Origin: Methanocalculus alkaliphilus
GTDB lineage: Archaea > Halobacteriota > Methanomicrobia > Methanomicrobiales > Methanocorpusculaceae
Length of the DNA: 64,000 nt
NCBI RefSeq assembly: GCF_024170505.1
Contig: NZ_JALJYG010000002.1
Span: forward strand, 124,001 to 188,000
Direction: 5' to 3'
In this document: in pieces, positions 1 through 64,000 of the stretch
Layout of the letters: each line of letters opens with the position of its first letter
Numbering within the stretch: the first letter of the stretch is position 1
Made by a program: the position numbers and the translations under genes
The notes under the pieces: model-generated
What the model saw: the letters and a program-made list of their open reading frames with translations, nothing else
Databases searched by the model: none
Told to the model about the DNA's origin: nothing

Positions 1-131
1 TCTGCCGAAACCCGATCAAGGACGGTCTGGCTTAAGTGGTGGTGATAGAGCCTCCCCTGCCGGAGATCATACCGCTGATCATAGACCTCTGCCACCTCAT
101 CATAATGTGCCTGTACCTTTATCCTGCTCAT
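1..131 (-). CDS. SAM-dependent methyltransferase, N-terminal fragment (cut by window edge)
   Basis: About 43 codons can be read from an ATG at 131 down to the window edge without a stop. The start is typical of small class I methyltransferases: a short basic lead, then a segment of the form HYDEVAEVYDQRY, which in this superfamily precedes the SAM-binding motif I. Motif I itself lies outside the window, so the substrate cannot be named. The ATG overlaps the TGA of the upstream RFC-like gene in an ATGA, so the gene closes the minus-strand operon and is probably translationally coupled. Confidence 0.6.
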   Translation of the reverse strand, partial: MSRIKVQAHYDEVAEVYDQRYDLRQGRLYHHHLSQTVLDRVSA

Positions 132-1120
132 ATCTTCATCTCCGCAAGCCTCGCAAGGAAAGCATTCACCTGGATATATTCATTCCCGGCCTTCCCAAGG
201 AGCGAGTCGGTCTCAGCCAGAAGGAGTGAGAGTGCCGGAGTTGTGCAGCAGACCCCAAGGACCTTCCTCATCCTTGAGAGGAGATCACGCCCTGAGAGGC
301 CATACTCGATCATCAGCGTCTCGGCACTCTTCTGGGCAGCGGTATGATCGCCGCGCCGGATCGCCTCAAGGATCACCTCTGCCACCCTGAGTGTCTCGGT
401 ATCGTCAATATCGCCCGGATCGATCATCTCCCCGGTCTCAACCCCGACCTGAAGGGTCATGATCGCCTTGCGGAGATCCCCACGGACAGAGAAGGCGAGG
501 AGGTCGAGATCTTCATCCGATATGACTCCGGTCTTCCCTTCCATCGCAAGGATGGCACGAAGCCGCTCTCCGATGAGCGACGGTTCAACCGGGAGGAAGG
601 AGAGGGGGAGACACCTGGACTGCAGGGGATCGATGAGCGCGGCAGGGCGGGTCGTCACAAAGATGAACCGGCAGGTAGCGCTGTACCGCTCCATCGTCCT
701 CCTGAGGGCATTCTGTGCCTCCCTGGAGAGGGCGTCCGCCTCATCGAAGATGATTACCCGGAAGGCAGTATTCAATGGCTTGATCGAGGCATGCCACCGG
801 ACGATATGCTTGAAGTTCGCAAGGACCCCCAGTTCTTTCTTATACAGCGATGTAAACCGGGGATTGGACTCAAGATACGCCCTCCCCTGTGAGAAGAGGG
901 GGCCGGACTGTATCACCGTCACATTCTCAGAGAAGCGATCCCCATAGAAACCCCGCATGAAGGCATCAAGCATCGTCGTCTTCCCGACACCCCGTGGACC
1001 GGATACGAGCATATGGGGGAATGATCCTTTATCTGCAAATGACCCAAGCTGCCGCCTGACATGATCCTGGCCGGCTATCTCATCCAGCTCCTGCGGCCGG
1101 TACTTCTCAATCCAGAGCAT
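128..1120 (-). CDS. Divergent clamp-loader (RFC small subunit-like) AAA+ ATPase
   Basis: A 330-residue AAA+ protein of the replication factor C small-subunit type. It opens with the IEKYRP box (residues 4-9) and has a Walker A at 41-49 (GPRGVGKTT), a Walker B DEAD at 126-129 and the arginine-finger SRC at 168-170. Compared with the canonical rfcS at 9309-10292 it lacks the SDERGID segment after Walker A, and the sensor-1 Asn (N141 in that protein) is replaced by Thr157. Several euryarchaea carry a second small-subunit paralogue; whether this one enters the PCNA-loading pentamer is inference. It overlaps the upstream phosphopantothenate synthetase gene by 14 bases. Confidence 0.85.
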   Translation of the reverse strand: MLWIEKYRPQELDEIAGQDHVRRQLGSFADKGSFPHMLVSGPRGVGKTTMLDAFMRGFYGDRFSENVTVIQSGPLFSQGRAYLESNPRFTSLYKKELGVLANFKHIVRWHASIKPLNTAFRVIIFDEADALSREAQNALRRTMERYSATCRFIFVTTRPAALIDPLQSRCLPLSFLPVEPSLIGERLRAILAMEGKTGVISDEDLDLLAFSVRGDLRKAIMTLQVGVETGEMIDPGDIDDTETLRVAEVILEAIRRGDHTAAQKSAETLMIEYGLSGRDLLSRMRKVLGVCCTTPALSLLLAETDSLLGKAGNEYIQVNAFLARLAEMKI

Positions 1121-1838
1121 CTGCCAGCCTCCGTCTCATTGCTTCCTTCGCCTCTCTAAGAAACTTCGTGTTATCGATTAAAAGAGCCATCTCTTCGGGA
1201 TCCCCCGGAGTCACCAAACGGCATGCCTCCGTCATCGCAGGCAATGCCCTCGTCAGCTCATCAACGATGGTGAGGGTCGCCATCCGGGCTGTCCGGGAGA
1301 GGGGGTTGAGATCGATGGTGATGACGATCTTCCCCATCCTCCGGAGCGCCTCACAACGGTCCCCATCCTCAAGCGGAACAAGAACGACATCTGCCGCACC
1401 GATACCCTTCGGAAGGCAGAGCCCCCGGCCATGCGAGAGGGGGACGAGCCTTTCGTACTCCCCGGAGAGGACCTCGATCCCATGGCCGGAGAGGTAGGTG
1501 GAGATCCGATGTATCCTCTCATCGGTTCTGTGGAAGAGGTTGACCTCAACAGCAGCGCCGGATGCCTCCTGGAGATCCCGGATGGCGGGTGCTGCAAGCG
1601 CGGCGGTATTCCCGTTCACCGAGATGACAGCCCGCCGTGCCGAGATGAGAAGACGGGCAGCAAGCTCTTCCGCTTCTGCCGCGGCCGGAGTCGTCCTCTC
1701 CCCGATGAGATAGTCGAATGCCTCACCCCGCCCGTGGGCCGTCAGCCCTTCAAGGGATGCGATCCCCTCCCGTGCAGCATCTGCAAGCCTCTCCCGTGCG
1801 ACAAGGGAGCGGTATCGCGGGTGATCTGCGGGTATCAT
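1107..1838 (-). CDS. 4-phosphopantoate--beta-alanine ligase (archaeal phosphopantothenate synthetase)
   Basis: A 243-residue protein matching the archaeal phosphopantothenate synthetase family. This enzyme joins 4-phosphopantoate to beta-alanine using ATP and, with pantoate kinase, replaces bacterial PanC/CoaA in CoA synthesis. Recognisable segments are the N-terminal HPRYRSL, a central VNGNTAAL and a C-terminal IDNTKFLREA. The start overlaps the stop of the pantoate kinase gene in an ATGA, so the two consecutive enzymes are translationally coupled. The next gene, an RFC-like ATPase, is metabolically unrelated. Confidence 0.9.
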   Translation of the reverse strand: MIPADHPRYRSLVARERLADAAREGIASLEGLTAHGRGEAFDYLIGERTTPAAAEAEELAARLLISARRAVISVNGNTAALAAPAIRDLQEASGAAVEVNLFHRTDERIHRISTYLSGHGIEVLSGEYERLVPLSHGRGLCLPKGIGAADVVLVPLEDGDRCEALRRMGKIVITIDLNPLSRTARMATLTIVDELTRALPAMTEACRLVTPGDPEEMALLIDNTKFLREAKEAMRRRLADALD

Positions 1839-2680
1839 TCCCGGACCTCCAGAACCGCCGGTCCTGCTTCTGCAATCCCGGTCGGGTATACCTTCCCAAA
1901 CCCGGAGAGGACCGCCTCTGCATCATCTCCGATGGCAAATACACCCTCGCCGAGCATCGTCATACTTGCCGGAACAGAAGCGTCATCACATGCCTGAAGT
2001 ACCTCCCCGACGACGGGGGTGATCAGCCCGGACGCCTCGGCAAACCGGCGTGAGAGGGAGAGGAAGTCAGGGAGATCGACCGGGCACCTTCCGGGATAGG
2101 CACCGGCGATCTGATTCATCACCCCCGGTGACCCAAGGATACCGTCAGTCGGTATCGGGCCTGCACAGAGGCACCAGATAGTATCATCCAGCCCGACCAT
2201 CCGGTGTACCTCGGTATCGATCCCCGGTCTGGTCCTGCAGACGAGCCCGCCCCCGACCTCGGCGGCCACATCTCCGAGCCCATGGCTGTACTTCACCTCG
2301 ATCTCATGGGCGAGGAGGGCTATCTCATGGCAGCTCATCGAGAGGGCGAAGAGCTCATTGAGACCGGTCAGTGTCGCAAGCAGTGAGGCGGCCGAGAGGC
2401 CGAATCCTGATCCTATCGGGAGTTTTGACTCTGTGGTGATTGATGCAGTAAGATCAAGGCGCTCAAGGGCATATTCGATGGGGGGGGATCCGGTATTCTC
2501 GACACCATCCGAGAGGACAAAGATCTCCGTCTCGACAGCGTCGGCGACCGTGGCAGTGACACCCTGACTGGTGACGATCCCTGCACCGACACTTCCCGTG
2601 TCCCGGAAGGTCTCCCCGGTGATCCTCCGGAAATATCCGGATATATGGCCGGGTGCCCAGACTACGACAGATGGCGGCAT
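1835..2680 (-). CDS. Pantoate kinase (GHMP superfamily)
   Basis: A 281-residue GHMP-family kinase that phosphorylates pantoate to 4-phosphopantoate in the archaeal CoA pathway. The GHMP ATP-binding loop is at residues about 88-99 (PIGSGFGLSAAS). The N-terminus, with APGHISGYF, matches the archaeal pantoate kinase group and not mevalonate or homoserine kinases. The gene lies between coaBC (19-base overlap) and the ligase that uses its product (4-base overlap), which strongly supports the call. Confidence 0.9.
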   Translation of the reverse strand: MPPSVVVWAPGHISGYFRRITGETFRDTGSVGAGIVTSQGVTATVADAVETEIFVLSDGVENTGSPPIEYALERLDLTASITTESKLPIGSGFGLSAASLLATLTGLNELFALSMSCHEIALLAHEIEVKYSHGLGDVAAEVGGGLVCRTRPGIDTEVHRMVGLDDTIWCLCAGPIPTDGILGSPGVMNQIAGAYPGRCPVDLPDFLSLSRRFAEASGLITPVVGEVLQACDDASVPASMTMLGEGVFAIGDDAEAVLSGFGKVYPTGIAEAGPAVLEVRE

Positions 2681-3789
2681 ATCGCCTGCGCGACCTCCTC
2701 TTTTGTATGAACCGTGTACTCCCTCTCCCCAGTCATCAGAAGAAATGGTGCCGTCTCCGATCCCATCGCTGACGGGGGATTGGCGACCACAAGTGATGCA
2801 CCCCGTCTGATGAGATCCCGGCCTCCGATGGCGGCATCATCCCCGAGTTTAAACCCGATCGTCCTGATTGAGGGGATGGCAAGGGCGTACTCGATCACCT
2901 TCGGAAGGGGAAGGAGGTGGATATCCTGCTCTGTTCCGGATGGTATCTTTCCAAAGATCCGTTCAGGAGCATAGTCTGAGATGGCGGCTGCGCTGATATA
3001 GACGGTGATCCCCTTGTCTATCATCCCGATGACGGCATCTTTCATCTCTGCCGCCGTCTCTATCCGGATATTCCGGACCGCAGGAAAGTGATCGTTATGG
3101 ATGACGGTGACATCCGCGCCAAGCCGGAAGGCTTCATACGCGATGGCGCGGCCCATCTGCCCGGTTGATCGGGTGGTGAGGACCCGGACATCATCGAGCG
3201 GCTCCCTGCAGGGGCCGCTTGTGATCACTATCTTCTCTCCGGCAAGGGGTCGTCCGAGGACCGCCCGCTCAGCATAGAGGACGATCTCATCGATGGTAGC
3301 GATCTTTGCCTTCCCCTCCTCGATACGGGGAGGGACGAGATCGACCCCAAACTCCTCGAGGGTTTTGAGATTCCGGGTGACAGCGGGGTGGCGGTACATC
3401 GAATGGTGCATGGCAGGGACGAGGACGACCGGCTGGCCGCTCCCCAGTGCGGTTGTGGCAAATGTCGTCACCGTGGTGTCATCGATCCCGGTCGCTATCT
3501 TTCCGATGGTATTTGCCGTACACGGTGCAATCAGGAGGAGGGAGGCCGCCATCTCATCACCGGAGTAGATGACATGCTCGACATGGCCGGAGATTGTAAC
3601 AATCGTCTCACGCCCAGTCGCATAGGTGAGAGACGCAGGGTTCAGGATGCCCGCTGCCGCCTCCGACATCACCGCCTGGACGGTTGCACCTTTCCTCCTC
3701 AGTTCATGAGCAAGCTTCACCGTCTCGACAGCAGCGATACTCCCCGTCACCGCAAGGACGATCATCTTCCCTTCAAGTGTCCGCCTCAT
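2662..3789 (-). CDS. coaBC: Bifunctional phosphopantothenoylcysteine decarboxylase / phosphopantothenate--cysteine ligase
   Basis: The N-terminal half is a flavin-dependent CoaC domain: it starts IVLAVTGSIAA and has the PAMHHSMY segment around the active site. The C-terminal half is a CoaB ligase domain, with ITSGPCREPLDDVR at the start, an AAAISDYAP stretch and a K-L-P..KVIEYAL region. Together they convert 4'-phosphopantothenate to 4'-phosphopantetheine. I chose the ATG at 3789 (MRRTLEGK) because it overlaps the upstream TGA in an ATGA; an earlier in-frame start at 3813 would run further into taw2. First gene of the CoA trio. Confidence 0.92.
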   Translation of the reverse strand: MRRTLEGKMIVLAVTGSIAAVETVKLAHELRRKGATVQAVMSEAAAGILNPASLTYATGRETIVTISGHVEHVIYSGDEMAASLLLIAPCTANTIGKIATGIDDTTVTTFATTALGSGQPVVLVPAMHHSMYRHPAVTRNLKTLEEFGVDLVPPRIEEGKAKIATIDEIVLYAERAVLGRPLAGEKIVITSGPCREPLDDVRVLTTRSTGQMGRAIAYEAFRLGADVTVIHNDHFPAVRNIRIETAAEMKDAVIGMIDKGITVYISAAAISDYAPERIFGKIPSGTEQDIHLLPLPKVIEYALAIPSIRTIGFKLGDDAAIGGRDLIRRGASLVVANPPSAMGSETAPFLLMTGEREYTVHTKEEVAQAICRHLS

Positions 3790-4652
3790 ATCAGAACCAC
3801 ATCCAGAACACAATGGCAGATTTGTGGCGCATATTTCTTTACTCTATGCACGGTGACCTCGGCATCATACCCATGCGCTCCGATGATCTCCATAACCATC
3901 TCCTCATCAGGACTGAGGGTGTGCAGATGGATGACGGTCCCGGGAGCCGTATGGGGGAGGGCAGATGAGAGATACTCCCCTGAGTCGAAATGCCCCATCA
4001 TGATACGATCATAGATACCGGAGAGGAGATCGCGGCAGTCTCCGCATTCTGCATGGACTGATGCTCCAAGATGATTGGAACCGATGTTCTTCTCCAGGTA
4101 AAAGAAAGAGTCGGGATTGATCTCCATCGCATGGACCACCCCCCCTGCAGTTGCAGCAGGGAGGGTGAAATACCCGATCCCGGCAAACATATCCGCAATC
4201 CGCTCACCAGGACGGATCAGGGAGGCAATCCGGCGTTTCTCTTCCCGGTTCCCCTGGGAGAACATCACCTTCGTCGGATCAAGATGATAGAGAATCCCGC
4301 TCTCCCGGTGCAGAACCTCCCGGGGAGTCCCGGAGAGGACCTCGTATGACGGAACCCTGCAATCCCCGGTATGTGTCGGAATAAAGAGGATGAACGCTGA
4401 TGCTTCCCTGGTTGCCACATCATCGATCTCCTCTGCGGTAGGGCGCCTCCCATGGAAGATCACCCCGTCACCAAGCCGCTGGTATCCACGTCCCTTTCGG
4501 ATGCGGACTGGAAGAACTGCATCACAGGGATACCCGTCCTTCACAGGAACATACACATGATCACCCTCCTTGAATACCCGGCGGCTCCGATCAACCCAGT
4601 CGAGGTGATTGAGTGCCCGGAGGGTTTCCAGGGGGACGATCCGTGCGCGCAT
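3786..4652 (-). CDS. taw2: tRNA(Phe) wybutosine-pathway aminocarboxypropyltransferase (Taw2/TYW2 family)
   Basis: A 288-residue class I SAM-fold protein of the Trm5/TYW2 superfamily. The order of motifs is TYW2-like: DPTKVMFSQGN, then the SAM loop DMFAGIGYFTLP, an acidic AMEINP strand, DRIMMGHF, and a C-terminal KKYAPQ..H.VLD. TYW2-type enzymes move the 3-amino-3-carboxypropyl group of SAM to 4-demethylwyosine at position 37 of tRNA-Phe. I prefer the ATG at 4652 because it overlaps the nmd3 stop by one base (TGATG). Trm5-type methyltransferase is the main alternative. Confidence 0.8.
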   Translation of the reverse strand: MRARIVPLETLRALNHLDWVDRSRRVFKEGDHVYVPVKDGYPCDAVLPVRIRKGRGYQRLGDGVIFHGRRPTAEEIDDVATREASAFILFIPTHTGDCRVPSYEVLSGTPREVLHRESGILYHLDPTKVMFSQGNREEKRRIASLIRPGERIADMFAGIGYFTLPAATAGGVVHAMEINPDSFFYLEKNIGSNHLGASVHAECGDCRDLLSGIYDRIMMGHFDSGEYLSSALPHTAPGTVIHLHTLSPDEEMVMEIIGAHGYDAEVTVHRVKKYAPQICHCVLDVVLI

Positions 4653-5692
4653 CAGTATCCGACCACAAAGAGCGTATCGCCGTCCCGGAGGAGATGAACA
4701 ATACCACCGGGAGGGACCCGGCACCCGTCCGGAGCAGCTATCTCAGCCGGCATCTGTGTCTCTGGATCAAGGACTCCGATGACGGCGCCCTCATGATGCG
4801 TCACCATCGCCTCCATCGCATCCCGGGCATGGGCGATGACCCGGACAGATGACTCGTCACGGAAGGTTCGCGGGCCTGAGGTGAGGAGATCCCGTGTCCT
4901 GAGGGTATGGCCATCAGATCCCGACACCTGGTAGTACCGCCCCTGGATCTCGACGATATCCCCCCGGATGATACGCGGCAGCCTGATCAGCCAGGTGACC
5001 CGGTATAGCCGCTTCCCTTCCTTCTCCCCGACCAGCTTTGGATGCGAGGTGGTCTTTGCACCAAAGAGTGATGTGATATCATTCACAATCGACTGGCCAA
5101 ACCCGAGGGAGGAGACGATGATATCAAGTCCGTCACGTGATGTCTCCATCGACGAGACGAAGGCAAGCCGCTCACCCCCCTGCTGAGCCATATCCTCGGC
5201 CTGGTACGCGATCTCGGCACTCCTCCGGATCTCCCATTCTGACGGCTTTCTTCCCTCGGCCCTCACCTGGATGGTGCCTTCATAATAACTTCCGCTTATC
5301 CGGCAGCACCGGTCACACTGCTCCTTCCCCCAGACGATGAGAACTCTCTCCTCTCTGCTCACCGGAAGGCCATAACAGCGGGCAGTAATCGTCAGGATTG
5401 CCTGTGTCCGGTTGGAGCTGATATCACGGAGATCTATTTCAATTTCCGGACTTTTCACATCAGGATGGAGTGAAATCCCTGATAATACAAGTGAACGCCC
5501 AAGGTCTTCACGTTCCTCCAGACAGTCAGACCAGGTGCTCCCGACTTTTCGTGATCCGCAGGTCGGACAGAGGATCGTCTGAACCCGTGGCGAGATGGTC
5601 ACCCATTCGATCTCATGAAGCTGGCAGACGCCGCAGAGCCCATCCTCTGATGGTTCACCGCAGCGTGGACAGATTGTCTGTTGTATACTCAT
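4652..5692 (-). CDS. nmd3: NMD3-family ribosome-associated protein
   Basis: An archaeal homologue of NMD3, the 60S subunit export adaptor of eukaryotes; in archaea it probably acts in large-subunit maturation or anti-association. The N-terminus carries zinc-binding pairs: CPRCGEPSEDGLCGVC at about residues 8-23, CPTCG further on, and CDRCC near the middle. The rest has the family's beta-rich body. The ATG at 5692 (MSIQQT) sits directly before the first zinc knuckle; an ATG 51 bases upstream would overlap the DUF424 gene. Followed without gap by taw2, so it sits in a translation-related stretch. Confidence 0.85.
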   Translation of the reverse strand: MSIQQTICPRCGEPSEDGLCGVCQLHEIEWVTISPRVQTILCPTCGSRKVGSTWSDCLEEREDLGRSLVLSGISLHPDVKSPEIEIDLRDISSNRTQAILTITARCYGLPVSREERVLIVWGKEQCDRCCRISGSYYEGTIQVRAEGRKPSEWEIRRSAEIAYQAEDMAQQGGERLAFVSSMETSRDGLDIIVSSLGFGQSIVNDITSLFGAKTTSHPKLVGEKEGKRLYRVTWLIRLPRIIRGDIVEIQGRYYQVSGSDGHTLRTRDLLTSGPRTFRDESSVRVIAHARDAMEAMVTHHEGAVIGVLDPETQMPAEIAAPDGCRVPPGGIVHLLRDGDTLFVVGY

Positions 5693-5700
5693 AATTCCGG

Positions 5701-5988
5701 TTATACTATCTGGGCGTGTGGAATGGAATCGATCATCAGACACGAGGAGATCTCAACAAGTCCGAGGGAGATGGCTATATTCACGACCTTCCAGCCGATG
5801 ATATTCGCATTCGTCGCATGCCTTAGGGCGGCCCTGACCTCATCTTCTGTTGCCGGTTCGCCCCCATAGAAGTCTTCTGTTATGGTGATCTCAAGATCAC
5901 CCTCTCTAAGCGTCCTGCCAAGAAGTTCACGATCGCAGATTGCAACGACCTTCCCTCCCCCCGGCGCATCATGAATCCTGAGAAACAT
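5701..5988 (-). CDS. DUF424 family protein
   Basis: A 95-residue protein matching the small archaeal DUF424 family: an N-terminal MFLRIHDAPGG segment, a central FYGGEPATEDEVRAAL and a hydrophobic end with NIIGWKVVNIAISLGLV. The function is unknown; in many archaea it neighbours translation genes, and here it ends 8 bases before nmd3. A TATA-like ATTTATA lies about 10 nt before the ATG, too close for a standard leaderless promoter, so read-through from tatD is likely. Confidence 0.8.
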   Translation of the reverse strand: MFLRIHDAPGGGKVVAICDRELLGRTLREGDLEITITEDFYGGEPATEDEVRAALRHATNANIIGWKVVNIAISLGLVEISSCLMIDSIPHAQIV

Positions 5989-6030
5989 TTGAGTATAAAT
6001 GGGTCGTCATGATGCAAAAAGGATCGTGTA

Positions 6031-6858
6031 TCAGAGGGTGATCTCCACACCATAGACCCGTTCCGGGACCTCGGCATGGATGCGCCAGACCGCCTCTTCA
6101 GAGAGCCGGCCGGCCTCAAGGTGGCGGAGTGTGAACCGGGGGACGGAGCGTGGACCCAGAACCGAACCGGGGCGGTCCCGTTCATCAATATAGTCACTCT
6201 CCATCGTAAACACCTTCCCTTCCTCTGCAGCCTCCGGGATCGACTCATGATTTGCGATAAAGGAAGGGTGAAGCGGGGTGTCGGGGGTTGCAAAATGTTT
6301 CACAACCCTGTCGACGGGCATCCCGATACCTTCAGCCATTCCGACGACATCGGCGCAAGGCCCGCTCTCGGCATGCAGCTGGACAGCACAGCCACATTCG
6401 GCCGAGAACTGAAGGGCAGAAGCGAGGACCCGGTTGGATGCGGCCCAGACCTCAGCATCCACCTCATAATGCGGCCTGCCGCTTTTGAGGGCGACTGCCT
6501 CCCCATTCATCGCATACTCCGCCGCAACACGGAGTGCTCCGATCATCAGTGCCTCAGCATCAGCAAGGCTCATCCGTGCGGTAAGCCGCGAGATCTCCGC
6601 CGGATGGACGCCGAGGATGGGAAAGGCAGTTACGCCTGCCTCCCTGCACTCGACAGCAAGGGCAATCGTCTTCTCAAAGACCGGGCGAAAATCATCAGGC
6701 CTCACCGCATCAATGCCAAATGACCAGGACGGCTTCGTCACAAGGAAGATATGCGTCCCACCTGAGCGGGCAAACTCCTTCACTGCATTGATACCGATCC
6801 CGTTCACCGGGTCGATATGCATATGATCATCGGTGATCGGAAAACGCGGCTTCTGCAT
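6031..6858 (-). CDS. TatD-family metal-dependent hydrolase
   Basis: A 275-residue TIM-barrel amidohydrolase of the archaeal TatD-like group. Metal ligands are visible as H12 and H14 in DDHMHID at the N-terminus, an ILGVHP segment, QLHAESG in the middle and a late ESDYIDE. Bacterial TatD is a 3'-5' exonuclease, but the archaeal branch has no settled substrate. The gene begins one base after mptD and is followed by a T5 tract at about 6014-6018 on this strand, a possible partial terminator before DUF424. Confidence 0.8.
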   Translation of the reverse strand: MQKPRFPITDDHMHIDPVNGIGINAVKEFARSGGTHIFLVTKPSWSFGIDAVRPDDFRPVFEKTIALAVECREAGVTAFPILGVHPAEISRLTARMSLADAEALMIGALRVAAEYAMNGEAVALKSGRPHYEVDAEVWAASNRVLASALQFSAECGCAVQLHAESGPCADVVGMAEGIGMPVDRVVKHFATPDTPLHPSFIANHESIPEAAEEGKVFTMESDYIDERDRPGSVLGPRSVPRFTLRHLEAGRLSEEAVWRIHAEVPERVYGVEITL

Positions 6859-6859
6859 A

Positions 6860-7183
6860 TTAATCGATGATGGACATCATGGGATACCCGTTCTCATACC
6901 GGAGGGCTGCTGTACAGGTGGCCTCCCCGACTTTCGTCGATATCGTGACATCAAACATCCGCCCCGAGACCTCGGAGTACCCGAAGGGGTTTTCAAGCAT
7001 GACGGAGCGATCGAGCCGGACCGTTACATCGGTCACATACGGCTGAAGCCGGACAGCCGACTCGATTGCATCTTCAATCGTCTCTGCGGTCTCTGGTGAG
7101 ACAGGGGTTCCGACGAACTGGTGGTAAAGTGCACCAAGTTTGATCGCCGCTTCAAATACTGCTTGTTCTCTCTCTGTTGGCAT
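6860..7183 (-). CDS. mptD: Archaeal dihydroneopterin aldolase
   Basis: A 107-residue protein of the MptD family (formerly DUF372), which cleaves 7,8-dihydroneopterin to 6-hydroxymethyl-7,8-dihydropterin in methanopterin synthesis. The diagnostic stretch EAAIKLGALYHQFVGTPVS near residue 11 and LQPYV around 47 match the methanogen enzyme. It lies 8 bases after mcm, in a replication operon with no other pterin gene. A dihydropteroate-synthase-like gene of the same pathway type is elsewhere, at 48761. Confidence 0.88.
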   Translation of the reverse strand: MPTEREQAVFEAAIKLGALYHQFVGTPVSPETAETIEDAIESAVRLQPYVTDVTVRLDRSVMLENPFGYSEVSGRMFDVTISTKVGEATCTAALRYENGYPMMSIID

Positions 7184-7191
7184 ATAATCAC

Positions 7192-9312
7192 CTAAATCAG
7201 TTTAATCAGACCATGTTTTGGCTCAAAGGCCTCGCCGCCCTGTCGAAGCTTCTCGACCGCCTTCTCGATGGCATCGCGTGAGAATCCTTTCTGGATGAGG
7301 GTCTCAACCACCTGATCAACACGGGCGGTGCCGGTATCATCACCGGACTGCCGGATCGTCTCTTTGATACTCCGGATAAGATCCCTGCTCTGCTTCGATA
7401 CCCCGGTTGCGATCTTATCGATATCAAATGATCCGGTCTGCGGATCATATGCAACCTTCCGGAGGCAGTTGTCCACAATTTTGATCACCCGGATGGCATC
7501 ATCACGTTCAATCGAGTTGCCAAGACGGGTTCGTGCACTCGCCTCTGCCAGTCGGACGAGCGCTTCAAGCTGCCGGGCGGTCACCGGGACCGGTTTGTCG
7601 GGGGAGGCGAGGTTTCTCAGTTTCATATAATAATCGACGAGCGCCTCCCGTGCCTCCTGGGTGATGATCGGAAACGAGTTCCGTTTTGCATATGCGATAT
7701 ATTTCCGAAACATCACCGGGTCAATCTCAGGGGTGACCGGGGCAAGCTCTTTTGTAATATACTCCTCATCAACCCCCTCGATGGGGTGTTTCCGGTGCTG
7801 CATGATCAGTTCACCGACCGAGTGCGCCTTGAGGATATGTTGTGCAATCGCCTCATCGCGCTGCTTCTCAGGCTTGTCTGTCATGATGAAGATGAGATCA
7901 AACCGGGAGAGGAGGGACGGGGGCATATTGATCTGTTCGGATATGCCGACATACTCATCGAATCGTCCAAGCTTCGGATTGGCCGCACCAAGGAGTGCGC
8001 ATCGCGTCTTCAGGGTCGCTGTGATCCCTGCCTTGGCAATGGATATCGTCTGTTGCTCCATCGCTTCATGGAGAGAGGAGCGATCATCCTTCTGCATCTT
8101 ATCCATCTCATCGACTGCGGCGATCCCCATATCCGCAAGGACGAGCGCCCCGGCCTCAAGGGTCCATCTCCCATCCCCGAATTCATCCTTGACGGCTGCG
8201 GCGGTGAGACCGGCGGATGTAGCGGACTTCCCCGATGTATAGATGCCGCGGGGTGAGAGTTTCACCACATACCGGAGGAGCTGGGACTTTGCAATACCGG
8301 GATCTCCGACCAGCAGAATATGAATATCCCCGCGGAGTGTACTGCCGTCCGGCATCTCCTTGGCAATACCACTGAAGAGCTGGAGCGAGACCGCCTCTTT
8401 CACATCATCGTTCCCATAGATCGTCGGTGCGATGGAATGGGCAATCTTTCGGTACAGGTTTGGATCCTTTGAGAGTTCGAGGATTGCCGCCTCATCCTCC
8501 TCGGTGATATTCACCTCCTCAAACTCCTTCTCACCAAACTCGATGGAGTTGCATTCAAGATAGATATCAAAGATGGTACTCTTTGCTCCCATCGTCACCC
8601 GCTGGATCGATTTCAGGATTCCGTTGATGACGACCCGGTCACCGGGTGCTGCAAGGCCTGCGAGATCATCAGTGACATCGACATCAAGGGTCTGGGGCTG
8701 TTCACCACCTCTGAGCCCTTCCGGCGTCTCCTGAATGCGGATCTTCTCGGCATCGATGAACTTTGACCGCATGGGGATAAGTTCCAGTTTCTTCTGGGTG
8801 CAGTCTGCCATCCCACAGGCATCAGGCTCGACGAATCGTCCATACGATTGTTCACGGATGGTCATATGCCCTGCCGGACACCGGAAGACCGCCTCAACGA
8901 GGCGTGGACGGACCTCTGTGGTCTTCCTGATGATCCCATCAACCGAGACGAAGGTGTTGAGCTGGTCGGATCTGATATCACGGACGAGGGTCTTTCGGGG
9001 GAGATTGATGAACCTGATGTTCATTCTGGGGATGATCTCATGTGCATCCTTCCTGGCAAGGAGATTATGCGTCCGAAGGGCATCCCGAACCTCTGCAAAG
9101 ACCTTGTTCGGATAGCCGAGGAGCTCATCGGCCAGCTTTACACCGGACCTTCCAAACTTCTGGAGTGTCTCGTAATTGATGATAAGAGAGCGTTTATATG
9201 GAAACTCCCTCCCGATTGTACGAAGTTCCTGCTTATATTTTTTTGAGAGGAAATCGGCCCATTCCTTTGATTTATCAACGACTTCGATGTCGTATTCCTC
9301 ATCAGAACTCAA
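7192..9312 (-). CDS. mcm: Replicative helicase MCM
   Basis: A 706-residue archaeal MCM, the hexameric 3'-5' replicative helicase. In order it shows an N-terminal helical domain, a zinc knuckle (FRCPAGH followed by C..ADC), an OB-fold, the AAA+ core with Walker A GDPGIAKS at about 334-341, Walker B ending DEMDKM, the LSRFDLIF arginine-finger box, and a C-terminal winged helix. No intein interrupts the core, although archaeal mcm genes often carry one. The start overlaps the rfcS stop in an ATGA, coupling helicase to clamp loader. Confidence 0.96.
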
Positions 9313-10292
9313 TGTTGATCCATCCCTCGTCTCTTCATCGCAGAGAGGACGAATCTGGCGATGAGCGCCTCCATCTGAAGATCACTGTGAGCCCCCTCCG
9401 AGATCCGGTAATCGGCTTCACCAAGGTGATCGATCAGCTCCACCTTCAGCATCCGGTCTATCTCCAACGTCAGAATATGTCGGTAGCACTGGCCAAGAAG
9501 TTCAGTCGGAGCAATCCCCCGATCGCGAAGGAGGGAGGAGAGATGGCGTTCGGCCCCTTCAAAATCCCCGTCAAGTGAGAGGGAGACGAGCGCCTCTATC
9601 TCTTCAGGCCGTGCATTCGAGGTGATCTCATAGATCCGCTCAGCAGTGATATCCGGGGTGATGATGGCAGCGCCCTGGAGTGCATTAATCGCTTTGCGCA
9701 TATCTCCCTGGGCGATGTAGACGATGGCCGCCGTTGCCTCGGGTGTCACCGTGAGGCCCTCACGTGCGGCGATCCGCCTGACCTCCTCACCGACATCCTC
9801 TGCTGTGAGAGGGCGGAACCGGTAGATGGCACATCTGCTCTGGATAGGATCAATGATCTTTGATGAGTAGTTGCATGAAAGGATGAAACGACAGCTCTGG
9901 GCATAGTTCTCCATCGTCCTTCTCAGGGCGGCCTGCGCATCGGTCGTCAGTGCATCCGCCTCATCAAGGAAGAGAACCTTGAACGTCGATGCCCCCATCG
10001 GGGTCGTCCTGGCAAACTGTTTGATCTGATTGCGGACGACATCGATCCCCCGTTCATCCGAAGCATTCAGCTCACGGAAGTTCATCCCATAATCCTCGCC
10101 AAAGAGTTCGCGTGCAAGAGCGACTGCAGCCGTCGTCTTCCCGACACCAGGACTTCCTGTGAAGAGCAGATGCGGGAGGGTTCCCTGCCGGACATAGCTT
10201 GAGAGACGCTCAACGATATCCTTGTGGCCGACCATCTCTGAAAGCCGGGAAGGGCGGTACTTCTCGATCCAGATCCCGTGGATATCCTCCAT
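9309..10292 (-). CDS. rfcS: Replication factor C small subunit
   Basis: A 327-residue clamp-loader ATPase that opens PCNA onto primed DNA with the large subunit, which is not in this window. It has the IEKYRP box, Walker A at 45-54 ([10 protein letters not shown]), NASDERGID at about 76-84, DEAD at 110-113, sensor 1 with N141 and SRC at 152-154, all canonical. No intein. It opens the long minus-strand operon that continues through mcm; the promoter must lie in the short divergent gap before the RPA-associated gene. Confidence 0.95.
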
Positions 10293-10373
10293 ACATGATC
10301 ATTGGATCCGGAGGCTGAAAATGGATCTGTTCAATCGATACCATCTTGTCCGCCAGAAGCAAATATTTCTCTG

Positions 10374-11060
10374 ATGGAACAAGCGGCCGAACCGATCAGC
10401 TGGGTCTTTGCCGGGGAATGTCATGCGGCGATCCGTAAGGGAGACCGCTTCATCACCCCGACGGGAGCACACATCCGCCGACTGTTTATGGTCGGTGTCC
10501 TGACCGGGCTGCATGTACTGAGCAGTCGTTCTGTTGAAGGCAGGATCAGCGATCCGACCGGGGGGATCAGCATAACCGTGAACAGATCCTACCCTCTGGT
10601 CGCAGATCACCTCGCATCCACCGAGCCCCCGGCATTCATCGCCGTTGCGGGTGAACTCTCCCAGAAAGGGTCCGATGAGATACGCCTGATCGTCGATGCA
10701 TGCCGGACCGTCACACGGGAGGAGCGCGACCGTTTCCTGCAACTCTGTGCAGAAGATACACTCTGCCGGCTTGAAGAACAGGAGGACCTCTCACCATCCC
10801 AGAGAGAGATCGCCGGAATGGTGCAGACTGCTCTTGTGGTTATCAGTGATGCCGAAGAGCAGGAAACCCCTGATAGAAATGAGGCGATGATAGAGATCAT
10901 CTCATCTGTCTCAGGGCCGAAAGGGGCATCGCTTGAGGATATTATGCGGTTGGCAGGAGATGCCGGGATTGGTGAGGATGAGGTGAAGGCGATTCTCACC
11001 ACCCTTCTTGAGGAGGGGGAGTGTTATATGCCGACGAATGGAGTCATTCGTCTTTTATGA
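10374..11060 (+). CDS. RPA-associated OB-fold protein (COG3390 type)
   Basis: A roughly 228-residue protein resembling the RPA-associated subunits of euryarchaeal replication protein A. It has an N-terminal VFAGE followed by TPTGAHIRRLFMVGVL, the start of an OB-fold, a basic and acidic linker, and a C-terminal winged-helix-like tail. It likely pairs with an RPA encoded elsewhere to bind single-stranded DNA. I chose the ATG at 10374 (MEQAAEP) because the family starts here; a TTG at 10302 would add an unconserved lead. Its stop overlaps the next ATG. Confidence 0.75.
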   Translation: MEQAAEPISWVFAGECHAAIRKGDRFITPTGAHIRRLFMVGVLTGLHVLSSRSVEGRISDPTGGISITVNRSYPLVADHLASTEPPAFIAVAGELSQKGSDEIRLIVDACRTVTREERDRFLQLCAEDTLCRLEEQEDLSPSQREIAGMVQTALVVISDAEEQETPDRNEAMIEIISSVSGPKGASLEDIMRLAGDAGIGEDEVKAILTTLLEEGECYMPTNGVIRLL

Positions 11061-11809
11061 AGCCACGGTTCCTCCCCGAGGGGCCTGCAGTTCTGATCAG
11101 CCGCAGCCGCTCGATCCTTGTGATAGCAGATCTCCATCTCGGGGTCGAGAGCGCACTATCCCGGAAAGGGTGGCATTTCCGGAGCAGAACCGACGATCGC
11201 CTCTCCCGGATCATCACCTGCATTGATGATGCTGACCCCGATCTCCTCCTTATCCTTGGCGATCTGAAGCATTCGGTCCCGCAGGTGACATGGCAGGAAG
11301 CCCGCGAGCTCCCCCGCGTCCTCGATACAATACGGAGGCGGGTGGATCTCGCACTCCTCCCCGGCAACCACGACGTCGGGATCGAGCGGTATATGGAAGA
11401 GGGCGAGCTCCTCCCGAAGAATGGAGTCCTCATCGATGGGACGGGCTATCTTCACGGCCACACCTATCCGTCACCTGATCTTGCAGGCCATTTGATCCTT
11501 GCAGGCCATCACCACCCGGTCATCCATCTCTATGATGAGGTCGGCTGCTCCCTCCGGGGGAGCCCGGCGTACCTCCTCGGCGAGGTTGATGAAGAGATTC
11601 TCCAGATCCCATCGGTCGATCACCCGACCCGCCTCCTCCTTGTGCCAGCATTTTATGAGTATGCAGGGGGTATTGACATCAGGACGATCCCGGAGAGCGG
11701 GATATCCCCCCTCGCAAAGAGTGTCAGAATCGAGACCGCGGAGGTGTTTCTCTCAGATGGAACCTATATCGACACCCTCGGAGCCCTCAGATCCGAATGC
11801 AATTTTTGA
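11057..11809 (+). CDS. Calcineurin-like metallophosphoesterase (COG1407 type, helicase-associated)
   Basis: A 250-residue metallophosphoesterase. The binuclear metal motifs are all present: VIADLHLG near residue 25, LLILGDLKHS, LLPGNHDVG, and the late GHTYP and GHHHP. The family is known from archaea and from bacterial Lhr-helicase gene clusters, where it acts as a phosphodiesterase in nucleic acid repair. The ATG at 11057 overlaps the upstream TGA in an ATGA, and the 3' end overlaps the helicase start by 53 bases, so the three genes form one transcript. Confidence 0.82.
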   Translation: MKPRFLPEGPAVLISRSRSILVIADLHLGVESALSRKGWHFRSRTDDRLSRIITCIDDADPDLLLILGDLKHSVPQVTWQEARELPRVLDTIRRRVDLALLPGNHDVGIERYMEEGELLPKNGVLIDGTGYLHGHTYPSPDLAGHLILAGHHHPVIHLYDEVGCSLRGSPAYLLGEVDEEILQIPSVDHPTRLLLVPAFYEYAGGIDIRTIPESGISPLAKSVRIETAEVFLSDGTYIDTLGALRSECNF

Positions 11810-14489
11810 TCAGCTGGATGAAAGGGTACAACAGACCCTCCGGAGAAGAGGTTTCTCTGATTTATCAGAGATTCAGCTCCGGGCAATCCCTCCGCTCCTG
11901 AGAGGAGAAGACCAGATACTGATCGCACCGACCGGCACTGGGAAGACAGAGAGTGCCATGCTCCCGGTTTTTCATGCCATTCTGAGAGAAGGGAAATCCG
12001 GCGGCTTTCAGGCACTCTATATCACACCCCTCCGATCCTTAAATCGTGATATGCTCTCACGCCTCCGGTGGTGGTGTGGTGAGCTCGGGCTCTCCGTCGG
12101 TGTCCGGCATGGCGATACACCAATGGCCGAGCGGCGCAAACAGGCTCTCCATCCGCCGGATCTCCTGATCACAACACCGGAGACGATCCAGTCGATGCTG
12201 ATGGGGTCACGGCTCAGAAAACACCTTGCCAATGTCAGGCATGTCGTCGTCGATGAGATTCATGAGCTTGCGGATGGAAAACGGGGTGCACAACTCTCAG
12301 TCGCACTCGAACGGATAGTTGAGTATGCAGGTGAGTTCCAGAGGATCGGGATATCCGCAACAGTCGGCAATCCAGTGGAGGTTGGTACGTTCCTCTGTGG
12401 ATCACGATCGTTTGGTATCGTTGAAGTCCCGGTTGCCAGCAGGCTCTCACTCACGGTCCGGTTCGGCGGTGATCGGTTCGACTCCCAGGTGAAGCTGATC
12501 GAAGAGAGTATCGATGCTCACCAGGCCAGCCTCATCTTTGTCAATACCCGGTCGGTCGCCGAAGCGATAGGCCACCACCTCATCGGGCGGGGGGATGTCG
12601 AGATTCATCATGGCTCTCTCTCAAAAGAGGTACGGATCGATGCAGAGGAGCGCTTTGCACAGGGGGAGATCCGGGGGCTCGTCTGCACAAGCTCAATGGA
12701 GCTTGGGATCGATATCGGCCATATCGGGCATGTTGTCCAGTTCGGATCCCCGCGTGAGGTCGCCCGGCTGATACAGCGGGTCGGCAGGGCAGGACACCGG
12801 CTTGATCAGATCTCACGGGGCACGATCATCGCAACCGGATTTGATGATCTCCTCGAGTCGCTTGTCATTGCTCACCGGGCGCTTGATAACAGGACCGAGC
12901 CGGTCATCCCGCCACGCTGCTCTGCCGATGTGATGGCAAACCAGGTTGCCGCCATCGCAGTTGAACGTGGTGAGGTTGAGACAGAAACGATACAACGGAT
13001 CCTCAACAAGGCATCCTCCTTCTCCGGATGTGACGATCTCCTTGATACCTGCATCAGCCAGATGGAGGAGCACCGGCTGATCCGCCGGGACGGCGATCTG
13101 GTGATCCGAACCGGACGCGCCCGGAAGTACCTCACCACGAACCTCTCGATGATCGTTGATGAGAGGAAGTTTCCGATCATCGATTATGTGACACGGAGGA
13201 TAATCGGGACCCTTGATGAGTCCTTTGTCATTGGCTGGATCCATATCGGCGCTGTTTTTATTACACGCGGCCGCCTCTGGCGGGTGCTTGAGATCGAGGA
13301 CGAGAAGATCACCGTCGAACCTGCGCCTAAGAGTGTCGGAGAGCTCCCGTCATGGGAGGGGGAACAGATCCCGGTCCCGTTTGAGGTTGCCAAAGAGGTC
13401 GGCCGGCTCCGACGACTCCGGAACTTCTCCGAGTACAATGCGGATGAAGCATCCCTGGCATATATTGGAAGGGTTCTCGGTGAGATGGAGAAGAACCGGA
13501 CACCCGTTCCAACAGACAGACTGGTCATGGTCGAGCATACGAAAGAGGGGGTTATCATCAATATCTGTGGCGGCCATAAGGCGAACGAGGCACTTGGGCG
13601 GGCCCTCTCCATTCTTATATCCGCCAGGTTTGGAACAAGTGTCGGAATCGAGATTAATGCCTACCGGATCTTCCTTCGGCTCCCACGGAACGTCGGGGCG
13701 CGTGAGATAGCAGATCTCCTTCATTCTCTCGAAGGAGATCATATTGAGGGGATTCTGAGGATTGCAATGAAGCGGACCGCACTGTATAAATGGAAACTCG
13801 TAGCGGTTGCAAAGAAGTTTGGAGCAATCGATGCCGATGCAGAGTATGAAAAGATCAGCCTCCATCGCCTCAGTGAACAGTTTGACGACACCATCGTTGC
13901 ACAGGAGGTGTACCGCGAGCTATTCAGCAGGTATATGGATGTCAGGGCCGCTGGTGAACTGATAGCAGGAATCAGAAACAATGAGATGGAGGTCCGGATC
14001 GGCCCCCTCTCAATTATCGGATCAGAGGGGCTCTTCACATCACAGGATCTCATCACTCCGGCTGAAGGCGACCAGGCGATCATCGGGGCGGTGAAGCGGC
14101 GGCTGGACGGACAGGAGATCATCCTCGCCTGCATGCATTGCAGGAACTGGAAACAGAGGACCATCCTCTCCAGAGTCCCGGAGCAGCCAGAATGCCCGAA
14201 GTGCAGGGCCCGCCTCATCGCCGCTCTGAAACCATATGAAGAGGAGAATTACCGGCTCGTCCGAAAGAAGAAGAAGTCGGCTGAAGAGAAGGAGATTGAG
14301 GCGAAGATGCTCAGGTCAGCCAACATCGTCCTTTCAAGCGGAAAGAAGGCGATGACTGCCCTTGCGGGCAGGGGGGTCGGTCCCGAGGTGGCTTCGCGCA
14401 TCCTCGCAACCCACACAACCGGGGATGCCTTTTATAAGGAGATTCTCAAAGCCGAGAAGAAGTTCATCGCCACTCATCGTTTCTGGTAA
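11757..14489 (+). CDS. lhr: Lhr-family superfamily 2 ATP-dependent helicase
   Basis: A roughly 910-residue helicase. Motif I APTGTGKTE is at about residues 57-65, the DEIH box at about 166, SATVGNP is motif III, and RVGRAGHR is motif VI. The Lhr-core winged helix and accessory domains follow, then a C-terminal zinc ribbon (CMHC...CPKC, residues about 791-815) and a helix-hairpin segment with GVGPEVASRIL. Lhr helicases translocate 3'-5' on single-stranded DNA and unwind RNA:DNA hybrids in repair. The ATG at 11757, inside the preceding gene, is the last Met before the conserved domain. Confidence 0.87.
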   Translation: MEPISTPSEPSDPNAIFDQLDERVQQTLRRRGFSDLSEIQLRAIPPLLRGEDQILIAPTGTGKTESAMLPVFHAILREGKSGGFQALYITPLRSLNRDMLSRLRWWCGELGLSVGVRHGDTPMAERRKQALHPPDLLITTPETIQSMLMGSRLRKHLANVRHVVVDEIHELADGKRGAQLSVALERIVEYAGEFQRIGISATVGNPVEVGTFLCGSRSFGIVEVPVASRLSLTVRFGGDRFDSQVKLIEESIDAHQASLIFVNTRSVAEAIGHHLIGRGDVEIHHGSLSKEVRIDAEERFAQGEIRGLVCTSSMELGIDIGHIGHVVQFGSPREVARLIQRVGRAGHRLDQISRGTIIATGFDDLLESLVIAHRALDNRTEPVIPPRCSADVMANQVAAIAVERGEVETETIQRILNKASSFSGCDDLLDTCISQMEEHRLIRRDGDLVIRTGRARKYLTTNLSMIVDERKFPIIDYVTRRIIGTLDESFVIGWIHIGAVFITRGRLWRVLEIEDEKITVEPAPKSVGELPSWEGEQIPVPFEVAKEVGRLRRLRNFSEYNADEASLAYIGRVLGEMEKNRTPVPTDRLVMVEHTKEGVIINICGGHKANEALGRALSILISARFGTSVGIEINAYRIFLRLPRNVGAREIADLLHSLEGDHIEGILRIAMKRTALYKWKLVAVAKKFGAIDADAEYEKISLHRLSEQFDDTIVAQEVYRELFSRYMDVRAAGELIAGIRNNEMEVRIGPLSIIGSEGLFTSQDLITPAEGDQAIIGAVKRRLDGQEIILACMHCRNWKQRTILSRVPEQPECPKCRARLIAALKPYEEENYRLVRKKKKSAEEKEIEAKMLRSANIVLSSGKKAMTALAGRGVGPEVASRILATHTTGDAFYKEILKAEKKFIATHRFW

Positions 14490-14493
14490 ATGA

Positions 14494-15048
14494 TCAGAGA
14501 ATATCTGCCAGATGCTGTTCAAGGACACCAAGACCGGCCCTGACATCATGGAGATTCTTTCCACCCGTCAGGATGATCTTTCCTGATGAAAAGAGGAGTG
14601 CGACGATCTTTGGATCTGCAATCCGGTACACAAGTCCCGGGAACTGTTCAGGTTCGTACTCAATATTTTCGAGTTGCAGGGTGATGACAACTTTATTCAG
14701 ATTGATGGATTTTCCCATGTCATAGGAGCAGACGATATTCGTCACATTAACATCCGGGATCTCATGTGTCACCACACCGGCATCCTTCAGTGATGAGATG
14801 ATGATCTCAAGACCACGGTCCATATCCTCCTCATTCTTGATCCCGGTGAGGACAACCTTGCCAGATGAGAAGATCAGTGATGCCATCTTCGGATCCTTGA
14901 TCCGGTAGACCGCCCCTGGGAATCTCTTGGTATTGAGTTCGCACCCCTCGATATGGTCGGCAATTGCCAGGAGATCGATCGAATCGGCGATGACACCGGA
15001 AGCGACGATATTTTCGATCTTCAATGAGTCGTACTGTTGATCTGCCAT
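14494..15048 (-). CDS. tbp: TATA-box-binding protein
   Basis: A 184-residue TBP with the two imperfect repeats of the saddle fold: KIENIVASG and RFPGAVYRI in the first, NVTNIVCS and QFPGLVYRI in the second, each ending with a FSSGK..LTG strand. It is the promoter-recognition factor that works with TFB. A TATA-like CATAAATCTT lies about 45-50 nt upstream and an AGG directly before the ATG. It converges with the helicase gene with a 4-base gap. Several methanogens have more than one TBP. Confidence 0.96.
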   Translation of the reverse strand: MADQQYDSLKIENIVASGVIADSIDLLAIADHIEGCELNTKRFPGAVYRIKDPKMASLIFSSGKVVLTGIKNEEDMDRGLEIIISSLKDAGVVTHEIPDVNVTNIVCSYDMGKSINLNKVVITLQLENIEYEPEQFPGLVYRIADPKIVALLFSSGKIILTGGKNLHDVRAGLGVLEQHLADIL

Positions 15049-15090
15049 CCTCGTATAATTGAAGCTTTCCAGACCATAATGGTGTTGGCG

Positions 15091-15100
15091 AAGATTTATG
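15091..15100 (-). promoter_or_regulatory. Probable TATA box of tbp
   Basis: On the minus strand this reads CATAAATCTT, about 45-50 nt before the tbp ATG at 15048. That would place transcription start near 15070 with a leader of some 20 nt. The 170-base gap between atpD and tbp contains no other gene. Confidence 0.4.
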
Positions 15101-15220
15101 GGATCCGTGACGTAGAAGGTGATAGCTACCTTCAGTGAAGAGATGACCAGGTACGCGGGTCTTCGGTACCAGAGAAGAAGGAGAGGGTCGATGATACACG
15201 GCGATCAGGTTTTCGGAGGG

Positions 15221-15871
15221 CTACCACCCCTGCATATCTTCCCCCTTCTTCCGGTCAATGATCTTCTTCATCTTCTTAAGCCGGTAGAGATCCTCACGCT
15301 CACGCTCCTCGATGGCGATCTTAATGAATTTCGCCTGTTTTTTCAGGTCAGGGATCATTATCTGTTCAAGGGCATTGACTCTCCGCCTGTTCTTCTGAAT
15401 CTCCTCACCGAGCCGGCGAAGTGCGGTCTCTGTCTCTGCCAGTTCGATGATCAGATCCAGCTCGGCCTCAAAATGTTCTGCAACCTCGTCAATCCTGCCG
15501 CTTACACCCAGAATACCATAGCCCCGTTCGAAAGAACGCCGTGAAAACTTACGTTTTTCAATGACCGGGACAGGAACGCCCATGATATTCTTTCCAGAGA
15601 TATCAAGGGCGATGCCACTCCGTGTGGCAAGGGCAGCAGACTTGAGAGCAACCGAGTCATCGACTGCATGGGCAAGGTGTAAGGAGTGCCTGGCAGCCTC
15701 ATCGACCCGCTCCAGCTTCTCCCGGGACTCGGATACACCCCGCATTATCTGAAAGAACTCTGCAATCAGGGCATCCATCTTCTGCCTGAGAAGCTCCTTT
15801 CCCTGTTCGGCAAGCTTAATCTGTGTCTTAATTCTGATGAGCTCCATCCTCGTCGGGTGAACCTGCTCCAT
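15221..15871 (-). CDS. atpD: A-type ATP synthase subunit D (central stalk)
   Basis: A 216-residue subunit D, the long helical hairpin of the rotating central stalk. It starts with the conserved PTRMELIRIK segment, has the middle VPVIE loop, and ends with a basic coiled coil (RREDLYRLKK-like). It is the last gene of the nine-gene operon and begins at the base after the atpB stop. No strong terminator was found after it. Confidence 0.95.
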   Translation of the reverse strand: MEQVHPTRMELIRIKTQIKLAEQGKELLRQKMDALIAEFFQIMRGVSESREKLERVDEAARHSLHLAHAVDDSVALKSAALATRSGIALDISGKNIMGVPVPVIEKRKFSRRSFERGYGILGVSGRIDEVAEHFEAELDLIIELAETETALRRLGEEIQKNRRRVNALEQIMIPDLKKQAKFIKIAIEEREREDLYRLKKMKKIIDRKKGEDMQGW

Positions 15872-17269
15872 CTACACGGCCTCCCTGTATGCGGGATGGT
15901 ATCTGGTGATATAGTCAACAGGAATCCTCTTGAGCTCCTCCTCAGGCAGTATCGAGAGGAGATCCCAGCCGATCCCGAGGGTCGCTTCAATCGACCGATC
16001 CTCGTCGCCCTGGCTGATGAACCGCTTCTCAAATGCATCGGCCAGGGTAAGATACATCCTGTCAAGCTCGGTCAGTGCCTCCTCACCGACAATGGCAACG
16101 AGCCTTCTGAGATCCCGCCCGTACGCATACGAGGCGTAGAGCTGATCTGCAACATTGCGGTGATCCTCTCGTGTCTTCCCCTCACCGATCCCCGAGTTCA
16201 TCAGCCGTGAGAGGCAGGGGAGGATATCTATCGGCGGATCACCTCCTCTCCGGAAGAGATCACGGGAGAGGACGATCTGGCCTTCGGTGATATATCCTGT
16301 AAGATCAGGGACAGGATGGGTGATATCATCGTCCGGCATGGTCAGGATAGGGATCTGGGTTATCGATCCCTTCCTCCCCTTGATCTTTCCTGCCCTCTCA
16401 TAAATTGAGGAGAGATCGGTATACATGTACCCCGGATAGCCACGTCGTCCAGGCACCTCCTCGCGTGCAGTCGATATCTCCCTGAGGGCCTCGCAATAAT
16501 TGATCATATCTGTCAGAATGACAAGGACATGGAGGCCGTGGGTATATGCAAGGTATTCTGCCACGGTAAGGGCACATCTTGGTGTTGCAAGACGTTCGAT
16601 GATGGGATCATCAGTCAGGTTCATAAAGATGACAGCACGCCCCAGTGCCCCGGTCTTCTCAAAAGCCTTCATGAAGAATGACGCCTCCTTGAAGGTGATA
16701 CCCATCGCCGCAAAGACGACGGCGAAATCCTCTCCCTCGCCAAGGACACGGGCCTGTCTCCCAATCTGGGCGGCAAGCTTGTTTGCCGGAAGACCGGCTC
16801 CGGAGAATATCGGAAGCTTCTGCCCACGAACCAGGGTATTTAAGCCATCAATTGCGGATATACCTGTCTGAATGAAATCGGATGGCTTATCCCGGGCAAC
16901 CGGGTTGATCGGCATCCCATTGACATCAAGACTCAGCTCCTCGATCACATCGGGCCCTCCGTCACGCGGATGGCCGATTCCATTAAAGATCCGCCCCGTC
17001 ATATCGGGGGCGAGTTTCATAAGGAGTGGTTCACCGGTGAACCTCACCCTGGTCCTGAGATTATCAATGCCACTCGTCCCTTCAAAGACCTGAACGACCG
17101 CAACATCCTTTGCTATTTCAAGGACCTGGCCGGATCGCTCCTCCCCATTCGGGAGGGTGATGCGGACAATCTCATTATATGAGACGTTTTTTACATTCCT
17201 GATGAATATCAGCGGACCTGACACATAGCTGATCGATGTGTACTCCCTGGTAACAAGATCTCCCGGCAT
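15872..17269 (-). CDS. atpB: A-type ATP synthase subunit B (non-catalytic)
   Basis: A 465-residue regulatory subunit B of the A1 hexamer. It has the family landmarks [14 protein letters not shown] at the start, [13 protein letters not shown] where catalytic subunits carry a P-loop, and the conserved [15 protein letters not shown]-like stretch. The P-loop is degenerate, as expected. The ATG at 17269 overlaps the atpA stop (TGATG) and has GGAGG 8 nt upstream; a GTG one codon earlier is less likely. Confidence 0.95.
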
Positions 17270-19008
17270 CACTCTTCCTCCATCAGTTCTGAGATCCCCT
17301 GCTCTATCTCATCAATAAGATTCAGAATACTCCCGGTATCCGGCCGTTCTTTCATTCTTCCGATATCCTTTCTCGCCTGGATTTTCAGAATGGCATCGAT
17401 TGGAACGCCAATGGTCATGGCACGGAGTGATCGGTCGTGATAAACGAGGATCGCCCGTAGCATCCAGTACTGTTTCTCAAGTGAGCAGAACGAATCGATA
17501 TCATGGAACGCGCTCTGCTGCAGGTAGTCCTCACGTATCATCCGCGTCACCTCCAGTATGATCTTTTCGCTGTCCGGAAGTGCATCCGGGCCGACGAGCT
17601 GGACGATCTCCTGAAGTTCAACCTCCTTCTGAAGAAGGTACATTGCCCTGTCCCGGATCTCGCGCCAGTCCTCTGCCACATGTTCGGCAAACCACCCCCC
17701 GATACTGTCAAGGTAGAGCGAATAGCTCTTGATCCAGTTGACAGAGGGGTAGTGACGGCGGTATGCAAGGCTGGTGTCAAGCGCCCAGAAAGTTCCCGCA
17801 ACACGGAGTGTGTTCTGGGTTATCGGCTCTGAGAAGTCCCCGCCAGGTGGAGATACCGCACCGATGACGGTGACGGATCCAATCCGATCTCCGGATCCGG
17901 CACAGATGACCCTGCCTGCCCGTTCATAAAATGCTGCGAGGCGCGTCGCAAGATACGCAGGATAGCCCTCCTCACCGGGCATCTCCTCAAGCCTTCCTGA
18001 GATCTCACGGAGCGCCTCGCCCCAGCGCGAGGTCGAGTCTGCCATAAGGGCGACATCATACCCCATGTCACGATAATATTCTGCGATGGTGATCCCGGTG
18101 TAGATGGATGCTTCCCTGGCGGCAACAGGCATATTGGATGTATTGGCGATGAGAACCGTCCGCTCGATGAGAGGGAGCCCGGTCACCGGATCGATCAGTT
18201 CAGGAAACTCATAGAGGACATCGGTCATCTCGTTTCCACGCTCCCCGCAACCAATGTAGATGACAACCTGAGTATCAGACCATCGTGCAAGCGTCTGCTC
18301 GGCGACGGTCTTGCCGGTTCCAAAGCCGCCGGGAATCATGGCTGTCCCCCCTTTTGCGACCGGGAAGAAGGTATCGAAGATGCGCTGGCCTGTTATAAGG
18401 AGGGTGTCAGGATCGAGCTTCTTCCTGTACGGGCGTGGTCTCCGTGCAGGCCATATCTGCATCAGGGGTATCTCAGTGCCGTTATCCAGTGTACAGACCG
18501 GTTCGGAGACGGTGAATGACCCTTCATGGATCTCCTTTATCGTGCCGGAAATATGTGGCGGCACCATCACCCGGTGCTCAAGATGAAACTCTGACACGGT
18601 CCCGATGAGATCGCCCGACATCACGTTCTGGCCCGGCAGGGCTGAAGGGTGAAACTCCCATCTCCGTGAGAGATCAAGACCTGGCGGGAAGACGCCCCGG
18701 GAGATGAGATCTCCGCTCATCTCATAGAGAACCGGGAGGGGGCGCTGAATACCATCATAAATCGATGACAAAAGACCTGGTCCAAGTGCCACGGAGTACG
18801 GAGATCCGGTACTCGCCACCCTCTCCCCGATCCGCAGGCCCGATGTATCCTCATATACCTGGATGACAGCTTCGTTGCGGTCAAGGCGGATGATCTCCCC
18901 GAACAGTTCGTCACTGCCGACCCGGACAACCTCATACATCTGTGATCCACGCAGGCCCTCTGCTGTAACAACAGGGCCTGAGATCCTTGAAATAACCCCT
19001 TCTGTCAT
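17269..19008 (-). CDS. atpA: A-type ATP synthase subunit A (catalytic)
   Basis: A 579-residue catalytic subunit. The Walker A GGFGTGKT is at about residues 227-234, the bulge domain typical of A/V-type enzymes precedes it, and GCGERGNEM and DSTSRW follow. It couples ion flow to ATP synthesis in the cytoplasmic A1 head. No intein is inserted at the P-loop. It follows atpF by three bases. Confidence 0.97.
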
Positions 19009-19011
19009 CGT

Positions 19012-19332
19012 TTACTGCCTCACCACAATGTTGTAGCCGATGGCCTTGCGGAGAAGGCGATCGATATAATTCTCCTGCTCACCCGTACTCTTCCCTGAAG
19101 GAATGGGGAGAACGATCGGCCGGTACGTCTTCTCCACACGCTCCATGATCTTCCCGTCAAGTGCGGCGATAAAATCTTCATTGATGGCAATGATCCCGGT
19201 ATCATCCCGGTACAGGAGTGATGAGAGGAGGGCGGAGGCTTCTCCCGGATCGGTGAGTTCTATCACCTCAAGACCGGCAAGCCGAAACCCGATGGCCGTC
19301 TCCGGATCGGTAACAACCATGCATTTATACAT
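19012..19332 (-). CDS. atpF: A-type ATP synthase subunit F
   Basis: A 106-residue subunit F of the central stalk, with an N-terminal VVTDPETAIGFRLAG strand-loop and a later IAINEDFIAAL as in the family. I chose the ATG at 19332 because the distance to the GFRLAG motif then matches the usual N-terminus; an ATG four codons later is the alternative. It overlaps the atpC stop by 8 bases. Confidence 0.92.
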   Translation of the reverse strand: MYKCMVVTDPETAIGFRLAGLEVIELTDPGEASALLSSLLYRDDTGIIAINEDFIAALDGKIMERVEKTYRPIVLPIPSGKSTGEQENYIDRLLRKAIGYNIVVRQ

Positions 19333-20377
19333 ATGATAACGCCCTCCGCAGTTCGGACTCAGGAACATCCCCGATGATCGAATGGGCGATGATTCTGAGG
19401 TTAATCACCTCATTCTGCTTTGCCCATATATAAGCAACGGGGATCGCAATGCTGAGGGGTTCCCTGAGGAAATTCTTACAGCCCTTCTCTATCATGAACC
19501 GTTCAAGTTCCCGCTCTATCACGGAAATCCTTCCTGCAGATATACATTCAGGCTGGATCCCACCGAGAAACCCATATGGCGTGGTGCCAAGCTCCACAAG
19601 AATATCGGGAATGCTCCCCGATGATGCGAGGGATTCCAGCCGCTCGATACTGAGGTAACGGCCACCATCGATGAGATAGTCGCGTATCGTCTCATCCTGC
19701 ATCTTCTCTCTGGTGATCCTGAGGAGGGTTCTGATGTTGGTGATATCAATCTCGGTGGTGATCATATCCAGTATGATCTGCTGATCATAGTGCTCAGGAT
19801 TATCAAGGAGGGAAAGAGCCCGCTCATAATAGTACCGATCAAGGGGAAGCTCGAGTACAGCGAGATCCCGTGTATCAAGATATGCAGGCAGGTTGCGGGT
19901 GAGGGGACGGGAGTAGTCAATCCTCCATGTTGCAAGGAGATCAATGATAGCCCGGACATCCGGCTGTTTTGAGAGTTCGAGGAGGGCGGCCATATCCAGC
20001 TCGCCCGCCGGCAGAAGACAGTCACGGATCTCGTTTGTGGGGGCATTGATCTTCTTCCCGCGAAGGAGGGTCTTGATGTTCTGGATATCCCATCTGTTGA
20101 GGATAATCCTGATATAGACCTCCTCCCTCTCTCCGGCAAAGAGGGAGAGTACCTTCTGAAACGCCCGGATAAGATCCCGTCTCAGGGCAACCTCGATACG
20201 CTCCAGGCCTGCAGATTCTATACCGGCTTTCTGAAGCTCTTCACGATAGGCCGTCTCTTCAAGAGATGAGATGAAGGCATCAAGATCCGGCTTATTTGTA
20301 AGTTCATCGAGATCATGGGTGGTAAGGAGACGGCTCTTCATCCCCTTGATTCGTGCATTCACGTACCCGTACTCCAT
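19325..20377 (-). CDS. atpC: A-type ATP synthase subunit C (stalk adaptor)
   Basis: A 350-residue subunit C, the socket that joins the central stalk to the membrane c-ring. It begins MEYGYVNARIKGMKSRLL, the conserved start of the family, and carries three similar helical repeats including two ..WDIQNIKTLLRGK-like segments. The ATG at 20377 is preceded by GGTGGT about 8 nt upstream; the ATG at 20389 is also possible. It overlaps the end of atpE. Confidence 0.93.
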   Translation of the reverse strand: MEYGYVNARIKGMKSRLLTTHDLDELTNKPDLDAFISSLEETAYREELQKAGIESAGLERIEVALRRDLIRAFQKVLSLFAGEREEVYIRIILNRWDIQNIKTLLRGKKINAPTNEIRDCLLPAGELDMAALLELSKQPDVRAIIDLLATWRIDYSRPLTRNLPAYLDTRDLAVLELPLDRYYYERALSLLDNPEHYDQQIILDMITTEIDITNIRTLLRITREKMQDETIRDYLIDGGRYLSIERLESLASSGSIPDILVELGTTPYGFLGGIQPECISAGRISVIERELERFMIEKGCKNFLREPLSIAIPVAYIWAKQNEVINLRIIAHSIIGDVPESELRRALSYV

Positions 20378-20378
20378 C

Positions 20379-20954
20379 CTAACCACCATTCAGTATTCGA
20401 AAGACCTCGGATCTGAGAGCCTCCTTTGATCGCTGTAGCCTGGATTCAAGGGTATTTTGTACTGTGAGGGATCCATCTGATGAGCGTGCGATAATCCCGC
20501 CCATACAGGTAATATCTGGAATAATGGAGATATCAAGCCCATGAGATGCGACAATATCCTCGCAGAGGTCAAGATCCCGCTCATCGATATGCAGGGTAAA
20601 CGAACCCTCCATCTCCCCGGTGAGGCCGTTTATGGCCTTTTCGAGAAAACTCCGGTACCGTGGATCTTCCCTGATGGTTTCAAGCTCTCTCTCAGCCTCC
20701 AAAAACGCCGTATGAAAGATCTCATCCCTGGTCCGGAGAATATCAAGCTTGTTCTTCTCCCTGGCGGTAAGGATTGCAGATCGCTCCATAGCAATAGCTC
20801 TCTGTGCAGATGCAAGGTGCTGGTCACGTATCTTCTCTCCTTCGCGTCCCGCCTCTTCCCTGATCCGCTCTACCAGACCTTCGGCTGCCTGCTGTATCTC
20901 TCGAATCTTCTCCTCTGCACTCAGTTCTACCGTTTCGATCAGGTGCTCATACAT
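20379..20954 (-). CDS. atpE: A-type ATP synthase subunit E (peripheral stalk)
   Basis: A 191-residue subunit E. The N-terminal 90 residues are a charged coiled coil that pairs with subunit H, and the C-terminal part is the globular head that contacts A1, with a GGIIARSSDGSLTVQNTLE segment diagnostic of the family. It is separated from atpK by 88 bases that hold a stem-loop. Confidence 0.93.
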   Translation of the reverse strand: MYEHLIETVELSAEEKIREIQQAAEGLVERIREEAGREGEKIRDQHLASAQRAIAMERSAILTAREKNKLDILRTRDEIFHTAFLEAERELETIREDPRYRSFLEKAINGLTGEMEGSFTLHIDERDLDLCEDIVASHGLDISIIPDITCMGGIIARSSDGSLTVQNTLESRLQRSKEALRSEVFRILNGG

Positions 20955-20997
20955 ACGCAGTCACATCCTCCTCTATCAGGCATAGGTGAACAGATCT

Positions 20998-21025
20998 CCT
21001 CTTCCCCGTATCCGGAGGGGAGAGG
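20998..21025 (-). other. Stem-loop downstream of atpK
   Basis: On the transcript strand, CCTCTCCCC and GGGGAAGAGG can pair around a 9-base loop, with one mismatch. It lies 18 bases after the atpK stop and before atpE, and has no following T tract, so it looks more like an mRNA 3'-end stabiliser or processing site than a terminator. Confidence 0.5.
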
Positions 21026-21042
21026 GTACGCAATGATACACC

Positions 21043-21270
21043 CTATATCATGACCAGGATCATTGCAGCAATCACAAATCCAAGGATTGCAATCGTCTCG
21101 GGAATAGCAAGAAATATCAGCATATACCCGAATGTCTCGGGCCGTTCTGCCACAGTTCCTGCTCCTGCAGAGCCTATTCGTGCCATCGCAATTCCGGCAC
21201 CGAGCGCTCCGAGGCCAAATGCAATTGCCGCTCCGATTGGTATATACCAGTCCATATCCATTACCTGCAT
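21043..21270 (-). CDS. atpK: A-type ATP synthase subunit K (membrane c-ring proteolipid)
   Basis: A 75-residue two-helix proteolipid. Helix 1 is Gly/Ala-rich (residues about 10-32), a polar loop with ERPE follows, and helix 2 carries the ion-binding Glu58 in AIPETIAIL. One hairpin is the usual archaeal form; duplicated versions occur in some methanogens. Ion specificity (H+ or Na+) cannot be settled by eye. Three in-frame ATGs (21270, 21261, 21255) are possible; the last has AGGT about 8 nt upstream. It is flanked on both sides by stem-loops. Confidence 0.93.
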   Translation of the reverse strand: MQVMDMDWYIPIGAAIAFGLGALGAGIAMARIGSAGAGTVAERPETFGYMLIFLAIPETIAILGFVIAAMILVMI

Positions 21271-21274
21271 GTAC

Positions 21275-21288
21275 CGCCGTTTTCGGCG
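21275..21288 (-). other. Small hairpin just before the atpK start
   Basis: A perfect hairpin CGCCG-AAAA-CGGCG on the transcript strand, ending 4 bases before the first atpK ATG. It could hide or set that start, or mark a processed 5' end. Confidence 0.45.
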
Positions 21289-21319
21289 TGTATTCTCAAC
21301 TCGCTCTCCGGTATGATCT

Positions 21320-21351
21320 CTCTTCTCCGGTGACCGGCAACACCGGAAGAG
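21320..21351 (-). other. Stem-loop between atpI and atpK
   Basis: On the transcript strand CTCTTCCGGTG pairs with CACCGG..AAGAG around an 8-base loop, with a 2-base bulge: an 11-bp stem. The 134-base gap between atpI and atpK, unusual in this otherwise overlapping operon, contains this and a smaller hairpin. Confidence 0.55.
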
Positions 21352-21404
21352 TGATCTCCATCATATCATGCCACCAACCCCGAAACCATGAACTGCTGTT
21401 CTTC

Positions 21405-23348
21405 TCATCTTCGATCCCTCCTGCCAAAGGGCTTGTATAATTTTCCTCCTCCCTCCATGAATTTGGGACTGAACTCGACGATATGCAGACGAAATGAATG
21501 GAGGGAACCGATGAACATCTTCAGTCCGATGTTGAGGAGATGGATGATGGCTGCGATCAGAACACCTATCAGCGCAACCTCCATGGTTCCCCCAAGCTCG
21601 TTAGCCACCAGGGCGAGGATGACCGATGCCGTCCCGATCGCCATGATACGAGCATATGAGAGGATATTACCGACGATACTGATGACCTCAAGGCTTGCAA
21701 TGAATCCGCCTCCATAGATGATCAGGGCAAGTGCGATGACCATCATCAGAAGGCCGGGATAGAGGACGATATCAGGAAGTATCCGGGTTGCCGCTCCGAG
21801 GAGGACCAGGATACTGATGATCACCACGATCATCCCAACCTTCTCACAGATATGCTTCCTGCTTGCACAGAGGTACTTTGAGCACCTCATCTTCGCTCTC
21901 TGGTTGACAATGCCGATGAAGAGTCCAAGGAGAACATGGAAGATTCCTATCGCGATTGCCAGGACGAGCATCGGTACCATCGCATCAACCCGGTGCCAGG
22001 TCACCCCCATTATCTCCATCGGATGGAGCCAGCCCATCTGCTCTCCGAAGTCGCCGAAGAACTCCCCGAAGATATACCCGAATATGATCGTCGGAAAGGC
22101 GGCGATGATCATCAGGTTCATCAGGGGTTTGAGCCAGTCAATATCAGGGAACTTCTTCTTCATGATGAGTGCAAACCCAAGAATAACCAGTCCATACCCG
22201 ATATCTCCGACGATCAGCCCGAAGAAGATTGGAAAGAAGAGGGCGAGAAGCGGGGCTGGGTCCACCTCATTGTACTTCGGGGAGGTGATTAGCCGCACGA
22301 GGTACTCAAATGGCTTGATGAACTCAGGGCTGTCATAAAACGTCGGGGCCTCATCCATCGACTCGGGGGTCTCCGGCAGCTCGTTAATGATGACCGCCTC
22401 CCCATACTCCTTCAGGAGAAGATCGCGGGTGCGTGGGAGATATTTCCTTGGAATCCAGCCAAGAACGATGAAGGTGTAATCTGTCCGTGCAAACTTATTG
22501 TACTCCTTCAACTCCTCAAACCGATCATGGAGCAGTTGCCGAAGTACTGTCAGCTCATCATGCCACTCCGATGAGAGGGCGGCAAGTTCCTCATCAATTG
22601 ATCTGGCTTCAGAGATTGCCTCCTTCTTCCTCTCGGCATTGAGTTTCAGAACTTCGGCAAGCGGACGGCCCATGTACTGGGCCGGCAGCCGTAGCTCATT
22701 GACATTCTGGGAATAGATGAACGAGTGAACCTGCTCGGAGTATTTTCTGTTGAATATGGCGACGGTAGCAATGCTCTTTTCATCAACTGCGGCTGATATC
22801 AGTTCACACTGATTATTGGTGATCTCCATGAGGGCATCTCTGATCACCGGAAGAGCGGTCTCAAACTCTTTTTCAATGAGGATGATGGTGATCTCAAACC
22901 TCTCAAGTGTTGGAATCTGGCTTTCAATAGGGAGGATCTTCTCGATGACCCCCTGATACCGGGTGAGGTTTGCAATTGTAAATTCGAGATCACTTCTTCG
23001 TGTTATAAGGGACCGGGTCCTCTGCTCAAGAGCTGATAGTGCCTCTGTTGCCCGGTTCAGGAGAACGTCATGTCCCTCTGCCCGAAATGATCGCATAAGC
23101 TCCTTCTGCTTCTGCTGATCAGGCGTGGTCTTTGGAAATATGAGCTGGATACCCTCAATCTTTGAGATGAGACCGGAGAGTGTATCACTCTCCCCGACCT
23201 CGACCCTGCTGAGTATGGCATCACCAATCGAGATATCCCTGGAATAGTCCTCAAGATGAATGGTGCCTGCAGTATAGAGGGTATCCACGATACGGTGGAG
23301 GTCTTTTGCAGGTCCGATGACCTGTACTTTCACCATTCTCTGAAGCAT
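21405..23348 (-). CDS. atpI: A-type ATP synthase subunit I (stator a subunit)
   Basis: A 647-residue subunit I. The N-terminal half is cytoplasmic with long coiled-coil stretches, and the C-terminal half has about seven membrane helices that form the ion half-channels against the c-ring. Conserved landmarks are ALFFPIFFGLIVGDIGYG in the first helix pair and LSYARIMAIGTASVILA with the essential Arg in the late helices. It follows atpH by 9 bases. Confidence 0.95.
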   Translation of the reverse strand: MLQRMVKVQVIGPAKDLHRIVDTLYTAGTIHLEDYSRDISIGDAILSRVEVGESDTLSGLISKIEGIQLIFPKTTPDQQKQKELMRSFRAEGHDVLLNRATEALSALEQRTRSLITRRSDLEFTIANLTRYQGVIEKILPIESQIPTLERFEITIILIEKEFETALPVIRDALMEITNNQCELISAAVDEKSIATVAIFNRKYSEQVHSFIYSQNVNELRLPAQYMGRPLAEVLKLNAERKKEAISEARSIDEELAALSSEWHDELTVLRQLLHDRFEELKEYNKFARTDYTFIVLGWIPRKYLPRTRDLLLKEYGEAVIINELPETPESMDEAPTFYDSPEFIKPFEYLVRLITSPKYNEVDPAPLLALFFPIFFGLIVGDIGYGLVILGFALIMKKKFPDIDWLKPLMNLMIIAAFPTIIFGYIFGEFFGDFGEQMGWLHPMEIMGVTWHRVDAMVPMLVLAIAIGIFHVLLGLFIGIVNQRAKMRCSKYLCASRKHICEKVGMIVVIISILVLLGAATRILPDIVLYPGLLMMVIALALIIYGGGFIASLEVISIVGNILSYARIMAIGTASVILALVANELGGTMEVALIGVLIAAIIHLLNIGLKMFIGSLHSFRLHIVEFSPKFMEGGGKLYKPFGRRDRR

Positions 23349-23357
23349 CGTTCCATC

Positions 23358-23678
23358 TCATCCCGATAGTACTTCCTCGATGATCCGGCAAACAGCCTGA
23401 GGGAGGTTTGCTTCCCAGCTCTTCCGGAGGTCTTCTTTTATCCTTAGGGTCTCCCGATGCATTTCTTCAATCTCAAACTGAATCGACTCCATCTCAGCTG
23501 TATAATACTTCCTTGCCTCCAGCTTCCCCTCAGCATCGAACCGCTCGATAATCTCCCCGGCTTCCTGCTGTGCCTGCTCGACACGTGCGTTGGACTGGGA
23601 TCGGATCGCTTCAACTCGTGCGCTGATCTCCAGTTCCTTCTCCCGTATCTTCTGTAACACTGATTGTTCCGGGGACAT
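23358..23678 (-). CDS. atpH: A-type ATP synthase subunit H (peripheral stalk)
   Basis: A 106-residue, almost wholly helical, charged protein with heptad spacing, as expected for subunit H, which pairs with E to form the peripheral stalks. It is the first gene of the operon. I chose the ATG at 23678 (MSPEQSV); an ATG at 23705 would add nine residues without family support and overlap a possible leader ORF. Confidence 0.85.
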   Translation of the reverse strand: MSPEQSVLQKIREKELEISARVEAIRSQSNARVEQAQQEAGEIIERFDAEGKLEARKYYTAEMESIQFEIEEMHRETLRIKEDLRKSWEANLPQAVCRIIEEVLSG

Positions 23679-23694
23679 GAGACACCATCCGGGG

Positions 23695-23880
23695 TTATAG
23701 TCCATGACTGGATCGCAATAGTGAGGTCAGGCCATGTGATGGTGGCCGGGGTGAGGCTCGCTTCTTCGGTCGCTTCGTCGCCTCCTCAATCCTGTCATTA
23801 CACCGGGCCATGGCTATGAGTTTCAGCCGTTCGATCACACGTGACTCGCCGCCACACCCATATTCTGGTGCCTGGTGCAT
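23695..23880 (-). other. 61-codon ORF in the atp operon leader (coding status uncertain)
   Basis: The 328 bases between atpH and the next gene upstream contain this ORF. It encodes a basic peptide with a helical centre (VIERLKLIAMARCNDRIEEA) and a Lys/Arg/Pro tail. It ends with TAA 17 bases before the atpH ATG and starts about 30-35 nt after the predicted transcription start, so it would sit in the atp leader. I recognise no family. It may be a leader peptide, an extra small gene or chance; nothing else is visible in the gap apart from the promoter. Confidence 0.25.
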
Positions 23881-23937
23881 AAAGGATCAGATCCCATGTT
23901 GCGATATCCCTGAGTATACCGGATAATATACAGCCCG

Positions 23938-23947
23938 TTATTTATAG
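23938..23947 (-). promoter_or_regulatory. Probable promoter of the atp operon
   Basis: The minus strand reads CTATAAATAA, a close match to the archaeal TATA box, with a second AT-rich element (GTATATTA) at about 23924-23933. Transcription starting near 23913 would give a leader of roughly 235 nt before atpH, long for an archaeal mRNA. Confidence 0.5.
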
Positions 23948-24006
23948 TTATCTCAGAATGATAATAGAGAGAAGAAGAGGGTGTTGCGTCAGGTTTGCAA
24001 GCCTGC

Positions 24007-24336
24007 TCATTTATGTGAAGAGAGGAGCCGTGAAATCTCTTCAATGGCCGCCTTCTCCTGTATCCTCCCCTCTAAGACAGATCTCCCCGTCTGGATGATG
24101 ATCCCGATCTCATGGCACGTCAGCCTGGAGAAGGAGAACTGTTCCCAGGTGGTGCGATCGATATAGACCCAGAGATCACCAAGCATCCTTCGCATGTAAT
24201 GGATATCTTCTTCAGTGAGCGATCGCCACTCCTGTGCGATACTATTTCGTATGATCGCAAGAGCCTCCTCGACGCTTTTTTCCTTCTTCAGTTGAAATAC
24301 CCTCCGTCCGATCTCTCCCCTTGCAACATCCGGCAT
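24007..24336 (-). CDS. Conserved-looking hypothetical protein
   Basis: I do not recognise this 109-residue protein. It is charged and helical, with no membrane segment or Cys cluster. The middle contains EEDIHYMRRMLGDLWVYIDR, and there is a C-terminal helix with EEISRLLSSHK. The ATG at 24336 has a good GAGGAGA Shine-Dalgarno about 5 nt upstream and a TATA-like ATATACC before that, so it is likely a real monocistronic gene. It is divergent from the acyl-CoA synthetase. Confidence 0.6.
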   Translation of the reverse strand: MPDVARGEIGRRVFQLKKEKSVEEALAIIRNSIAQEWRSLTEEDIHYMRRMLGDLWVYIDRTTWEQFSFSRLTCHEIGIIIQTGRSVLEGRIQEKAAIEEISRLLSSHK

Positions 24337-24491
24337 ACACTCTCCTCGACACTTCGGGTATATGATAGTATTGTTATTCTGGCGATGGAACATTCTATGA
24401 TGGATATAATTATTGCTTCCACTCCTTTTGGATCATGCAAGGATGGAGCTCCTGCAAACAGGAGGATTAGAGGCTCGTATACATTTCGGAT

Positions 24492-24499
24492 CAAATAAA
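24492..24499 (+). promoter_or_regulatory. Probable TATA box of the acyl-CoA synthetase gene
   Basis: CAAATAAA lies about 30-37 nt before the ATG at 24529, consistent with a leaderless or very short-leader transcript. Confidence 0.4.
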
Positions 24500-24528
24500 T
24501 GGGTTGAAAGACTAACCTCCGATGTTTT

Positions 24529-26250
24529 ATGATCGCAAGAGATAGTGCCATCCGGGTATATGAGGACGCCGGGGATGACTTCAGGATTGATCTTCCTGAG
24601 TTCTTCAACTTCGCCTTTGATGTCGTTGATGCCTGGGCTGAAAAGGATAGAAACAAGCTCGCTCTCATATGGGTGAACCAGAAGGGGGAAGAGAAGAAGT
24701 ACAGTTTCTGGGATCTGAAGACCCTCTCAAATGAAGCGGCGAATATTCTCCTGAAGTTTGGGATCAACAAGGGTGACCGTGTCTTTGTGATGCTTCCGCG
24801 TATCCCCGAGTGGTGGATTCTGACACTTGCCCTGATGAAGCTTGGGGCGGTCTTTGCACCATCTCCGACGATGCTGACGAAAAAGGACATCATCTATCGG
24901 ATTAATGAAGGCGACTTCAAGATGGTCATCACCGATATGGAGAATGCACCGAAGTTTGAGGGGCTGCAGGACTCCTGCCCGTCACTTGCCCAGAAGATGG
25001 TCGTTGACGGGGAACGGGAGGACTGGATCAGCTATCCATTCGAACTGGCATACCCTGCTCCCGTTGCACGGACGCTGGTCCATTTCAGGAGCCTCAGAAG
25101 GACAAAGCCGACCGATCCGCTCCTGATCTTCTTCACATCCGGCACGACCGGGGAGGCGAAGATGGTGCTGCATGAACAGAGCTATGCTCTGGGTCATATC
25201 ATAACGGCACAATTCTGGCAAGATCTCAAGGAGAATGATCTCCATTTCACGGTCTCTGATACCGGGTGGGCAAAGGCGGCCTGGGGGAAGTACTTCGGCC
25301 AGTGGATCTGCGGTTCCGCCATCTTCGTCTATGATATACGGGGCCGGTTCAAGGCGACCGAGCTTCTCCCCCTGATCGAGCGGTACGGGATCACCACCTT
25401 CTGTGCCCCGCCGACGATCTACCGGATGCTGATCATCGCAGACCTCCGGAAGTTTGATTTCTCTGAACTCCGCCACTGTTGCTCTGCAGGGGAGCCGCTT
25501 AACCCTGAGGTTATCCGGATCTGGAGGGAAGGAACCGGGCACGATATTTATGAAGGGTACGGCCAGACCGAGACGGTCTGCTGCATTGCGACCTTCCCGG
25601 GGATGAAGTGCAAGTACGGCTCGATGGGGAAGCCATCGCCGGGCTGGCAGATTGAACTGCATGATGAGGAGGGGAAGCCGGTCCCTGATGGCGAGGCCGG
25701 CAGGATTGCCATAAGTCTCAATCCCCGCCCGGTCGGTCTCTTCCGGGAGTACCTCTATAATCCCGAGGCGAATGCCGAGTCATTCGTCGATGGGTTCTAC
25801 TACACAGGTGATAAGGCATACAGGGATGATGACGGGTATCTTTGGTTCGTCGGCCGGGATGATGATGTCATCAAGAGCTCCGGCTATAGGATTGGTCCCT
25901 TCGAGGTCGAGTCGGCACTCCTTGAGCACCCGGCTGTCCAGGAGGCGGCGGTCATCGGGACACCGGATATGATCCGGGGGATGGTGGTGAAGGCATTCGT
26001 CGTCCTCCATGAGAAATGCACGCCATCAGAGAAGCTGATCAAGGAGATCCAGAACCACGTGAAGCAGACGACCGCTCCGTATAAGTATCCGAGGGCGATT
26101 GAGTTTGTGGCCGAGCTTCCAAAGACGATCTCAGGAAAGATCAAGCGGGCAGAGCTTCGGGAGCGAGAGATGGCAAAAGCGGCAGGCCAGAGTGGCGATG
26201 ATGATGGCTCTGGCAGCAGGAGAGGTCTGAGGAGACCTGTTGAAGAGTAG
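24529..26250 (+). CDS. AMP-forming acyl-CoA synthetase (medium-chain / acetyl-CoA synthetase family)
   Basis: A 573-residue adenylate-forming enzyme that activates a carboxylic acid to its CoA thioester with ATP. The phosphate loop FFTSGTTGEAK is at about 201-211, YGQTET follows in the middle, YTGDKA and the hinge DDVIKSSGYRIGPFEVE come next, and the catalytic Lys is in ISGKIKRAEL near the end. The overall pattern resembles the ACSM-like synthetases of Methanosarcina, which prefer branched or medium-chain acids, so acetate may not be the substrate. Monocistronic, with a possible terminator just after it. Confidence 0.9.
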   Translation: MIARDSAIRVYEDAGDDFRIDLPEFFNFAFDVVDAWAEKDRNKLALIWVNQKGEEKKYSFWDLKTLSNEAANILLKFGINKGDRVFVMLPRIPEWWILTLALMKLGAVFAPSPTMLTKKDIIYRINEGDFKMVITDMENAPKFEGLQDSCPSLAQKMVVDGEREDWISYPFELAYPAPVARTLVHFRSLRRTKPTDPLLIFFTSGTTGEAKMVLHEQSYALGHIITAQFWQDLKENDLHFTVSDTGWAKAAWGKYFGQWICGSAIFVYDIRGRFKATELLPLIERYGITTFCAPPTIYRMLIIADLRKFDFSELRHCCSAGEPLNPEVIRIWREGTGHDIYEGYGQTETVCCIATFPGMKCKYGSMGKPSPGWQIELHDEEGKPVPDGEAGRIAISLNPRPVGLFREYLYNPEANAESFVDGFYYTGDKAYRDDDGYLWFVGRDDDVIKSSGYRIGPFEVESALLEHPAVQEAAVIGTPDMIRGMVVKAFVVLHEKCTPSEKLIKEIQNHVKQTTAPYKYPRAIEFVAELPKTISGKIKRAELREREMAKAAGQSGDDDGSGSRRGLRRPVEE

Positions 26251-26267
26251 ATGGATGAGATCATGAT

Positions 26268-26316
26268 GAAGGGTGTACCCCCTTTCGTGCATCCCCTTTT
26301 TCCCTGGTTTTTTGGA
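26268..26316 (+). terminator. Possible terminator of the acyl-CoA synthetase gene
   Basis: A short GAAGGG/CCCTTTC stem-loop, followed by T5 and T6 tracts within 35 bases. It lies 17 bases after the stop codon and before the tRNA promoter. Confidence 0.4.
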
Positions 26317-26328
26317 ATCGAAGTGCAC

Positions 26329-26337
26329 ATATTTATA
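26329..26337 (+). promoter_or_regulatory. TATA box of tRNA-Leu
   Basis: ATATTTATA lies 33-41 nt upstream of the mature tRNA 5' end, which places transcription start a few bases before the tRNA. Confidence 0.6.
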
Positions 26338-26369
26338 CCTCAGAAGAGCAAAGATTAAAGAGCAACGGC

Positions 26370-26454
26370 GCGAGGGTTGCCGAGCCAGGTCAAAGGCGAT
26401 AGGTTCAGGGCCTATTCATGTAGGTGTTCGCCGGTTCGAATCCGGTCCCTCGCA
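26370..26454 (+). tRNA. tRNA-Leu (anticodon CAG)
   Basis: A class II tRNA of 85 bases. The acceptor arms GCGAGGG/CCCTCGC pair fully. The D arm is GCC...GGC, the anticodon stem ATAGG/CCTAT encloses a loop TTCAGGG (anticodon CAG), and a long variable arm follows. The T arm is GCCGG-TTCGAAT-CCGGT. The discriminator is A, the leucine identity base, and no CCA is encoded. No intron is visible. A run of T follows at the 3' end. Confidence 0.93.
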
Positions 26455-26559
26455 TTTTCTTATTCTATTATTCTCTATCAATTGATAGTATTCTCGCCTT
26501 CGGGTCATTTCCTCATCAGGAGCATCTGATCAATAATCTCGTCTTGATGAATAGAAGGT

Positions 26560-26568
26560 TTTATAAAT
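26560..26568 (+). promoter_or_regulatory. TATA box of the acetyltransferase gene
   Basis: TTTATAAAT lies about 35-43 nt before the ATG at 26603, giving a short leader. The surrounding 100 bases are markedly AT-rich. Confidence 0.5.
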
Positions 26569-26602
26569 AAGTCCATTATATTTAGACATATTAGGGAATG
26601 AT

Positions 26603-27157
26603 ATGGATAAAAAGATTTTATTATCGCTTTTCAATAGGTCTTATCGAACTATTCGAGACTATATGGGATCCCTTTCCTTATATAAATTTTATAATTTCAA
26701 AAAAAAGACGAAATCATGTGATCAGGCAGACCTGCCGGATGTGATACGTCTTTATCAACAAAATTTTGATGGTGGTCACGAAGCCAGCATTGAGAGGTAT
26801 CAGAGGTTATTCAAACATACTTTTTATATAATAAAAAATGAAGAGGGTGAAATGATGGGTTATTGTTTATATACCATCCATTTTTCCATTCAGAACCAAA
26901 ATATCATTCGATATGCTACAATTTACTCCTTTGCGGTCGATGACAGGTTTCAAGGAGAGGGTATAGGCGGCACCTTATTATCAGAAAGTATTACTGAATT
27001 AAAGAATAATAATATATATGTCATTCGATTATTTGTGGATATGCTGAATTCTCCCGCGGTTCATTTATATAAAAAATTTAACTTCAATATACAGGGAACT
27101 ATTGAGAATAGATGTGGGCAAGGAAAGAAATGTTATAGTATGGAATTATTACTCTAA
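26603..27157 (+). CDS. GNAT-family N-acetyltransferase, AT-rich and probably acquired
   Basis: A 184-residue protein with an N-terminal basic lead and a GNAT domain. Motif A is RFQGEGIGGTLL at about residues 115-126, preceded by the YSFAVDD strand and followed by the FVDMLNSPAVHLYKKFNF segment typical of RimI-like enzymes. The substrate is unknown. The gene uses AT-rich codons (TTA, ATA, AAA, TTT) throughout, unlike its neighbours, and starts 149 bases after tRNA-Leu, a common integration spot. No integrase or direct repeat of the tRNA end was found. Confidence 0.75.
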   Translation: MDKKILLSLFNRSYRTIRDYMGSLSLYKFYNFKKKTKSCDQADLPDVIRLYQQNFDGGHEASIERYQRLFKHTFYIIKNEEGEMMGYCLYTIHFSIQNQNIIRYATIYSFAVDDRFQGEGIGGTLLSESITELKNNNIYVIRLFVDMLNSPAVHLYKKFNFNIQGTIENRCGQGKKCYSMELLL

Positions 27158-27526
27158 ATGAAACCCATGGAAAGAATGCTCTTTTATCATGAGTCATTTC
27201 TTCATAATAGCCAAATATTCACAGCGGGCTTTCTTATTCTGGTATCTCTCCTTATCTTCGTTCTTATAACCGCAATCTCGGTTCGCTGGCAGGGGGGCAT
27301 TGATCCTGAGGCGCTGAAACGGGAGGATCTGCGGATCGAGTACAAAGACTGGATCAGCAACGGCCGCTATACGGGGCTGAGGAATACCGAAATGATCGAG
27401 CTTGCATCACTGGAAGATCTCGTTGCTGCGGCGGTCGATATGAACCAGCGTGTCATCTATGATGAGAAGAGCGGGATCTACTTCTTTGTTGTCAATAATC
27501 TGATGTATCAGTATTTGGAAAACTGA
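27158..27526 (+). CDS. Single-pass membrane protein with DUF5305-like tail
   Basis: A 122-residue protein with one hydrophobic helix at about 22-42 and a C-terminal domain. The pattern (WISNG, then ELASLEDLVAAAVD, then RVIYDEKSGIYFFV..LMYQY) reminds me of the end of archaeal DUF5305 proteins; full-length members are larger, so this is either a short form or a truncated one. It begins at the base after the acetyltransferase stop. Base composition changes inside it: the first ~70 bases are AT-rich like the preceding gene, the rest matches the genome. Confidence 0.55.
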   Translation: MKPMERMLFYHESFLHNSQIFTAGFLILVSLLIFVLITAISVRWQGGIDPEALKREDLRIEYKDWISNGRYTGLRNTEMIELASLEDLVAAAVDMNQRVIYDEKSGIYFFVVNNLMYQYLEN

Positions 27527-27529
27527 TAC

Positions 27530-27578
27530 CAGGGTATCCCCTTCCCAACTTTTTTACAAAACCCGACCCGATACCCTG
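27530..27578. terminator. Convergent terminator-like inverted repeat
   Basis: CAGGGTATC at 27530-27538 and GATACCCTG at 27570-27578 are perfect inverted repeats around a centre that includes a T6 tract. It lies between two converging genes and could end transcription from both sides. Confidence 0.45.
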
Positions 27579-27593
27579 ATTCATTCCGGGTAT

Positions 27594-27761
27594 TCAGCTC
27601 TCTTTTTCAGGATCGCCGCTCTTCTTCCCCCCACTTCCGGGAGCCAGGTACTCCCTGTACGCGGCAATAGCAAACTTCTCCAGCCGGTCGATCCGCTTCT
27701 CCTGCCTTTTGACCATCTCCCGCAACTCCTGCAGCTCTTTCTGTATTTCCTCTTCGTTCAT
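27594..27761 (-). CDS. Small coiled-coil protein (55 residues)
   Basis: An ORF of 55 codons from an ATG at 27761. The product is a continuous charged helix with heptad spacing (IQKELQEL, then MVKRQEKRIDRLEKFAI) and a Gly/Lys tail. Its codon use resembles that of the surrounding genes, and it fills an otherwise empty gap. I recognise no family; many small archaeal proteins of this shape are oligomeric or accessory subunits. The Shine-Dalgarno is weak. Confidence 0.5.
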   Translation of the reverse strand: MNEEEIQKELQELREMVKRQEKRIDRLEKFAIAAYREYLAPGSGGKKSGDPEKES

Positions 27762-27784
27762 CCTATCACTCTGTATATCATCTG

Positions 27785-27814
27785 CTCCGGGGTTTATTGA
27801 TACCCACCCCGGAG
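27785..27814. promoter_or_regulatory. Inverted repeat in a divergent promoter region
   Basis: CTCCGGGG and CCCCGGAG, a perfect 8-bp inverted repeat with a 14-base spacer. The spacer holds a TATA-like AATAAA in the orientation of the small coiled-coil gene, so a bound repressor here could block it. A transcript stem-loop is the alternative. Confidence 0.35.
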
Positions 27815-27886
27815 AGTCGGTTCCCTCCCCCCTCCCCCCGGTATCCCGATGAGGAGAGCAGAGCGGGGTGAGGACGCATCCAATAC

Positions 27887-27894
27887 CTTAAATA
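27887..27894 (+). promoter_or_regulatory. TATA box of the cupin lipoprotein gene
   Basis: CTTAAATA lies 22-29 nt before the ATG at 27916, the spacing of a leaderless transcript. Confidence 0.5.
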
Positions 27895-27915
27895 CAATTC
27901 TTCCATAGTATCCCT

Positions 27916-28782
27916 ATGCGCAGATGCATGCTGCTTCTTATCATTCCACTCCTCCTTTTCGCCGGGTGCCTCACGGCAGCTCCGCCCGAAGAGGAAGGGG
28001 GAGCGGAGATACTGGTGATCGAACCCATGGACCCCTTCCCCATCTTTGAAGGGCAGGCACTATATTCTCACCTTGTCACCACCGATACACCCATTCCCCC
28101 GATGAACTACAACCTTGGCCACGTCACCATCAGTCCGGGGAATGCAACCGATCCCCACCGTCTCCTCGGCACCAGCGAGATCGTTTTTGTGCTTGATGGA
28201 ATCGCGGAAATACACTGCGACGAGACCATCATTACTGCCGGAAAAGGGGAACTCATCCTCCTGCCGGAGGGCGTCCTCCAGTCGATTGTCAGCGTTGGAG
28301 AGACCGACCTCCGGTACCTCTCGGCAAATCAGCCACCTTACCGGGACGCCATCGATATCCGGGGGGATGAACTCGCATCCTATGAGATGATGGCAAGTCA
28401 AACGCCGATAGTGATCTCTGATCCCGAGGAAGGGATCGAATGGGATTACGAGACGGGGACGATGATCTACACCCTCATCAACCCGGTTCTTATGCCGGAG
28501 CTGGATCTTCCAATCGATTACAGCGTCGCCTATGCCGAAATCCTCCCCGGCGGCCGGATCGTGAGCAACAAGGTGACAGGAGCAGTTGATCTCATTTATG
28601 TGATCGAAGGCAGTGTGGATTTTAGCACACCGGAGGGGGTAACGATCACCGTCCGGACAGGAGATGCCGCATACTTCCCACCAGGCCAGGCAAAGGAGAT
28701 ACGAAACTCCGGTGATACACCGGCAATACTCCTGAGTATCGTGGATCCGGCATGGAGACCAGCGTTCTTCGAGACCGGATAA
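27916..28782 (+). CDS. Cell-surface lipoprotein with two cupin domains
   Basis: A 288-residue protein with a lipoprotein signal peptide (hydrophobic run, lipobox FAGC with Cys18). Two cupin-like barrels follow. The first has the GHVTISPGNATDPHR...EIVFVLDGIAEI and KGELILLPEGV pattern, the second AEILPGGRIVSNK...LIYVIEGSVDF and GDAAYFPPGQ. The second half lacks the usual His ligands, so it may bind no metal. It would sit outside the membrane as a ligand-binding or isomerase-type protein; the function is unknown. Monocistronic. Confidence 0.75.
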   Translation: MRRCMLLLIIPLLLFAGCLTAAPPEEEGGAEILVIEPMDPFPIFEGQALYSHLVTTDTPIPPMNYNLGHVTISPGNATDPHRLLGTSEIVFVLDGIAEIHCDETIITAGKGELILLPEGVLQSIVSVGETDLRYLSANQPPYRDAIDIRGDELASYEMMASQTPIVISDPEEGIEWDYETGTMIYTLINPVLMPELDLPIDYSVAYAEILPGGRIVSNKVTGAVDLIYVIEGSVDFSTPEGVTITVRTGDAAYFPPGQAKEIRNSGDTPAILLSIVDPAWRPAFFETG

Positions 28783-28809
28783 ATCAAAGGGATATCAGGA
28801 AAAAAGCAA

Positions 28810-28833
28810 CTGATGGTGGAAAGAGCCACCAGT
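28810..28833. terminator. Stem-loop terminator after the cupin lipoprotein
   Basis: ACTG(AT)GTGG and CCACCAGT type arms form a roughly 8-bp bulged stem around AAAGAG, with a T4 tract soon after. It lies between converging genes. Confidence 0.45.
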
Positions 28834-28861
28834 TCCACCTTTTCCCTTCCTAAACGACCGA

Positions 28862-29164
28862 TCAGATCCGAATTACCTGCAAAAAGGGGAGAAGATAATA
28901 CCCGATCAGCAGGATATGGACGGCGAGGAAGAGGTAGACGAGCTTGAACTTGATCTTCTGCGTCTTATGCCGTAACAATTTCATCGCGGCCATCGCCCCA
29001 AGCGGACCGATCATTGCATATATCAGAAGCCGCTTCTCGCTCGTCCTCCACTGGTTCGATTTTGCGTTTGCCTTATCGTCAGCAAACGTCAGGAACGAGA
29101 AGATATTCAGAATCAGGTAGAGAGCCCCGTGAATGAGGAGATCCTGAGGAAGAGGTACTGTCAT
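28862..29164 (-). CDS. DUF1294 family small membrane protein
   Basis: A 100-residue protein with about three membrane helices and the DUF1294 signature: a helix, then FLTFADDKANAKSNQWRTSEKRLL, a GPLGAMAAMKLLRHKTQKIKF segment and a final helix. The function is unknown. I chose the ATG at 29164; a TTG at 29215 would extend it into the gap after the upstream gene. It follows a larger unrecognised gene by about 50 bases on the same strand. Confidence 0.75.
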   Translation of the reverse strand: MTVPLPQDLLIHGALYLILNIFSFLTFADDKANAKSNQWRTSEKRLLIYAMIGPLGAMAAMKLLRHKTQKIKFKLVYLFLAVHILLIGYYLLPFLQVIRI

Positions 29165-29215
29165 ATGGAAATATGTGCTCTCTTCAGAAATAAGGGGAGG
29201 TGATGGATCCTCCAA

Positions 29216-30190
29216 TCATCTGTTCGGTTTTACGTCCTTCCCCAACCGGATCTTCCGATCAGAGCCGGTCAGAATCTTCGCTTTCTGAAGCTCGCTGACT
29301 ATCATCTTTGTTACCAGCGGATCAAGAGCAATTGAGTATCCATCTGTCTCTCCGCCGGGTGGATCTGCATAGTCCTTCATCGCACGAACAAGCTCCTCCA
29401 GCGAGATGGGCGCTTTCGTCCCGATCACCTCCATCATCGCATTCAGGACCTTTCGCTTCGTCAGGTAGTTCTTATAAAACTGATCAAACGAATCCGGATC
29501 GAGATTCATCTCCTCAAGATCATCAATGAGATAGTCATAGGGATCACACAAGTAGAGGCGTGGATCGGTGACGACGACACATTCCGGTTCCAGATAGTAA
29601 TGTGTCGAGAAGACCGGGTTATAAGCCGATCCCGACTCCCTGAATGCTATCTCTTCGGAGAGCGACCTGATCTCATAAAGAAGGGAGCCCGCATTCTCGA
29701 CTTCCTTCTTCAACAGAAAGCCATTTTGAGTCTCTTCGACGATATCATTATCCTTCATGATGATCGTTATCGCAACCCAGGTGTCATCATAGGTTTCAGG
29801 ATTTGGATCATCAGTATGCATCGCCTGAATCCTCCCGAAAAGGGAGAGCATCCCCTGCCTTGCTTCATCATGAGTATATATCAGATCACCCGGTTTTTTG
29901 CCATCCAGAAGAAGATGGAGTTTCTTCTGAATTCGGATCATCAGATCACGCTGAAATGCGAATTTTCCACGAATTGAGGATTCTTCAGACTCCGGATTAT
30001 CATCAGACCCTTCCATGGCAAGATCAGAGAACCAGGCGATAAATCCATCAATACTGCAGGTGACAAGGTCTTCTGAGAAGGCCGAACTTCGGTATATCTT
30101 CTTCCCTGACGCACCGAGAATACGCAGGTTTTTCAGGAAGAGATCTGCTTCCTCCTCAGAGTTGAAGATGAGTGATTCTTGGAGGATCAT
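29216..30190 (-). CDS. Unrecognised protein, 324 residues
   Basis: I do not recognise this gene. The product is acidic and soluble, with no signal peptide, membrane helix or Cys motif. The C-terminal ~90 residues are helical and basic (KNYLTKRKVLNAMMEVIG, then LVTKMIVSELQKAKILTGSDRKIRLGK), which looks like a small winged helix. The middle has a beta-rich stretch with YNPVFSTHYYLEPECVVVTDPRLYLC. Codon use resembles the neighbours. It lies between DUF2207 and DUF1294 genes on the same strand; a regulator or sensor role would be a guess. Confidence 0.6.
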   Translation of the reverse strand: MILQESLIFNSEEEADLFLKNLRILGASGKKIYRSSAFSEDLVTCSIDGFIAWFSDLAMEGSDDNPESEESSIRGKFAFQRDLMIRIQKKLHLLLDGKKPGDLIYTHDEARQGMLSLFGRIQAMHTDDPNPETYDDTWVAITIIMKDNDIVEETQNGFLLKKEVENAGSLLYEIRSLSEEIAFRESGSAYNPVFSTHYYLEPECVVVTDPRLYLCDPYDYLIDDLEEMNLDPDSFDQFYKNYLTKRKVLNAMMEVIGTKAPISLEELVRAMKDYADPPGGETDGYSIALDPLVTKMIVSELQKAKILTGSDRKIRLGKDVKPNR

Positions 30191-30236
30191 ACAGCACTAT
30201 TGGCTGGTGCGACTATGAAGCTGGCGGTTTTGTTCG

Positions 30237-30252
30237 TAAAAAAAGGAAAAGC
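30237..30252 (-). terminator. T-tract terminator after the DUF2207 gene
   Basis: The minus strand has CTTTTCC followed by a run of seven T about 20-30 bases after the DUF2207 stop, in the 80-base gap before the next gene. No strong stem precedes it. Confidence 0.35.
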
Positions 30253-30270
30253 GGCGTCAGGTGAGAGATC

Positions 30271-32088
30271 CTACCTCCCACCAGCCCCACCACCGCCGAA
30301 ACCGCCTCCGGCACCAAATCCACCCCCGCCCCCGCCCTGGGATGGAGGGCTGAAGGTACTGATGGAATAGAATCCTGCAAACCAGACGTATGTCGGGACA
30401 TAGTACCCGGACTGTGAGATGTCCACTTTTAGTTCCTTCATCGCCTTCTGGACATTCTCCCCGACACCGAGTGCTGTTCCATAGATGAGCCAGATCCCCC
30501 ACATATTCATGTCATCCGGGCTGTATTTTTTGATCATGCTCATATCTGTGAGGAACCGTCGGAACGAACTCCATTCAAGTTTCAGTCTGTAATAATCCTC
30601 CTTCCAGTGACCAAAGACCGTTGAGGGGAGAGCGACCGCGATGCCTGCCTGCACAGCAACGACCACAAAAAGGAGCATGGCAGCCAGAAGGGTCCGCTCG
30701 ATATCAATCGTGAGGAGAAAGGCAAGTATGCCGACGAGAGTCAGGCTCATCGCTCCGGCAAGTATGATGGCGGGCTTCTCCCGTCCGCTTACAGCATATC
30801 TGCCGGATATCCGCTCATCAGACCAGCTCATCAGGTCGTTGAGATTATCCTTGAGCGCAATGGCAATCTGTTCATCAGCCGATGAGGTCTTCGCCCGTTT
30901 GGCAACCTCCTCAAAGTATCCGGTGTCAAGAATCCCCGACTCATCCGAGTTCAGATGAATGAAGTTGATCACCCTCTGCTCATACGGGTCATCCCCTTCC
31001 ACCTTGAGGAGACGGATTGTCACACCCTTCTCATCCGGATTCTCGCGGATCTCGATCTTCTTCTTCCTGTGAAGATCAAGGAGTGTCGCATAGAAACCAT
31101 TCTCATCGGCAGTAAACGCATCCTTATTGAAGACGAGGTTTACCTGCCAGGGCGGCATCGTCTCATCAGGAACGGTGCTGAGATATTCCGGGACGGTGAA
31201 CTCCTTCTCTCTTCCATATAGATAATAAAGAAGGAGCAACAAGAACGGCGTTATAACAACAAGGATCTTCCCGATGATGAGAAGAAGATCGGCGATCAGA
31301 AACCCAAGAAGATACCTGTTGTTTGCAGACTCAGTCTTCTCCCGGACCCCCTCGACCTGCCGTTTAACTCCGGCGACCTGGTCGAGGGCATCAGGGGTCA
31401 TCAGGAATTCGACCCCGATCCTCTCATTTGAAGGGGATCTCCCGGTAATAACAACCATCCCTTCCCGAGTCTCCACCTCATATGAGGGGGGATGGGTAAA
31501 TACGTCCGTGATCCGGTCAGAGATGAGCGTGATGGTAACTGATTCATAGGGGATATGTTCATCTGCAAGCATCAGGTTGATATGCACCGCATCACGGTCA
31601 TACTCAACCGGGGGAACCATCTGATAGACATACTCAACGGTATACAGACCCGGTGTAAAGTAATCGGGATTGATGATCCCGACCTCATTTGGATAGGCGA
31701 GATCAGAAACGAGCGACCGGGCCCGTGGATCATCGCCGTTGAAGAGGTGAACACCACCATCCTCAGTCTTCAGGTACGCAGTTGAACCTGCCGGAGCTGA
31801 TGCAGAGATCAGGCGGATATGCGGCTCGCCGGAGATCATATCCCCGTGGATGAGGGGGGCTTTCCAGGCACGATACAGCATCCGGTATTCCCCGGCCGAG
31901 CGGACAGAGTAGATATACCGCTCGATAAGGTCGCCATCCTCCTGCCAGCTCACCTCATACGATGTGACGATAAGGTCCCCGCCATAATCGAGTGCCTCCC
32001 TGGGATAGATCTCCATCAGGCCGACGGCGGAGAGGCCAAGGATGAGGGTCCCCAGAACCAGGAGTCCGATCAGTCTCTTCTCTTCCAT
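30271..32088 (-). CDS. DUF2207 membrane protein with glycine-rich tail
   Basis: A 605-residue protein with an N-terminal membrane helix, a large extracytoplasmic beta domain (residues about 30-250), a central helix pair, a cytoplasmic part and another helix pair near 440-480. The tail is a Gly-rich low-complexity run ending FGGGGAGGR. This is the architecture of DUF2207 proteins, which in bacteria and archaea often pair with LemA. Here the LemA gene starts the operon and ends 10 bases before this one. The molecular role is unknown; envelope stress or maturation of surface proteins is suggested for relatives. Confidence 0.85.
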   Translation of the reverse strand: MEEKRLIGLLVLGTLILGLSAVGLMEIYPREALDYGGDLIVTSYEVSWQEDGDLIERYIYSVRSAGEYRMLYRAWKAPLIHGDMISGEPHIRLISASAPAGSTAYLKTEDGGVHLFNGDDPRARSLVSDLAYPNEVGIINPDYFTPGLYTVEYVYQMVPPVEYDRDAVHINLMLADEHIPYESVTITLISDRITDVFTHPPSYEVETREGMVVITGRSPSNERIGVEFLMTPDALDQVAGVKRQVEGVREKTESANNRYLLGFLIADLLLIIGKILVVITPFLLLLLYYLYGREKEFTVPEYLSTVPDETMPPWQVNLVFNKDAFTADENGFYATLLDLHRKKKIEIRENPDEKGVTIRLLKVEGDDPYEQRVINFIHLNSDESGILDTGYFEEVAKRAKTSSADEQIAIALKDNLNDLMSWSDERISGRYAVSGREKPAIILAGAMSLTLVGILAFLLTIDIERTLLAAMLLFVVVAVQAGIAVALPSTVFGHWKEDYYRLKLEWSSFRRFLTDMSMIKKYSPDDMNMWGIWLIYGTALGVGENVQKAMKELKVDISQSGYYVPTYVWFAGFYSISTFSPPSQGGGGGGFGAGGGFGGGGAGGR

Positions 32089-32098
32089 GCAGAAGACC

Positions 32099-32659
32099 TC
32101 AGAACTCTATCTTTGGAGCCTTTGCAAGGTTCTCATCTTCGAACTCAAGATACTCAAGTTTCTGCATCCCGATCATATTTCCGACGATATTTGAGGGGAT
32201 CGTCTGGAGCATGGTATTGAACTGCTGGGAGATATTGTTGAATGTATACCGGTGGCGGGCGATCTCATCCTCAAGACCCTTGATCGAACCCATCAGATCC
32301 TTCACCGTCTCCGAGGTCTTCAGATCCGGATAATTCTCCATCACAGCAAAGAGGCGTCCAAGAACGCTGCGGGACTCCGCCTCAATTGCGTTAAGATCTC
32401 CCGCACCCGCAGACCCGACGCTCGCCCGCATCTTTGTGACAGATTCAAGTGTGCTCTTCTCAAATTCCGCATAACTCTTCACAGATCCGAGAAGCTGATC
32501 GATCATATCAAGCCGCTTCTTCATGGCGACCTTTATCTGGCCAAGTGTCGCCTCTGATCCGTTCTTCAGACGATAGTACCGGTTGTAGACACTGACAAAC
32601 CAGAGAATAATCCCTATGACGAGAAGGAGAAGAATCCCGCCGATTATAAGATCCAGCAT
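32099..32659 (-). CDS. lemA: LemA family protein
   Basis: A 186-residue LemA protein: one N-terminal membrane helix (residues about 3-24), then the conserved VYNRYYRLKNGSEATLGQIKVAMKKR-type stretch and a long four-helix body ending with FNTMLQTIPSNIVGNMIG. LemA proteins are anchored with the helical bundle on one membrane face; their function is undefined. First gene of a two-gene unit with DUF2207. Confidence 0.92.
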   Translation of the reverse strand: MLDLIIGGILLLLVIGIILWFVSVYNRYYRLKNGSEATLGQIKVAMKKRLDMIDQLLGSVKSYAEFEKSTLESVTKMRASVGSAGAGDLNAIEAESRSVLGRLFAVMENYPDLKTSETVKDLMGSIKGLEDEIARHRYTFNNISQQFNTMLQTIPSNIVGNMIGMQKLEYLEFEDENLAKAPKIEF

Positions 32660-32767
32660 TGCTATTCACCAGGTACAGATAACGCTCACATGAGATAAAA
32701 ACCTCTGATCCAGGAGAGCATCATCTGTTCCCGATCCTTTATCACCTGGCGTTCCCTTCTCATCTCT

Positions 32768-33040
32768 ATGACAGAGATACCTGCAGGGCCGTTCTGCCAG
32801 AGTTGCGGGATGCCGATGCACCGTGATGAGCATTTCGGAACAGAATCTGATGGTTCACCCGCAGCTGACTACTGTGTCTACTGCTACCAGAACGGGGAGT
32901 TTCTGGATGGAGGGATCACCCTCGAGGAGATGATCGGGTTCTGTTCGCAGAAGATGGAGGAGCTTGGGGCAATGCCCTATGATGAGGCGAAGAAGATGAA
33001 TGAACGATTCCTCCCGGAACTGAAGCGATGGAAGAGATAG
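32768..33040 (+). CDS. Putative zinc-ribbon protein (zinc_ribbon_2 type)
   Basis: A 90-residue protein with Cys pairs CQSCGMPM near residue 10 and CVYCYQNG near 36, then EEMIGFCSQKMEELG. This matches the small zinc-ribbon domain found alone or fused to other domains in bacteria and archaea. A CTTTATC element 25-32 nt upstream suggests a leaderless transcript. It converges with the AddA-like gene with a 6-base gap. Confidence 0.8.
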   Translation: MTEIPAGPFCQSCGMPMHRDEHFGTESDGSPAADYCVYCYQNGEFLDGGITLEEMIGFCSQKMEELGAMPYDEAKKMNERFLPELKRWKR

Positions 33041-33046
33041 TCATCA

Positions 33047-36000
33047 TCAAAAGCCATTCATTTTTTCGACCGCCTCATCAATCCGGGCTGCCACCTCCCT
33101 CTCATCGATCCGGACCTCCACAAATGAATCAATCTCCGGGAGGTAGATATATGGTATCACCGGCTGACGAAGGATCGCTTCGGCAGCATGGCGATAGACC
33201 GCCATCTGGACGAGATATTCACTGATGAGTGCGGGGATATCCGATTCGGCGACTGACCCCGTCTTATAGTCGATGATGACCCACTGTTGATCAGATCGAC
33301 GGACCACCCGGTCGATCGTCCCCCTGAAGAGAACCCCATGCACACGGGAGCGGAAGGGAACCTCACAATGATCCTCAAGACAGCCCTGCATCATCTCCGA
33401 GGCGAGGAACCGATCATAGAGATCCGAGAGGAGGGAGGCCTGCTCTGGATCCGGACACCCGTAGCTCCGGAGGACGGTGGCGGGATCCCTCCCCTGAAAG
33501 ACCTCATGCAGGATAGATCCACGCACCCGGGCATCCTCTTTCTTCGGCCCAAGTCCTCTCTTCAATCTGAACCGTTCGCTTTTTGGATCAGATGATCGGA
33601 GCGCTTCAACCCGGCTTGGTGAGAGGAGGGGCTCGCCCGGAGGGGGAATAAGAGGCTGAACCGGGGTGCCCGGAGAGATGATTGATTCAGGGAGATCCCG
33701 CGGCAAAGGCTCACGCGATACCGGCTCAGCCAAAAGTGAGGTCGGATCCGGGATGATGCGCATCCTGATCGCTCCTGAGCCGCAGGGCGGGATTAATTCG
33801 AGGAAACCTGCAGCAACCACCTCATCGGTGATCCCGAGGATATGGCTGATCCAGTCCATTCTGCTCCTGCAAAGCGAGAGGTCAGCCGGAGGAGGTCCCT
33901 CCCGGCTGCCGGAGAGGATGAGGTGATCGCGTGCACGGGTCGTGGCAACATAGAGGAGCCGCCGCCGTTCAGCCGCCTCCTTCTGGCGATACCTCTCGTT
34001 CTGCATGACGAGGATGGGGGTCTGCCTCGGTGTGAAGCCATCATCCGGGTCAGGGATCGTCACTCCAAGAAGGAGATCATCCTCAACCCGGATCTTCTCC
34101 GCCGAATAATTGATCCGTCGGGACAGTTCCGGCAGAATAACAACCGGAAACTCAAGACCTTTTGATGCATGGACCGTCATGATGGAGACGGACTCATCAG
34201 ATGAGAGATCAACCGATGCCTCACCAGCATCACTCATACCAGATATGGAGATCCGCATCATCTCAATAATGTGAGAGAGGCTCCTCCCGTCATTTCGAGC
34301 CATCGAAAGGAGCTTCTCCATATTCGCAATCGCCTGATTTCCGCCTTCAGTACCACTGTACACAGCATAGATTCCTGAGTCGGAAATGATCGTTTTGATG
34401 AGCGATGCCGGTTCGATCCTGTCAGCATAGGATCTCCAGGAGAGGAGGAGATCATATGCCCGTGAAGCATCGGTCCCTGGGTGCTCTTCTGCATAGATCT
34501 CAAGACGTCTCCAGAGACTCATCCATTCCGGCCCTGCCTCGTTGATATGAAAGAGCGTGCAGTCAGAGAGGCCAAAGAACGGGGATCGGAGTACTCCAAA
34601 GAGTGCAAGGGAGTCCTCATCGTTCTCCAGGAATGAGAGGAGCAGATGAAGATCAAGGACCTCCTGCTGCTCATAAAAGCCGCTTCCCGAATGAATATGG
34701 AGCGGAATGCCATACCTCCTGAGTGCCTGGCCAAAGACCGGAATATTCTTCCTCCTTTCAACCAGAATAGCGATATCACCATACCCCGCGGGCCTTGGAT
34801 TCTCAAGAGGGGTTCCGTCAGGGGCATGGGAGAGCGGTATCTGCCCCTGCACCACAGCAGACTGAATATATCTGGCGACCATCTCCGCCTCCCCCCGGAC
34901 CATCGTGTCAGCATCCCCTTCCCCATCAGAAAGGAGGAGGGTCACCGATCCCGTCTCACCAGCCCGTTCGGACTGGAGCATCTGGTAGGGGAACTCCCAT
35001 GGTTTTCCTGCATCCTTCATGAGAGAGGAGAAGAGGTGATTGACAAAACCCATCACCTCCGGAGTACTCCGGAAATTCCGATCAAGTGCAATCTCCCGTC
35101 CTGAGAACTGGCGGCATATGAGATCACGGGTAACGGCAAACTGTGTCACATCCGCCCGCCGGAAGAGGTAGATCGACTGTTTGGGATCTCCCACAACAAA
35201 GAGGCGATCGGTCGCCTGCTCTGTATCACCGATGATCATCCTGATGATATCGCTCTGTGCAGGATCTGTATCCTGATACTCATCGACCAGAATATACCTA
35301 AACTGCCGACGAAAATGCTCTTCGACAAGGTCATCATTCCGGGTGAAGAGCTGATGGGTGATCCTGATGAGATCATTATAATCAAGCCCGTTCTGGCGTC
35401 GTTTTGCCGTATCGATCAGCCGGGTATACGCACCAAAGACCAATCCGAGATCCCGGAGGAAGGCAATCGTCCTCCGGGTAAAGGGATCATCCCGGGAGAA
35501 GGAAAGGATCAGGATCTCATGCTTTGCTTTCAGGCTGTCCCGCACTGTTTTAAAATTCTCTTTCAGCGTGTCAAGATCGCCCCCATGCCAGTTCTTCTTC
35601 GATCCCATATTGGCTGTGTAGGATGAATGAATCCGGATGAGGTGCCGGATACAGGAGAGGCGGGTATCAGCAGATGCACCGTCATCCGGATCGGGGATGG
35701 CCGCTTCCACCTCACGGAGGTACTCCATCGCCCGATCACTGCTGCCGGGGTACTGATTGGCTAAGTCATGAAGCCTTGTGAGGGCAGCGGCAAAAGATGG
35801 CTCTTTCAGAAGATCTTCTACCGCTTCTGATACAAATGTCGATACCGCACCCTCCCAGAAGGCAGGGATTGTATCATCATCCTTCTCAAGAGTCCAAAAG
35901 AAGCTCTCAGCATACTCCCTCTCATCATACAACGTGTCAAGGTATTCAGCAGAATCCTTCGGCCCGATTGCACGGAGGACCGGAATGACCGGAGATTCCT

Positions 36001-36421
36001 CCCCCTGCACCTCGCCATACAGAAGCTCCCGGATTGCATCCTCACGTATCATACGAAGGGCCGGATCATCAAGGACGATGAAACCCGGGCCGATACCCGA
36101 CTCAATCGGGAACTCACGGAGTACCCGGGCGCAGAAGGAATGAAAGGTTGATATATGTGCTGAGAGGAGATCGTCCCATACAGCCTCCCAGCCCTCCCTC
36201 TTCATGACGGCTTTCCGGATCCTCTCCTTCATCTCTGCCGCCGCCTTCTCGGTGAAGGTGAGAGCCAGGATCTCACTGACACCGGCATGCCCCTCTTCGA
36301 TGAGATCAAGGTACTTCTCCACCAGGAGATGCGTCTTGCCGGTTCCTGCACCTGCAACCACACAGAGGCTCTGATCATGGCAGCGTGCCGCCTCTGCCTG
36401 GCGTTCTGTTAGCCCCCTCAT
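33047..36421 (-). CDS. addA: AddA-like UvrD-family helicase with C-terminal nuclease domain
   Basis: A 1124-residue superfamily 1A helicase. Walker A AGAGTGKT is at about 23-30, ALTFTEKAAAEMKERI is motif Ia, then VDEYQDTDPAQ (motif II), GDPKQSIYLFRRAD (motif III), TVHASKGLEFPVV (motif V) and YVATTRARDHLI (motif VI). A PD-(D/E)XK nuclease domain closes the protein, with IDYKTGS near residue 1070. This is the AddA/RecB plan for processing DNA double-strand ends. It overlaps the preceding AddB-like gene in an ATGA, so the two subunits are coupled. Confidence 0.85.
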   Translation of the reverse strand: MRGLTERQAEAARCHDQSLCVVAGAGTGKTHLLVEKYLDLIEEGHAGVSEILALTFTEKAAAEMKERIRKAVMKREGWEAVWDDLLSAHISTFHSFCARVLREFPIESGIGPGFIVLDDPALRMIREDAIRELLYGEVQGEESPVIPVLRAIGPKDSAEYLDTLYDEREYAESFFWTLEKDDDTIPAFWEGAVSTFVSEAVEDLLKEPSFAAALTRLHDLANQYPGSSDRAMEYLREVEAAIPDPDDGASADTRLSCIRHLIRIHSSYTANMGSKKNWHGGDLDTLKENFKTVRDSLKAKHEILILSFSRDDPFTRRTIAFLRDLGLVFGAYTRLIDTAKRRQNGLDYNDLIRITHQLFTRNDDLVEEHFRRQFRYILVDEYQDTDPAQSDIIRMIIGDTEQATDRLFVVGDPKQSIYLFRRADVTQFAVTRDLICRQFSGREIALDRNFRSTPEVMGFVNHLFSSLMKDAGKPWEFPYQMLQSERAGETGSVTLLLSDGEGDADTMVRGEAEMVARYIQSAVVQGQIPLSHAPDGTPLENPRPAGYGDIAILVERRKNIPVFGQALRRYGIPLHIHSGSGFYEQQEVLDLHLLLSFLENDEDSLALFGVLRSPFFGLSDCTLFHINEAGPEWMSLWRRLEIYAEEHPGTDASRAYDLLLSWRSYADRIEPASLIKTIISDSGIYAVYSGTEGGNQAIANMEKLLSMARNDGRSLSHIIEMMRISISGMSDAGEASVDLSSDESVSIMTVHASKGLEFPVVILPELSRRINYSAEKIRVEDDLLLGVTIPDPDDGFTPRQTPILVMQNERYRQKEAAERRRLLYVATTRARDHLILSGSREGPPPADLSLCRSRMDWISHILGITDEVVAAGFLELIPPCGSGAIRMRIIPDPTSLLAEPVSREPLPRDLPESIISPGTPVQPLIPPPGEPLLSPSRVEALRSSDPKSERFRLKRGLGPKKEDARVRGSILHEVFQGRDPATVLRSYGCPDPEQASLLSDLYDRFLASEMMQGCLEDHCEVPFRSRVHGVLFRGTIDRVVRRSDQQWVIIDYKTGSVAESDIPALISEYLVQMAVYRHAAEAILRQPVIPYIYLPEIDSFVEVRIDEREVAARIDEAVEKMNGF

Positions 36422-39400
36422 TCGTCACCTCCTGAAACGAGCCGGAGAGGATCCATCCGGCAGATGGAGCGATAATTGCAGTAATCTGAACATCTCTTCG
36501 GATTATCCGTGATCGGGAAATGACCGCTCCGGATACCTTCAAGATATCGCCTCACCCATCCGAGGGATTCGGAGATGAGATCGTCAAGTGGCCTCTTTCC
36601 GCCATCACGTGAACGTGCAAACAGCAGGAAGTAATCATCCACCGCCTGATCACGGATGAGCGCCTGACACTTCACATCAGCTTTCTTCAGGGTATAATAC
36701 GCCCCTCCGGCAGCAGAAAGGCCCAGTGAGCTCTCGATAGCCCGGATGTACAGGGGGAGCTGGAGTGCGCGCCCGTTGGTAATATCCCCAAGCCCCGGGG
36801 ATGATCCGGTCTTATAGTCAATGGCGCAGAACCTCCCGTCCGGTGTTGTGTCGATACGGTCCACCTTCCCTTTGAGAAGAAGGACCGATCCATCATCAAG
36901 AGCAATCCTGACCGGACCAGGGGTGGATGCCGGATCACTATCCCGATCTGAAGGTGGCATCCCAAACGAGTACTCACAATAGGCAGGAGTAAACGGAGAC
37001 GCTGCCAGATGCATCTCATACCTGAGAAACTCTTCAAGCAGACCTGGCCGATCAGATCCGAGGAGGCCTTCTCCCTCCACGATCCATACCGGGTTGCTGC
37101 GGGCAGAGTCTTTCAGCTCATCCCGGCAGATGGAGCGGATGGCTTCGAGTGAATCGACCAGTGTTCCGGCAGTGGGTGGAGACCGTCCGTCGGCATAGAA
37201 CCGGTATGCTATCCTGTGGATGAGGTTGCCCCGTTCAAGTGCCGTCAGATCCAGATCGATCTCGGGGAGCGGTTCGATCCCAAGGACATACCGGGCAAGG
37301 AATGAGAATGGACAGCGGCCATACGCCTCAAGGGGGGTCGCCGAGAAGACGGTCTCATCCCCGAACCTCTTCAGGAGGGAGGCGGTGATGGCGCCATCCC
37401 CACCAATGATACCGGCAAATTCTCTTCTGTTTTCACCGGTTCTCCGGCCTTCTTCAATGGAGATCCGATCGGCCACGAAGAGGATATCACAGCCGAGGAG
37501 TGATGAGGCCCTGGCCGCCTCCCCTTCTGCAAGGAGGCGACCCGCCGAGATACCTTGTGCAATCCGGGAGTATGCCGATCCATCAGTACTCCCTGCAGCT
37601 TCAGGGAGCCTTTCGATGAAACCCGATCTGAGCAGGATCCTATCTCCATCTGTTGCCGGATAACTCAGAGACAGGCTCTCTCCTGCCGAGAGGAGGGCGG
37701 CAAGGAGGTAATACCGTTCATTACGAATGATCTCCCTGCCTGACAGTGTTCCAAGCTTCTTCGTTTCGGCAGAGGTACAGAGCGGGAGACGGGGCGCGAT
37801 CCGTGGCATCGCACCCTCGGTGAGTCCCGCGATGAAGAGATGCGGAATCCTCATGTGTTGTACTTCACGAATACCTGCCACCGTTACCCGATGCCGGTTG
37901 CTCCTCTCTGTCATCCTCCTCCTTCCTGCTGCCGACGAGAGGATTGAGAGGAATGATGAGAGAGAGATGCGGCGTTCTGGAAGGATGGCTGCTGCTCCCT
38001 CAAGCTCTTCAAGCATCGAGATAAACGCCCTGAGGATCTCTTCTTCTCTGCGTTGCATCACCTCATCACCATCGGACGGAAGATATGGCAGCCCGAGGGT
38101 GGTAAGAAGAGTCCGGTATCTCCTGAGATGGCCGGCGAGGGTCTCCTCGCCCTGAAGTGGGTTCAGCATTTCGATGAGCGATTCGATCCCCGCCAGTGTC
38201 TCCTGGGCATTCGTGATCATCCATTGACGTTTCTGCGCCTTCTCTTCAGGGAGGCGGGCAGCATACTCTTCCAGAGAACGAATATAGCGACCGATCCTCT
38301 CCCGCCACTCTCCCTCACCCCCCCTGATGCCGGCCTTTCGCGAGAGGAGATCCACATTTCCGCTCCTGAGGCGTACTCTTTCTCCATCCAGATCGTGAGA
38401 ATACTGGAAATATGGAGATCTGAGAAGTGAGACGAGATCATCCCGGCGATATCCTGAGAGCGGGAGTGCAGGGAGCTGAAGGAGAGACTGGACAAGGGGG
38501 AACCGAGTCAGAACCTTTCCGGCCGATGTGGAGTATGGGATGCCATATTCGGAGAAGATCTCCTCCGTCATCTCAACCGTATCTGCAACCGCCGGGAAGA
38601 CGAGGGTGATATCACCCGGATCTACCCCTTCATCAATCAGGGTCCGTATCCTGGTGGCAATTCCCCCAAGCTCCTCAACAGAATCACGGTACCGGGTGAG
38701 ACGCAGAGGGGGATCTCCCTCTTCCGGAAGCGGATCATCAAAGAAACGGGCAAGAGCCGGAGGCTGAGAAGCCGGTTCCTCTTCCAAAAGGTTACCAAGC
38801 CATGAGCCGTCATCATAAAAGCAGCGGGAGTCATCCATCCAGGGGAGGGTATACACAAACGTTTCAGCCGACTGTTTCAATGCAAGCACCAGATCCTGCT
38901 CGATGGGGTGGGGCTCATAGAGGCCATAGATGAAGACATTTTTGCGGCCTCCATGACGCCTGATCCGGTCTGTTGCATGGATGATCGCCCCCTGCCTGTC
39001 AAGGAGGTTCTGGTCTGAAAGGTATCGCTGGTACTCCTGGTATACCATTCCGATCTCATCGCTTTTTTGGCCCTGGAGGTCAGAGAGAGCAGCAGGATAT
39101 GCAGTCTTTCGGCTCTGCAGGACATCAAAGAGGACCCGGAGCTCCCCGGCGATGCCGGATATCGAATGCTTCTTTGGTGCAATGAGGGGATATGCCCCTT
39201 CCTCAAGGATAGTAGCGATGATGAGTTCCTTCTCATGATCGCTGATCCGCCTCATCACCCCGGCATCTGTTTCTATGACCGCGTCTGCATAACCAGATAA
39301 GGTTGTAACCGAAGACTCGATGAGCGAGAGCCCCTCATCCAGCAGTCTCTGGCGGACTTCCCCGACGAGGCGGCTCGTTGGAAGGATGAGTACGGTCTGA

Positions 39401-39495
39401 AACGGGGCATCGGCCAACGACACATTCATCATATCGATGATGCGGTCTATATGCTGGCCGGGAAGTATCCGGGTAATAGTATGGTGCGGGATCAT
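36418..39495 (-). CDS. addB: AddB-like protein with Fe-S PD-(D/E)XK nuclease domain
   Basis: A roughly 1025-residue partner of the AddA-like helicase. The N-terminal part has the ILPTSRLVGEVRQRLL helicase-like fold without a P-loop lysine, so it probably does not hydrolyse ATP. The C-terminus is a RecB-type nuclease: CPFSFLARYVLG, later IDYKTGS, then CSDYCNYRSIC. The one upstream and three late Cys residues fit the 4Fe-4S staple of AddB nucleases. Archaea usually resect with HerA-NurA and Mre11-Rad50, so this pair is notable. Start ATG at 39495. Confidence 0.8.
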   Translation of the reverse strand: MIPHHTITRILPGQHIDRIIDMMNVSLADAPFQTVLILPTSRLVGEVRQRLLDEGLSLIESSVTTLSGYADAVIETDAGVMRRISDHEKELIIATILEEGAYPLIAPKKHSISGIAGELRVLFDVLQSRKTAYPAALSDLQGQKSDEIGMVYQEYQRYLSDQNLLDRQGAIIHATDRIRRHGGRKNVFIYGLYEPHPIEQDLVLALKQSAETFVYTLPWMDDSRCFYDDGSWLGNLLEEEPASQPPALARFFDDPLPEEGDPPLRLTRYRDSVEELGGIATRIRTLIDEGVDPGDITLVFPAVADTVEMTEEIFSEYGIPYSTSAGKVLTRFPLVQSLLQLPALPLSGYRRDDLVSLLRSPYFQYSHDLDGERVRLRSGNVDLLSRKAGIRGGEGEWRERIGRYIRSLEEYAARLPEEKAQKRQWMITNAQETLAGIESLIEMLNPLQGEETLAGHLRRYRTLLTTLGLPYLPSDGDEVMQRREEEILRAFISMLEELEGAAAILPERRISLSSFLSILSSAAGRRRMTERSNRHRVTVAGIREVQHMRIPHLFIAGLTEGAMPRIAPRLPLCTSAETKKLGTLSGREIIRNERYYLLAALLSAGESLSLSYPATDGDRILLRSGFIERLPEAAGSTDGSAYSRIAQGISAGRLLAEGEAARASSLLGCDILFVADRISIEEGRRTGENRREFAGIIGGDGAITASLLKRFGDETVFSATPLEAYGRCPFSFLARYVLGIEPLPEIDLDLTALERGNLIHRIAYRFYADGRSPPTAGTLVDSLEAIRSICRDELKDSARSNPVWIVEGEGLLGSDRPGLLEEFLRYEMHLAASPFTPAYCEYSFGMPPSDRDSDPASTPGPVRIALDDGSVLLLKGKVDRIDTTPDGRFCAIDYKTGSSPGLGDITNGRALQLPLYIRAIESSLGLSAAGGAYYTLKKADVKCQALIRDQAVDDYFLLFARSRDGGKRPLDDLISESLGWVRRYLEGIRSGHFPITDNPKRCSDYCNYRSICRMDPLRLVSGGDE

Positions 39496-39564
39496 GAGAT
39501 GGAACTCCAATGCGGGAGGAGGTACGGATCTGCTCTTTCTGAATGTAGTGTTGTCCCTATTAGA

Positions 39565-39606
39565 TTAGATATAATATTCAATAGTTAAATTTTAAGTATT
39601 ATATAT
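39565..39606 (-). promoter_or_regulatory. AT-rich promoter region of addB/addA
   Basis: A strikingly AT-rich block in the gap between addB and mrpE. On the minus strand it contains two TATA-like elements (ATATATAATA near 39597-39606 and ATATTATAT near 39565-39575). The leader to the addB ATG would be roughly 45-75 nt. Confidence 0.4.
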
Positions 39607-39627
39607 CTTCTCCCAGCGTGAGCCGGC

Positions 39628-39677
39628 GGTATATAGAACGACGCTGCCTCATACCTCCGACCAATACCTTTTTTAAT
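39628..39677 (+). promoter_or_regulatory. Probable promoter elements of the mrp operon
   Basis: GGTATATAG at about 39628-39637 and TTTTTTAAT at 39669-39677 are both TATA-like. The second is 23-31 nt before the mrpE ATG at 39700, giving a leaderless transcript; the first would give a leader of some 40 nt. Confidence 0.4.
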
Positions 39678-39699
39678 CCCAAAAGATGATCAGAAACCT

Positions 39700-40215
39700 A
39701 TGAATCTACGGGGCGTGGCCGGTTTCATCCTTTCGGCAGGGATCCTCTTCCTCTTCTGGATCATCCTCTCAGGCCACCCCGATCCTGTCCATCTCGGCAT
39801 GGGGGTTATCGCATCACTCCTGATTGCATATCTCGCCCCGATCTATGATACAACTGACCCGGACACCACCGGGGCAAAGAGGAGCTTCCTCATCGTCTGC
39901 CTCCTCTCCATCCCGTATCTTATCCGGCTCCAGTCCCAGATCATACGGGCAAACATCGACCTGATCAGGATCATCTTTCATCCGGATCTCCCGATCTCCC
40001 CAACCATCCGGAGATTCGAGACTGATCTCACCTCAGATACCGCAAAAGCAACATTTGGAAACTCCCTGACGCTCACCCCCGGGACCCTGACGATGGATAT
40101 GGCCGGTGATGGCACCTGTTTCATCCATTATCTGACCAGACCGGACAGGACGCAGCAGAAGACAGAGATGCTGCACAGGGCTGTGCAGAACCTCTTTGAA
40201 AGGAGGATTGTGTAA
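39700..40215 (+). CDS. mrpE: Mrp antiporter subunit E
   Basis: A 171-residue MnhE/MrpE-type protein with two N-terminal membrane helices and a cytoplasmic domain that ends with the typical TLTPGTLTMDM and a charged tail. First gene of the operon. MrpE corresponds to MbhA in membrane-bound hydrogenases. The stop TAA shares one base with the mrpF ATG. Confidence 0.9.
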   Translation: MNLRGVAGFILSAGILFLFWIILSGHPDPVHLGMGVIASLLIAYLAPIYDTTDPDTTGAKRSFLIVCLLSIPYLIRLQSQIIRANIDLIRIIFHPDLPISPTIRRFETDLTSDTAKATFGNSLTLTPGTLTMDMAGDGTCFIHYLTRPDRTQQKTEMLHRAVQNLFERRIV

Positions 40216-40499
40216 TGGCAGCGACACCTCTGATCGATATGGCCCTCACAGGAACCGGGGTCATCCTTGGAATAGCAGCCTTCATCTGCCTCTATCGCGT
40301 TGCAAAAGGGCCAACCCTGCCTGATCGGATCATGGCAGTCAACATCATCGGAACGACGACAGCCGTCCTCCTCGTCATCGTCGCTACGCAGATCGGCCAG
40401 CCTTACATCATCGATATTGCACTCACGTATGCGATGCTCGGATTCCTTGTGACCCTCTGTGTATCACGGTACCTGACCACCGGGAGGATATTCACATGA
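40215..40499 (+). CDS. mrpF: Mrp antiporter subunit F
   Basis: A 94-residue three-helix subunit with the family's YRVAKGPTLPDRIMAVNIIGT motif and a conserved Asp in IDIALTYAMLGF. Corresponds to MbhB. Its TGA overlaps the mrpG ATG (ATGA). Confidence 0.92.
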   Translation: MAATPLIDMALTGTGVILGIAAFICLYRVAKGPTLPDRIMAVNIIGTTTAVLLVIVATQIGQPYIIDIALTYAMLGFLVTLCVSRYLTTGRIFT

Positions 40500-40923
40500 A
40501 TACCATCCTGTCGTTTGTTTCAATCGGCCTGCTCCTCGCCGGCGGCTTTTTTTTTTAGCTGGCTCCATCGGGGTGCTGCGGTTTCCGGATTTCTTCTGCC
40601 GGCTTCATGCCGCAACAAAATGCGATACCCTCGGCCAGACCTGCATCCTCCTTGGCATTGCACTCTTTGAAGGGTTCTCCCTTCTCTCACTCAAGGTCCT
40701 TGCAATCAGCTTCTTCTTCCTGATCGCAAGCCCCACTGCCGCACAGGCACTCGCCAAAGGTGCATACATATCCGGCGTGCGTCCTGAGCTGGAGGATGGC
40801 ATTGATGAGTACAGAGAGCCGGCAGGGGACTATATCAGAGAGAAAGAAGAGAATGAGGCTCTCATCAGATCCAAGATGGAGGAGACGGTCAGGAGAGAGG
40901 AAGAGAAGGAGGGGGAGCGATGA
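40496..40923 (+). pseudogene. mrpG: Mrp antiporter subunit G, frameshifted at a T10 run
   Basis: The ATG at 40496 overlaps the mrpF stop, and the first 20 codons encode the correct MrpG N-terminus, but the frame ends at TAG 40556-40558, directly after ten T (40547-40556). The -1 frame then continues perfectly with AGSIGVLRFPDFFCRLHAATK, the MrpG core, to the TGA at 40921-40923, which overlaps the next ATG. One extra T would give a normal 142-residue protein. The rest of the gene is intact and coupling to both neighbours is kept, so polymerase slippage, ribosomal frameshifting or a sequencing error are all more likely than true decay. Confidence 0.85.
40547..40556 (+). repeat. Homopolymer T10 tract inside mrpG
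   Basis: Ten consecutive T, exactly where the two mrpG reading frames meet. Such a run is prone to slippage of DNA or RNA polymerase and to miscounting in sequencing. Confidence 0.95.
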
Positions 40924-41471
40924 TCTGGCTCCTAAACGGCGTCCTCCTTGTCGCCCTGATCATCCTTGCAATCTGGGCTTTGAAGACCCGGGATCTCCTC
41001 GTCTCTGCGATGATACTCTCCGTCTACTCCTTCCTGATGGCGATCATCTATGCCCAGCTGAACTCTCCGGATGTCGCCCTCACTGAGGCGGCGGTTGGTG
41101 CAGGGATCACCACCGTCCTCTTCATCCTTGCCATCCAGAAGACGAGCAGGATGGAGGAGGATTCAGATGATGAGGGGATCCAGAAAGGGCCTCTTGCCAT
41201 TGTACTCGTCATCGGGCTGATCCTTGCCCTCGCTGCCGGGGGGATGCCCTCCTTCGGCAGTCCGGATGCCCCGGCTGCGGTAGTGTCCGGAAACCTGTAT
41301 CTCGAAGAAGCAAAGGACGTCACCGGTGTTGTGAACATCGTCACCGCCATCATCGCCTATTACCGATCATTTGATACCCTCGGTGAGGTGACCGTCGTCT
41401 TTGCCGTCGGGATTGGGATCATCGCACTCTTCCTGAAGAGAAGAGAGGAGGAAGGCGATGACGGGAGGTGA
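40920..41471 (+). CDS. MbhD/MbhE-like fused subunit (DUF4040, MrpA C-terminal homologue)
   Basis: A 183-residue membrane protein. The first half is DUF4040-like: three helices with SVYSFLMAIIYAQLNSPDVALTEAAVGAGITTVLF, as in MbhD and the MrpA C-terminal part. The second half, starting near residue 90, resembles MbhE with NIVTAIIAYYRSFDTLGEVTVVFAVGIG. In classical Mrp systems both parts are fused to the large MrpA; here they stand alone. Confidence 0.82.
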   Translation: MIWLLNGVLLVALIILAIWALKTRDLLVSAMILSVYSFLMAIIYAQLNSPDVALTEAAVGAGITTVLFILAIQKTSRMEEDSDDEGIQKGPLAIVLVIGLILALAAGGMPSFGSPDAPAAVVSGNLYLEEAKDVTGVVNIVTAIIAYYRSFDTLGEVTVVFAVGIGIIALFLKRREEEGDDGR

Positions 41472-41883
41472 TATCATCGTTCGGACGATAGCCCGGCTGA
41501 TGGTCCCGTTTCTTCTCCTCTTTGGGGCATACATCCTCCTGCATGGCCACCTCGGGGCAGGGGGAGGGTTTCAGGCAGGGATCATCTTTACGAGCGCACT
41601 CATCCTTGCCGCGATTGGAAGAAGCCGTATCGAACTGCGGTCCCGGCTCGCCGGGTCAAAACTCTGGATCCTTGGCTCTGCAGGAGCGATCATCTTCGGG
41701 GCGATAGGCTTCCTTGGGATCGTATCAGGAGGATCATTCCTCCAGTACAGCCTCTTTCCGCTCCCCTTCCCTGATGATGCCATCCATGCGATCCTGATCA
41801 CCATCGTTGAGATTGGGATCGGCATCGCCGTCTCCGGGATGATTTGCCTCGTATTCCTCACGATAACCGGGAGGGGAGAATGA
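41458..41883 (+). CDS. mrpB: Mrp antiporter subunit B
   Basis: A 141-residue MnhB-type protein with four helices and the diagnostic YILLHGHLGAGGGFQAGII motif. Corresponds to MbhF. It overlaps the previous gene by 14 bases and the next by 4 (ATGA). Confidence 0.92.
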   Translation: MTGGDIIVRTIARLMVPFLLLFGAYILLHGHLGAGGGFQAGIIFTSALILAAIGRSRIELRSRLAGSKLWILGSAGAIIFGAIGFLGIVSGGSFLQYSLFPLPFPDDAIHAILITIVEIGIGIAVSGMICLVFLTITGRGE

Positions 41884-42257
41884 ACGCCCTCGATCCTGAC
41901 TTTATCCTGGGCCATTACAACTACTGGGTCTCGATCGTCCTGATCATGATCGGGCTGTATACAATGATAGCGAAGAAGAACCTGATCAAGAAGTTCATCG
42001 GGTTAAATATCATCGAGACCGCGATCTTCCTCTTCTATATCTCTCTTGGCGACGTTGATGGGGGGGTCGCCCCTATTCTGCCGAAGGAGGGGGCGGAGAC
42101 CGGGGCGATGCTCTATGCAAACCCACTCCCCTCTGCGATGATGCTCACGGCAATCGTCGTCACCCTCTGTATGACGGCACTTGCACTCAGTTTTGCGGTC
42201 CTCATCTACCGGCGGTACGGAACACTCGATGCAGGGAGGCTGATGGAGGAGCTATGA
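41880..42257 (+). CDS. mrpC: Mrp antiporter subunit C (NuoK-like)
   Basis: A 125-residue NuoK-like subunit with three helices: a helix with IGLYTMIAKKNLIKKFIGLNIIETAI, then LPSAMMLTAIVVTLCMTALAL with the conserved Leu-rich end. Corresponds to MbhG. The ATG at 41880 overlaps the mrpB TGA. Confidence 0.9.
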   Translation: MNALDPDFILGHYNYWVSIVLIMIGLYTMIAKKNLIKKFIGLNIIETAIFLFYISLGDVDGGVAPILPKEGAETGAMLYANPLPSAMMLTAIVVTLCMTALALSFAVLIYRRYGTLDAGRLMEEL

Positions 42258-43738
42258 CCCCGATCACCGACCACCTCCCCATCCTCGTTGTGATGATCCC
42301 GGTGATAGCGGCATATATCACACCGCTCGTCGGCATCCTCCTTGACAGAACAGTGAAAGGGATCGCTGTTGCAGCCGTGTCCGTCAATCTTGCCTGCTCC
42401 CTCCTCCTTACGCACCGTGTTCTCATCCACGGACCGGTATCCTACAATCTCTCAGGTGTTGCCCCGCCGCTGGGAATAGAATTTGTCGCGGATCATCTTG
42501 GTGCAGTCCTCTCTCTTCTCATATCAGCGATCACCCTTATCGCAATCATCTACCTCCAGGCGACGATCCCTGATCTGGGGAGGAAGAAGACGACCATCTT
42601 CTATACGCTCATTCTTCTTGCTGCCGGAGCCACGCAGGGGATCGTCCTGACAAATGATCTCTTCAATCTCTTCGTCCTCATTGAGATTCTGGCAATCGCC
42701 ATGTATGGCCTGGTTGCCATCAGGGCTGATGGAAAGAGCCTCCTTGCCGGATATAAGTATCTCCTGATCGGATCAGCAGGGTCTGCCCTGATCCTCATCG
42801 GGACCGGCTTTCTCTTCATCAGCACCGGCACCCTGAATATGACACTAATGGGAGAGATACTTCCGGATATCATCCATTCATGGACGGTTCTTGCCGGCTT
42901 TGCCCTTCTCATAGCAGGTCTCTCAACAAAGATCGGCCTCTTTCCCCTGCATATCTGGATGCCGGATGCGTATGCTCATGCACCCTCCATCACCCCGGTC
43001 ATCTCGACCCTTGCCCTGAAAGCCGGCCTGGTCGCCCTGATCAGGCTTGTGTACGTCATATTCGGCCCGTCACTATCCGGAGAGGCGGTTCCGCTTCCTT
43101 CCGTCCTTGCGCTCCTCGGTGCAGTTGCTATCGTCATCTGTTCCATCGTTGCGTTGCAGCAGTCGGATATCAGGAGGATGCTTGCATATTCAACGGGTGC
43201 AAATACAGGCTGTATCGTCCTTGGCATCAGCCTTGCGACATCAACCGGGCTTGAGGGTGCAATGCTGCATATGATCACCCATACCGTTGCAAAAGTCTGC
43301 CTCTTCATCGCAGCCGATGCCCTGCTGATTCAGGCGGGGATCAGGATGGTTGAGGATTTCCGGGGACTCGCCGATGAGATGCCATATACCATGGCAGGCT
43401 TCTCCCTTGGTGCCATCTCCATAATCGGGATTCCCTTAAGTGGCGGGTTCATGAGCAAGATATATGTGGCAAATGCAGCTATCGGAGCCGGCCTCCTGAT
43501 CTATGCGGGCGTCATCCTCTTCTGGACCCTCCTGACCGCCCTGTACTTCTTCAGGATATTTCGTCTTGCATACTTTGAGCCATCGCATCGAAAACACCGG
43601 CTGGATGAGGGAAAGTGGCATATGATTCTGATTGTTCTTCTCCTCGGGGCGGCGTCCATCCTCCTTGGATTCTTTGTTGAGATCCCGATGGAGATGATAC
43701 GGCCCGCCGCCGATACACTCCTTGGGGGTGGACTATGA
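42254..43738 (+). CDS. mrpD: Mrp antiporter subunit D (ion-translocating, NuoN/M-like)
   Basis: A 494-residue, fourteen-helix subunit of the proton-conducting antiporter family. Conserved features are the charged FNLFVLIEILAIAMYGLVA helix with its Glu, KYLLIGSAGSALILIG, the broken helix with STKIGLFPLHIWMPDAYAHAPS, and QQSDIRRMLAYST. Corresponds to MbhH. Overlaps at both ends are ATGA. Confidence 0.9.
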   Translation: MTPITDHLPILVVMIPVIAAYITPLVGILLDRTVKGIAVAAVSVNLACSLLLTHRVLIHGPVSYNLSGVAPPLGIEFVADHLGAVLSLLISAITLIAIIYLQATIPDLGRKKTTIFYTLILLAAGATQGIVLTNDLFNLFVLIEILAIAMYGLVAIRADGKSLLAGYKYLLIGSAGSALILIGTGFLFISTGTLNMTLMGEILPDIIHSWTVLAGFALLIAGLSTKIGLFPLHIWMPDAYAHAPSITPVISTLALKAGLVALIRLVYVIFGPSLSGEAVPLPSVLALLGAVAIVICSIVALQQSDIRRMLAYSTGANTGCIVLGISLATSTGLEGAMLHMITHTVAKVCLFIAADALLIQAGIRMVEDFRGLADEMPYTMAGFSLGAISIIGIPLSGGFMSKIYVANAAIGAGLLIYAGVILFWTLLTALYFFRIFRLAYFEPSHRKHRLDEGKWHMILIVLLLGAASILLGFFVEIPMEMIRPAADTLLGGGL

Positions 43739-45228
43739 GCGGGGAGGTGATCACGTCTGGTATCCCGGCAGTAGCACTCTGTATCTCGCTCTCCGCGGCA
43801 ATACTCATCGCAGTATTTGGAAACAGAGTCCGCTATCTGAACGAGGGGGTCACGATGGCGGCGGCTCTCCTCAAGTTTGTGCTGGTTTTTTCGATATACC
43901 AGACCATTATGGATGGGGGGGTACTCCAGTTCACACCGGTCACCCTCCTGCCCGGGGTTCCGTTCTCCCTGACGGTCGATCTCTTTGGAATCTACTTCGC
44001 ATTCCTCTCATCGTTCCTCTGGATTGTCACCTCGATCTTCTCGATCGGGTATATGCGATCCCTCAATGAAGATGCCCAGACACGCTACTACCTCTGCTTT
44101 GCCGTCTGTATCGCATCAACCGTCGGGATCGCCTTCTCCGGGAATCTCCTGACATTCTTCATCTTTTATGAGATCCTCACCTTTGCCACATACCCGCTCG
44201 TTGTTCACAATCAGACGAAGGAGGCGATGGACGCCGGGAAGAAGTACCTTGCCTACCTGATGACCGGGGGGATCGTCCTCCTCTTTGCAATTGTTCTCAC
44301 GTACACGATGACGGGGACCCTTGACTTTGCCGAGGGGGGGATACTCAACGGAACCGGGAGTACAGATGTCCTCCGGCTTCTCTGCCTCCTCTTCATCGCC
44401 GGAGTCGGTGTTAAGACCGCAATCATGCCCCTTCATGGATGGCTGCCTGCTGCGATGGTCGCACCGACCCCGGTGAGCGCCCTGCTGCATGCAGTGGCAG
44501 TCGTCAAGGCAGGCGCCTTCGGCCTCCTGCGGATCATCTTCTACATCTTTGGGATGGAACTCTTCACCGAAATTGGCGCCGCACCGTTCCTTGCCGCCTT
44601 TGCCGGGTTGACGATCATCACCGCCTCATTCATCGCACTTGCACAGGATAACCTGAAGATGAGGCTTGCCTACTCCACGATCAGCCAGCTCTCCTATATC
44701 GTCCTCGGGGTCGCCCTTCTTGCACCTGCGGCCCTCGAGGGGGGAATTGCCCATATGATGCATCAGGCCTTCATGAAGATCACGCTCTTCTTCTGTGCGG
44801 GAGCCATCTATGTCACAACCGGGAAGACCCGCCTCTCCGAGATGCATGGGATGGCCGATGAGATGCCCTATACCTGGGCTGCTTTTACCATCGGAGGGCT
44901 TGGCCTCATCGGCATACCCCTGACCGCAGGGTTCATCACAAAATGGTTCATGATAACCGGTGCCCTTGATGCCGGAGCATCGATCTATGTCCTCCTCCTT
45001 CTCATCAGTGCCCTCCTCAATGCAGCCTACTTTCTGCCCCCGATCTACCATGCCTATTTCTCAGAACCATCAGAGACCGGCGACTTTGAGGAGCAGACGA
45101 GCTGGCTCATCAAGTTTCCCCTGATCCTCACCGCTGTGATGGTCATCCTCTTTGGAATAATTCCAAATGCGCCGTACTTCCCTCTGGAGGTGGCAACGGC
45201 AATCGTGAGGAGTATCACCGGGTTCTGA
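43735..45228 (+). CDS. Second antiporter-like membrane subunit (NuoM/NuoL-like)
   Basis: A 497-residue polytopic protein of the same antiporter family as MrpD, with FFIFYEILTFATYPLVVH, KKYLAYLMTGG, GVGVKTAIMPLHGWLPAAMVAPTPVSALLHA and QDNLKMRLAYSTISQLSYI. The His and Lys spacing after VKTAIMPLHGWLP is close to MrpA/NuoL N-terminal domains. It may supply the MrpA function missing as a single protein. Last gene on the plus strand. Confidence 0.85.
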   Translation: MSGEVITSGIPAVALCISLSAAILIAVFGNRVRYLNEGVTMAAALLKFVLVFSIYQTIMDGGVLQFTPVTLLPGVPFSLTVDLFGIYFAFLSSFLWIVTSIFSIGYMRSLNEDAQTRYYLCFAVCIASTVGIAFSGNLLTFFIFYEILTFATYPLVVHNQTKEAMDAGKKYLAYLMTGGIVLLFAIVLTYTMTGTLDFAEGGILNGTGSTDVLRLLCLLFIAGVGVKTAIMPLHGWLPAAMVAPTPVSALLHAVAVVKAGAFGLLRIIFYIFGMELFTEIGAAPFLAAFAGLTIITASFIALAQDNLKMRLAYSTISQLSYIVLGVALLAPAALEGGIAHMMHQAFMKITLFFCAGAIYVTTGKTRLSEMHGMADEMPYTWAAFTIGGLGLIGIPLTAGFITKWFMITGALDAGASIYVLLLLISALLNAAYFLPPIYHAYFSEPSETGDFEEQTSWLIKFPLILTAVMVILFGIIPNAPYFPLEVATAIVRSITGF

Positions 45229-45233
45229 TACTA

Positions 45234-47192
45234 TCATCCGATGACCGGGGCGAGAATAATAATGATCAGGTAGATCCCAAGGACCAGTGTGATGAGGAGG
45301 ATGCCGGTCCCGAATGTAGAGAGATTAAGCAGGGTTCGCCGGTGCCTGCGCGAAAAGATGAGCCAGCGCTCCTGAAAATGCTCATCTGCGGTCCGGGTCA
45401 TCTCCTGTATTCCGGAGAGGAGATCGACTCCGACAAATCGCCCGGTCGATTGAAATGCCCCGGTAACCCGGTAATACCAGGCATCAGGGGAGATGAGGGA
45501 GGGGACCTTCTTCTCCCAATGGAACCATCCCCAGAAGACATAGGCGATGAAGAGGAGGACCCCGATACCTATCTCAAGGATCGCATAGCCGATATTGCCG
45601 GCAGAATAGATGCCTGCCCCTGCGTACCCGGCATATCCGGCAATATATGCGATTCCTGACTCGGAGAACGGGAAGACCATTGCTGCTGGCAGAATAAAGA
45701 AGATGGCAAGACCCGGGAGGATTCCAAGGAGTATGATCGCAACCGAGAGGGAGGCCATCGCTGCCTTCATCGGGAGGGGTGTTCTATCAAGCGGCAGTCT
45801 CTGAAGCTTTGACTCGCCAAAGAAGGTGAAGAGGAGGAGCTTTCCCGTGGAGGCGACGGTTCCTCCACAGACGATGAAGAAGATCGCCTCTGCAGGAAGG
45901 AGGGTCCACCCGCCAACAGCCTGTGCATCGATGAGGGCATGATGAATGAATGCCTTGCTGACGAACCCGTTGAACCCTGGTACGCCCGATATTGCACAGA
46001 CACCGATTACCATTGCCAGGGCAGTAAACGGCATGGAGCGCCAGAGGCCTCCGATTTTATACATATTCAGCTCATCGGTTGCAAGAAAGACGGCACCTAC
46101 TGCGAGGAAGAGGGAGGCCTTGAAGAGGGCATGGTTGATGAGATGATAGAGCCCCCCGGCAAAGCCGCTTGATCCCCCATCCCCAAGATACACCACACAG
46201 GAGATGCCAAGGAGGATGAACCCCATCTGGCTGATACTGTGATACGCAAGCATCCTCTTTGAGTTGGTCTGCATCAGGGCCAGGAAGACGGCAACGATCA
46301 TTGTAATCAGAGAGATCCATATCAGGACGAGCCCGGCGGGAGAGCCGGAAGAGGAGAGAGGGCCTGAGATGATGGAGGGGAAGAGGATGAAGAGGCAGAC
46401 GATGAAGATTCCGTAGGCGCCAACCTTGATGATCAGTCCGGAGAGTATAGCAGAAGCGGGTGTCGGGGCGGAGCTGTGGGCATCAGGAAGCCAGATATGA
46501 ACGGGATACATCCCGGCCTTCACACCGAAGCCGAGGATCATCAGTCCGGCAATGAGGAGGATTTGGGAGCCGGTCAGGCCTGACCCGGCTGCAAGGGGGG
46601 CCACATCAATCGATCCTGTACCTGCAAAGAGGAGGGCGGCACCCGCAAGAATGAGGAAAGCACCGGATAATCCAAGGAAGAGATACTTCTTTGCAGCAGC
46701 AACCGCATCATCTGTCTGATAATGGATGATCAGCACAAATGCCGAGAGGGTCAGCAACTCAAAGAAGAGATACAGTGTGATGTAGTCGCCTGAGATGAGT
46801 ACACCGAGATCCGCAAAGAGTGAGAAGAGCCAGAAGGTATAGAAGCGGTTCGTCCTCTCCTTCTCGCCAAGATATCCTGTGGCATAGACGGTGCCGAGCA
46901 TCCAGACAAATGCAGTGATCAGGATGATGGCATACGAGAAGGGATTCATCTGGATGATCGGGGTATAAAAGAGATACTCACTCTCAATGGCAATCCGGAA
47001 GCTGAGATCAGAAGAGAGGAAGGGGATGCCAAGGCCGGCGATCAGAAGGACCAGGGCAGGGACAGAGACCGCAATCAGGTTGCGGAGAGGGGCGGAGTAT
47101 CGACCTGCGAGGTAACAGAGGAGAGAGCCGATGAACGGAACCGCAAGTAGAGTAAGAACCGCATACTCTGGCTGGAATCCGATGATCTCCAT
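45234..47192 (-). CDS. Third antiporter-like membrane subunit (NuoL-like), opposite strand
   Basis: A roughly 652-residue, about sixteen-helix protein of the proton-conducting transporter family: LYLFFELLTLSAFVLIIHYQTDDAV, KKYLFLGLSGAFLILAG, GFGVKAGMYPVHIWLPDAHSSAPTPASAIL and QTNSKRMLAYHSISQMGFIL. The extra C-terminal ~120 residues carry a late helix pair. It converges on the mrp operon with a 5-base gap, so it has its own promoter and may be expressed separately. Start ATG at 47192. Confidence 0.85.
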   Translation of the reverse strand: MEIIGFQPEYAVLTLLAVPFIGSLLCYLAGRYSAPLRNLIAVSVPALVLLIAGLGIPFLSSDLSFRIAIESEYLFYTPIIQMNPFSYAIILITAFVWMLGTVYATGYLGEKERTNRFYTFWLFSLFADLGVLISGDYITLYLFFELLTLSAFVLIIHYQTDDAVAAAKKYLFLGLSGAFLILAGAALLFAGTGSIDVAPLAAGSGLTGSQILLIAGLMILGFGVKAGMYPVHIWLPDAHSSAPTPASAILSGLIIKVGAYGIFIVCLFILFPSIISGPLSSSGSPAGLVLIWISLITMIVAVFLALMQTNSKRMLAYHSISQMGFILLGISCVVYLGDGGSSGFAGGLYHLINHALFKASLFLAVGAVFLATDELNMYKIGGLWRSMPFTALAMVIGVCAISGVPGFNGFVSKAFIHHALIDAQAVGGWTLLPAEAIFFIVCGGTVASTGKLLLFTFFGESKLQRLPLDRTPLPMKAAMASLSVAIILLGILPGLAIFFILPAAMVFPFSESGIAYIAGYAGYAGAGIYSAGNIGYAILEIGIGVLLFIAYVFWGWFHWEKKVPSLISPDAWYYRVTGAFQSTGRFVGVDLLSGIQEMTRTADEHFQERWLIFSRRHRRTLLNLSTFGTGILLITLVLGIYLIIIILAPVIG

Positions 47193-47294
47193 TGGCAATA
47201 TGGTTATTCTGCCTTGTGATAGATAAGTATACTGAAGGATCGATGTCGTTTCCCAATATCACTGCATTTTCAGGATAATTTCGTAACCCTTATT

Positions 47295-47332
47295 TGTTCG
47301 TAAATCTTAGAACATTCTATACCAAACGAACA
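47295..47332. promoter_or_regulatory. Inverted repeat upstream of fprA
   Basis: TGTTCG at 47295-47300 and CGAACA at 47327-47332 flank 26 bases that contain the AT-rich promoter segment of fprA (GTAAATCTTA). The ATG is at 47343. It could be a regulator site, but two 6-base half-sites this far apart can arise by chance. Confidence 0.25.
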
Positions 47333-47342
47333 GGTTATACCA

Positions 47343-48560
47343 ATGAAAGCTGAAGCATATAAAATCGCTGATGGTGTCTACTGGGTAGGCACCCTGGACT
47401 GGGATATTCGGACATACCACGGCTATACGCTCGATGGGACGTCATACAATGCGTACCTCATCTTCGGAGAGAAGACCGTGCTGATCGACAACGTCTACCC
47501 CGGCCAGTCTGCACAGATGTGGGGGAGAATCCGGGATGCATGTGCTGCAGAGGGGAGGGATGAAACGATCGATATTATCATCCAGAATCATGCCGAAAAG
47601 GACCATTCCGGTGCCCTCCCTGAGATTCACAGGCGTTTCCCCGAGGCAGTAATCTATTGCACCGGGATCTGCGAGAAGGCACTCCATCGCCATTACCCAT
47701 CGCTTAAGGATGCAGTATTTCATCACATCACAACCGGAGATACCCTTGATATCGGTGGGAAGACCCTTGCATTTGTCCAGGCTCCCCTCCTCCACTGGCC
47801 CGACTCGATGTTCACCCTCTATGCCGAGGAAGGGATCCTCTTTCCAAACGATGCATTCAGTCAGCACCTCTGCTGCACCGGAAGACTTGATACGGAGATC
47901 CCCGACCACACCCTGATGGATGCGGCACAGAAGTTCTATGCCAACCTCATCGTCCCCCTGACACCCCTCTTTCTGAAGAAGGCAGATGAGCTGACGGGCC
48001 TCAACCTCCTCGCACAAGTGAAGATGATCGCACCTGCCCATGGGCAGATCTGGACCGATCCCAAAAAGATCATCAACGCATATGTCGGATGGGCGACAGG
48101 CACCGCAATGAAGACGAAGGTGACGATCATCTACGATACGATGCATGGGTCCACACAGAAACTTGCCCATGCCCTTGCAGAAGGGGTGATGGCAGGGGGT
48201 GCGGATGTGAAGATCTTCAATCTCCACCAGGATGAGCGATCAGAGATCGTCAAGGATATTCTCGAGTCAAAAGCGATCATGGTCGGTGTTCCGGCGATCA
48301 ATGATATGCCGTATCCGAGCATCGGCGATCTCCTCTATTATCTCAAGGGTCTTCGTTTCGATCGTACAGGCGAGCGGTTCGCACTCACCTTCGGCTCGAT
48401 GGGGGGCCGGGGAGGTGCGGCAGCAATGGTGGCAGATGAACTGAAGAACTCAGGGTTTACGGTCACCGAGACGATGGAGGTCCAGTTCGTCCCCGATGGC
48501 GACGAACTTGATCAGGCGTTTGAAGCAGGGAAGAAGATGGCTGAAAGGATAACCGCCTGA
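47343..48560 (+). CDS. fprA: F420H2 oxidase (A-type flavodiiron protein)
   Basis: A 405-residue flavodiiron protein that reduces O2 to water with F420H2 and protects methanogens from oxygen. The N-terminal metallo-beta-lactamase domain has the di-iron ligands H83, E85, D87, H88, then H151, D170 and H233. The C-terminal flavodoxin domain binds FMN with [10 protein letters not shown] at about 267-276. Monocistronic, between the third antiporter gene and a pterin-related gene. Confidence 0.94.
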
Positions 48561-48565
48561 GCCCC

Positions 48566-48588
48566 ATCAGGCCGGGATCCCTGATCCC
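48566..48588 (+). terminator. Possible stem-loop after fprA
   Basis: Two overlapping hairpins: ATCAGG/CCTGAT (48566-48585) and GGGATC/GATCCC (48574-48588). No T tract follows, so it may be a weak terminator or a 3'-end stabiliser. Confidence 0.3.
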
Positions 48589-48760
48589 CTGCTATACAGT
48601 CATACGGCGTATCCAGGTGGTTTTATCGCCAAAATACCCTCTTTTATCAACTATTCGTATTCAAAAGGATCAAATCCAGAGAAATACCAGTCGTATACAT
48701 ACGATCCCAGCCAAAGACCAATTCGCCATCTTGATGTAGGGTTGGGTCAACCAATCACCC

Positions 48761-50185
48761 ATGCGGATCCTCCTTATTACCGGCACCCAGACTGAGGACC
48801 TGGTCAGAAGGGCTGCCAGCGAGTCCGGCCATGACTGTGTTGTGGAGGTCATCGGCGAGGTGGCATCGTTCATCTCTCCCAGGCATCTCATCGACCTGAT
48901 CCAGAGCTCGCATTATGATCAGGTGATAGTCTCCGGAATGTGTACTGCAGATTTCTCCGGAGTTGAGAAGGAGACAGGGGTTCCGGTCTTCCTCGGTCCC
49001 CGGCATGCGAGCGATCTGGCAATGATCCTGCCGGGGGTCGGCCAGATACAACTCTCACGCACCATACCGGCAGATGATCTCATCGCGGGAATGAAGAGGG
49101 AGCGTGCTCTTGAGCGGCTTGCTGAGATCGAAGAGGAGGCCGATCCTGCCTTTCTCATCAGGGGGCAGAAGATCGGTGGCAGCAGCAGGATGAAGGTCTG
49201 TGCGGAGATAATGGATGCCCATCGCCATCCGGATCTCAGGGTCGCGGTTGCCGGACTCTTCGCATCAGGCGCTGACATCGTTGATCTCGGTTTTGGATTT
49301 GATGCCACCCCGGAGGATCTCCGGAGAGTGTTCAATGATCTTGAAGGGATCGATGGACCGCTTGCAGTTGACACACAGGATCCGGATCTGATCAGGGCCG
49401 CCCTGGAGAGAGCTGATCTCATCCTCTCCCTCCAGGAAGCAAATATCCCGATCATCGGATCTGCGGTGGCTGACGCCGGGGTTGCGGCAGTCATCGTTCC
49501 CGGAGAGGCCGGGCTTGCTGCAAATATTGCTGCCGCCGAGGCCTGCGGCATCTCCTGCCTCATTACCGATCCCCTCCTCCCCCCTGCCGGTTCGGGGCTC
49601 ATCAGGGCACTTGCAGGGTATGCTTCGGCAGGTACCGATCACCCCCTCTTCTTCGGTGCAGGAAATGTGGTAGAACTCCTGGATGCGGATTCCCCGGGGG
49701 CAAACGCCCTCCTCGCGGCGATGGCAAAGGAGGTTGGTGCCGCAGTCATCTTCTCAAGCGAGCACTCGGACAAGACGAAGGGGTCGGTTCGGGAGATGCG
49801 GCGGGCCACGATGATGATGGCACTGATGGATGAAAGGCCGTACCCGAAGGATCTCGGCATTGATCTCTTTGTCATCAAGGAGAAGCGGCGGCGGCATGAA
49901 CCTCCAATCCGGTATGATACCCTGATTCAGCCGGAAAAGCAGGAGAGGAAGCTCATCTATGACCCATGCGGAAATTTCCGGATTGGCATCGATGAGGGAG
50001 AGATCATTGCCGAAAAAGGCGGCAGTGCGATCCGGGCCCGTGACTGGGCTTCCATATACCACGAGATTGAGGCCAGAGGGTGGGTCTCCCGGATGGATCA
50101 TGCCGCCTACCTTGGAAAAGAGCTCTATAAAGCAGAGCTTGCCATCCGTTTTAACCGCAGTTTTGAACAGGATGGCAGATTCTGA
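48761..50185 (+). CDS. Dihydropteroate synthase-like protein
   Basis: A 474-residue protein of the archaeal DHPS-related family (TIGR00284 type). An N-terminal region of about 150 residues begins MRILLITGTQTEDLVRR. A TIM-barrel DHPS-like domain follows, with ADIVDLGFGFDATPEDLRRVFNDL and PLAVDTQDP. A C-terminal domain ends with IRARDWASIYHEIEARG. In methanogens such proteins are candidates for the dihydropteroate-type step of methanopterin synthesis; the exact reaction is not established. The gene stands alone, with no other pterin gene beside it. Confidence 0.82.
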   Translation: MRILLITGTQTEDLVRRAASESGHDCVVEVIGEVASFISPRHLIDLIQSSHYDQVIVSGMCTADFSGVEKETGVPVFLGPRHASDLAMILPGVGQIQLSRTIPADDLIAGMKRERALERLAEIEEEADPAFLIRGQKIGGSSRMKVCAEIMDAHRHPDLRVAVAGLFASGADIVDLGFGFDATPEDLRRVFNDLEGIDGPLAVDTQDPDLIRAALERADLILSLQEANIPIIGSAVADAGVAAVIVPGEAGLAANIAAAEACGISCLITDPLLPPAGSGLIRALAGYASAGTDHPLFFGAGNVVELLDADSPGANALLAAMAKEVGAAVIFSSEHSDKTKGSVREMRRATMMMALMDERPYPKDLGIDLFVIKEKRRRHEPPIRYDTLIQPEKQERKLIYDPCGNFRIGIDEGEIIAEKGGSAIRARDWASIYHEIEARGWVSRMDHAAYLGKELYKAELAIRFNRSFEQDGRF

Positions 50186-50192
50186 TCAATAC

Positions 50193-50546
50193 TCAAAAGA
50201 GGCCGTACCAGATGATAAACGCAGAGACGATCAAAATGATCAGGACGATGATGAGGGCTTTTGAGAGGCAGGTGGTGCAGGAGCCGCCTGTCATCTGACC
50301 GATCTTTTTTGCTGAACAGAACCGGCAGCTCTGCACCCTCTCCATACGGGGATGAAGCTTCTGGTAAATGGATCGAATCTTCTCCTCCCTGTTCTCCGAG
50401 GCTCTGATACGGTTCCATTCCTCTTCGGAGAGCCCGATGAAGAGGTCACAGGTCCCGCATTTGATCCAGATCTCATTATCAGATGGCCGCTCTGCAACAA
50501 CGGTCATCTCCCCACACTGTGGACAGTGCAGACCCGATAGTACCAT
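50193..50546 (-). CDS. Tail-anchored double zinc-ribbon protein
   Basis: A 117-residue protein with CPQCG and CGTC at residues about 8-32, a charged helix, CRFC and CTTC pairs at about 73-92, and one C-terminal membrane helix (residues about 96-115). This looks like a protein anchored by its tail with zinc ribbons in the cytoplasm. I recognise no named family. It converges with the DHPS-like gene with a 7-base gap. Confidence 0.65.
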   Translation of the reverse strand: MVLSGLHCPQCGEMTVVAERPSDNEIWIKCGTCDLFIGLSEEEWNRIRASENREEKIRSIYQKLHPRMERVQSCRFCSAKKIGQMTGGSCTTCLSKALIIVLIILIVSAFIIWYGLF

Positions 50547-50567
50547 GGGAATTACATAGCAGGTCAG

Positions 50568-50577
50568 CTATAAATAG
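50568..50577 (-). promoter_or_regulatory. TATA box of the tail-anchored zinc-ribbon gene
   Basis: On the minus strand CTATTTATAG lies 22-31 nt before the ATG at 50546: the spacing of a leaderless transcript. Confidence 0.5.
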
Positions 50578-50631
50578 ATGTTTCAGGACGGGTTCACCAG
50601 GAGTCCGGAACAGGTACCAGGCTACACCAAC

Positions 50632-50640
50632 TGTTTTATA
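50632..50640 (+). promoter_or_regulatory. TATA box of ppk2
   Basis: TGTTTTATA lies about 32-40 nt before the ATG at 50672, divergent from the zinc-ribbon promoter 60 bases away. Confidence 0.45.
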
Positions 50641-50671
50641 GCATCTCCTGAGCATTATACCCTGAGACGGA

Positions 50672-51571
50672 ATGATTAAGGATAAATATATTGAAAAACT
50701 CCTCGTCAAGCCCGGTAAGAGTGTGAAGATCAAAGACTTCTATACCGGATGGGCACAGGACGATGTCCTGAAAGAGCGGGGCAAGAATAATGTCAAGGCA
50801 CGGGCCCTTGAGATCCTTGAAGAGAATCGCACCGCACTCGCAAGCGCCCAGGAACTTCTCTGGGCAGACAATCGTTACTCGATCCTCATTATTCTTCAGG
50901 GTATGGATACTGCCGGAAAGGACGGAACGATCAAGCATGTTATGTCAGGTGTCAATCCACAGGGGTGCCGTGTCACGAGCTTTGGGGTACCAACAAAATA
51001 TGAACTTGACCACTCCTTCCTCTGGCGTTTCTGGAAGGCGATGCCACGCAGGGGAGAGATCGGGATCTTTAACAGATCCTATTATGAGGATGTGCTCGTC
51101 CCCAGGGTTCACCCAGGAATCATACGTGATCAACGACTTCCTGTTGTTGAACCGGATGAAGGGTTCTGGAATACCAGATACGAGGATATCCGGGCATTTG
51201 AGAGGCATCTGATCGCAAACGGAACGATCATTCTGAAGTTCTTCCTGAATATCTCAAAAGATGAACAGAAAGAGCGACTCCTCTCCCGGTTGAAGAACGA
51301 AGAGAAGAACTGGAAGTTCTCCCTCTCCGATCTGAGCGAGCGGAAGCGATGGGATGATTATCATAAAGCATATGAAGAGGCATTCTTCCAGACGAGCACA
51401 AAGGACGCCCCCTGGTACATCATCCCGGCCGATTACAAGTGGGCAGCACGAACACTTGTGGCGGATCTCATCGTCAAGGGGATCACCCAGCTCGACCTCA
51501 GGTATCCAACGACGACAGATGAGATGAAGCAGGAACTGAAGAAGGCACGGGAAAGTCTGGAGAACGAGTAG
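50672..51571 (+). CDS. ppk2: Polyphosphate kinase 2 family protein
   Basis: A 299-residue PPK2-type phosphotransferase, which moves phosphate between polyphosphate and nucleotides. Walker A GMDTAGKDG is at about residues 77-85, NRSYYEDVLVPRVHP is the catalytic and lid-near segment in the middle, and ERKRWDDYHKAYEEAFFQTSTKDAPWYIIPADYKW is the conserved late stretch. One-domain PPK2 of this length usually phosphorylates NDPs or AMP; the class cannot be fixed by eye. Confidence 0.92.
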   Translation: MIKDKYIEKLLVKPGKSVKIKDFYTGWAQDDVLKERGKNNVKARALEILEENRTALASAQELLWADNRYSILIILQGMDTAGKDGTIKHVMSGVNPQGCRVTSFGVPTKYELDHSFLWRFWKAMPRRGEIGIFNRSYYEDVLVPRVHPGIIRDQRLPVVEPDEGFWNTRYEDIRAFERHLIANGTIILKFFLNISKDEQKERLLSRLKNEEKNWKFSLSDLSERKRWDDYHKAYEEAFFQTSTKDAPWYIIPADYKWAARTLVADLIVKGITQLDLRYPTTTDEMKQELKKARESLENE

Positions 51572-51655
51572 ATCGTTTGCGCTGGAGACTGGCGATATCT
51601 GAAGACGAAAAGCCAGCCGTTCTGATGGAATCATCCCCGGAAGAGGGCAGGGATG

Positions 51656-51664
51656 ATTTATATA
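51656..51664 (+). promoter_or_regulatory. TATA box of the DUF4013 gene
   Basis: ATTTATATA lies 31-39 nt before the ATG at 51695, implying a transcript with almost no leader. Confidence 0.5.
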
Positions 51665-51694
51665 CCATATTATCCAAAATCACCCTGATTCATT

Positions 51695-52399
51695 ATGTCT
51701 ATCAGCACAATTGCATCCGAATCGTTCTCCTATGCCCAGGAGGCTGTCTGGGGAAAGTGGAAGCAGTGGATATTGCTTGTCATCGCCTACCTGATAACAA
51801 GCATCACACTCTATCTTGTACCGGTCTTCAATGGATATCTCGTCTCTGTCCTCTCAGGGAAAGAGCCGGCACCAGAGGTGGATGACTGGGGGAAGCTCTT
51901 TGTCGATGGCTGGAAGCTGAACATCGTCGCCCTCATCTACATGATCCCGATAATCCTCATCCTGGTGATCTTCGGTGCAGCAACGCTGCCGTTCATCATC
52001 GCCGGTGCCGCAATGGGCGAGATGACCGGTGTTGTTCCGGATGAGTTCATCCTTGGAGCAATCGCCGAGCTGCTTGCCGGTCTGCTTGTGGCCTTTGTTG
52101 TTGCGATCATCATCTCATTCATCGCATACACCGGTGTCGTCAGGTTTGCTAAAACCGGTAATATCATGGAGGCATTCAATTTTAGCGCGATCTTTGAGCA
52201 TATTGGAAAGATCGGGTGGGTTGACTACATCATCACCATTATCGTTCTCTGGATCATCATCGCAGTCTTGGCCTTTATCATCGGGGCATTGTCGGCAATT
52301 CCCGTGCTCGGATGGCTCATTGCCCTCTTCCTCGGCCCGCCACTCTCACTCTTTACATGGCGTTATGTGACGATGCTCTATCAGAGCGTCCCTGCATAG
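51695..52399 (+). CDS. DUF4013 membrane protein
   Basis: A 234-residue protein with about six membrane helices, an N-terminal amphipathic SYAQEAVWGKWKQWI, and the DUF4013 pattern of a GYL.SVL..KEPAPEVDDWGKLFVDGWK loop after the first helix pair. The function is unknown. Its 3' end overlaps the converging methyltransferase gene by 19 bases. Confidence 0.8.
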   Translation: MSISTIASESFSYAQEAVWGKWKQWILLVIAYLITSITLYLVPVFNGYLVSVLSGKEPAPEVDDWGKLFVDGWKLNIVALIYMIPIILILVIFGAATLPFIIAGAAMGEMTGVVPDEFILGAIAELLAGLLVAFVVAIIISFIAYTGVVRFAKTGNIMEAFNFSAIFEHIGKIGWVDYIITIIVLWIIIAVLAFIIGALSAIPVLGWLIALFLGPPLSLFTWRYVTMLYQSVPA

Positions 52400-53205
52400 A
52401 GAGAACCCGAACTCTCTTTTTTCTCTGGCCCCTCATCCATCCTGAGAGCCGCGACAACTCCTGGGGATCGGGCTCCGTTCTTTAGCATAATACCACAGTG
52501 CTTTGATCCGGAGAGAAGCTTTCGCAGTTCTGCATCATCGATCTCGATCCCGTCATGGCCGCTCCGATAGACTATCTCGTACCCGAGATCGTCGAGCCTG
52601 TCGAGTACCCAGAATGCATCCTCGGTGAAATGGATTGGGTGGATCTCAACGATGATGACCCGTGGACGCATCCGAAGATCCCGCAGGATAGCAACTTCAG
52701 CCCCTTCACAATCGAGTTCAAGGACATCACATGATGGGAGGTCACGGGGATGGATACGGGACGCGGAGGTGGTATCACCTCCATAGACATCGATATGCGG
52801 TCCGACGAGGGCATGATGAACCGTGCAGATGGATGAGAGCCCGTCTGACTGTATCCTCTCTGCTATCTCCCGGCAGGCTCGATCCCCAGCCTCATATATC
52901 ACCACTGAGCCGTTCGTCCCGGTAATCCTTCCTGCTGTAACTGCAGTAACACCGTCTCCCCCTCCGACAATAACGATCTGATCGCCGGGAGAGGTCAGTC
53001 GTTCGTGTGCAACCATGATCCCCTTCTCAGGAATGCAGTATTGAGAGAGATACCGGTAGGTGCCACAGACGATATCCTTGAGATCATGGTGCCGGCATAT
53101 GGCTCGGGCCTGTTGCAGAAGACGCATTGTTTTGTTCGTAATGGATCGTTGGAGAGAGGTAGTCCCCGTCTTCAGAAATAATTTGTTGTATTCCGTCACT
53201 GGCAA
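52381..53205 (-). CDS. FkbM-type SAM-dependent methyltransferase
   Basis: A 274-residue protein with a class I methyltransferase fold of the FkbM group. IVIVGGGDGVTAVTAG is motif I, VVIYEAGDRACREI is motif II, and a later CDVLELDCEGAEVAIL segment is typical of FkbM enzymes, which often methylate sugars or peptides. The start is uncertain: a TTG at 53205 or a GTG at 53199 with an AGG 8 nt upstream. It follows the MFS transporter gene with a 2-base gap, so both are probably co-transcribed. Confidence 0.72.
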   Translation of the reverse strand: MPVTEYNKLFLKTGTTSLQRSITNKTMRLLQQARAICRHHDLKDIVCGTYRYLSQYCIPEKGIMVAHERLTSPGDQIVIVGGGDGVTAVTAGRITGTNGSVVIYEAGDRACREIAERIQSDGLSSICTVHHALVGPHIDVYGGDTTSASRIHPRDLPSCDVLELDCEGAEVAILRDLRMRPRVIIVEIHPIHFTEDAFWVLDRLDDLGYEIVYRSGHDGIEIDDAELRKLLSGSKHCGIMLKNGARSPGVVAALRMDEGPEKKESSGSLYAGTL

Positions 53206-53207
53206 TC

Positions 53208-54551
53208 CTATGGAAGATATCGCCTGATAACGGCAGACTGGAAGAGGATGGCGGCTGAGACGGCAAGGACGACGAGGAATATCACCGTGAACGCCGCTTC
53301 TCCCGGGTATAGTGTGAGTGCCGCACCGGCAACGATGGGACCAAGGGCACCTCCGATGCTCTGGATGGTGTGGAGGAACGCACTTGCGGTAGCGGTCTGG
53401 CCGGGGGGTGCTGAAGCGAGGGCGATCATGTTATCGATGGTCAGGAGGATCGACATGCCTGCTGAGAAACTCATCCAGATTGCGACAAGCAGAAGTGGCG
53501 TCAGCTCGAAGAGGAAGAAGATCCCGCTGCCGATGAGAAGCGTGATGCTGCCGATGAGAAACGGCAAAACAACTCCTTTTTTTGTGACCAGGTACCCCGC
53601 AAGAGGGCCTGAGACCATATCGGTGAGAGATCCGGGCATCAGAAGAATACCCACAAAGATGATCGGGAGAGCAAGTCCGGCAGGCTGTGAGATGATATAG
53701 GGCATCAGCTGAAGGAGCATGAAGAAGGCAAAGACGACGAGGAACGCATTGATCGTAATCGCAGGAAACGGTGCTTCCCGGATCATTTCGAGATCAATGA
53801 GCGGATCCGGAGTCTGTTTCTCATGGCGGAGGAAGAGGATCAGAAGGAGGAGCGAAAGGAGAAACCCTCCCCAGACGAGCGGATTTCTCATCCCGGTGAG
53901 ACCACCCTGTGTCAGTGCGATCATCCCGGTGAGGATCGAGGCAGCAAAGAGTCCCATCCCGATCAGATCGATCTTCCCCTCCCGGAGGATGCCATGTCGG
54001 GGGAGGATGAACCATGCGGCGATGATGATGAGCAGAACCACGGGGATCATCAGCTGGAAGCAGGCACGCCACCCGATATGTTCGATGATGAATGCTCCAA
54101 ACATGATCCCAAGGAAGCTCCCCGCCCCATAGGTGGCAGCAAGCACGCCAATTCCGGTTGCCACCCATTCCGGCGGGGTCTCCTCAGCAACGAGTGCATA
54201 CGCAAGAGGGGCGATGGCAAGGCCGACCCCCTGAAGCATCCGTGACAGAAGGAGGGTCATCATATCCGGGGCATATCCACCAAGGACGATTCCTGCTCCA
54301 TAGACACCCAGGCAGGCAAGGATGACACGGCGCTTCCCTATGATATCACCAAGCGATCCGATGGCAAGAAGGATGACGGCACCAACGAGCATCACCGTCG
54401 GGAGGATCCATGCGATGATAACCGATGCAACGCCAAACTCCGCCTCTATCGCAGGGAACCCGGCGATGATCATCGCTTCAGTCGCCATCACTGTCGCTAT
54501 GATGACGCCAAGAAGGGCGAGGAGGTAATGGTAGCGTTGCAGACCAGACAT
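53208..54551 (-). CDS. MFS drug-type exporter (about 14 helices)
   Basis: A roughly 447-residue major facilitator transporter of the DHA2-like group: 14 predicted helices, the motif A equivalent GSLGDIIGKRRVILACLGVY after helix 2, and LLLSRMLQGVGLAIAPLAYALVAEETPP as motif C region. Substrates cannot be inferred. The ATG at 54551 (MSGLQRY) fits the family; ATGs at 54563 and 54581 are possible and would overlap the divergent promoter further. Confidence 0.88.
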   Translation of the reverse strand: MSGLQRYHYLLALLGVIIATVMATEAMIIAGFPAIEAEFGVASVIIAWILPTVMLVGAVILLAIGSLGDIIGKRRVILACLGVYGAGIVLGGYAPDMMTLLLSRMLQGVGLAIAPLAYALVAEETPPEWVATGIGVLAATYGAGSFLGIMFGAFIIEHIGWRACFQLMIPVVLLIIIAAWFILPRHGILREGKIDLIGMGLFAASILTGMIALTQGGLTGMRNPLVWGGFLLSLLLLILFLRHEKQTPDPLIDLEMIREAPFPAITINAFLVVFAFFMLLQLMPYIISQPAGLALPIIFVGILLMPGSLTDMVSGPLAGYLVTKKGVVLPFLIGSITLLIGSGIFFLFELTPLLLVAIWMSFSAGMSILLTIDNMIALASAPPGQTATASAFLHTIQSIGGALGPIVAGAALTLYPGEAAFTVIFLVVLAVSAAILFQSAVIRRYLP

Positions 54552-54589
54552 AAGAAGGATCATATCATCCCGCAGCGCCATGAATCTAT

Positions 54590-55207
54590 ATGGGCAGACT
54601 CGATCCCGGGATCCTCAGGGAGGCATGGAACACCGATTACCGGAAGAGGGGCGCACTCTACGGGGGGGTCCCATTCCAACTGCCCGACCTCCCGCCAAAG
54701 ACCCGTATCCTCGATCTTGGATGCGGGAATGGGAAACACCTTCCGGCGATGGAGGGGAGAGGCTGGGCGATCACCGGTCTCGATGCAGCAGAGGAGGCGG
54801 TCAGACTCTGCAGAAGACGAAATGTGGATCTCATCGTCGGGGATGGCTGTCATCTCCCCTTCAGGGAGGGGATATTTGGCGCAGTCATCGGAATCCATAT
54901 CCTCGGTCATCTGACGGTACAAGGCCGGCCGCTCATGCTGGGGGAAGTTCAACGCGTTCTGGAAGCAGGTGGGGCATTTCACTGCACAGTTTTTTCGAGG
55001 AACGATATGCGGTGCGGGAAAGGTGAGGAGGTTGAACCCTTCACCTTCCTGCGCCAGGGTATTATCACCCACTACTTCACCGAAGAAGAGCTCAGAACTC
55101 TTGGAGAACCCTTTGAGGAGATTCGGATCACCAGGGAGAGCCATCAGGTGCGGCTTTCCGGGGAGTGCCATACACGGGAGTATCTCCATGCTGTCTTCAG
55201 CAGATGA
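54590..55207 (+). CDS. Class I SAM-dependent methyltransferase
   Basis: A 205-residue small methyltransferase. Motif I ILDLGCGNGKHLPAM is at about 39-53, GLDAAEEAV is motif II, VGDGCHLPFREGIFGAVIGIHILGHL covers motifs III and IV. The substrate is unknown. It starts only 8-38 bases from the divergent MFS start, so the two share a promoter region. Its end overlaps the converging RNase J-like gene by 11 bases. Confidence 0.85.
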   Translation: MGRLDPGILREAWNTDYRKRGALYGGVPFQLPDLPPKTRILDLGCGNGKHLPAMEGRGWAITGLDAAEEAVRLCRRRNVDLIVGDGCHLPFREGIFGAVIGIHILGHLTVQGRPLMLGEVQRVLEAGGAFHCTVFSRNDMRCGKGEEVEPFTFLRQGIITHYFTEEELRTLGEPFEEIRITRESHQVRLSGECHTREYLHAVFSR

Positions 55208-56699
55208 TCGCTTCCCCGGTCTCCGGAATAACAACCTGCTCCCATCGTTTTGAAAACCATTCCGGGGCGGTTGTATGGACCGGAATGATCAGATCGGGAT
55301 CGATCCTGTCAACGATAGCCTCGAGATCACCGGGAGAGGCATGCCCGGATGCGTGGAACCCGGATGAACCGGGTGATCTGCCGGGGAGACCATGGCACCT
55401 GATTCCGAAGCGGTCGAGCCACTGATGGAGACGGGCCGCATCAAGAGCCATCTCCTCATTGAAGGCTTCGCATGTCGAATAGATATAGGTCCCGCCCTCT
55501 GGATCGATATCCGGGAGTGCAACGAGATCATACAGTGAGAAGCAGAGAATGTAGCCGCCGGGATCCCGCTTCACCTCTTCTGAAGAGACCGGGGAAATAT
55601 GCTCAGATAACCCCTTCTTCCATCCAGCCATACGGGGATCGGAAAATCCCCCATGCATCATAAGCGAGGGGAGAAGGTTCAAGTGGCCGCAGGCTGCCAT
55701 TGCCTGGAGGAGATAGGCATCCTTTGCTGTAACGACAAGCTGCCGTCCGCATCTCTCTGCGATCTCCTGAAATATCGCCAGCCTCTCGATATTCCGCGGA
55801 GAGAAGTCTGCAATAACCAGTCCATTCTCTTCTGCGACAACTGCCCGGCAGTTCCAGGCAACCTCCTCCTCCGAGACCTCTGAATACGAAGGCTCTTCTT
55901 CACGTGAGAGCCGGGTCCCTTCGATGATGAGGGTTCCCATGGCCCTTGCAGCATCCACAAACCGTGATGTGCCGGTATTCTCCCTGCCATGCGTCCTGAT
56001 GTCCCCTGTATAGGCGATGGAGAGATCGCCACCCAGAAGAAACCCGGTTGCCCCGGGGATGGAGTGATCAACCGGACAGGCGTCGATGGAGAACGGAATC
56101 TTCGATTCATCCAAAGCTGAGACGGATGCAGTGATGGTGGCTCCCTTCCCCTGTGGGATGGTTGATATGAGGGAACTGAAGGAGTCGGTCATTGCATCTG
56201 TGACGATGAGATCGCGCCCGATGGCCTCCTTTCTCCCGGATATAAGGGTCCGTTCATCATGGGGGATCCGCTCTTTTGTGTAGATACAGTCAGAACCCAT
56301 CCTGGCAGGTCCGGAGTCCTGCATCGCCTTGATGAGACCAAGGGTGGTTCCTGATGCCACAAGAGGAATTGCTGTATCAAGCATCCCGGCAAGGCCGACA
56401 TGATCCATATGTGCATGAGAGAGGAGAAGGGCATCAATTGGGATCTCCGGCATCCCGTTCAGGGTGAGATCTGCCGGGGTGAGATCCTGCCGATAATTTG
56501 CAATTGGCGGGAGGAGGCCGAGATGGAGATAGTCATAGATTCCCCGGCCGCTCCTTGGGGTTAAGAAATCCCCATAGAATCGTGAGTATATTGAGAAGTC
56601 GATACCAAAGTCGAGGAGGAGACCGTATGATCCCTCCCTGATATGAATCTTGTTCCCACCAATGGAACCGGCCCCTCCAAAGATCGTCACCTGCGCCAT
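55197..56699 (-). CDS. RNase J-like beta-CASP metallo-beta-lactamase nuclease
   Basis: A 500-residue beta-CASP protein. The metal motif SHAHMDHVG has H95, H97, D99, H100. PVDHSIPGATGF and YTGDIRTHG supply further ligands, and the beta-CASP segment carries HASGHASPGDLEAIVDRI and PVHTT near the end. Such enzymes act as 5'-3' exo- or endoribonucleases. Euryarchaea have RNase J plus CPSF-like relatives; this one lacks KH domains, so RNase J-like fits better. Monocistronic. Confidence 0.78.
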   Translation of the reverse strand: MAQVTIFGGAGSIGGNKIHIREGSYGLLLDFGIDFSIYSRFYGDFLTPRSGRGIYDYLHLGLLPPIANYRQDLTPADLTLNGMPEIPIDALLLSHAHMDHVGLAGMLDTAIPLVASGTTLGLIKAMQDSGPARMGSDCIYTKERIPHDERTLISGRKEAIGRDLIVTDAMTDSFSSLISTIPQGKGATITASVSALDESKIPFSIDACPVDHSIPGATGFLLGGDLSIAYTGDIRTHGRENTGTSRFVDAARAMGTLIIEGTRLSREEEPSYSEVSEEEVAWNCRAVVAEENGLVIADFSPRNIERLAIFQEIAERCGRQLVVTAKDAYLLQAMAACGHLNLLPSLMMHGGFSDPRMAGWKKGLSEHISPVSSEEVKRDPGGYILCFSLYDLVALPDIDPEGGTYIYSTCEAFNEEMALDAARLHQWLDRFGIRCHGLPGRSPGSSGFHASGHASPGDLEAIVDRIDPDLIIPVHTTAPEWFSKRWEQVVIPETGEAIIC

Positions 56700-56770
56700 A
56701 CTACAGGATTGATCAACGATAAGAAAAAGTATTCGAAGAGAGCGTATCTCTTCTGGGATCAGCAGCTCCC

Positions 56771-57529
56771 TTATTCTTTCTGTCCTGATGAGAAGACCGG
56801 GGAGCGATAGACGATACCGGTCGCATTATCCCGTGTCACTGCGAGGACTCGATTCATGAGCCGTCTGAGGATCCCGGCCGGATCATCCCTGAGCGATTCA
56901 CAGCTGAGGATCTGCTCATCAAGGTGTTCATAAAAACCATCCGATGCAAGGAGGAGAACATCACCTGGATGAAGGCTGATGCTCTTCATCGAAACGGTGA
57001 AGTCCCCACCAATACTCCGCGTGATATATGATCGCAGCGGGTGATGGATCACTTCGCTTGAGTCGAGGAGGCCACGCTGCACCATCTCGGCGACAAGCGA
57101 GTGGTCACGGGTGACGGAGACGACACGGCCGGAGAGATGGTATGCACGGGAATCTCCGGTATGTGCAATGATAGCTTTATTTCTCCTGATGAAGGCGGCG
57201 ACGAGCGTCGTCCCCATCCCTTTTGCATTACCGGTCGCCGCAGTCTTGACGGCTCTATCTGCCGCTATAAATCCTTCTTCAAGTATACGGTGAAATTCCT
57301 CATTTTTGAGACCCCCTGTGTATGCCTCAGAAAAATGGTCACGCAGTGCCGTGATGGCTATTGATGAGGCCCGATCACCTGCAACCTGCCCACCGATACC
57401 ATCTGCAACCGCAATAAGATAGCCATCCGGAAGAGGGAGGATCGTAAAAGAGTCCTCGTTTGCCGGCCTCCCCCCCCGACATGTGAGACCTGCTATCTCA
57501 CTCCCGATCGTCATCATCCGCCCGATCAT
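56771..57529 (-). CDS. PP2C-family Ser/Thr protein phosphatase
   Basis: A roughly 252-residue PPM phosphatase. The metal and phosphate residues are in RPANEDSF near residue 20, VADGIGGQVAGDRAS, AHTGDSRAYHL, LLASDGFYEHL and the late DNATGIV. PP2C enzymes are uncommon in methanogens and usually act with a Hanks-type kinase; no kinase gene is in this window. The N-terminus is uncertain: ATG at 57529 or 57517, while the first possible start (57541) is TTG. Confidence 0.85.
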   Translation of the reverse strand: MIGRMMTIGSEIAGLTCRGGRPANEDSFTILPLPDGYLIAVADGIGGQVAGDRASSIAITALRDHFSEAYTGGLKNEEFHRILEEGFIAADRAVKTAATGNAKGMGTTLVAAFIRRNKAIIAHTGDSRAYHLSGRVVSVTRDHSLVAEMVQRGLLDSSEVIHHPLRSYITRSIGGDFTVSMKSISLHPGDVLLLASDGFYEHLDEQILSCESLRDDPAGILRRLMNRVLAVTRDNATGIVYRSPVFSSGQKE

Positions 57530-57606
57530 TGCTTTCCCCAAACCCCGAATTTCTCCCGGAGAGTCTTCATATGAATAACAATAGTAGCATCGCTGCCTAC
57601 ATTACT

Positions 57607-58056
57607 TCAACCTTTCCAATTATTCCCGATGCCGGTTGCTGCAATCACCCTTTTTACTATGGGTATTCCCCCGTCAATATAAAGGGCGCCAATCAGCGCC
57701 TCGAAGCATTCGGCAAGAACCCTCCCTGACTGCCATATCTCCTGGCTCTTCTCCCCCTTCCCCCAGAGGACATATGTACTGAGATCAAGAGATTCTGCGG
57801 CCATTCTGAGGCGAAGCATATTGACGGCATGTACCTTCCGGTTCGTAATAATACCTTTGTCAGACTCGCCAGATGCAATGATATCCTCGATAACAAGAAG
57901 ATCAATCACCGCATCGCCAAGGACGGCGAGCGCATCCATATGCTGCCCATCCGGGAGGCCGGTTTCGCGTGCGTATGCTGAGCGGGTGAGGGCGCGGGTG
58001 AGGAGGGTGGGATCATTGAAGGTGTGGTTGATGCGGGATTCAAGCGGGGTTGTCAT
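57607..58056 (-). CDS. Ribonuclease III-like domain protein
   Basis: A 149-residue protein with an RNase III fold: the signature AVLGDAVIDLLV corresponds to LEFLGDAVL, and AECFEALIGALYIDGG matches the second metal-binding motif. The first acidic residue of the signature is changed (Asp-Ala-Leu-Ala in place of Arg-Leu-Glu-Phe), and there is no dsRNA-binding domain, as in mini-III. RNase III is rare in archaea. I chose the ATG at 58056 since a TATA-like TGATTTTATT lies about 25-34 nt upstream, giving a leaderless transcript. Confidence 0.7.
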   Translation of the reverse strand: MTTPLESRINHTFNDPTLLTRALTRSAYARETGLPDGQHMDALAVLGDAVIDLLVIEDIIASGESDKGIITNRKVHAVNMLRLRMAAESLDLSTYVLWGKGEKSQEIWQSGRVLAECFEALIGALYIDGGIPIVKRVIAATGIGNNWKG

Positions 58057-58200
58057 CCCGGAATATGGGTCAACCAATGGAATAAAATCATTGAAGCTGG
58101 AAAGCAGGTGACAACCCGTATAACTCTGAATCACCCGGCAATATATTCACAGAGCTTTTTAATAAACTATAATTACCTTAAATCAAGTACAATGACATGA

Positions 58201-59151
58201 ATGAGCCTCCGGAATCCCCTCATCCTTATCGCCCTCTCTGTCACCCTCCTCCTGAGCATGGCAGCTGCCGTCCTGACCGGGCCGACCAGCATTCCGATCG
58301 GCTCCATCCTTACAAACCCAGTCTATTATCAGATCATCTCTGAGATACGGCTCCCGCGTGTCATCGCCGCCGTGCTTGTCGGGGCAGCGCTTGCAACTGC
58401 AGGAACAGCTATGCAGGGGCTCTTCAGGAATCCGATGGCCGATCCCTATATCATCGGAACATCCGCTGGAGGGTCACTGGGGGCAGCAATCTCCATCGTC
58501 TTCCTTGCAGGCCTTGGCCTCCCCGTCTTCGCCTTCATTGGTGCGATCGGAGCGACCTTCCTGGTCTATATGATTGCACGGAGGGGAGGGAAGGTCCCGG
58601 TTGAGACGCTTCTCCTGACCGGGGTTGCCCTCTCGATGTTCCTCTCGGCGATGCTCTCATTTCTCATGTATACCGCGGGAAAGAGCCTGCACCAGATCAT
58701 CTTCTGGCTGATGGGGGGATTCTGGACGGTCTCCTGGAGCCAGGTTCATGTGGGTCTTCTGATTCCCATCGGATGTGTCGCAATCTACATCTTCGCCCGT
58801 GATATCAACATCATCTCCCTTGGAGAAGAGGAGGCGATGCATCTCGGTGTCAATGTGGAGCAGCTCAAAGTGATCCTCCTCTTCATCAGCTCATTGCTTG
58901 CAGGGATTGCCGTCTCCATCGCGGGTGCGATAGGGTTCATCGGGCTGATCACCCCGCATATCATGAGAAATATCGTGGGTCCTGATCACCGGGTGCTCCT
59001 CCCTGCCGCCATACTCGCCGGGAGCATCCTCCTTCTCTGGGCTGATACCTTTGCACGGACATTCGGCAACGAGATGCCGGTTGGGATCATCACCTCATTC
59101 TTCGGGGCACCCTTCTTCATGTATCTCCTCAGGAGGCGGATGCGGGCATGA
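58201..59151 (+). CDS. btuC: Corrinoid ABC transporter permease
   Basis: A 316-residue FecCD-type permease with about ten helices. Conserved features are RLPRVIAAVLVGAALATAGTAMQGLFRNPMADPYIIGTSAGG, the EEAMHLGVNVEQLK coupling loop and FIGLITPHIMRNIVGPDHR. With BtuF and BtuD it imports corrinoids, which methanogens need for methyltransferases. Its TGA overlaps the btuD ATG in an ATGA. Confidence 0.9.
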   Translation: MSLRNPLILIALSVTLLLSMAAAVLTGPTSIPIGSILTNPVYYQIISEIRLPRVIAAVLVGAALATAGTAMQGLFRNPMADPYIIGTSAGGSLGAAISIVFLAGLGLPVFAFIGAIGATFLVYMIARRGGKVPVETLLLTGVALSMFLSAMLSFLMYTAGKSLHQIIFWLMGGFWTVSWSQVHVGLLIPIGCVAIYIFARDINIISLGEEEAMHLGVNVEQLKVILLFISSLLAGIAVSIAGAIGFIGLITPHIMRNIVGPDHRVLLPAAILAGSILLLWADTFARTFGNEMPVGIITSFFGAPFFMYLLRRRMRA

Positions 59152-60419
59152 AGGCAGTTGAGATCACCGGGCTGGATGTCCGTTATGGAGCAGCCAGAAT
59201 CCTCGAAGAGATAGCATTCTCAGCAGAGCAGGGGGAGATGATAGGGATCGTCGGTCCGAACGGCTCAGGAAAGACAACCCTTCTCAAGGCGATGAGCCGG
59301 ATCGTCACCCCTGAGTCCGGTGAGATCTACTATAATAATCAGGATATGGCGGATCTCACCTTCCGCCAGCTTGCCAGCGAGGTCGCCGTCGTTCCGCAGG
59401 AGATTGCCATCCAGTTCGATTATACCGTCAGGGAGATCGTAACGATGGGGAGGCACCCCTTCATCGGGAGATTTGCTTCCGAGAGCCGCGAGGATCATGC
59501 CATCTGCACCAGGGCGATGAAGCTGGCATCGGTTGATCATCTTGCCGAGACCTCAGTCAATGCCATCAGCGGGGGGGAGCGGCAGCGTGTCCTCATCGCC
59601 CGCGCACTTGCCCAGGAGCCAAAGGTTCTCCTCCTGGACGAAGCGACCTCAAACCTTGATATCAGCCACCAGATCGAGATCCTCAGCATTATCCGCCGCG
59701 AGACGGTCCGGGCATCGATCATCAGTGTCTTCCATGATCTCAACCTCGCTTCATCCTATTGTGACCGGATTCTGCTCCTGAAAGACCGGCAGATCCATGC
59801 GATGGGGCCGCCCGCAGAGGTGCTGACCAGGGAGAATATCCGGGCCGTCTATGGTGTGGATGTCATCGTCAGGAAGCACCCCCTCACCGGGAGACCCTAT
59901 ATCCTCCTGATGTATGATCATGAGAGGGGAGCTCCGCAATCCACAAGGATCCATATACTCTGTGGCGGAGGCACGGGATCGGAGCTGATGCAGACCCTCC
60001 ATGCACAGGGGATACAGATCACAACAGGTGTCCTCAATATTCTTGATTCAGACTATCTGACAGCAAAGGAGCTTGGGATTATGGTCATCAGCGAGCCGCC
60101 ATTCTCCCCGATATCAGAAGAGTCAGTATCCATACTGAAGAGATGCCTCACGGAGGCGGACCTCATCATCCTCCTGAATATGCCGATTGGGAGGGGCAAT
60201 ATAGAAAATATCAGGGTACTGAATGAATATAAAGAGAAGGTTGTGATGTATGGGATGGATACCGGTATCCAAGATTACTCCGGAGGAGAGGCGACCCGGC
60301 TCATCACTGATCTATGGGGGTGCGGAGCATTACGGATAGAAAGTCTCCAGGAGATACAGAACTTTCTTTCATCCAAACGATTCGATGAGAAAAATGATAA
60401 GTCCGGGGTGATCATATGA
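59148..60419 (+). CDS. btuD: Corrinoid ABC transporter ATPase with extra C-terminal domain
   Basis: A 423-residue protein. Residues 1 to about 250 are a complete ABC ATPase: Walker A GPNGSGKTT at 36-44, signature SGGERQRV near 145, LLLDEATSNLD near 165 and the switch His in FHDLNLA. From about residue 266 a second domain of some 150 residues follows (ILCGGGTGSELMQTL at its start), not part of normal BtuD/FecE proteins. It may bind a ligand or regulate transport; this is inference. A 33-codon ORF overlaps the stop. Confidence 0.88.
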   Translation: MKAVEITGLDVRYGAARILEEIAFSAEQGEMIGIVGPNGSGKTTLLKAMSRIVTPESGEIYYNNQDMADLTFRQLASEVAVVPQEIAIQFDYTVREIVTMGRHPFIGRFASESREDHAICTRAMKLASVDHLAETSVNAISGGERQRVLIARALAQEPKVLLLDEATSNLDISHQIEILSIIRRETVRASIISVFHDLNLASSYCDRILLLKDRQIHAMGPPAEVLTRENIRAVYGVDVIVRKHPLTGRPYILLMYDHERGAPQSTRIHILCGGGTGSELMQTLHAQGIQITTGVLNILDSDYLTAKELGIMVISEPPFSPISEESVSILKRCLTEADLIILLNMPIGRGNIENIRVLNEYKEKVVMYGMDTGIQDYSGGEATRLITDLWGCGALRIESLQEIQNFLSSKRFDEKNDKSGVII

Positions 60420-60517
60420 GATCGTCATATCGTATCTCTATCATCGGGGTGTTCCTCATTTTTTCGGTCGCAGTTGCCGGCTGTATGATCCTCCTCCATG
60501 GAAGGAGGGGGATCTGA
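60416..60517 (+). CDS. Possible 33-residue lipoprotein
   Basis: A very short ORF whose ATG overlaps the btuD TGA in an ATGA, the coupling pattern of this genome. It has a basic start, a hydrophobic run and a clean lipobox VAGC at Cys23, followed by only ten residues. If real, it would be a tiny membrane-anchored lipoprotein co-translated with btuD. If not, it is a chance reading of the 180-base gap before btuF, which contains nothing else except an A/T-rich stretch around 60535-60550. Confidence 0.3.
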   Translation: MRSSYRISIIGVFLIFSVAVAGCMILLHGRRGI

Positions 60518-60598
60518 CATCCCCACTAAACAATATTTTTTTTGTTTACAACAGACAAGTAGATCATCTTATCTCCTCCCCTCTCACATAGAAGAGGC

Positions 60599-61639
60599 AT
60601 GAAACCCAGTACAAGGATGATACTTCCTCTCCTCCTCCTTGTGACGCTGTCCGGACTCATCTCACCAGTCTGTGGTGCTGAGAACCCCGATCATGACCGG
60701 GTGATCAGAATCACCGATGATCAGGGGACTGTGATGACCTTCCAGGGGTATCCGCAACGCATCGTCTCTCTGGCACCCTCAAATACCGAGATCCTCTTTG
60801 CACTCGGACTTGGGGAGCGGGTTGTCGGGGTTGCCGATCTCTCGGATTACCCCCCTGAGGCGGCAGCGGTTCCACAGGTCGGCGGGTACAGCACCATCAG
60901 TGTCGAAAGGGTCGTTGCTCTTGAGCCTGATCTCATCGTCGGGGTGGAGGGCAACACCGAGGAGGTCCTCAGCCGTCTCCGTTCTATGGGGCATACCGTC
61001 ATCGTCCTCAGTCCGGAGACGATGGATGAGATCCTCGATAATATCAATCTCATCGGTGAGATCACCGGGGTCCGGGAGAGCGCTCTGGCTCTTACAAATG
61101 AATTAGAGCTGCGGACCACGACGATAACCGACAGGACAGAGGCGATTCCCGGACGCCCCACCGTGGCCCATGTCGTCTGGCATGAGCCGGTCTGGGTCTC
61201 GGGGGACCGGACATTCCAGAATGAGGTGATACGGGCTGCCGGAGGCGAGAATGTCTTTGCTCATCTCGACGAGTGGGAGATCGTCGGTCTTGAGGAGTTC
61301 ATCGTCACAAACCCCGATTACATCTTCGTCAGTTCAGGGACCGGGATGGGAACTGCAGGCCAGAATGTCATCTATCAGTATTTTATGACCGAACCGCGAT
61401 TCCAGAACCTCAATGCAGTCAAGAACCATCAGGTGATCCTCGTCGATGCCGATATCATCAGCCGTGCAGGCCCCCGGATCGTCGATGCACTTGAGGAGGT
61501 TGCAGCCGCGATACACCCTGAACTCTTTGACGCTACAACCGGGAAGGAGCATCCCCCTGCCGAAGCCCCGGTATCTCTCTTCACTCCTGCCATGGCACTC
61601 CTCCTGGCCACCGGGCTCTTCCTGGGGAGACGGGTGTGA
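60599..61639 (+). CDS. btuF: Corrinoid-binding protein of the ABC importer
   Basis: A 346-residue substrate-binding protein. It has a signal peptide (residues 1 to about 26), a class III periplasmic-binding fold with PQRIVSLAPSNTEILFALGLGERVVGV at the start and a mid linker helix, GGYSTISVERVVALEPDLIVG, and a C-terminal hydrophobic helix followed by GRRV, a membrane anchor typical of archaeal binding proteins. The stop overlaps the next start in a GTGA. Confidence 0.88.
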   Translation: MKPSTRMILPLLLLVTLSGLISPVCGAENPDHDRVIRITDDQGTVMTFQGYPQRIVSLAPSNTEILFALGLGERVVGVADLSDYPPEAAAVPQVGGYSTISVERVVALEPDLIVGVEGNTEEVLSRLRSMGHTVIVLSPETMDEILDNINLIGEITGVRESALALTNELELRTTTITDRTEAIPGRPTVAHVVWHEPVWVSGDRTFQNEVIRAAGGENVFAHLDEWEIVGLEEFIVTNPDYIFVSSGTGMGTAGQNVIYQYFMTEPRFQNLNAVKNHQVILVDADIISRAGPRIVDALEEVAAAIHPELFDATTGKEHPPAEAPVSLFTPAMALLLATGLFLGRRV

Positions 61640-62361
61640 CAGGGTCATCCACATACTGCCTCATCGATCATCCCCTTGATGAGGCACTCGCACTCCTCTC
61701 CGACTACACCAGCCGCGTTGAGATCCTCTCTGATGGCCTCCATTCGCTCTTCTATCATGAGGAGATCTGCTATTCATATGATCTCAAGTACAGCGTCCAT
61801 GCGCCATGCGGGGATATCAACCCTGCATCGGTGAATGAACGGATGCGACGGGCCTCTATTGAAGCACTGTCAGGTCTCTCCCTGATCGCAGATCGGATCG
61901 GTGCCGATCGTCTGGTCGTCCATCCGGGCCATCTCTTTGAGAGTGGGATGCGGGATGCCGCAGAGACCGCCCTTGACCGGTCGCTCGTCGATCTCGCAGC
62001 AGTACAGGAGGAGCGGGGGGTCAGGTTCGCACTAGAGAATATGGGGAGCTGGGACCCCTATCTCTTTAAAACGCCGGATTGTGCAGAAAGGATCACCAGT
62101 CTCGGTCTTGGGATCACCCTGGATCTCGGTCATGCCCATCTCAATGGCCTCGCCGGGGCATTTCTTGAGACCGATGGGATCATCCACCTCCACCTCCATG
62201 ACAACTGCGGGGTCTTTGACTCGCATAATGCCATTGGAAACGGAACGATCCCGTACCCGGATCTCATGCAGACATTTCCTGACGATGCAACGGCCGTCAT
62301 TGAGACGCAGCGGATGGATCAGTTCATTCAGAGTCTTCATTATCTTGACGGGCTCAACTGA
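61636..62361 (+). CDS. Sugar-phosphate-isomerase-like TIM-barrel protein
   Basis: A 241-residue AP endonuclease 2-type TIM barrel. Metal ligands are suggested by KYSVHAPCGDINPA, VVHPGHL, FALENMG, ITLDLGHAH, LHLHDNCG and a late AVIETQR. The family includes sugar isomerases and epimerases; the substrate here is unknown. It starts at a GTG overlapping the btuF stop, so it belongs to the corrinoid operon and may act on corrinoids or an associated ligand. Confidence 0.75.
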   Translation: MTGSSTYCLIDHPLDEALALLSDYTSRVEILSDGLHSLFYHEEICYSYDLKYSVHAPCGDINPASVNERMRRASIEALSGLSLIADRIGADRLVVHPGHLFESGMRDAAETALDRSLVDLAAVQEERGVRFALENMGSWDPYLFKTPDCAERITSLGLGITLDLGHAHLNGLAGAFLETDGIIHLHLHDNCGVFDSHNAIGNGTIPYPDLMQTFPDDATAVIETQRMDQFIQSLHYLDGLN

Positions 62362-62372
62362 CCCTCGCCAGC

Positions 62373-63602
62373 TCACCTCCCATACAGATTGATCATCCCG
62401 ATAAGATCCGTAAAGCCGCAGAATTCCATCTCAAGCACCCCGTCACGGGTCATCCCCATACTCGTCTCGGCATCGGCGGTGAGCATCTCAGGCCCACGGA
62501 TCACCTGCCGGTGAATGCCATCTGCCGAGAGGATCGCCTCGGCCTCGGGGAGGAAGACGAATGAACGGCCGGGGATGATGACCGTCCCGGCAAGGGTGCT
62601 CAGATCAAGCCCCCGGAGATCATCTGCGGTGATGAGGCAGGCGATCTCTTTTGCCACAGGGACGACATCGCCGCCGCCACAGGCATCAAGTATCTCCCGG
62701 ATGAAGGGGGCGGCGACACTCCCGGTGATGACGGAGGCGGTACCTTCCACCCGCGGAAGGCGGGCGATGAGATCCGGCTCATGCCGGATCGCAAACGGGG
62801 ATCCGATATCGGGATCGGCAAGCGGGGTCCCGGAGACCTTCATTGTACAGCATGCAGCCGCCGATGCGACCATGGCAGAGAACTCCTCCACCGTCTGAAC
62901 CGGATGATCAGCGATGATGGGACCATTTTCAAGGATCAGACCCTGATCGGTCGCATTGGCAAACCGCATCAGGATATGGCCTTTCACCCCGATCTCCTCA
63001 AGCCAGCGGCAGGTCTCCTCAAGGACCGTACCATCGTTGACACCAGGGAGGATCACCGAGGCGGCATAGACATCGATCTCTGAGGCCAGCCGCCGGATGA
63101 TCTCAAGAGAGACCTCCGGGGTCGGGTCATTCATGTATCGCTGCCTGAGCGCGGGATCGCTCGCAAAGACGGTGAATGAGATCTCGGTGAGCCCTGCTTC
63201 GATGAGAATATCGGCGATGCCGGGGTCGTCAAATCCTTTTCCGCTTGTATATCCGATATGCAGCGGAGCCTCCAGACTTGCAAGGAGATCAACAAGATCA
63301 AGGAACTCCGGGTAGCAGCTCGGGTCCCCGCCCCCGCTGATGGTGACGCGGGTGATATCTCCCCTGACAGACTGAATATCGGCAAGGACGGCATCTGCGA
63401 TCTCGCGGAGGGGTTTGAAGCCCGGATACTCTTCTTTCACACCCTTCCTGCAATAATCGCATCCCTTCATGAACGGAAGGCAGTACCTGCATCCAAATGC
63501 CGGGATCTCCTTCTTTCCTGTATGCCGGAAGTAGCAGTATGCACAGAAACCACGGCAGTCGATCCCCGGCCGCCCACCGATATCGACCGTCAGCTGAACC
63601 AT
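62373..63602 (-). CDS. mmp10: Methyl-coenzyme M reductase arginine methyltransferase
   Basis: A 409-residue B12-binding radical SAM protein, methanogenesis marker 10. It has the N-terminal QLTVDIGGRPGIDCRGFCAYCY with the cluster Cys16, Cys20, Cys23, an extra Cys-rich insert (FGCRYC...GCDYC), the barrel segment TISGGGDPSCYPE, and a late C-terminal domain. The family methylates an arginine of McrA, a modification found only in methanogens. It follows the DUF362 gene by 29 bases, so both are probably co-transcribed. Confidence 0.93.
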   Translation of the reverse strand: MVQLTVDIGGRPGIDCRGFCAYCYFRHTGKKEIPAFGCRYCLPFMKGCDYCRKGVKEEYPGFKPLREIADAVLADIQSVRGDITRVTISGGGDPSCYPEFLDLVDLLASLEAPLHIGYTSGKGFDDPGIADILIEAGLTEISFTVFASDPALRQRYMNDPTPEVSLEIIRRLASEIDVYAASVILPGVNDGTVLEETCRWLEEIGVKGHILMRFANATDQGLILENGPIIADHPVQTVEEFSAMVASAAACCTMKVSGTPLADPDIGSPFAIRHEPDLIARLPRVEGTASVITGSVAAPFIREILDACGGGDVVPVAKEIACLITADDLRGLDLSTLAGTVIIPGRSFVFLPEAEAILSADGIHRQVIRGPEMLTADAETSMGMTRDGVLEMEFCGFTDLIGMINLYGR

Positions 63603-63631
63603 TGGGAAATATTCGGTTCGAGAGGTTATAA

Positions 63632-64000
63632 TTACTGCCGGTTGCCGAAGAGGAGGCGGGAGAGGAGCGAGTCTCTGATCCCGATTGCCGCAGCCTCACA
63701 GGACTCATGGCAGCAATAGCAGCGGATGCAGAGGGAGAGATCGATCTCCGCAACCCGGTTTTTCAGGGTGACGGCATCGACCGGGCAGATCCGCTCGCAT
63801 GCGCCGCAGCCGATGCAGGCAGACGGGATAACCTCTGGGTAGGGTGTGATGATCCGGCCGGAGTGCTGGAGGCGGGCAAGGATCTTTCTCATTATCTTCA
63901 TCCGGAGGCCTGCCGGACGTTTCGTATCGGGAAGGCGGAACGGGGCGATACGAAGCGAGGCGGGATCATCCCCGATGATCAGGGGAGCCGTTGGGAGGAG
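63632..64000 (-). CDS. DUF362 protein with C-terminal ferredoxin domain, C-terminal part (cut by window edge)
   Basis: The frame is open from the window edge to the TAA/TGA near 63632: about 122 residues of a larger protein, since the first 33 codons continue upstream of the internal ATG at 63901. The end is a two-cluster ferredoxin, CIGCGACERICP followed by CIRCYCCHESCE. The stretch before it (LRMKIMRKILARLQ) is typical of DUF362 iron-sulfur proteins. Its partner or substrate is unknown; an electron-transfer role near mmp10 is inference. Confidence 0.7.
   Translation of the reverse strand, partial: LLPTAPLIIGDDPASLRIAPFRLPDTKRPAGLRMKIMRKILARLQHSGRIITPYPEVIPSACIGCGACERICPVDAVTLKNRVAEIDLSLCIRCYCCHESCEAAAIGIRDSLLSRLLFGNRQ

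Follow-up and report, generated by a model that had tools for sequence, protein, structure and literature searches.

In the methanogen Methanocalculus alkaliphilus, mrpG, a small gene belonging to a sodium/proton pump, is one gene carried in two reading frames, joined at an invariant run of ten T, with both parts under selection and no other evident start for the second part. Comparative sequence data indicate that it is very probably a conserved recoded gene, with recoding of one kind or another joining the two frames. The apparent break is almost certainly a retained feature that is read through by slipping, neither an error nor a dead gene, because every related genome that carries the gene has the same ten T. 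Transcriptional slippage on the U10 tract is the probable source of full-length MrpG, and we favor it over −1 ribosomal frameshifting.

The window analyzed here, a stretch of 64,000 nucleotides, is drawn from the M. alkaliphilus draft genome (2.09 Mb in 37 contigs, with 99.9% completeness). In window coordinates, the features of the locus are as follows.

39700..40215, + strand: mrpE, intact (PF01899).
40215..40499, + strand: mrpF, intact, its stop overlapping the mrpG ATG (PF04066).
40496..40558, + strand: first frame of mrpG (frame 0), 20 codons and then TAG, the N-terminal part of TM1 (sequence; purifying selection only in frame 0).
40547..40556, + strand: T10, the putative recoding site, with U_UUU_UUU directly before UAG and ten T in all five orthologs (sequence and ortholog alignment).
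40549..40923, + strand: second frame of mrpG (−1), the rest of MrpG (PF03334, E 4.5e-24; selection in the −1 frame).
40920..41471, + strand: MbhD/MbhE-like subunit (MrpA C-terminal type), intact, its ATG overlapping the 3′ end of mrpG in the second frame (PF13244, PF20501).
41458..41883, + strand: mrpB (MnhB), intact (PF04039).
41844..42257, + strand: mrpC (NuoK-like), intact (PF00420).
42254..43738, + strand: mrpD-type antiporter subunit, intact (PF00361).
43735..45228, + strand: second MrpD/MrpA-type antiporter subunit, intact (PF00361).
45234..47198, − strand: third antiporter-type subunit, 654 aa, convergent with the mrp operon (PF00361).

The last of these, the 654-aa subunit, lies on the opposite strand and outside the mrp operon proper.

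The mrpG ATG at 40496 overlaps the mrpF stop (ATGA), and frame 0 translates as MNTILSFVSIGLLLAGGFFF* (20 residues), the tract occupying 40547-40556 and the in-frame TAG (40556-40558) standing directly at its end. From 40549 the −1 frame reads FFLAGSIGVLRFPDFFCRLHAATK..., and its product also reads FFLAGSIGVLRFPDFFCRLHAATKCDTLGQ..., with a stop at 40921-40923 that overlaps the next ATG at 40920. This second frame alone matches the Pfam family PhaG_MnhG_YufB (PF03334) at 4.5e-24, with 84.9 bits compared with a gathering score of 23.4, and covers model positions 8-80, only the first seven positions being missing. When read through, the predicted MrpG aligns from TM1 on with the MrpG chains 6u8y_C and 7qru_G and is free of gaps at the junction.

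The initial annotation had described mrpG as split by a −1 frameshift at ten T, with its ATG overlapping the mrpF stop and its second-frame end overlapping the next ATG; when the sequence was rechecked at 40496-40923, the split was borne out and both overlaps were present. The Pfam profile matches of the neighboring genes likewise agree with its description of the other subunits as intact. The frame split to which it applied the word “broken” is real, but the wording is misleading, the split state being conserved in five of five orthologs. Its further expectation, that a true null would probably disable the whole Mrp complex with every other subunit intact, calls for a small qualification. The M. 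alkaliphilus genome holds three MnhG-type genes including the split mrpG, and with two further copies the loss of this one need not abolish all Mrp-type function. Mrp subunits are generally all required, a reported exception being MrpA alone in Methanosarcina acetivorans (PMC5703873).

A survey of eight Methanocalculus genomes identified the split mrpG ortholog in five, spanning isolate and metagenomic assemblies, while only paralogs of about 44% identity were found in the other three. The nearest match at the locus is Methanocalculus chunghsingensis, with 90% DNA identity, and pairwise nucleotide identity over the mrpG stretch in the five genomes ranges from 69 to 92%. In all five ortholog-bearing genomes, exactly T10 followed by AG lies 51 nt downstream of an ATG overlapping the stop of mrpF; the frame offset is the same in each, and the −1 continuation ends at or beside the ATG of the next gene. 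No invariant block in the five-genome alignment is longer than the 14 nt of GC-T10-AG. The three Phe codons of the tract are TTT and its Leu codon is TTA throughout, and in the window operon and its neighbors TTT makes up 82 of 213 Phe codons (38%) and TTA 6 of 593 Leu codons (1%). Among conserved codons, the wobble position is invariant in 10 of 50 cases for mrpF and in 16 of 55 for the second frame of mrpG. Compared with this last value, the segment at window positions 40590-40630, some 36-72 nt past T10, has invariant wobble at 7 of 11 sites, which may reflect either chance or an overlapping signal.

The initial annotation had suggested comparing the tract in relatives and had associated a plain pseudogene with “decayed homologues”; the comparison, run here at the species level, gives the opposite picture, with T10 kept. 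Outgroup sequences (Methanomicrobiaceae UBA207 together with Methanocellales and Methanosarcinales MAGs) lack the run and have SFFFI in a single frame, written as TCTTTCTTCTTTATT or similarly. Since the same residues are encoded in frame in the outgroups, the +1 product matches the ancestral length. A pattern search of 232 Methanomicrobiales and 393 phylum genomes, which required 7-8 T plus the motif GSIG..R.PD, returned no T10-type split outside the genus, and the phage collection that was searched gave no match.

Selection on the two parts of the gene follows the frame change. In the five-genome comparison, pN/pS before the tract is 0.20-0.61 in frame 0, with the other frames mostly near or above 1, and after the tract it is 0.05-0.19 in the −1 frame, with the other two frames at about 0.9-1.8 or far above. 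Both mrpG frames are thus under purifying selection, frame 0 only before the tract and the −1 frame only after it. No ATG, GTG or TTG that could start the second frame is present upstream of the tract in any of the five genomes, and no downstream start is conserved, two of the five having none. Given this split selection and the lack of a usable start, the second part can only arise as a continuation of the first. Reinitiation was rejected as well: the only nearby candidate, the GTG at 40573, corresponds to GTT in M. chunghsingensis and to ATC in the three remaining genomes.

Long A/T runs are rare in this genome, which together with the recurrence of T10 and its offset in five of five orthologs speaks against chance. 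Only five places in the 2.09 Mb have runs of at least ten. One is the mrpG T10; none of the remaining four falls within a called gene, and several are located where genes end, in the manner of archaeal terminators. Among the matches listed (18 A/T runs of at least nine), the mrpG tract is the only one internal to a gene as called by our simple longest-frame heuristic, and one A9 overlaps a start codon. A/T runs of ten at loci L046 and L041 of the same genome (around position 1500 in each) lie between convergent genes and look like shared bidirectional terminator-like sites. Shorter runs were also noted: a T8 around position 1500 of locus L102 (contig C1:288935-288942) lies inside a called 516-aa frame, and G8 and C8 at window positions 2480-2487 and 57470-57477 fall within called reading frames and are possible slippery tracts.

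The initial annotation had named transcriptional slippage and ribosomal frameshifting among its explanations, and as a class these are strongly supported by the five-genome conservation and selection. Which of the two is at work cannot be read from conservation, because Phe-Phe-Phe-Leu together with U_UUU_UUU would alone force ten T. A nine-base run has been reported as the threshold for transcriptional slippage in many bacteria (PMC1088944), and single-base insertions climb exponentially with A/T run length (PMC5574713); the T10, at the frame junction, is longer than this threshold of about nine A/T bases. Our model is that RNA polymerase would slip while copying T10, generating mRNAs with U9, U10, U11 and so on. 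The U11 mRNA, with one extra U (...GG-FFF-L-AGSIG...), would give full-length MrpG of about 142 aa with the junction peptide ...GGFFFLAGSIGVLR, and the unslipped U10 mRNA would give a 20-residue stub ending at TAG. Because it is the mrpG end that overlaps the next ATG, ribosomes stopping at this TAG could not pass on to the downstream genes. A share of the frameshift may also be ribosomal.

With −1 ribosomal frameshifting of the programmed type, the two Phe-tRNAs reading U_UUU_UUU would step back by one at UAG, resulting in the same protein as the U11 mRNA, with FFF-L and the outgroup length. We consider this mechanism possible, if on the less probable side. The heptamer immediately precedes UAG, correctly phased, in five of five genomes, and precedents exist: −1 frameshifting has been proven on A_AAA_AAT in one archaeal gene, fucA1 of S. 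solfataricus (PMC8211752), and has been proposed for chlD of Methanococcus and Methanocaldococcus (PMC5009743, PMC3711429). However, the features expected to stimulate such a step were not apparent. Downstream folding, which covered pseudoknot-free structures, gave z values scattered around 0, between −1.95 and +1.5, with the five genomes disagreeing, and the RNAalifold covariation term was a penalty. The only candidate stem, of 7 bp right after the tract, begins 0-1 nt past the site and not at the usual 5-9, has two pairs broken in one genome (G002) and was no better than shuffles, leading us to reject it. By eye, the 30 nt upstream of the tract contain no SD-like stimulator in the five genomes. 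We favor transcriptional slippage on account of the sufficient length of the tract and the lack of a detectable −1 stimulator.

It is also conceivable, although unlikely, that T10 is kept mainly as an internal U-tract terminator or attenuator ahead of the antiporter subunits, with recoding as a tolerated side effect; the likelihood we give to this overlaps with those given to slippage and to ribosomal frameshifting. The other A/T runs of at least ten in the genome are intergenic, several of them where genes end, and in Methanococcus maripaludis the stoichiometry of operons for protein complexes is tuned by internal poly-U terminators (PMC10450193). These, however, were mapped between genes and not within one, and an attenuator would leave the out-of-frame number of ten unexplained, as T11 or T12 would terminate equally.

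The genome data exclude the ordinary explanations as far as such data can, the five-genome comparison leading to the rejection of sequencing error, phase variation and a pseudogene alike. A sequencing or assembly error concealing a true T11, as raised in the initial annotation, is very unlikely: homopolymers are error-prone on some platforms, but ten T appear in each of five separate assemblies, from isolates and metagenomes alike. Moreover, the M. alkaliphilus assembly itself writes an A11 elsewhere, so its runs are not limited to ten by assembly. Phase variation of an ion pump by replication slippage, from the same source, is marginally less probable again and finds no support; a long homopolymer does occupy an ON/OFF position, but its length is constant and the out-of-frame state is found in all five genomes. 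A plain pseudogene or recent frameshift mutation is the least probable of all, for while MrpG is not encoded in one frame and the genome has two other MnhG-type genes, the same split recurs in five species, where both parts are under strong purifying selection and no further lesion is present.

The length of the tract itself invites explanation. In the five genomes the tract is never at a frame-restoring length, although a one-base change in a mutable tract would suffice, and the persistence of an out-of-frame length in all lineages, at a hot spot for replication slippage, would imply that this length is itself selected. U10 further belongs to a class of termination signal for archaeal RNA polymerase, U-tracts being known to drive transcription termination in archaea (PMC8716108). 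The combination of uncoupling at TAG with such a termination signal makes it likely that the tract sets the dose of MrpG, and perhaps also that of the downstream antiporter subunits. It is plausible that dose control is the reason for the fixed out-of-frame length, and the tract may damp the genes that follow, since U tracts are archaeal terminators. More tentatively, a single U10 tract could serve as both a fixed slippage site and a partial terminator, and so govern the proportion of early to late subunits in an Mrp-type ion pump.

Several known systems share elements of this arrangement. As in the bacterial slippage genes (Thermus dnaX with A9, Shigella mxiE and spa13, and IS elements with 9A/9T), an A/T run of at least nine lies in coding sequence; in those genes a fraction of the mRNA regains the frame through one added base, a step that is proposed for mrpG. 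Unlike them, mrpG would depend on an archaeal RNA polymerase, and combines an ion-pump core subunit, a long overlapping operon and a 20-residue stub. S. solfataricus fucA1 is likewise archaeal, with two frames in a −1 relation at a homopolymeric site. However, fucA1 has A_AAA_AAT, a proposed stem-loop and rare codons, whereas no stem-loop is supported at the mrpG T10; fucA1 is also split only in strains P2 and 98/2 and full-length in other Sulfolobales (PMC8211752), whereas T10 is present in every mrpG ortholog found. The magnesium chelatase gene chlD of Methanococcus and Methanocaldococcus resembles mrpG in having a conserved −1 transition at a homopolymer in methanogens, although its site is A_AAA_AAR and its gene and product logic differ. 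Finally, the poly-U internal operon terminators (ioTTS) of M. maripaludis also place a U tract in a protein-complex operon, but they are intergenic, whereas T10 lies inside the reading frame and breaks it.

A 2021 review lists a single cellular gene of archaea with a demonstrated −1 frameshift (PMC8211752), and the literature searched yielded no report of an archaeal cellular gene that uses transcriptional slippage. The mrpG example is a warning that recoded genes of this type are entered in annotations as pseudogenes, and that genuine biology can be lost when homopolymer frameshifts in archaeal assemblies are “corrected”. Looking forward, a case spanning five species in a culturable genus offers a clean test of whether it is the archaeal RNA polymerase or the ribosome that slips.
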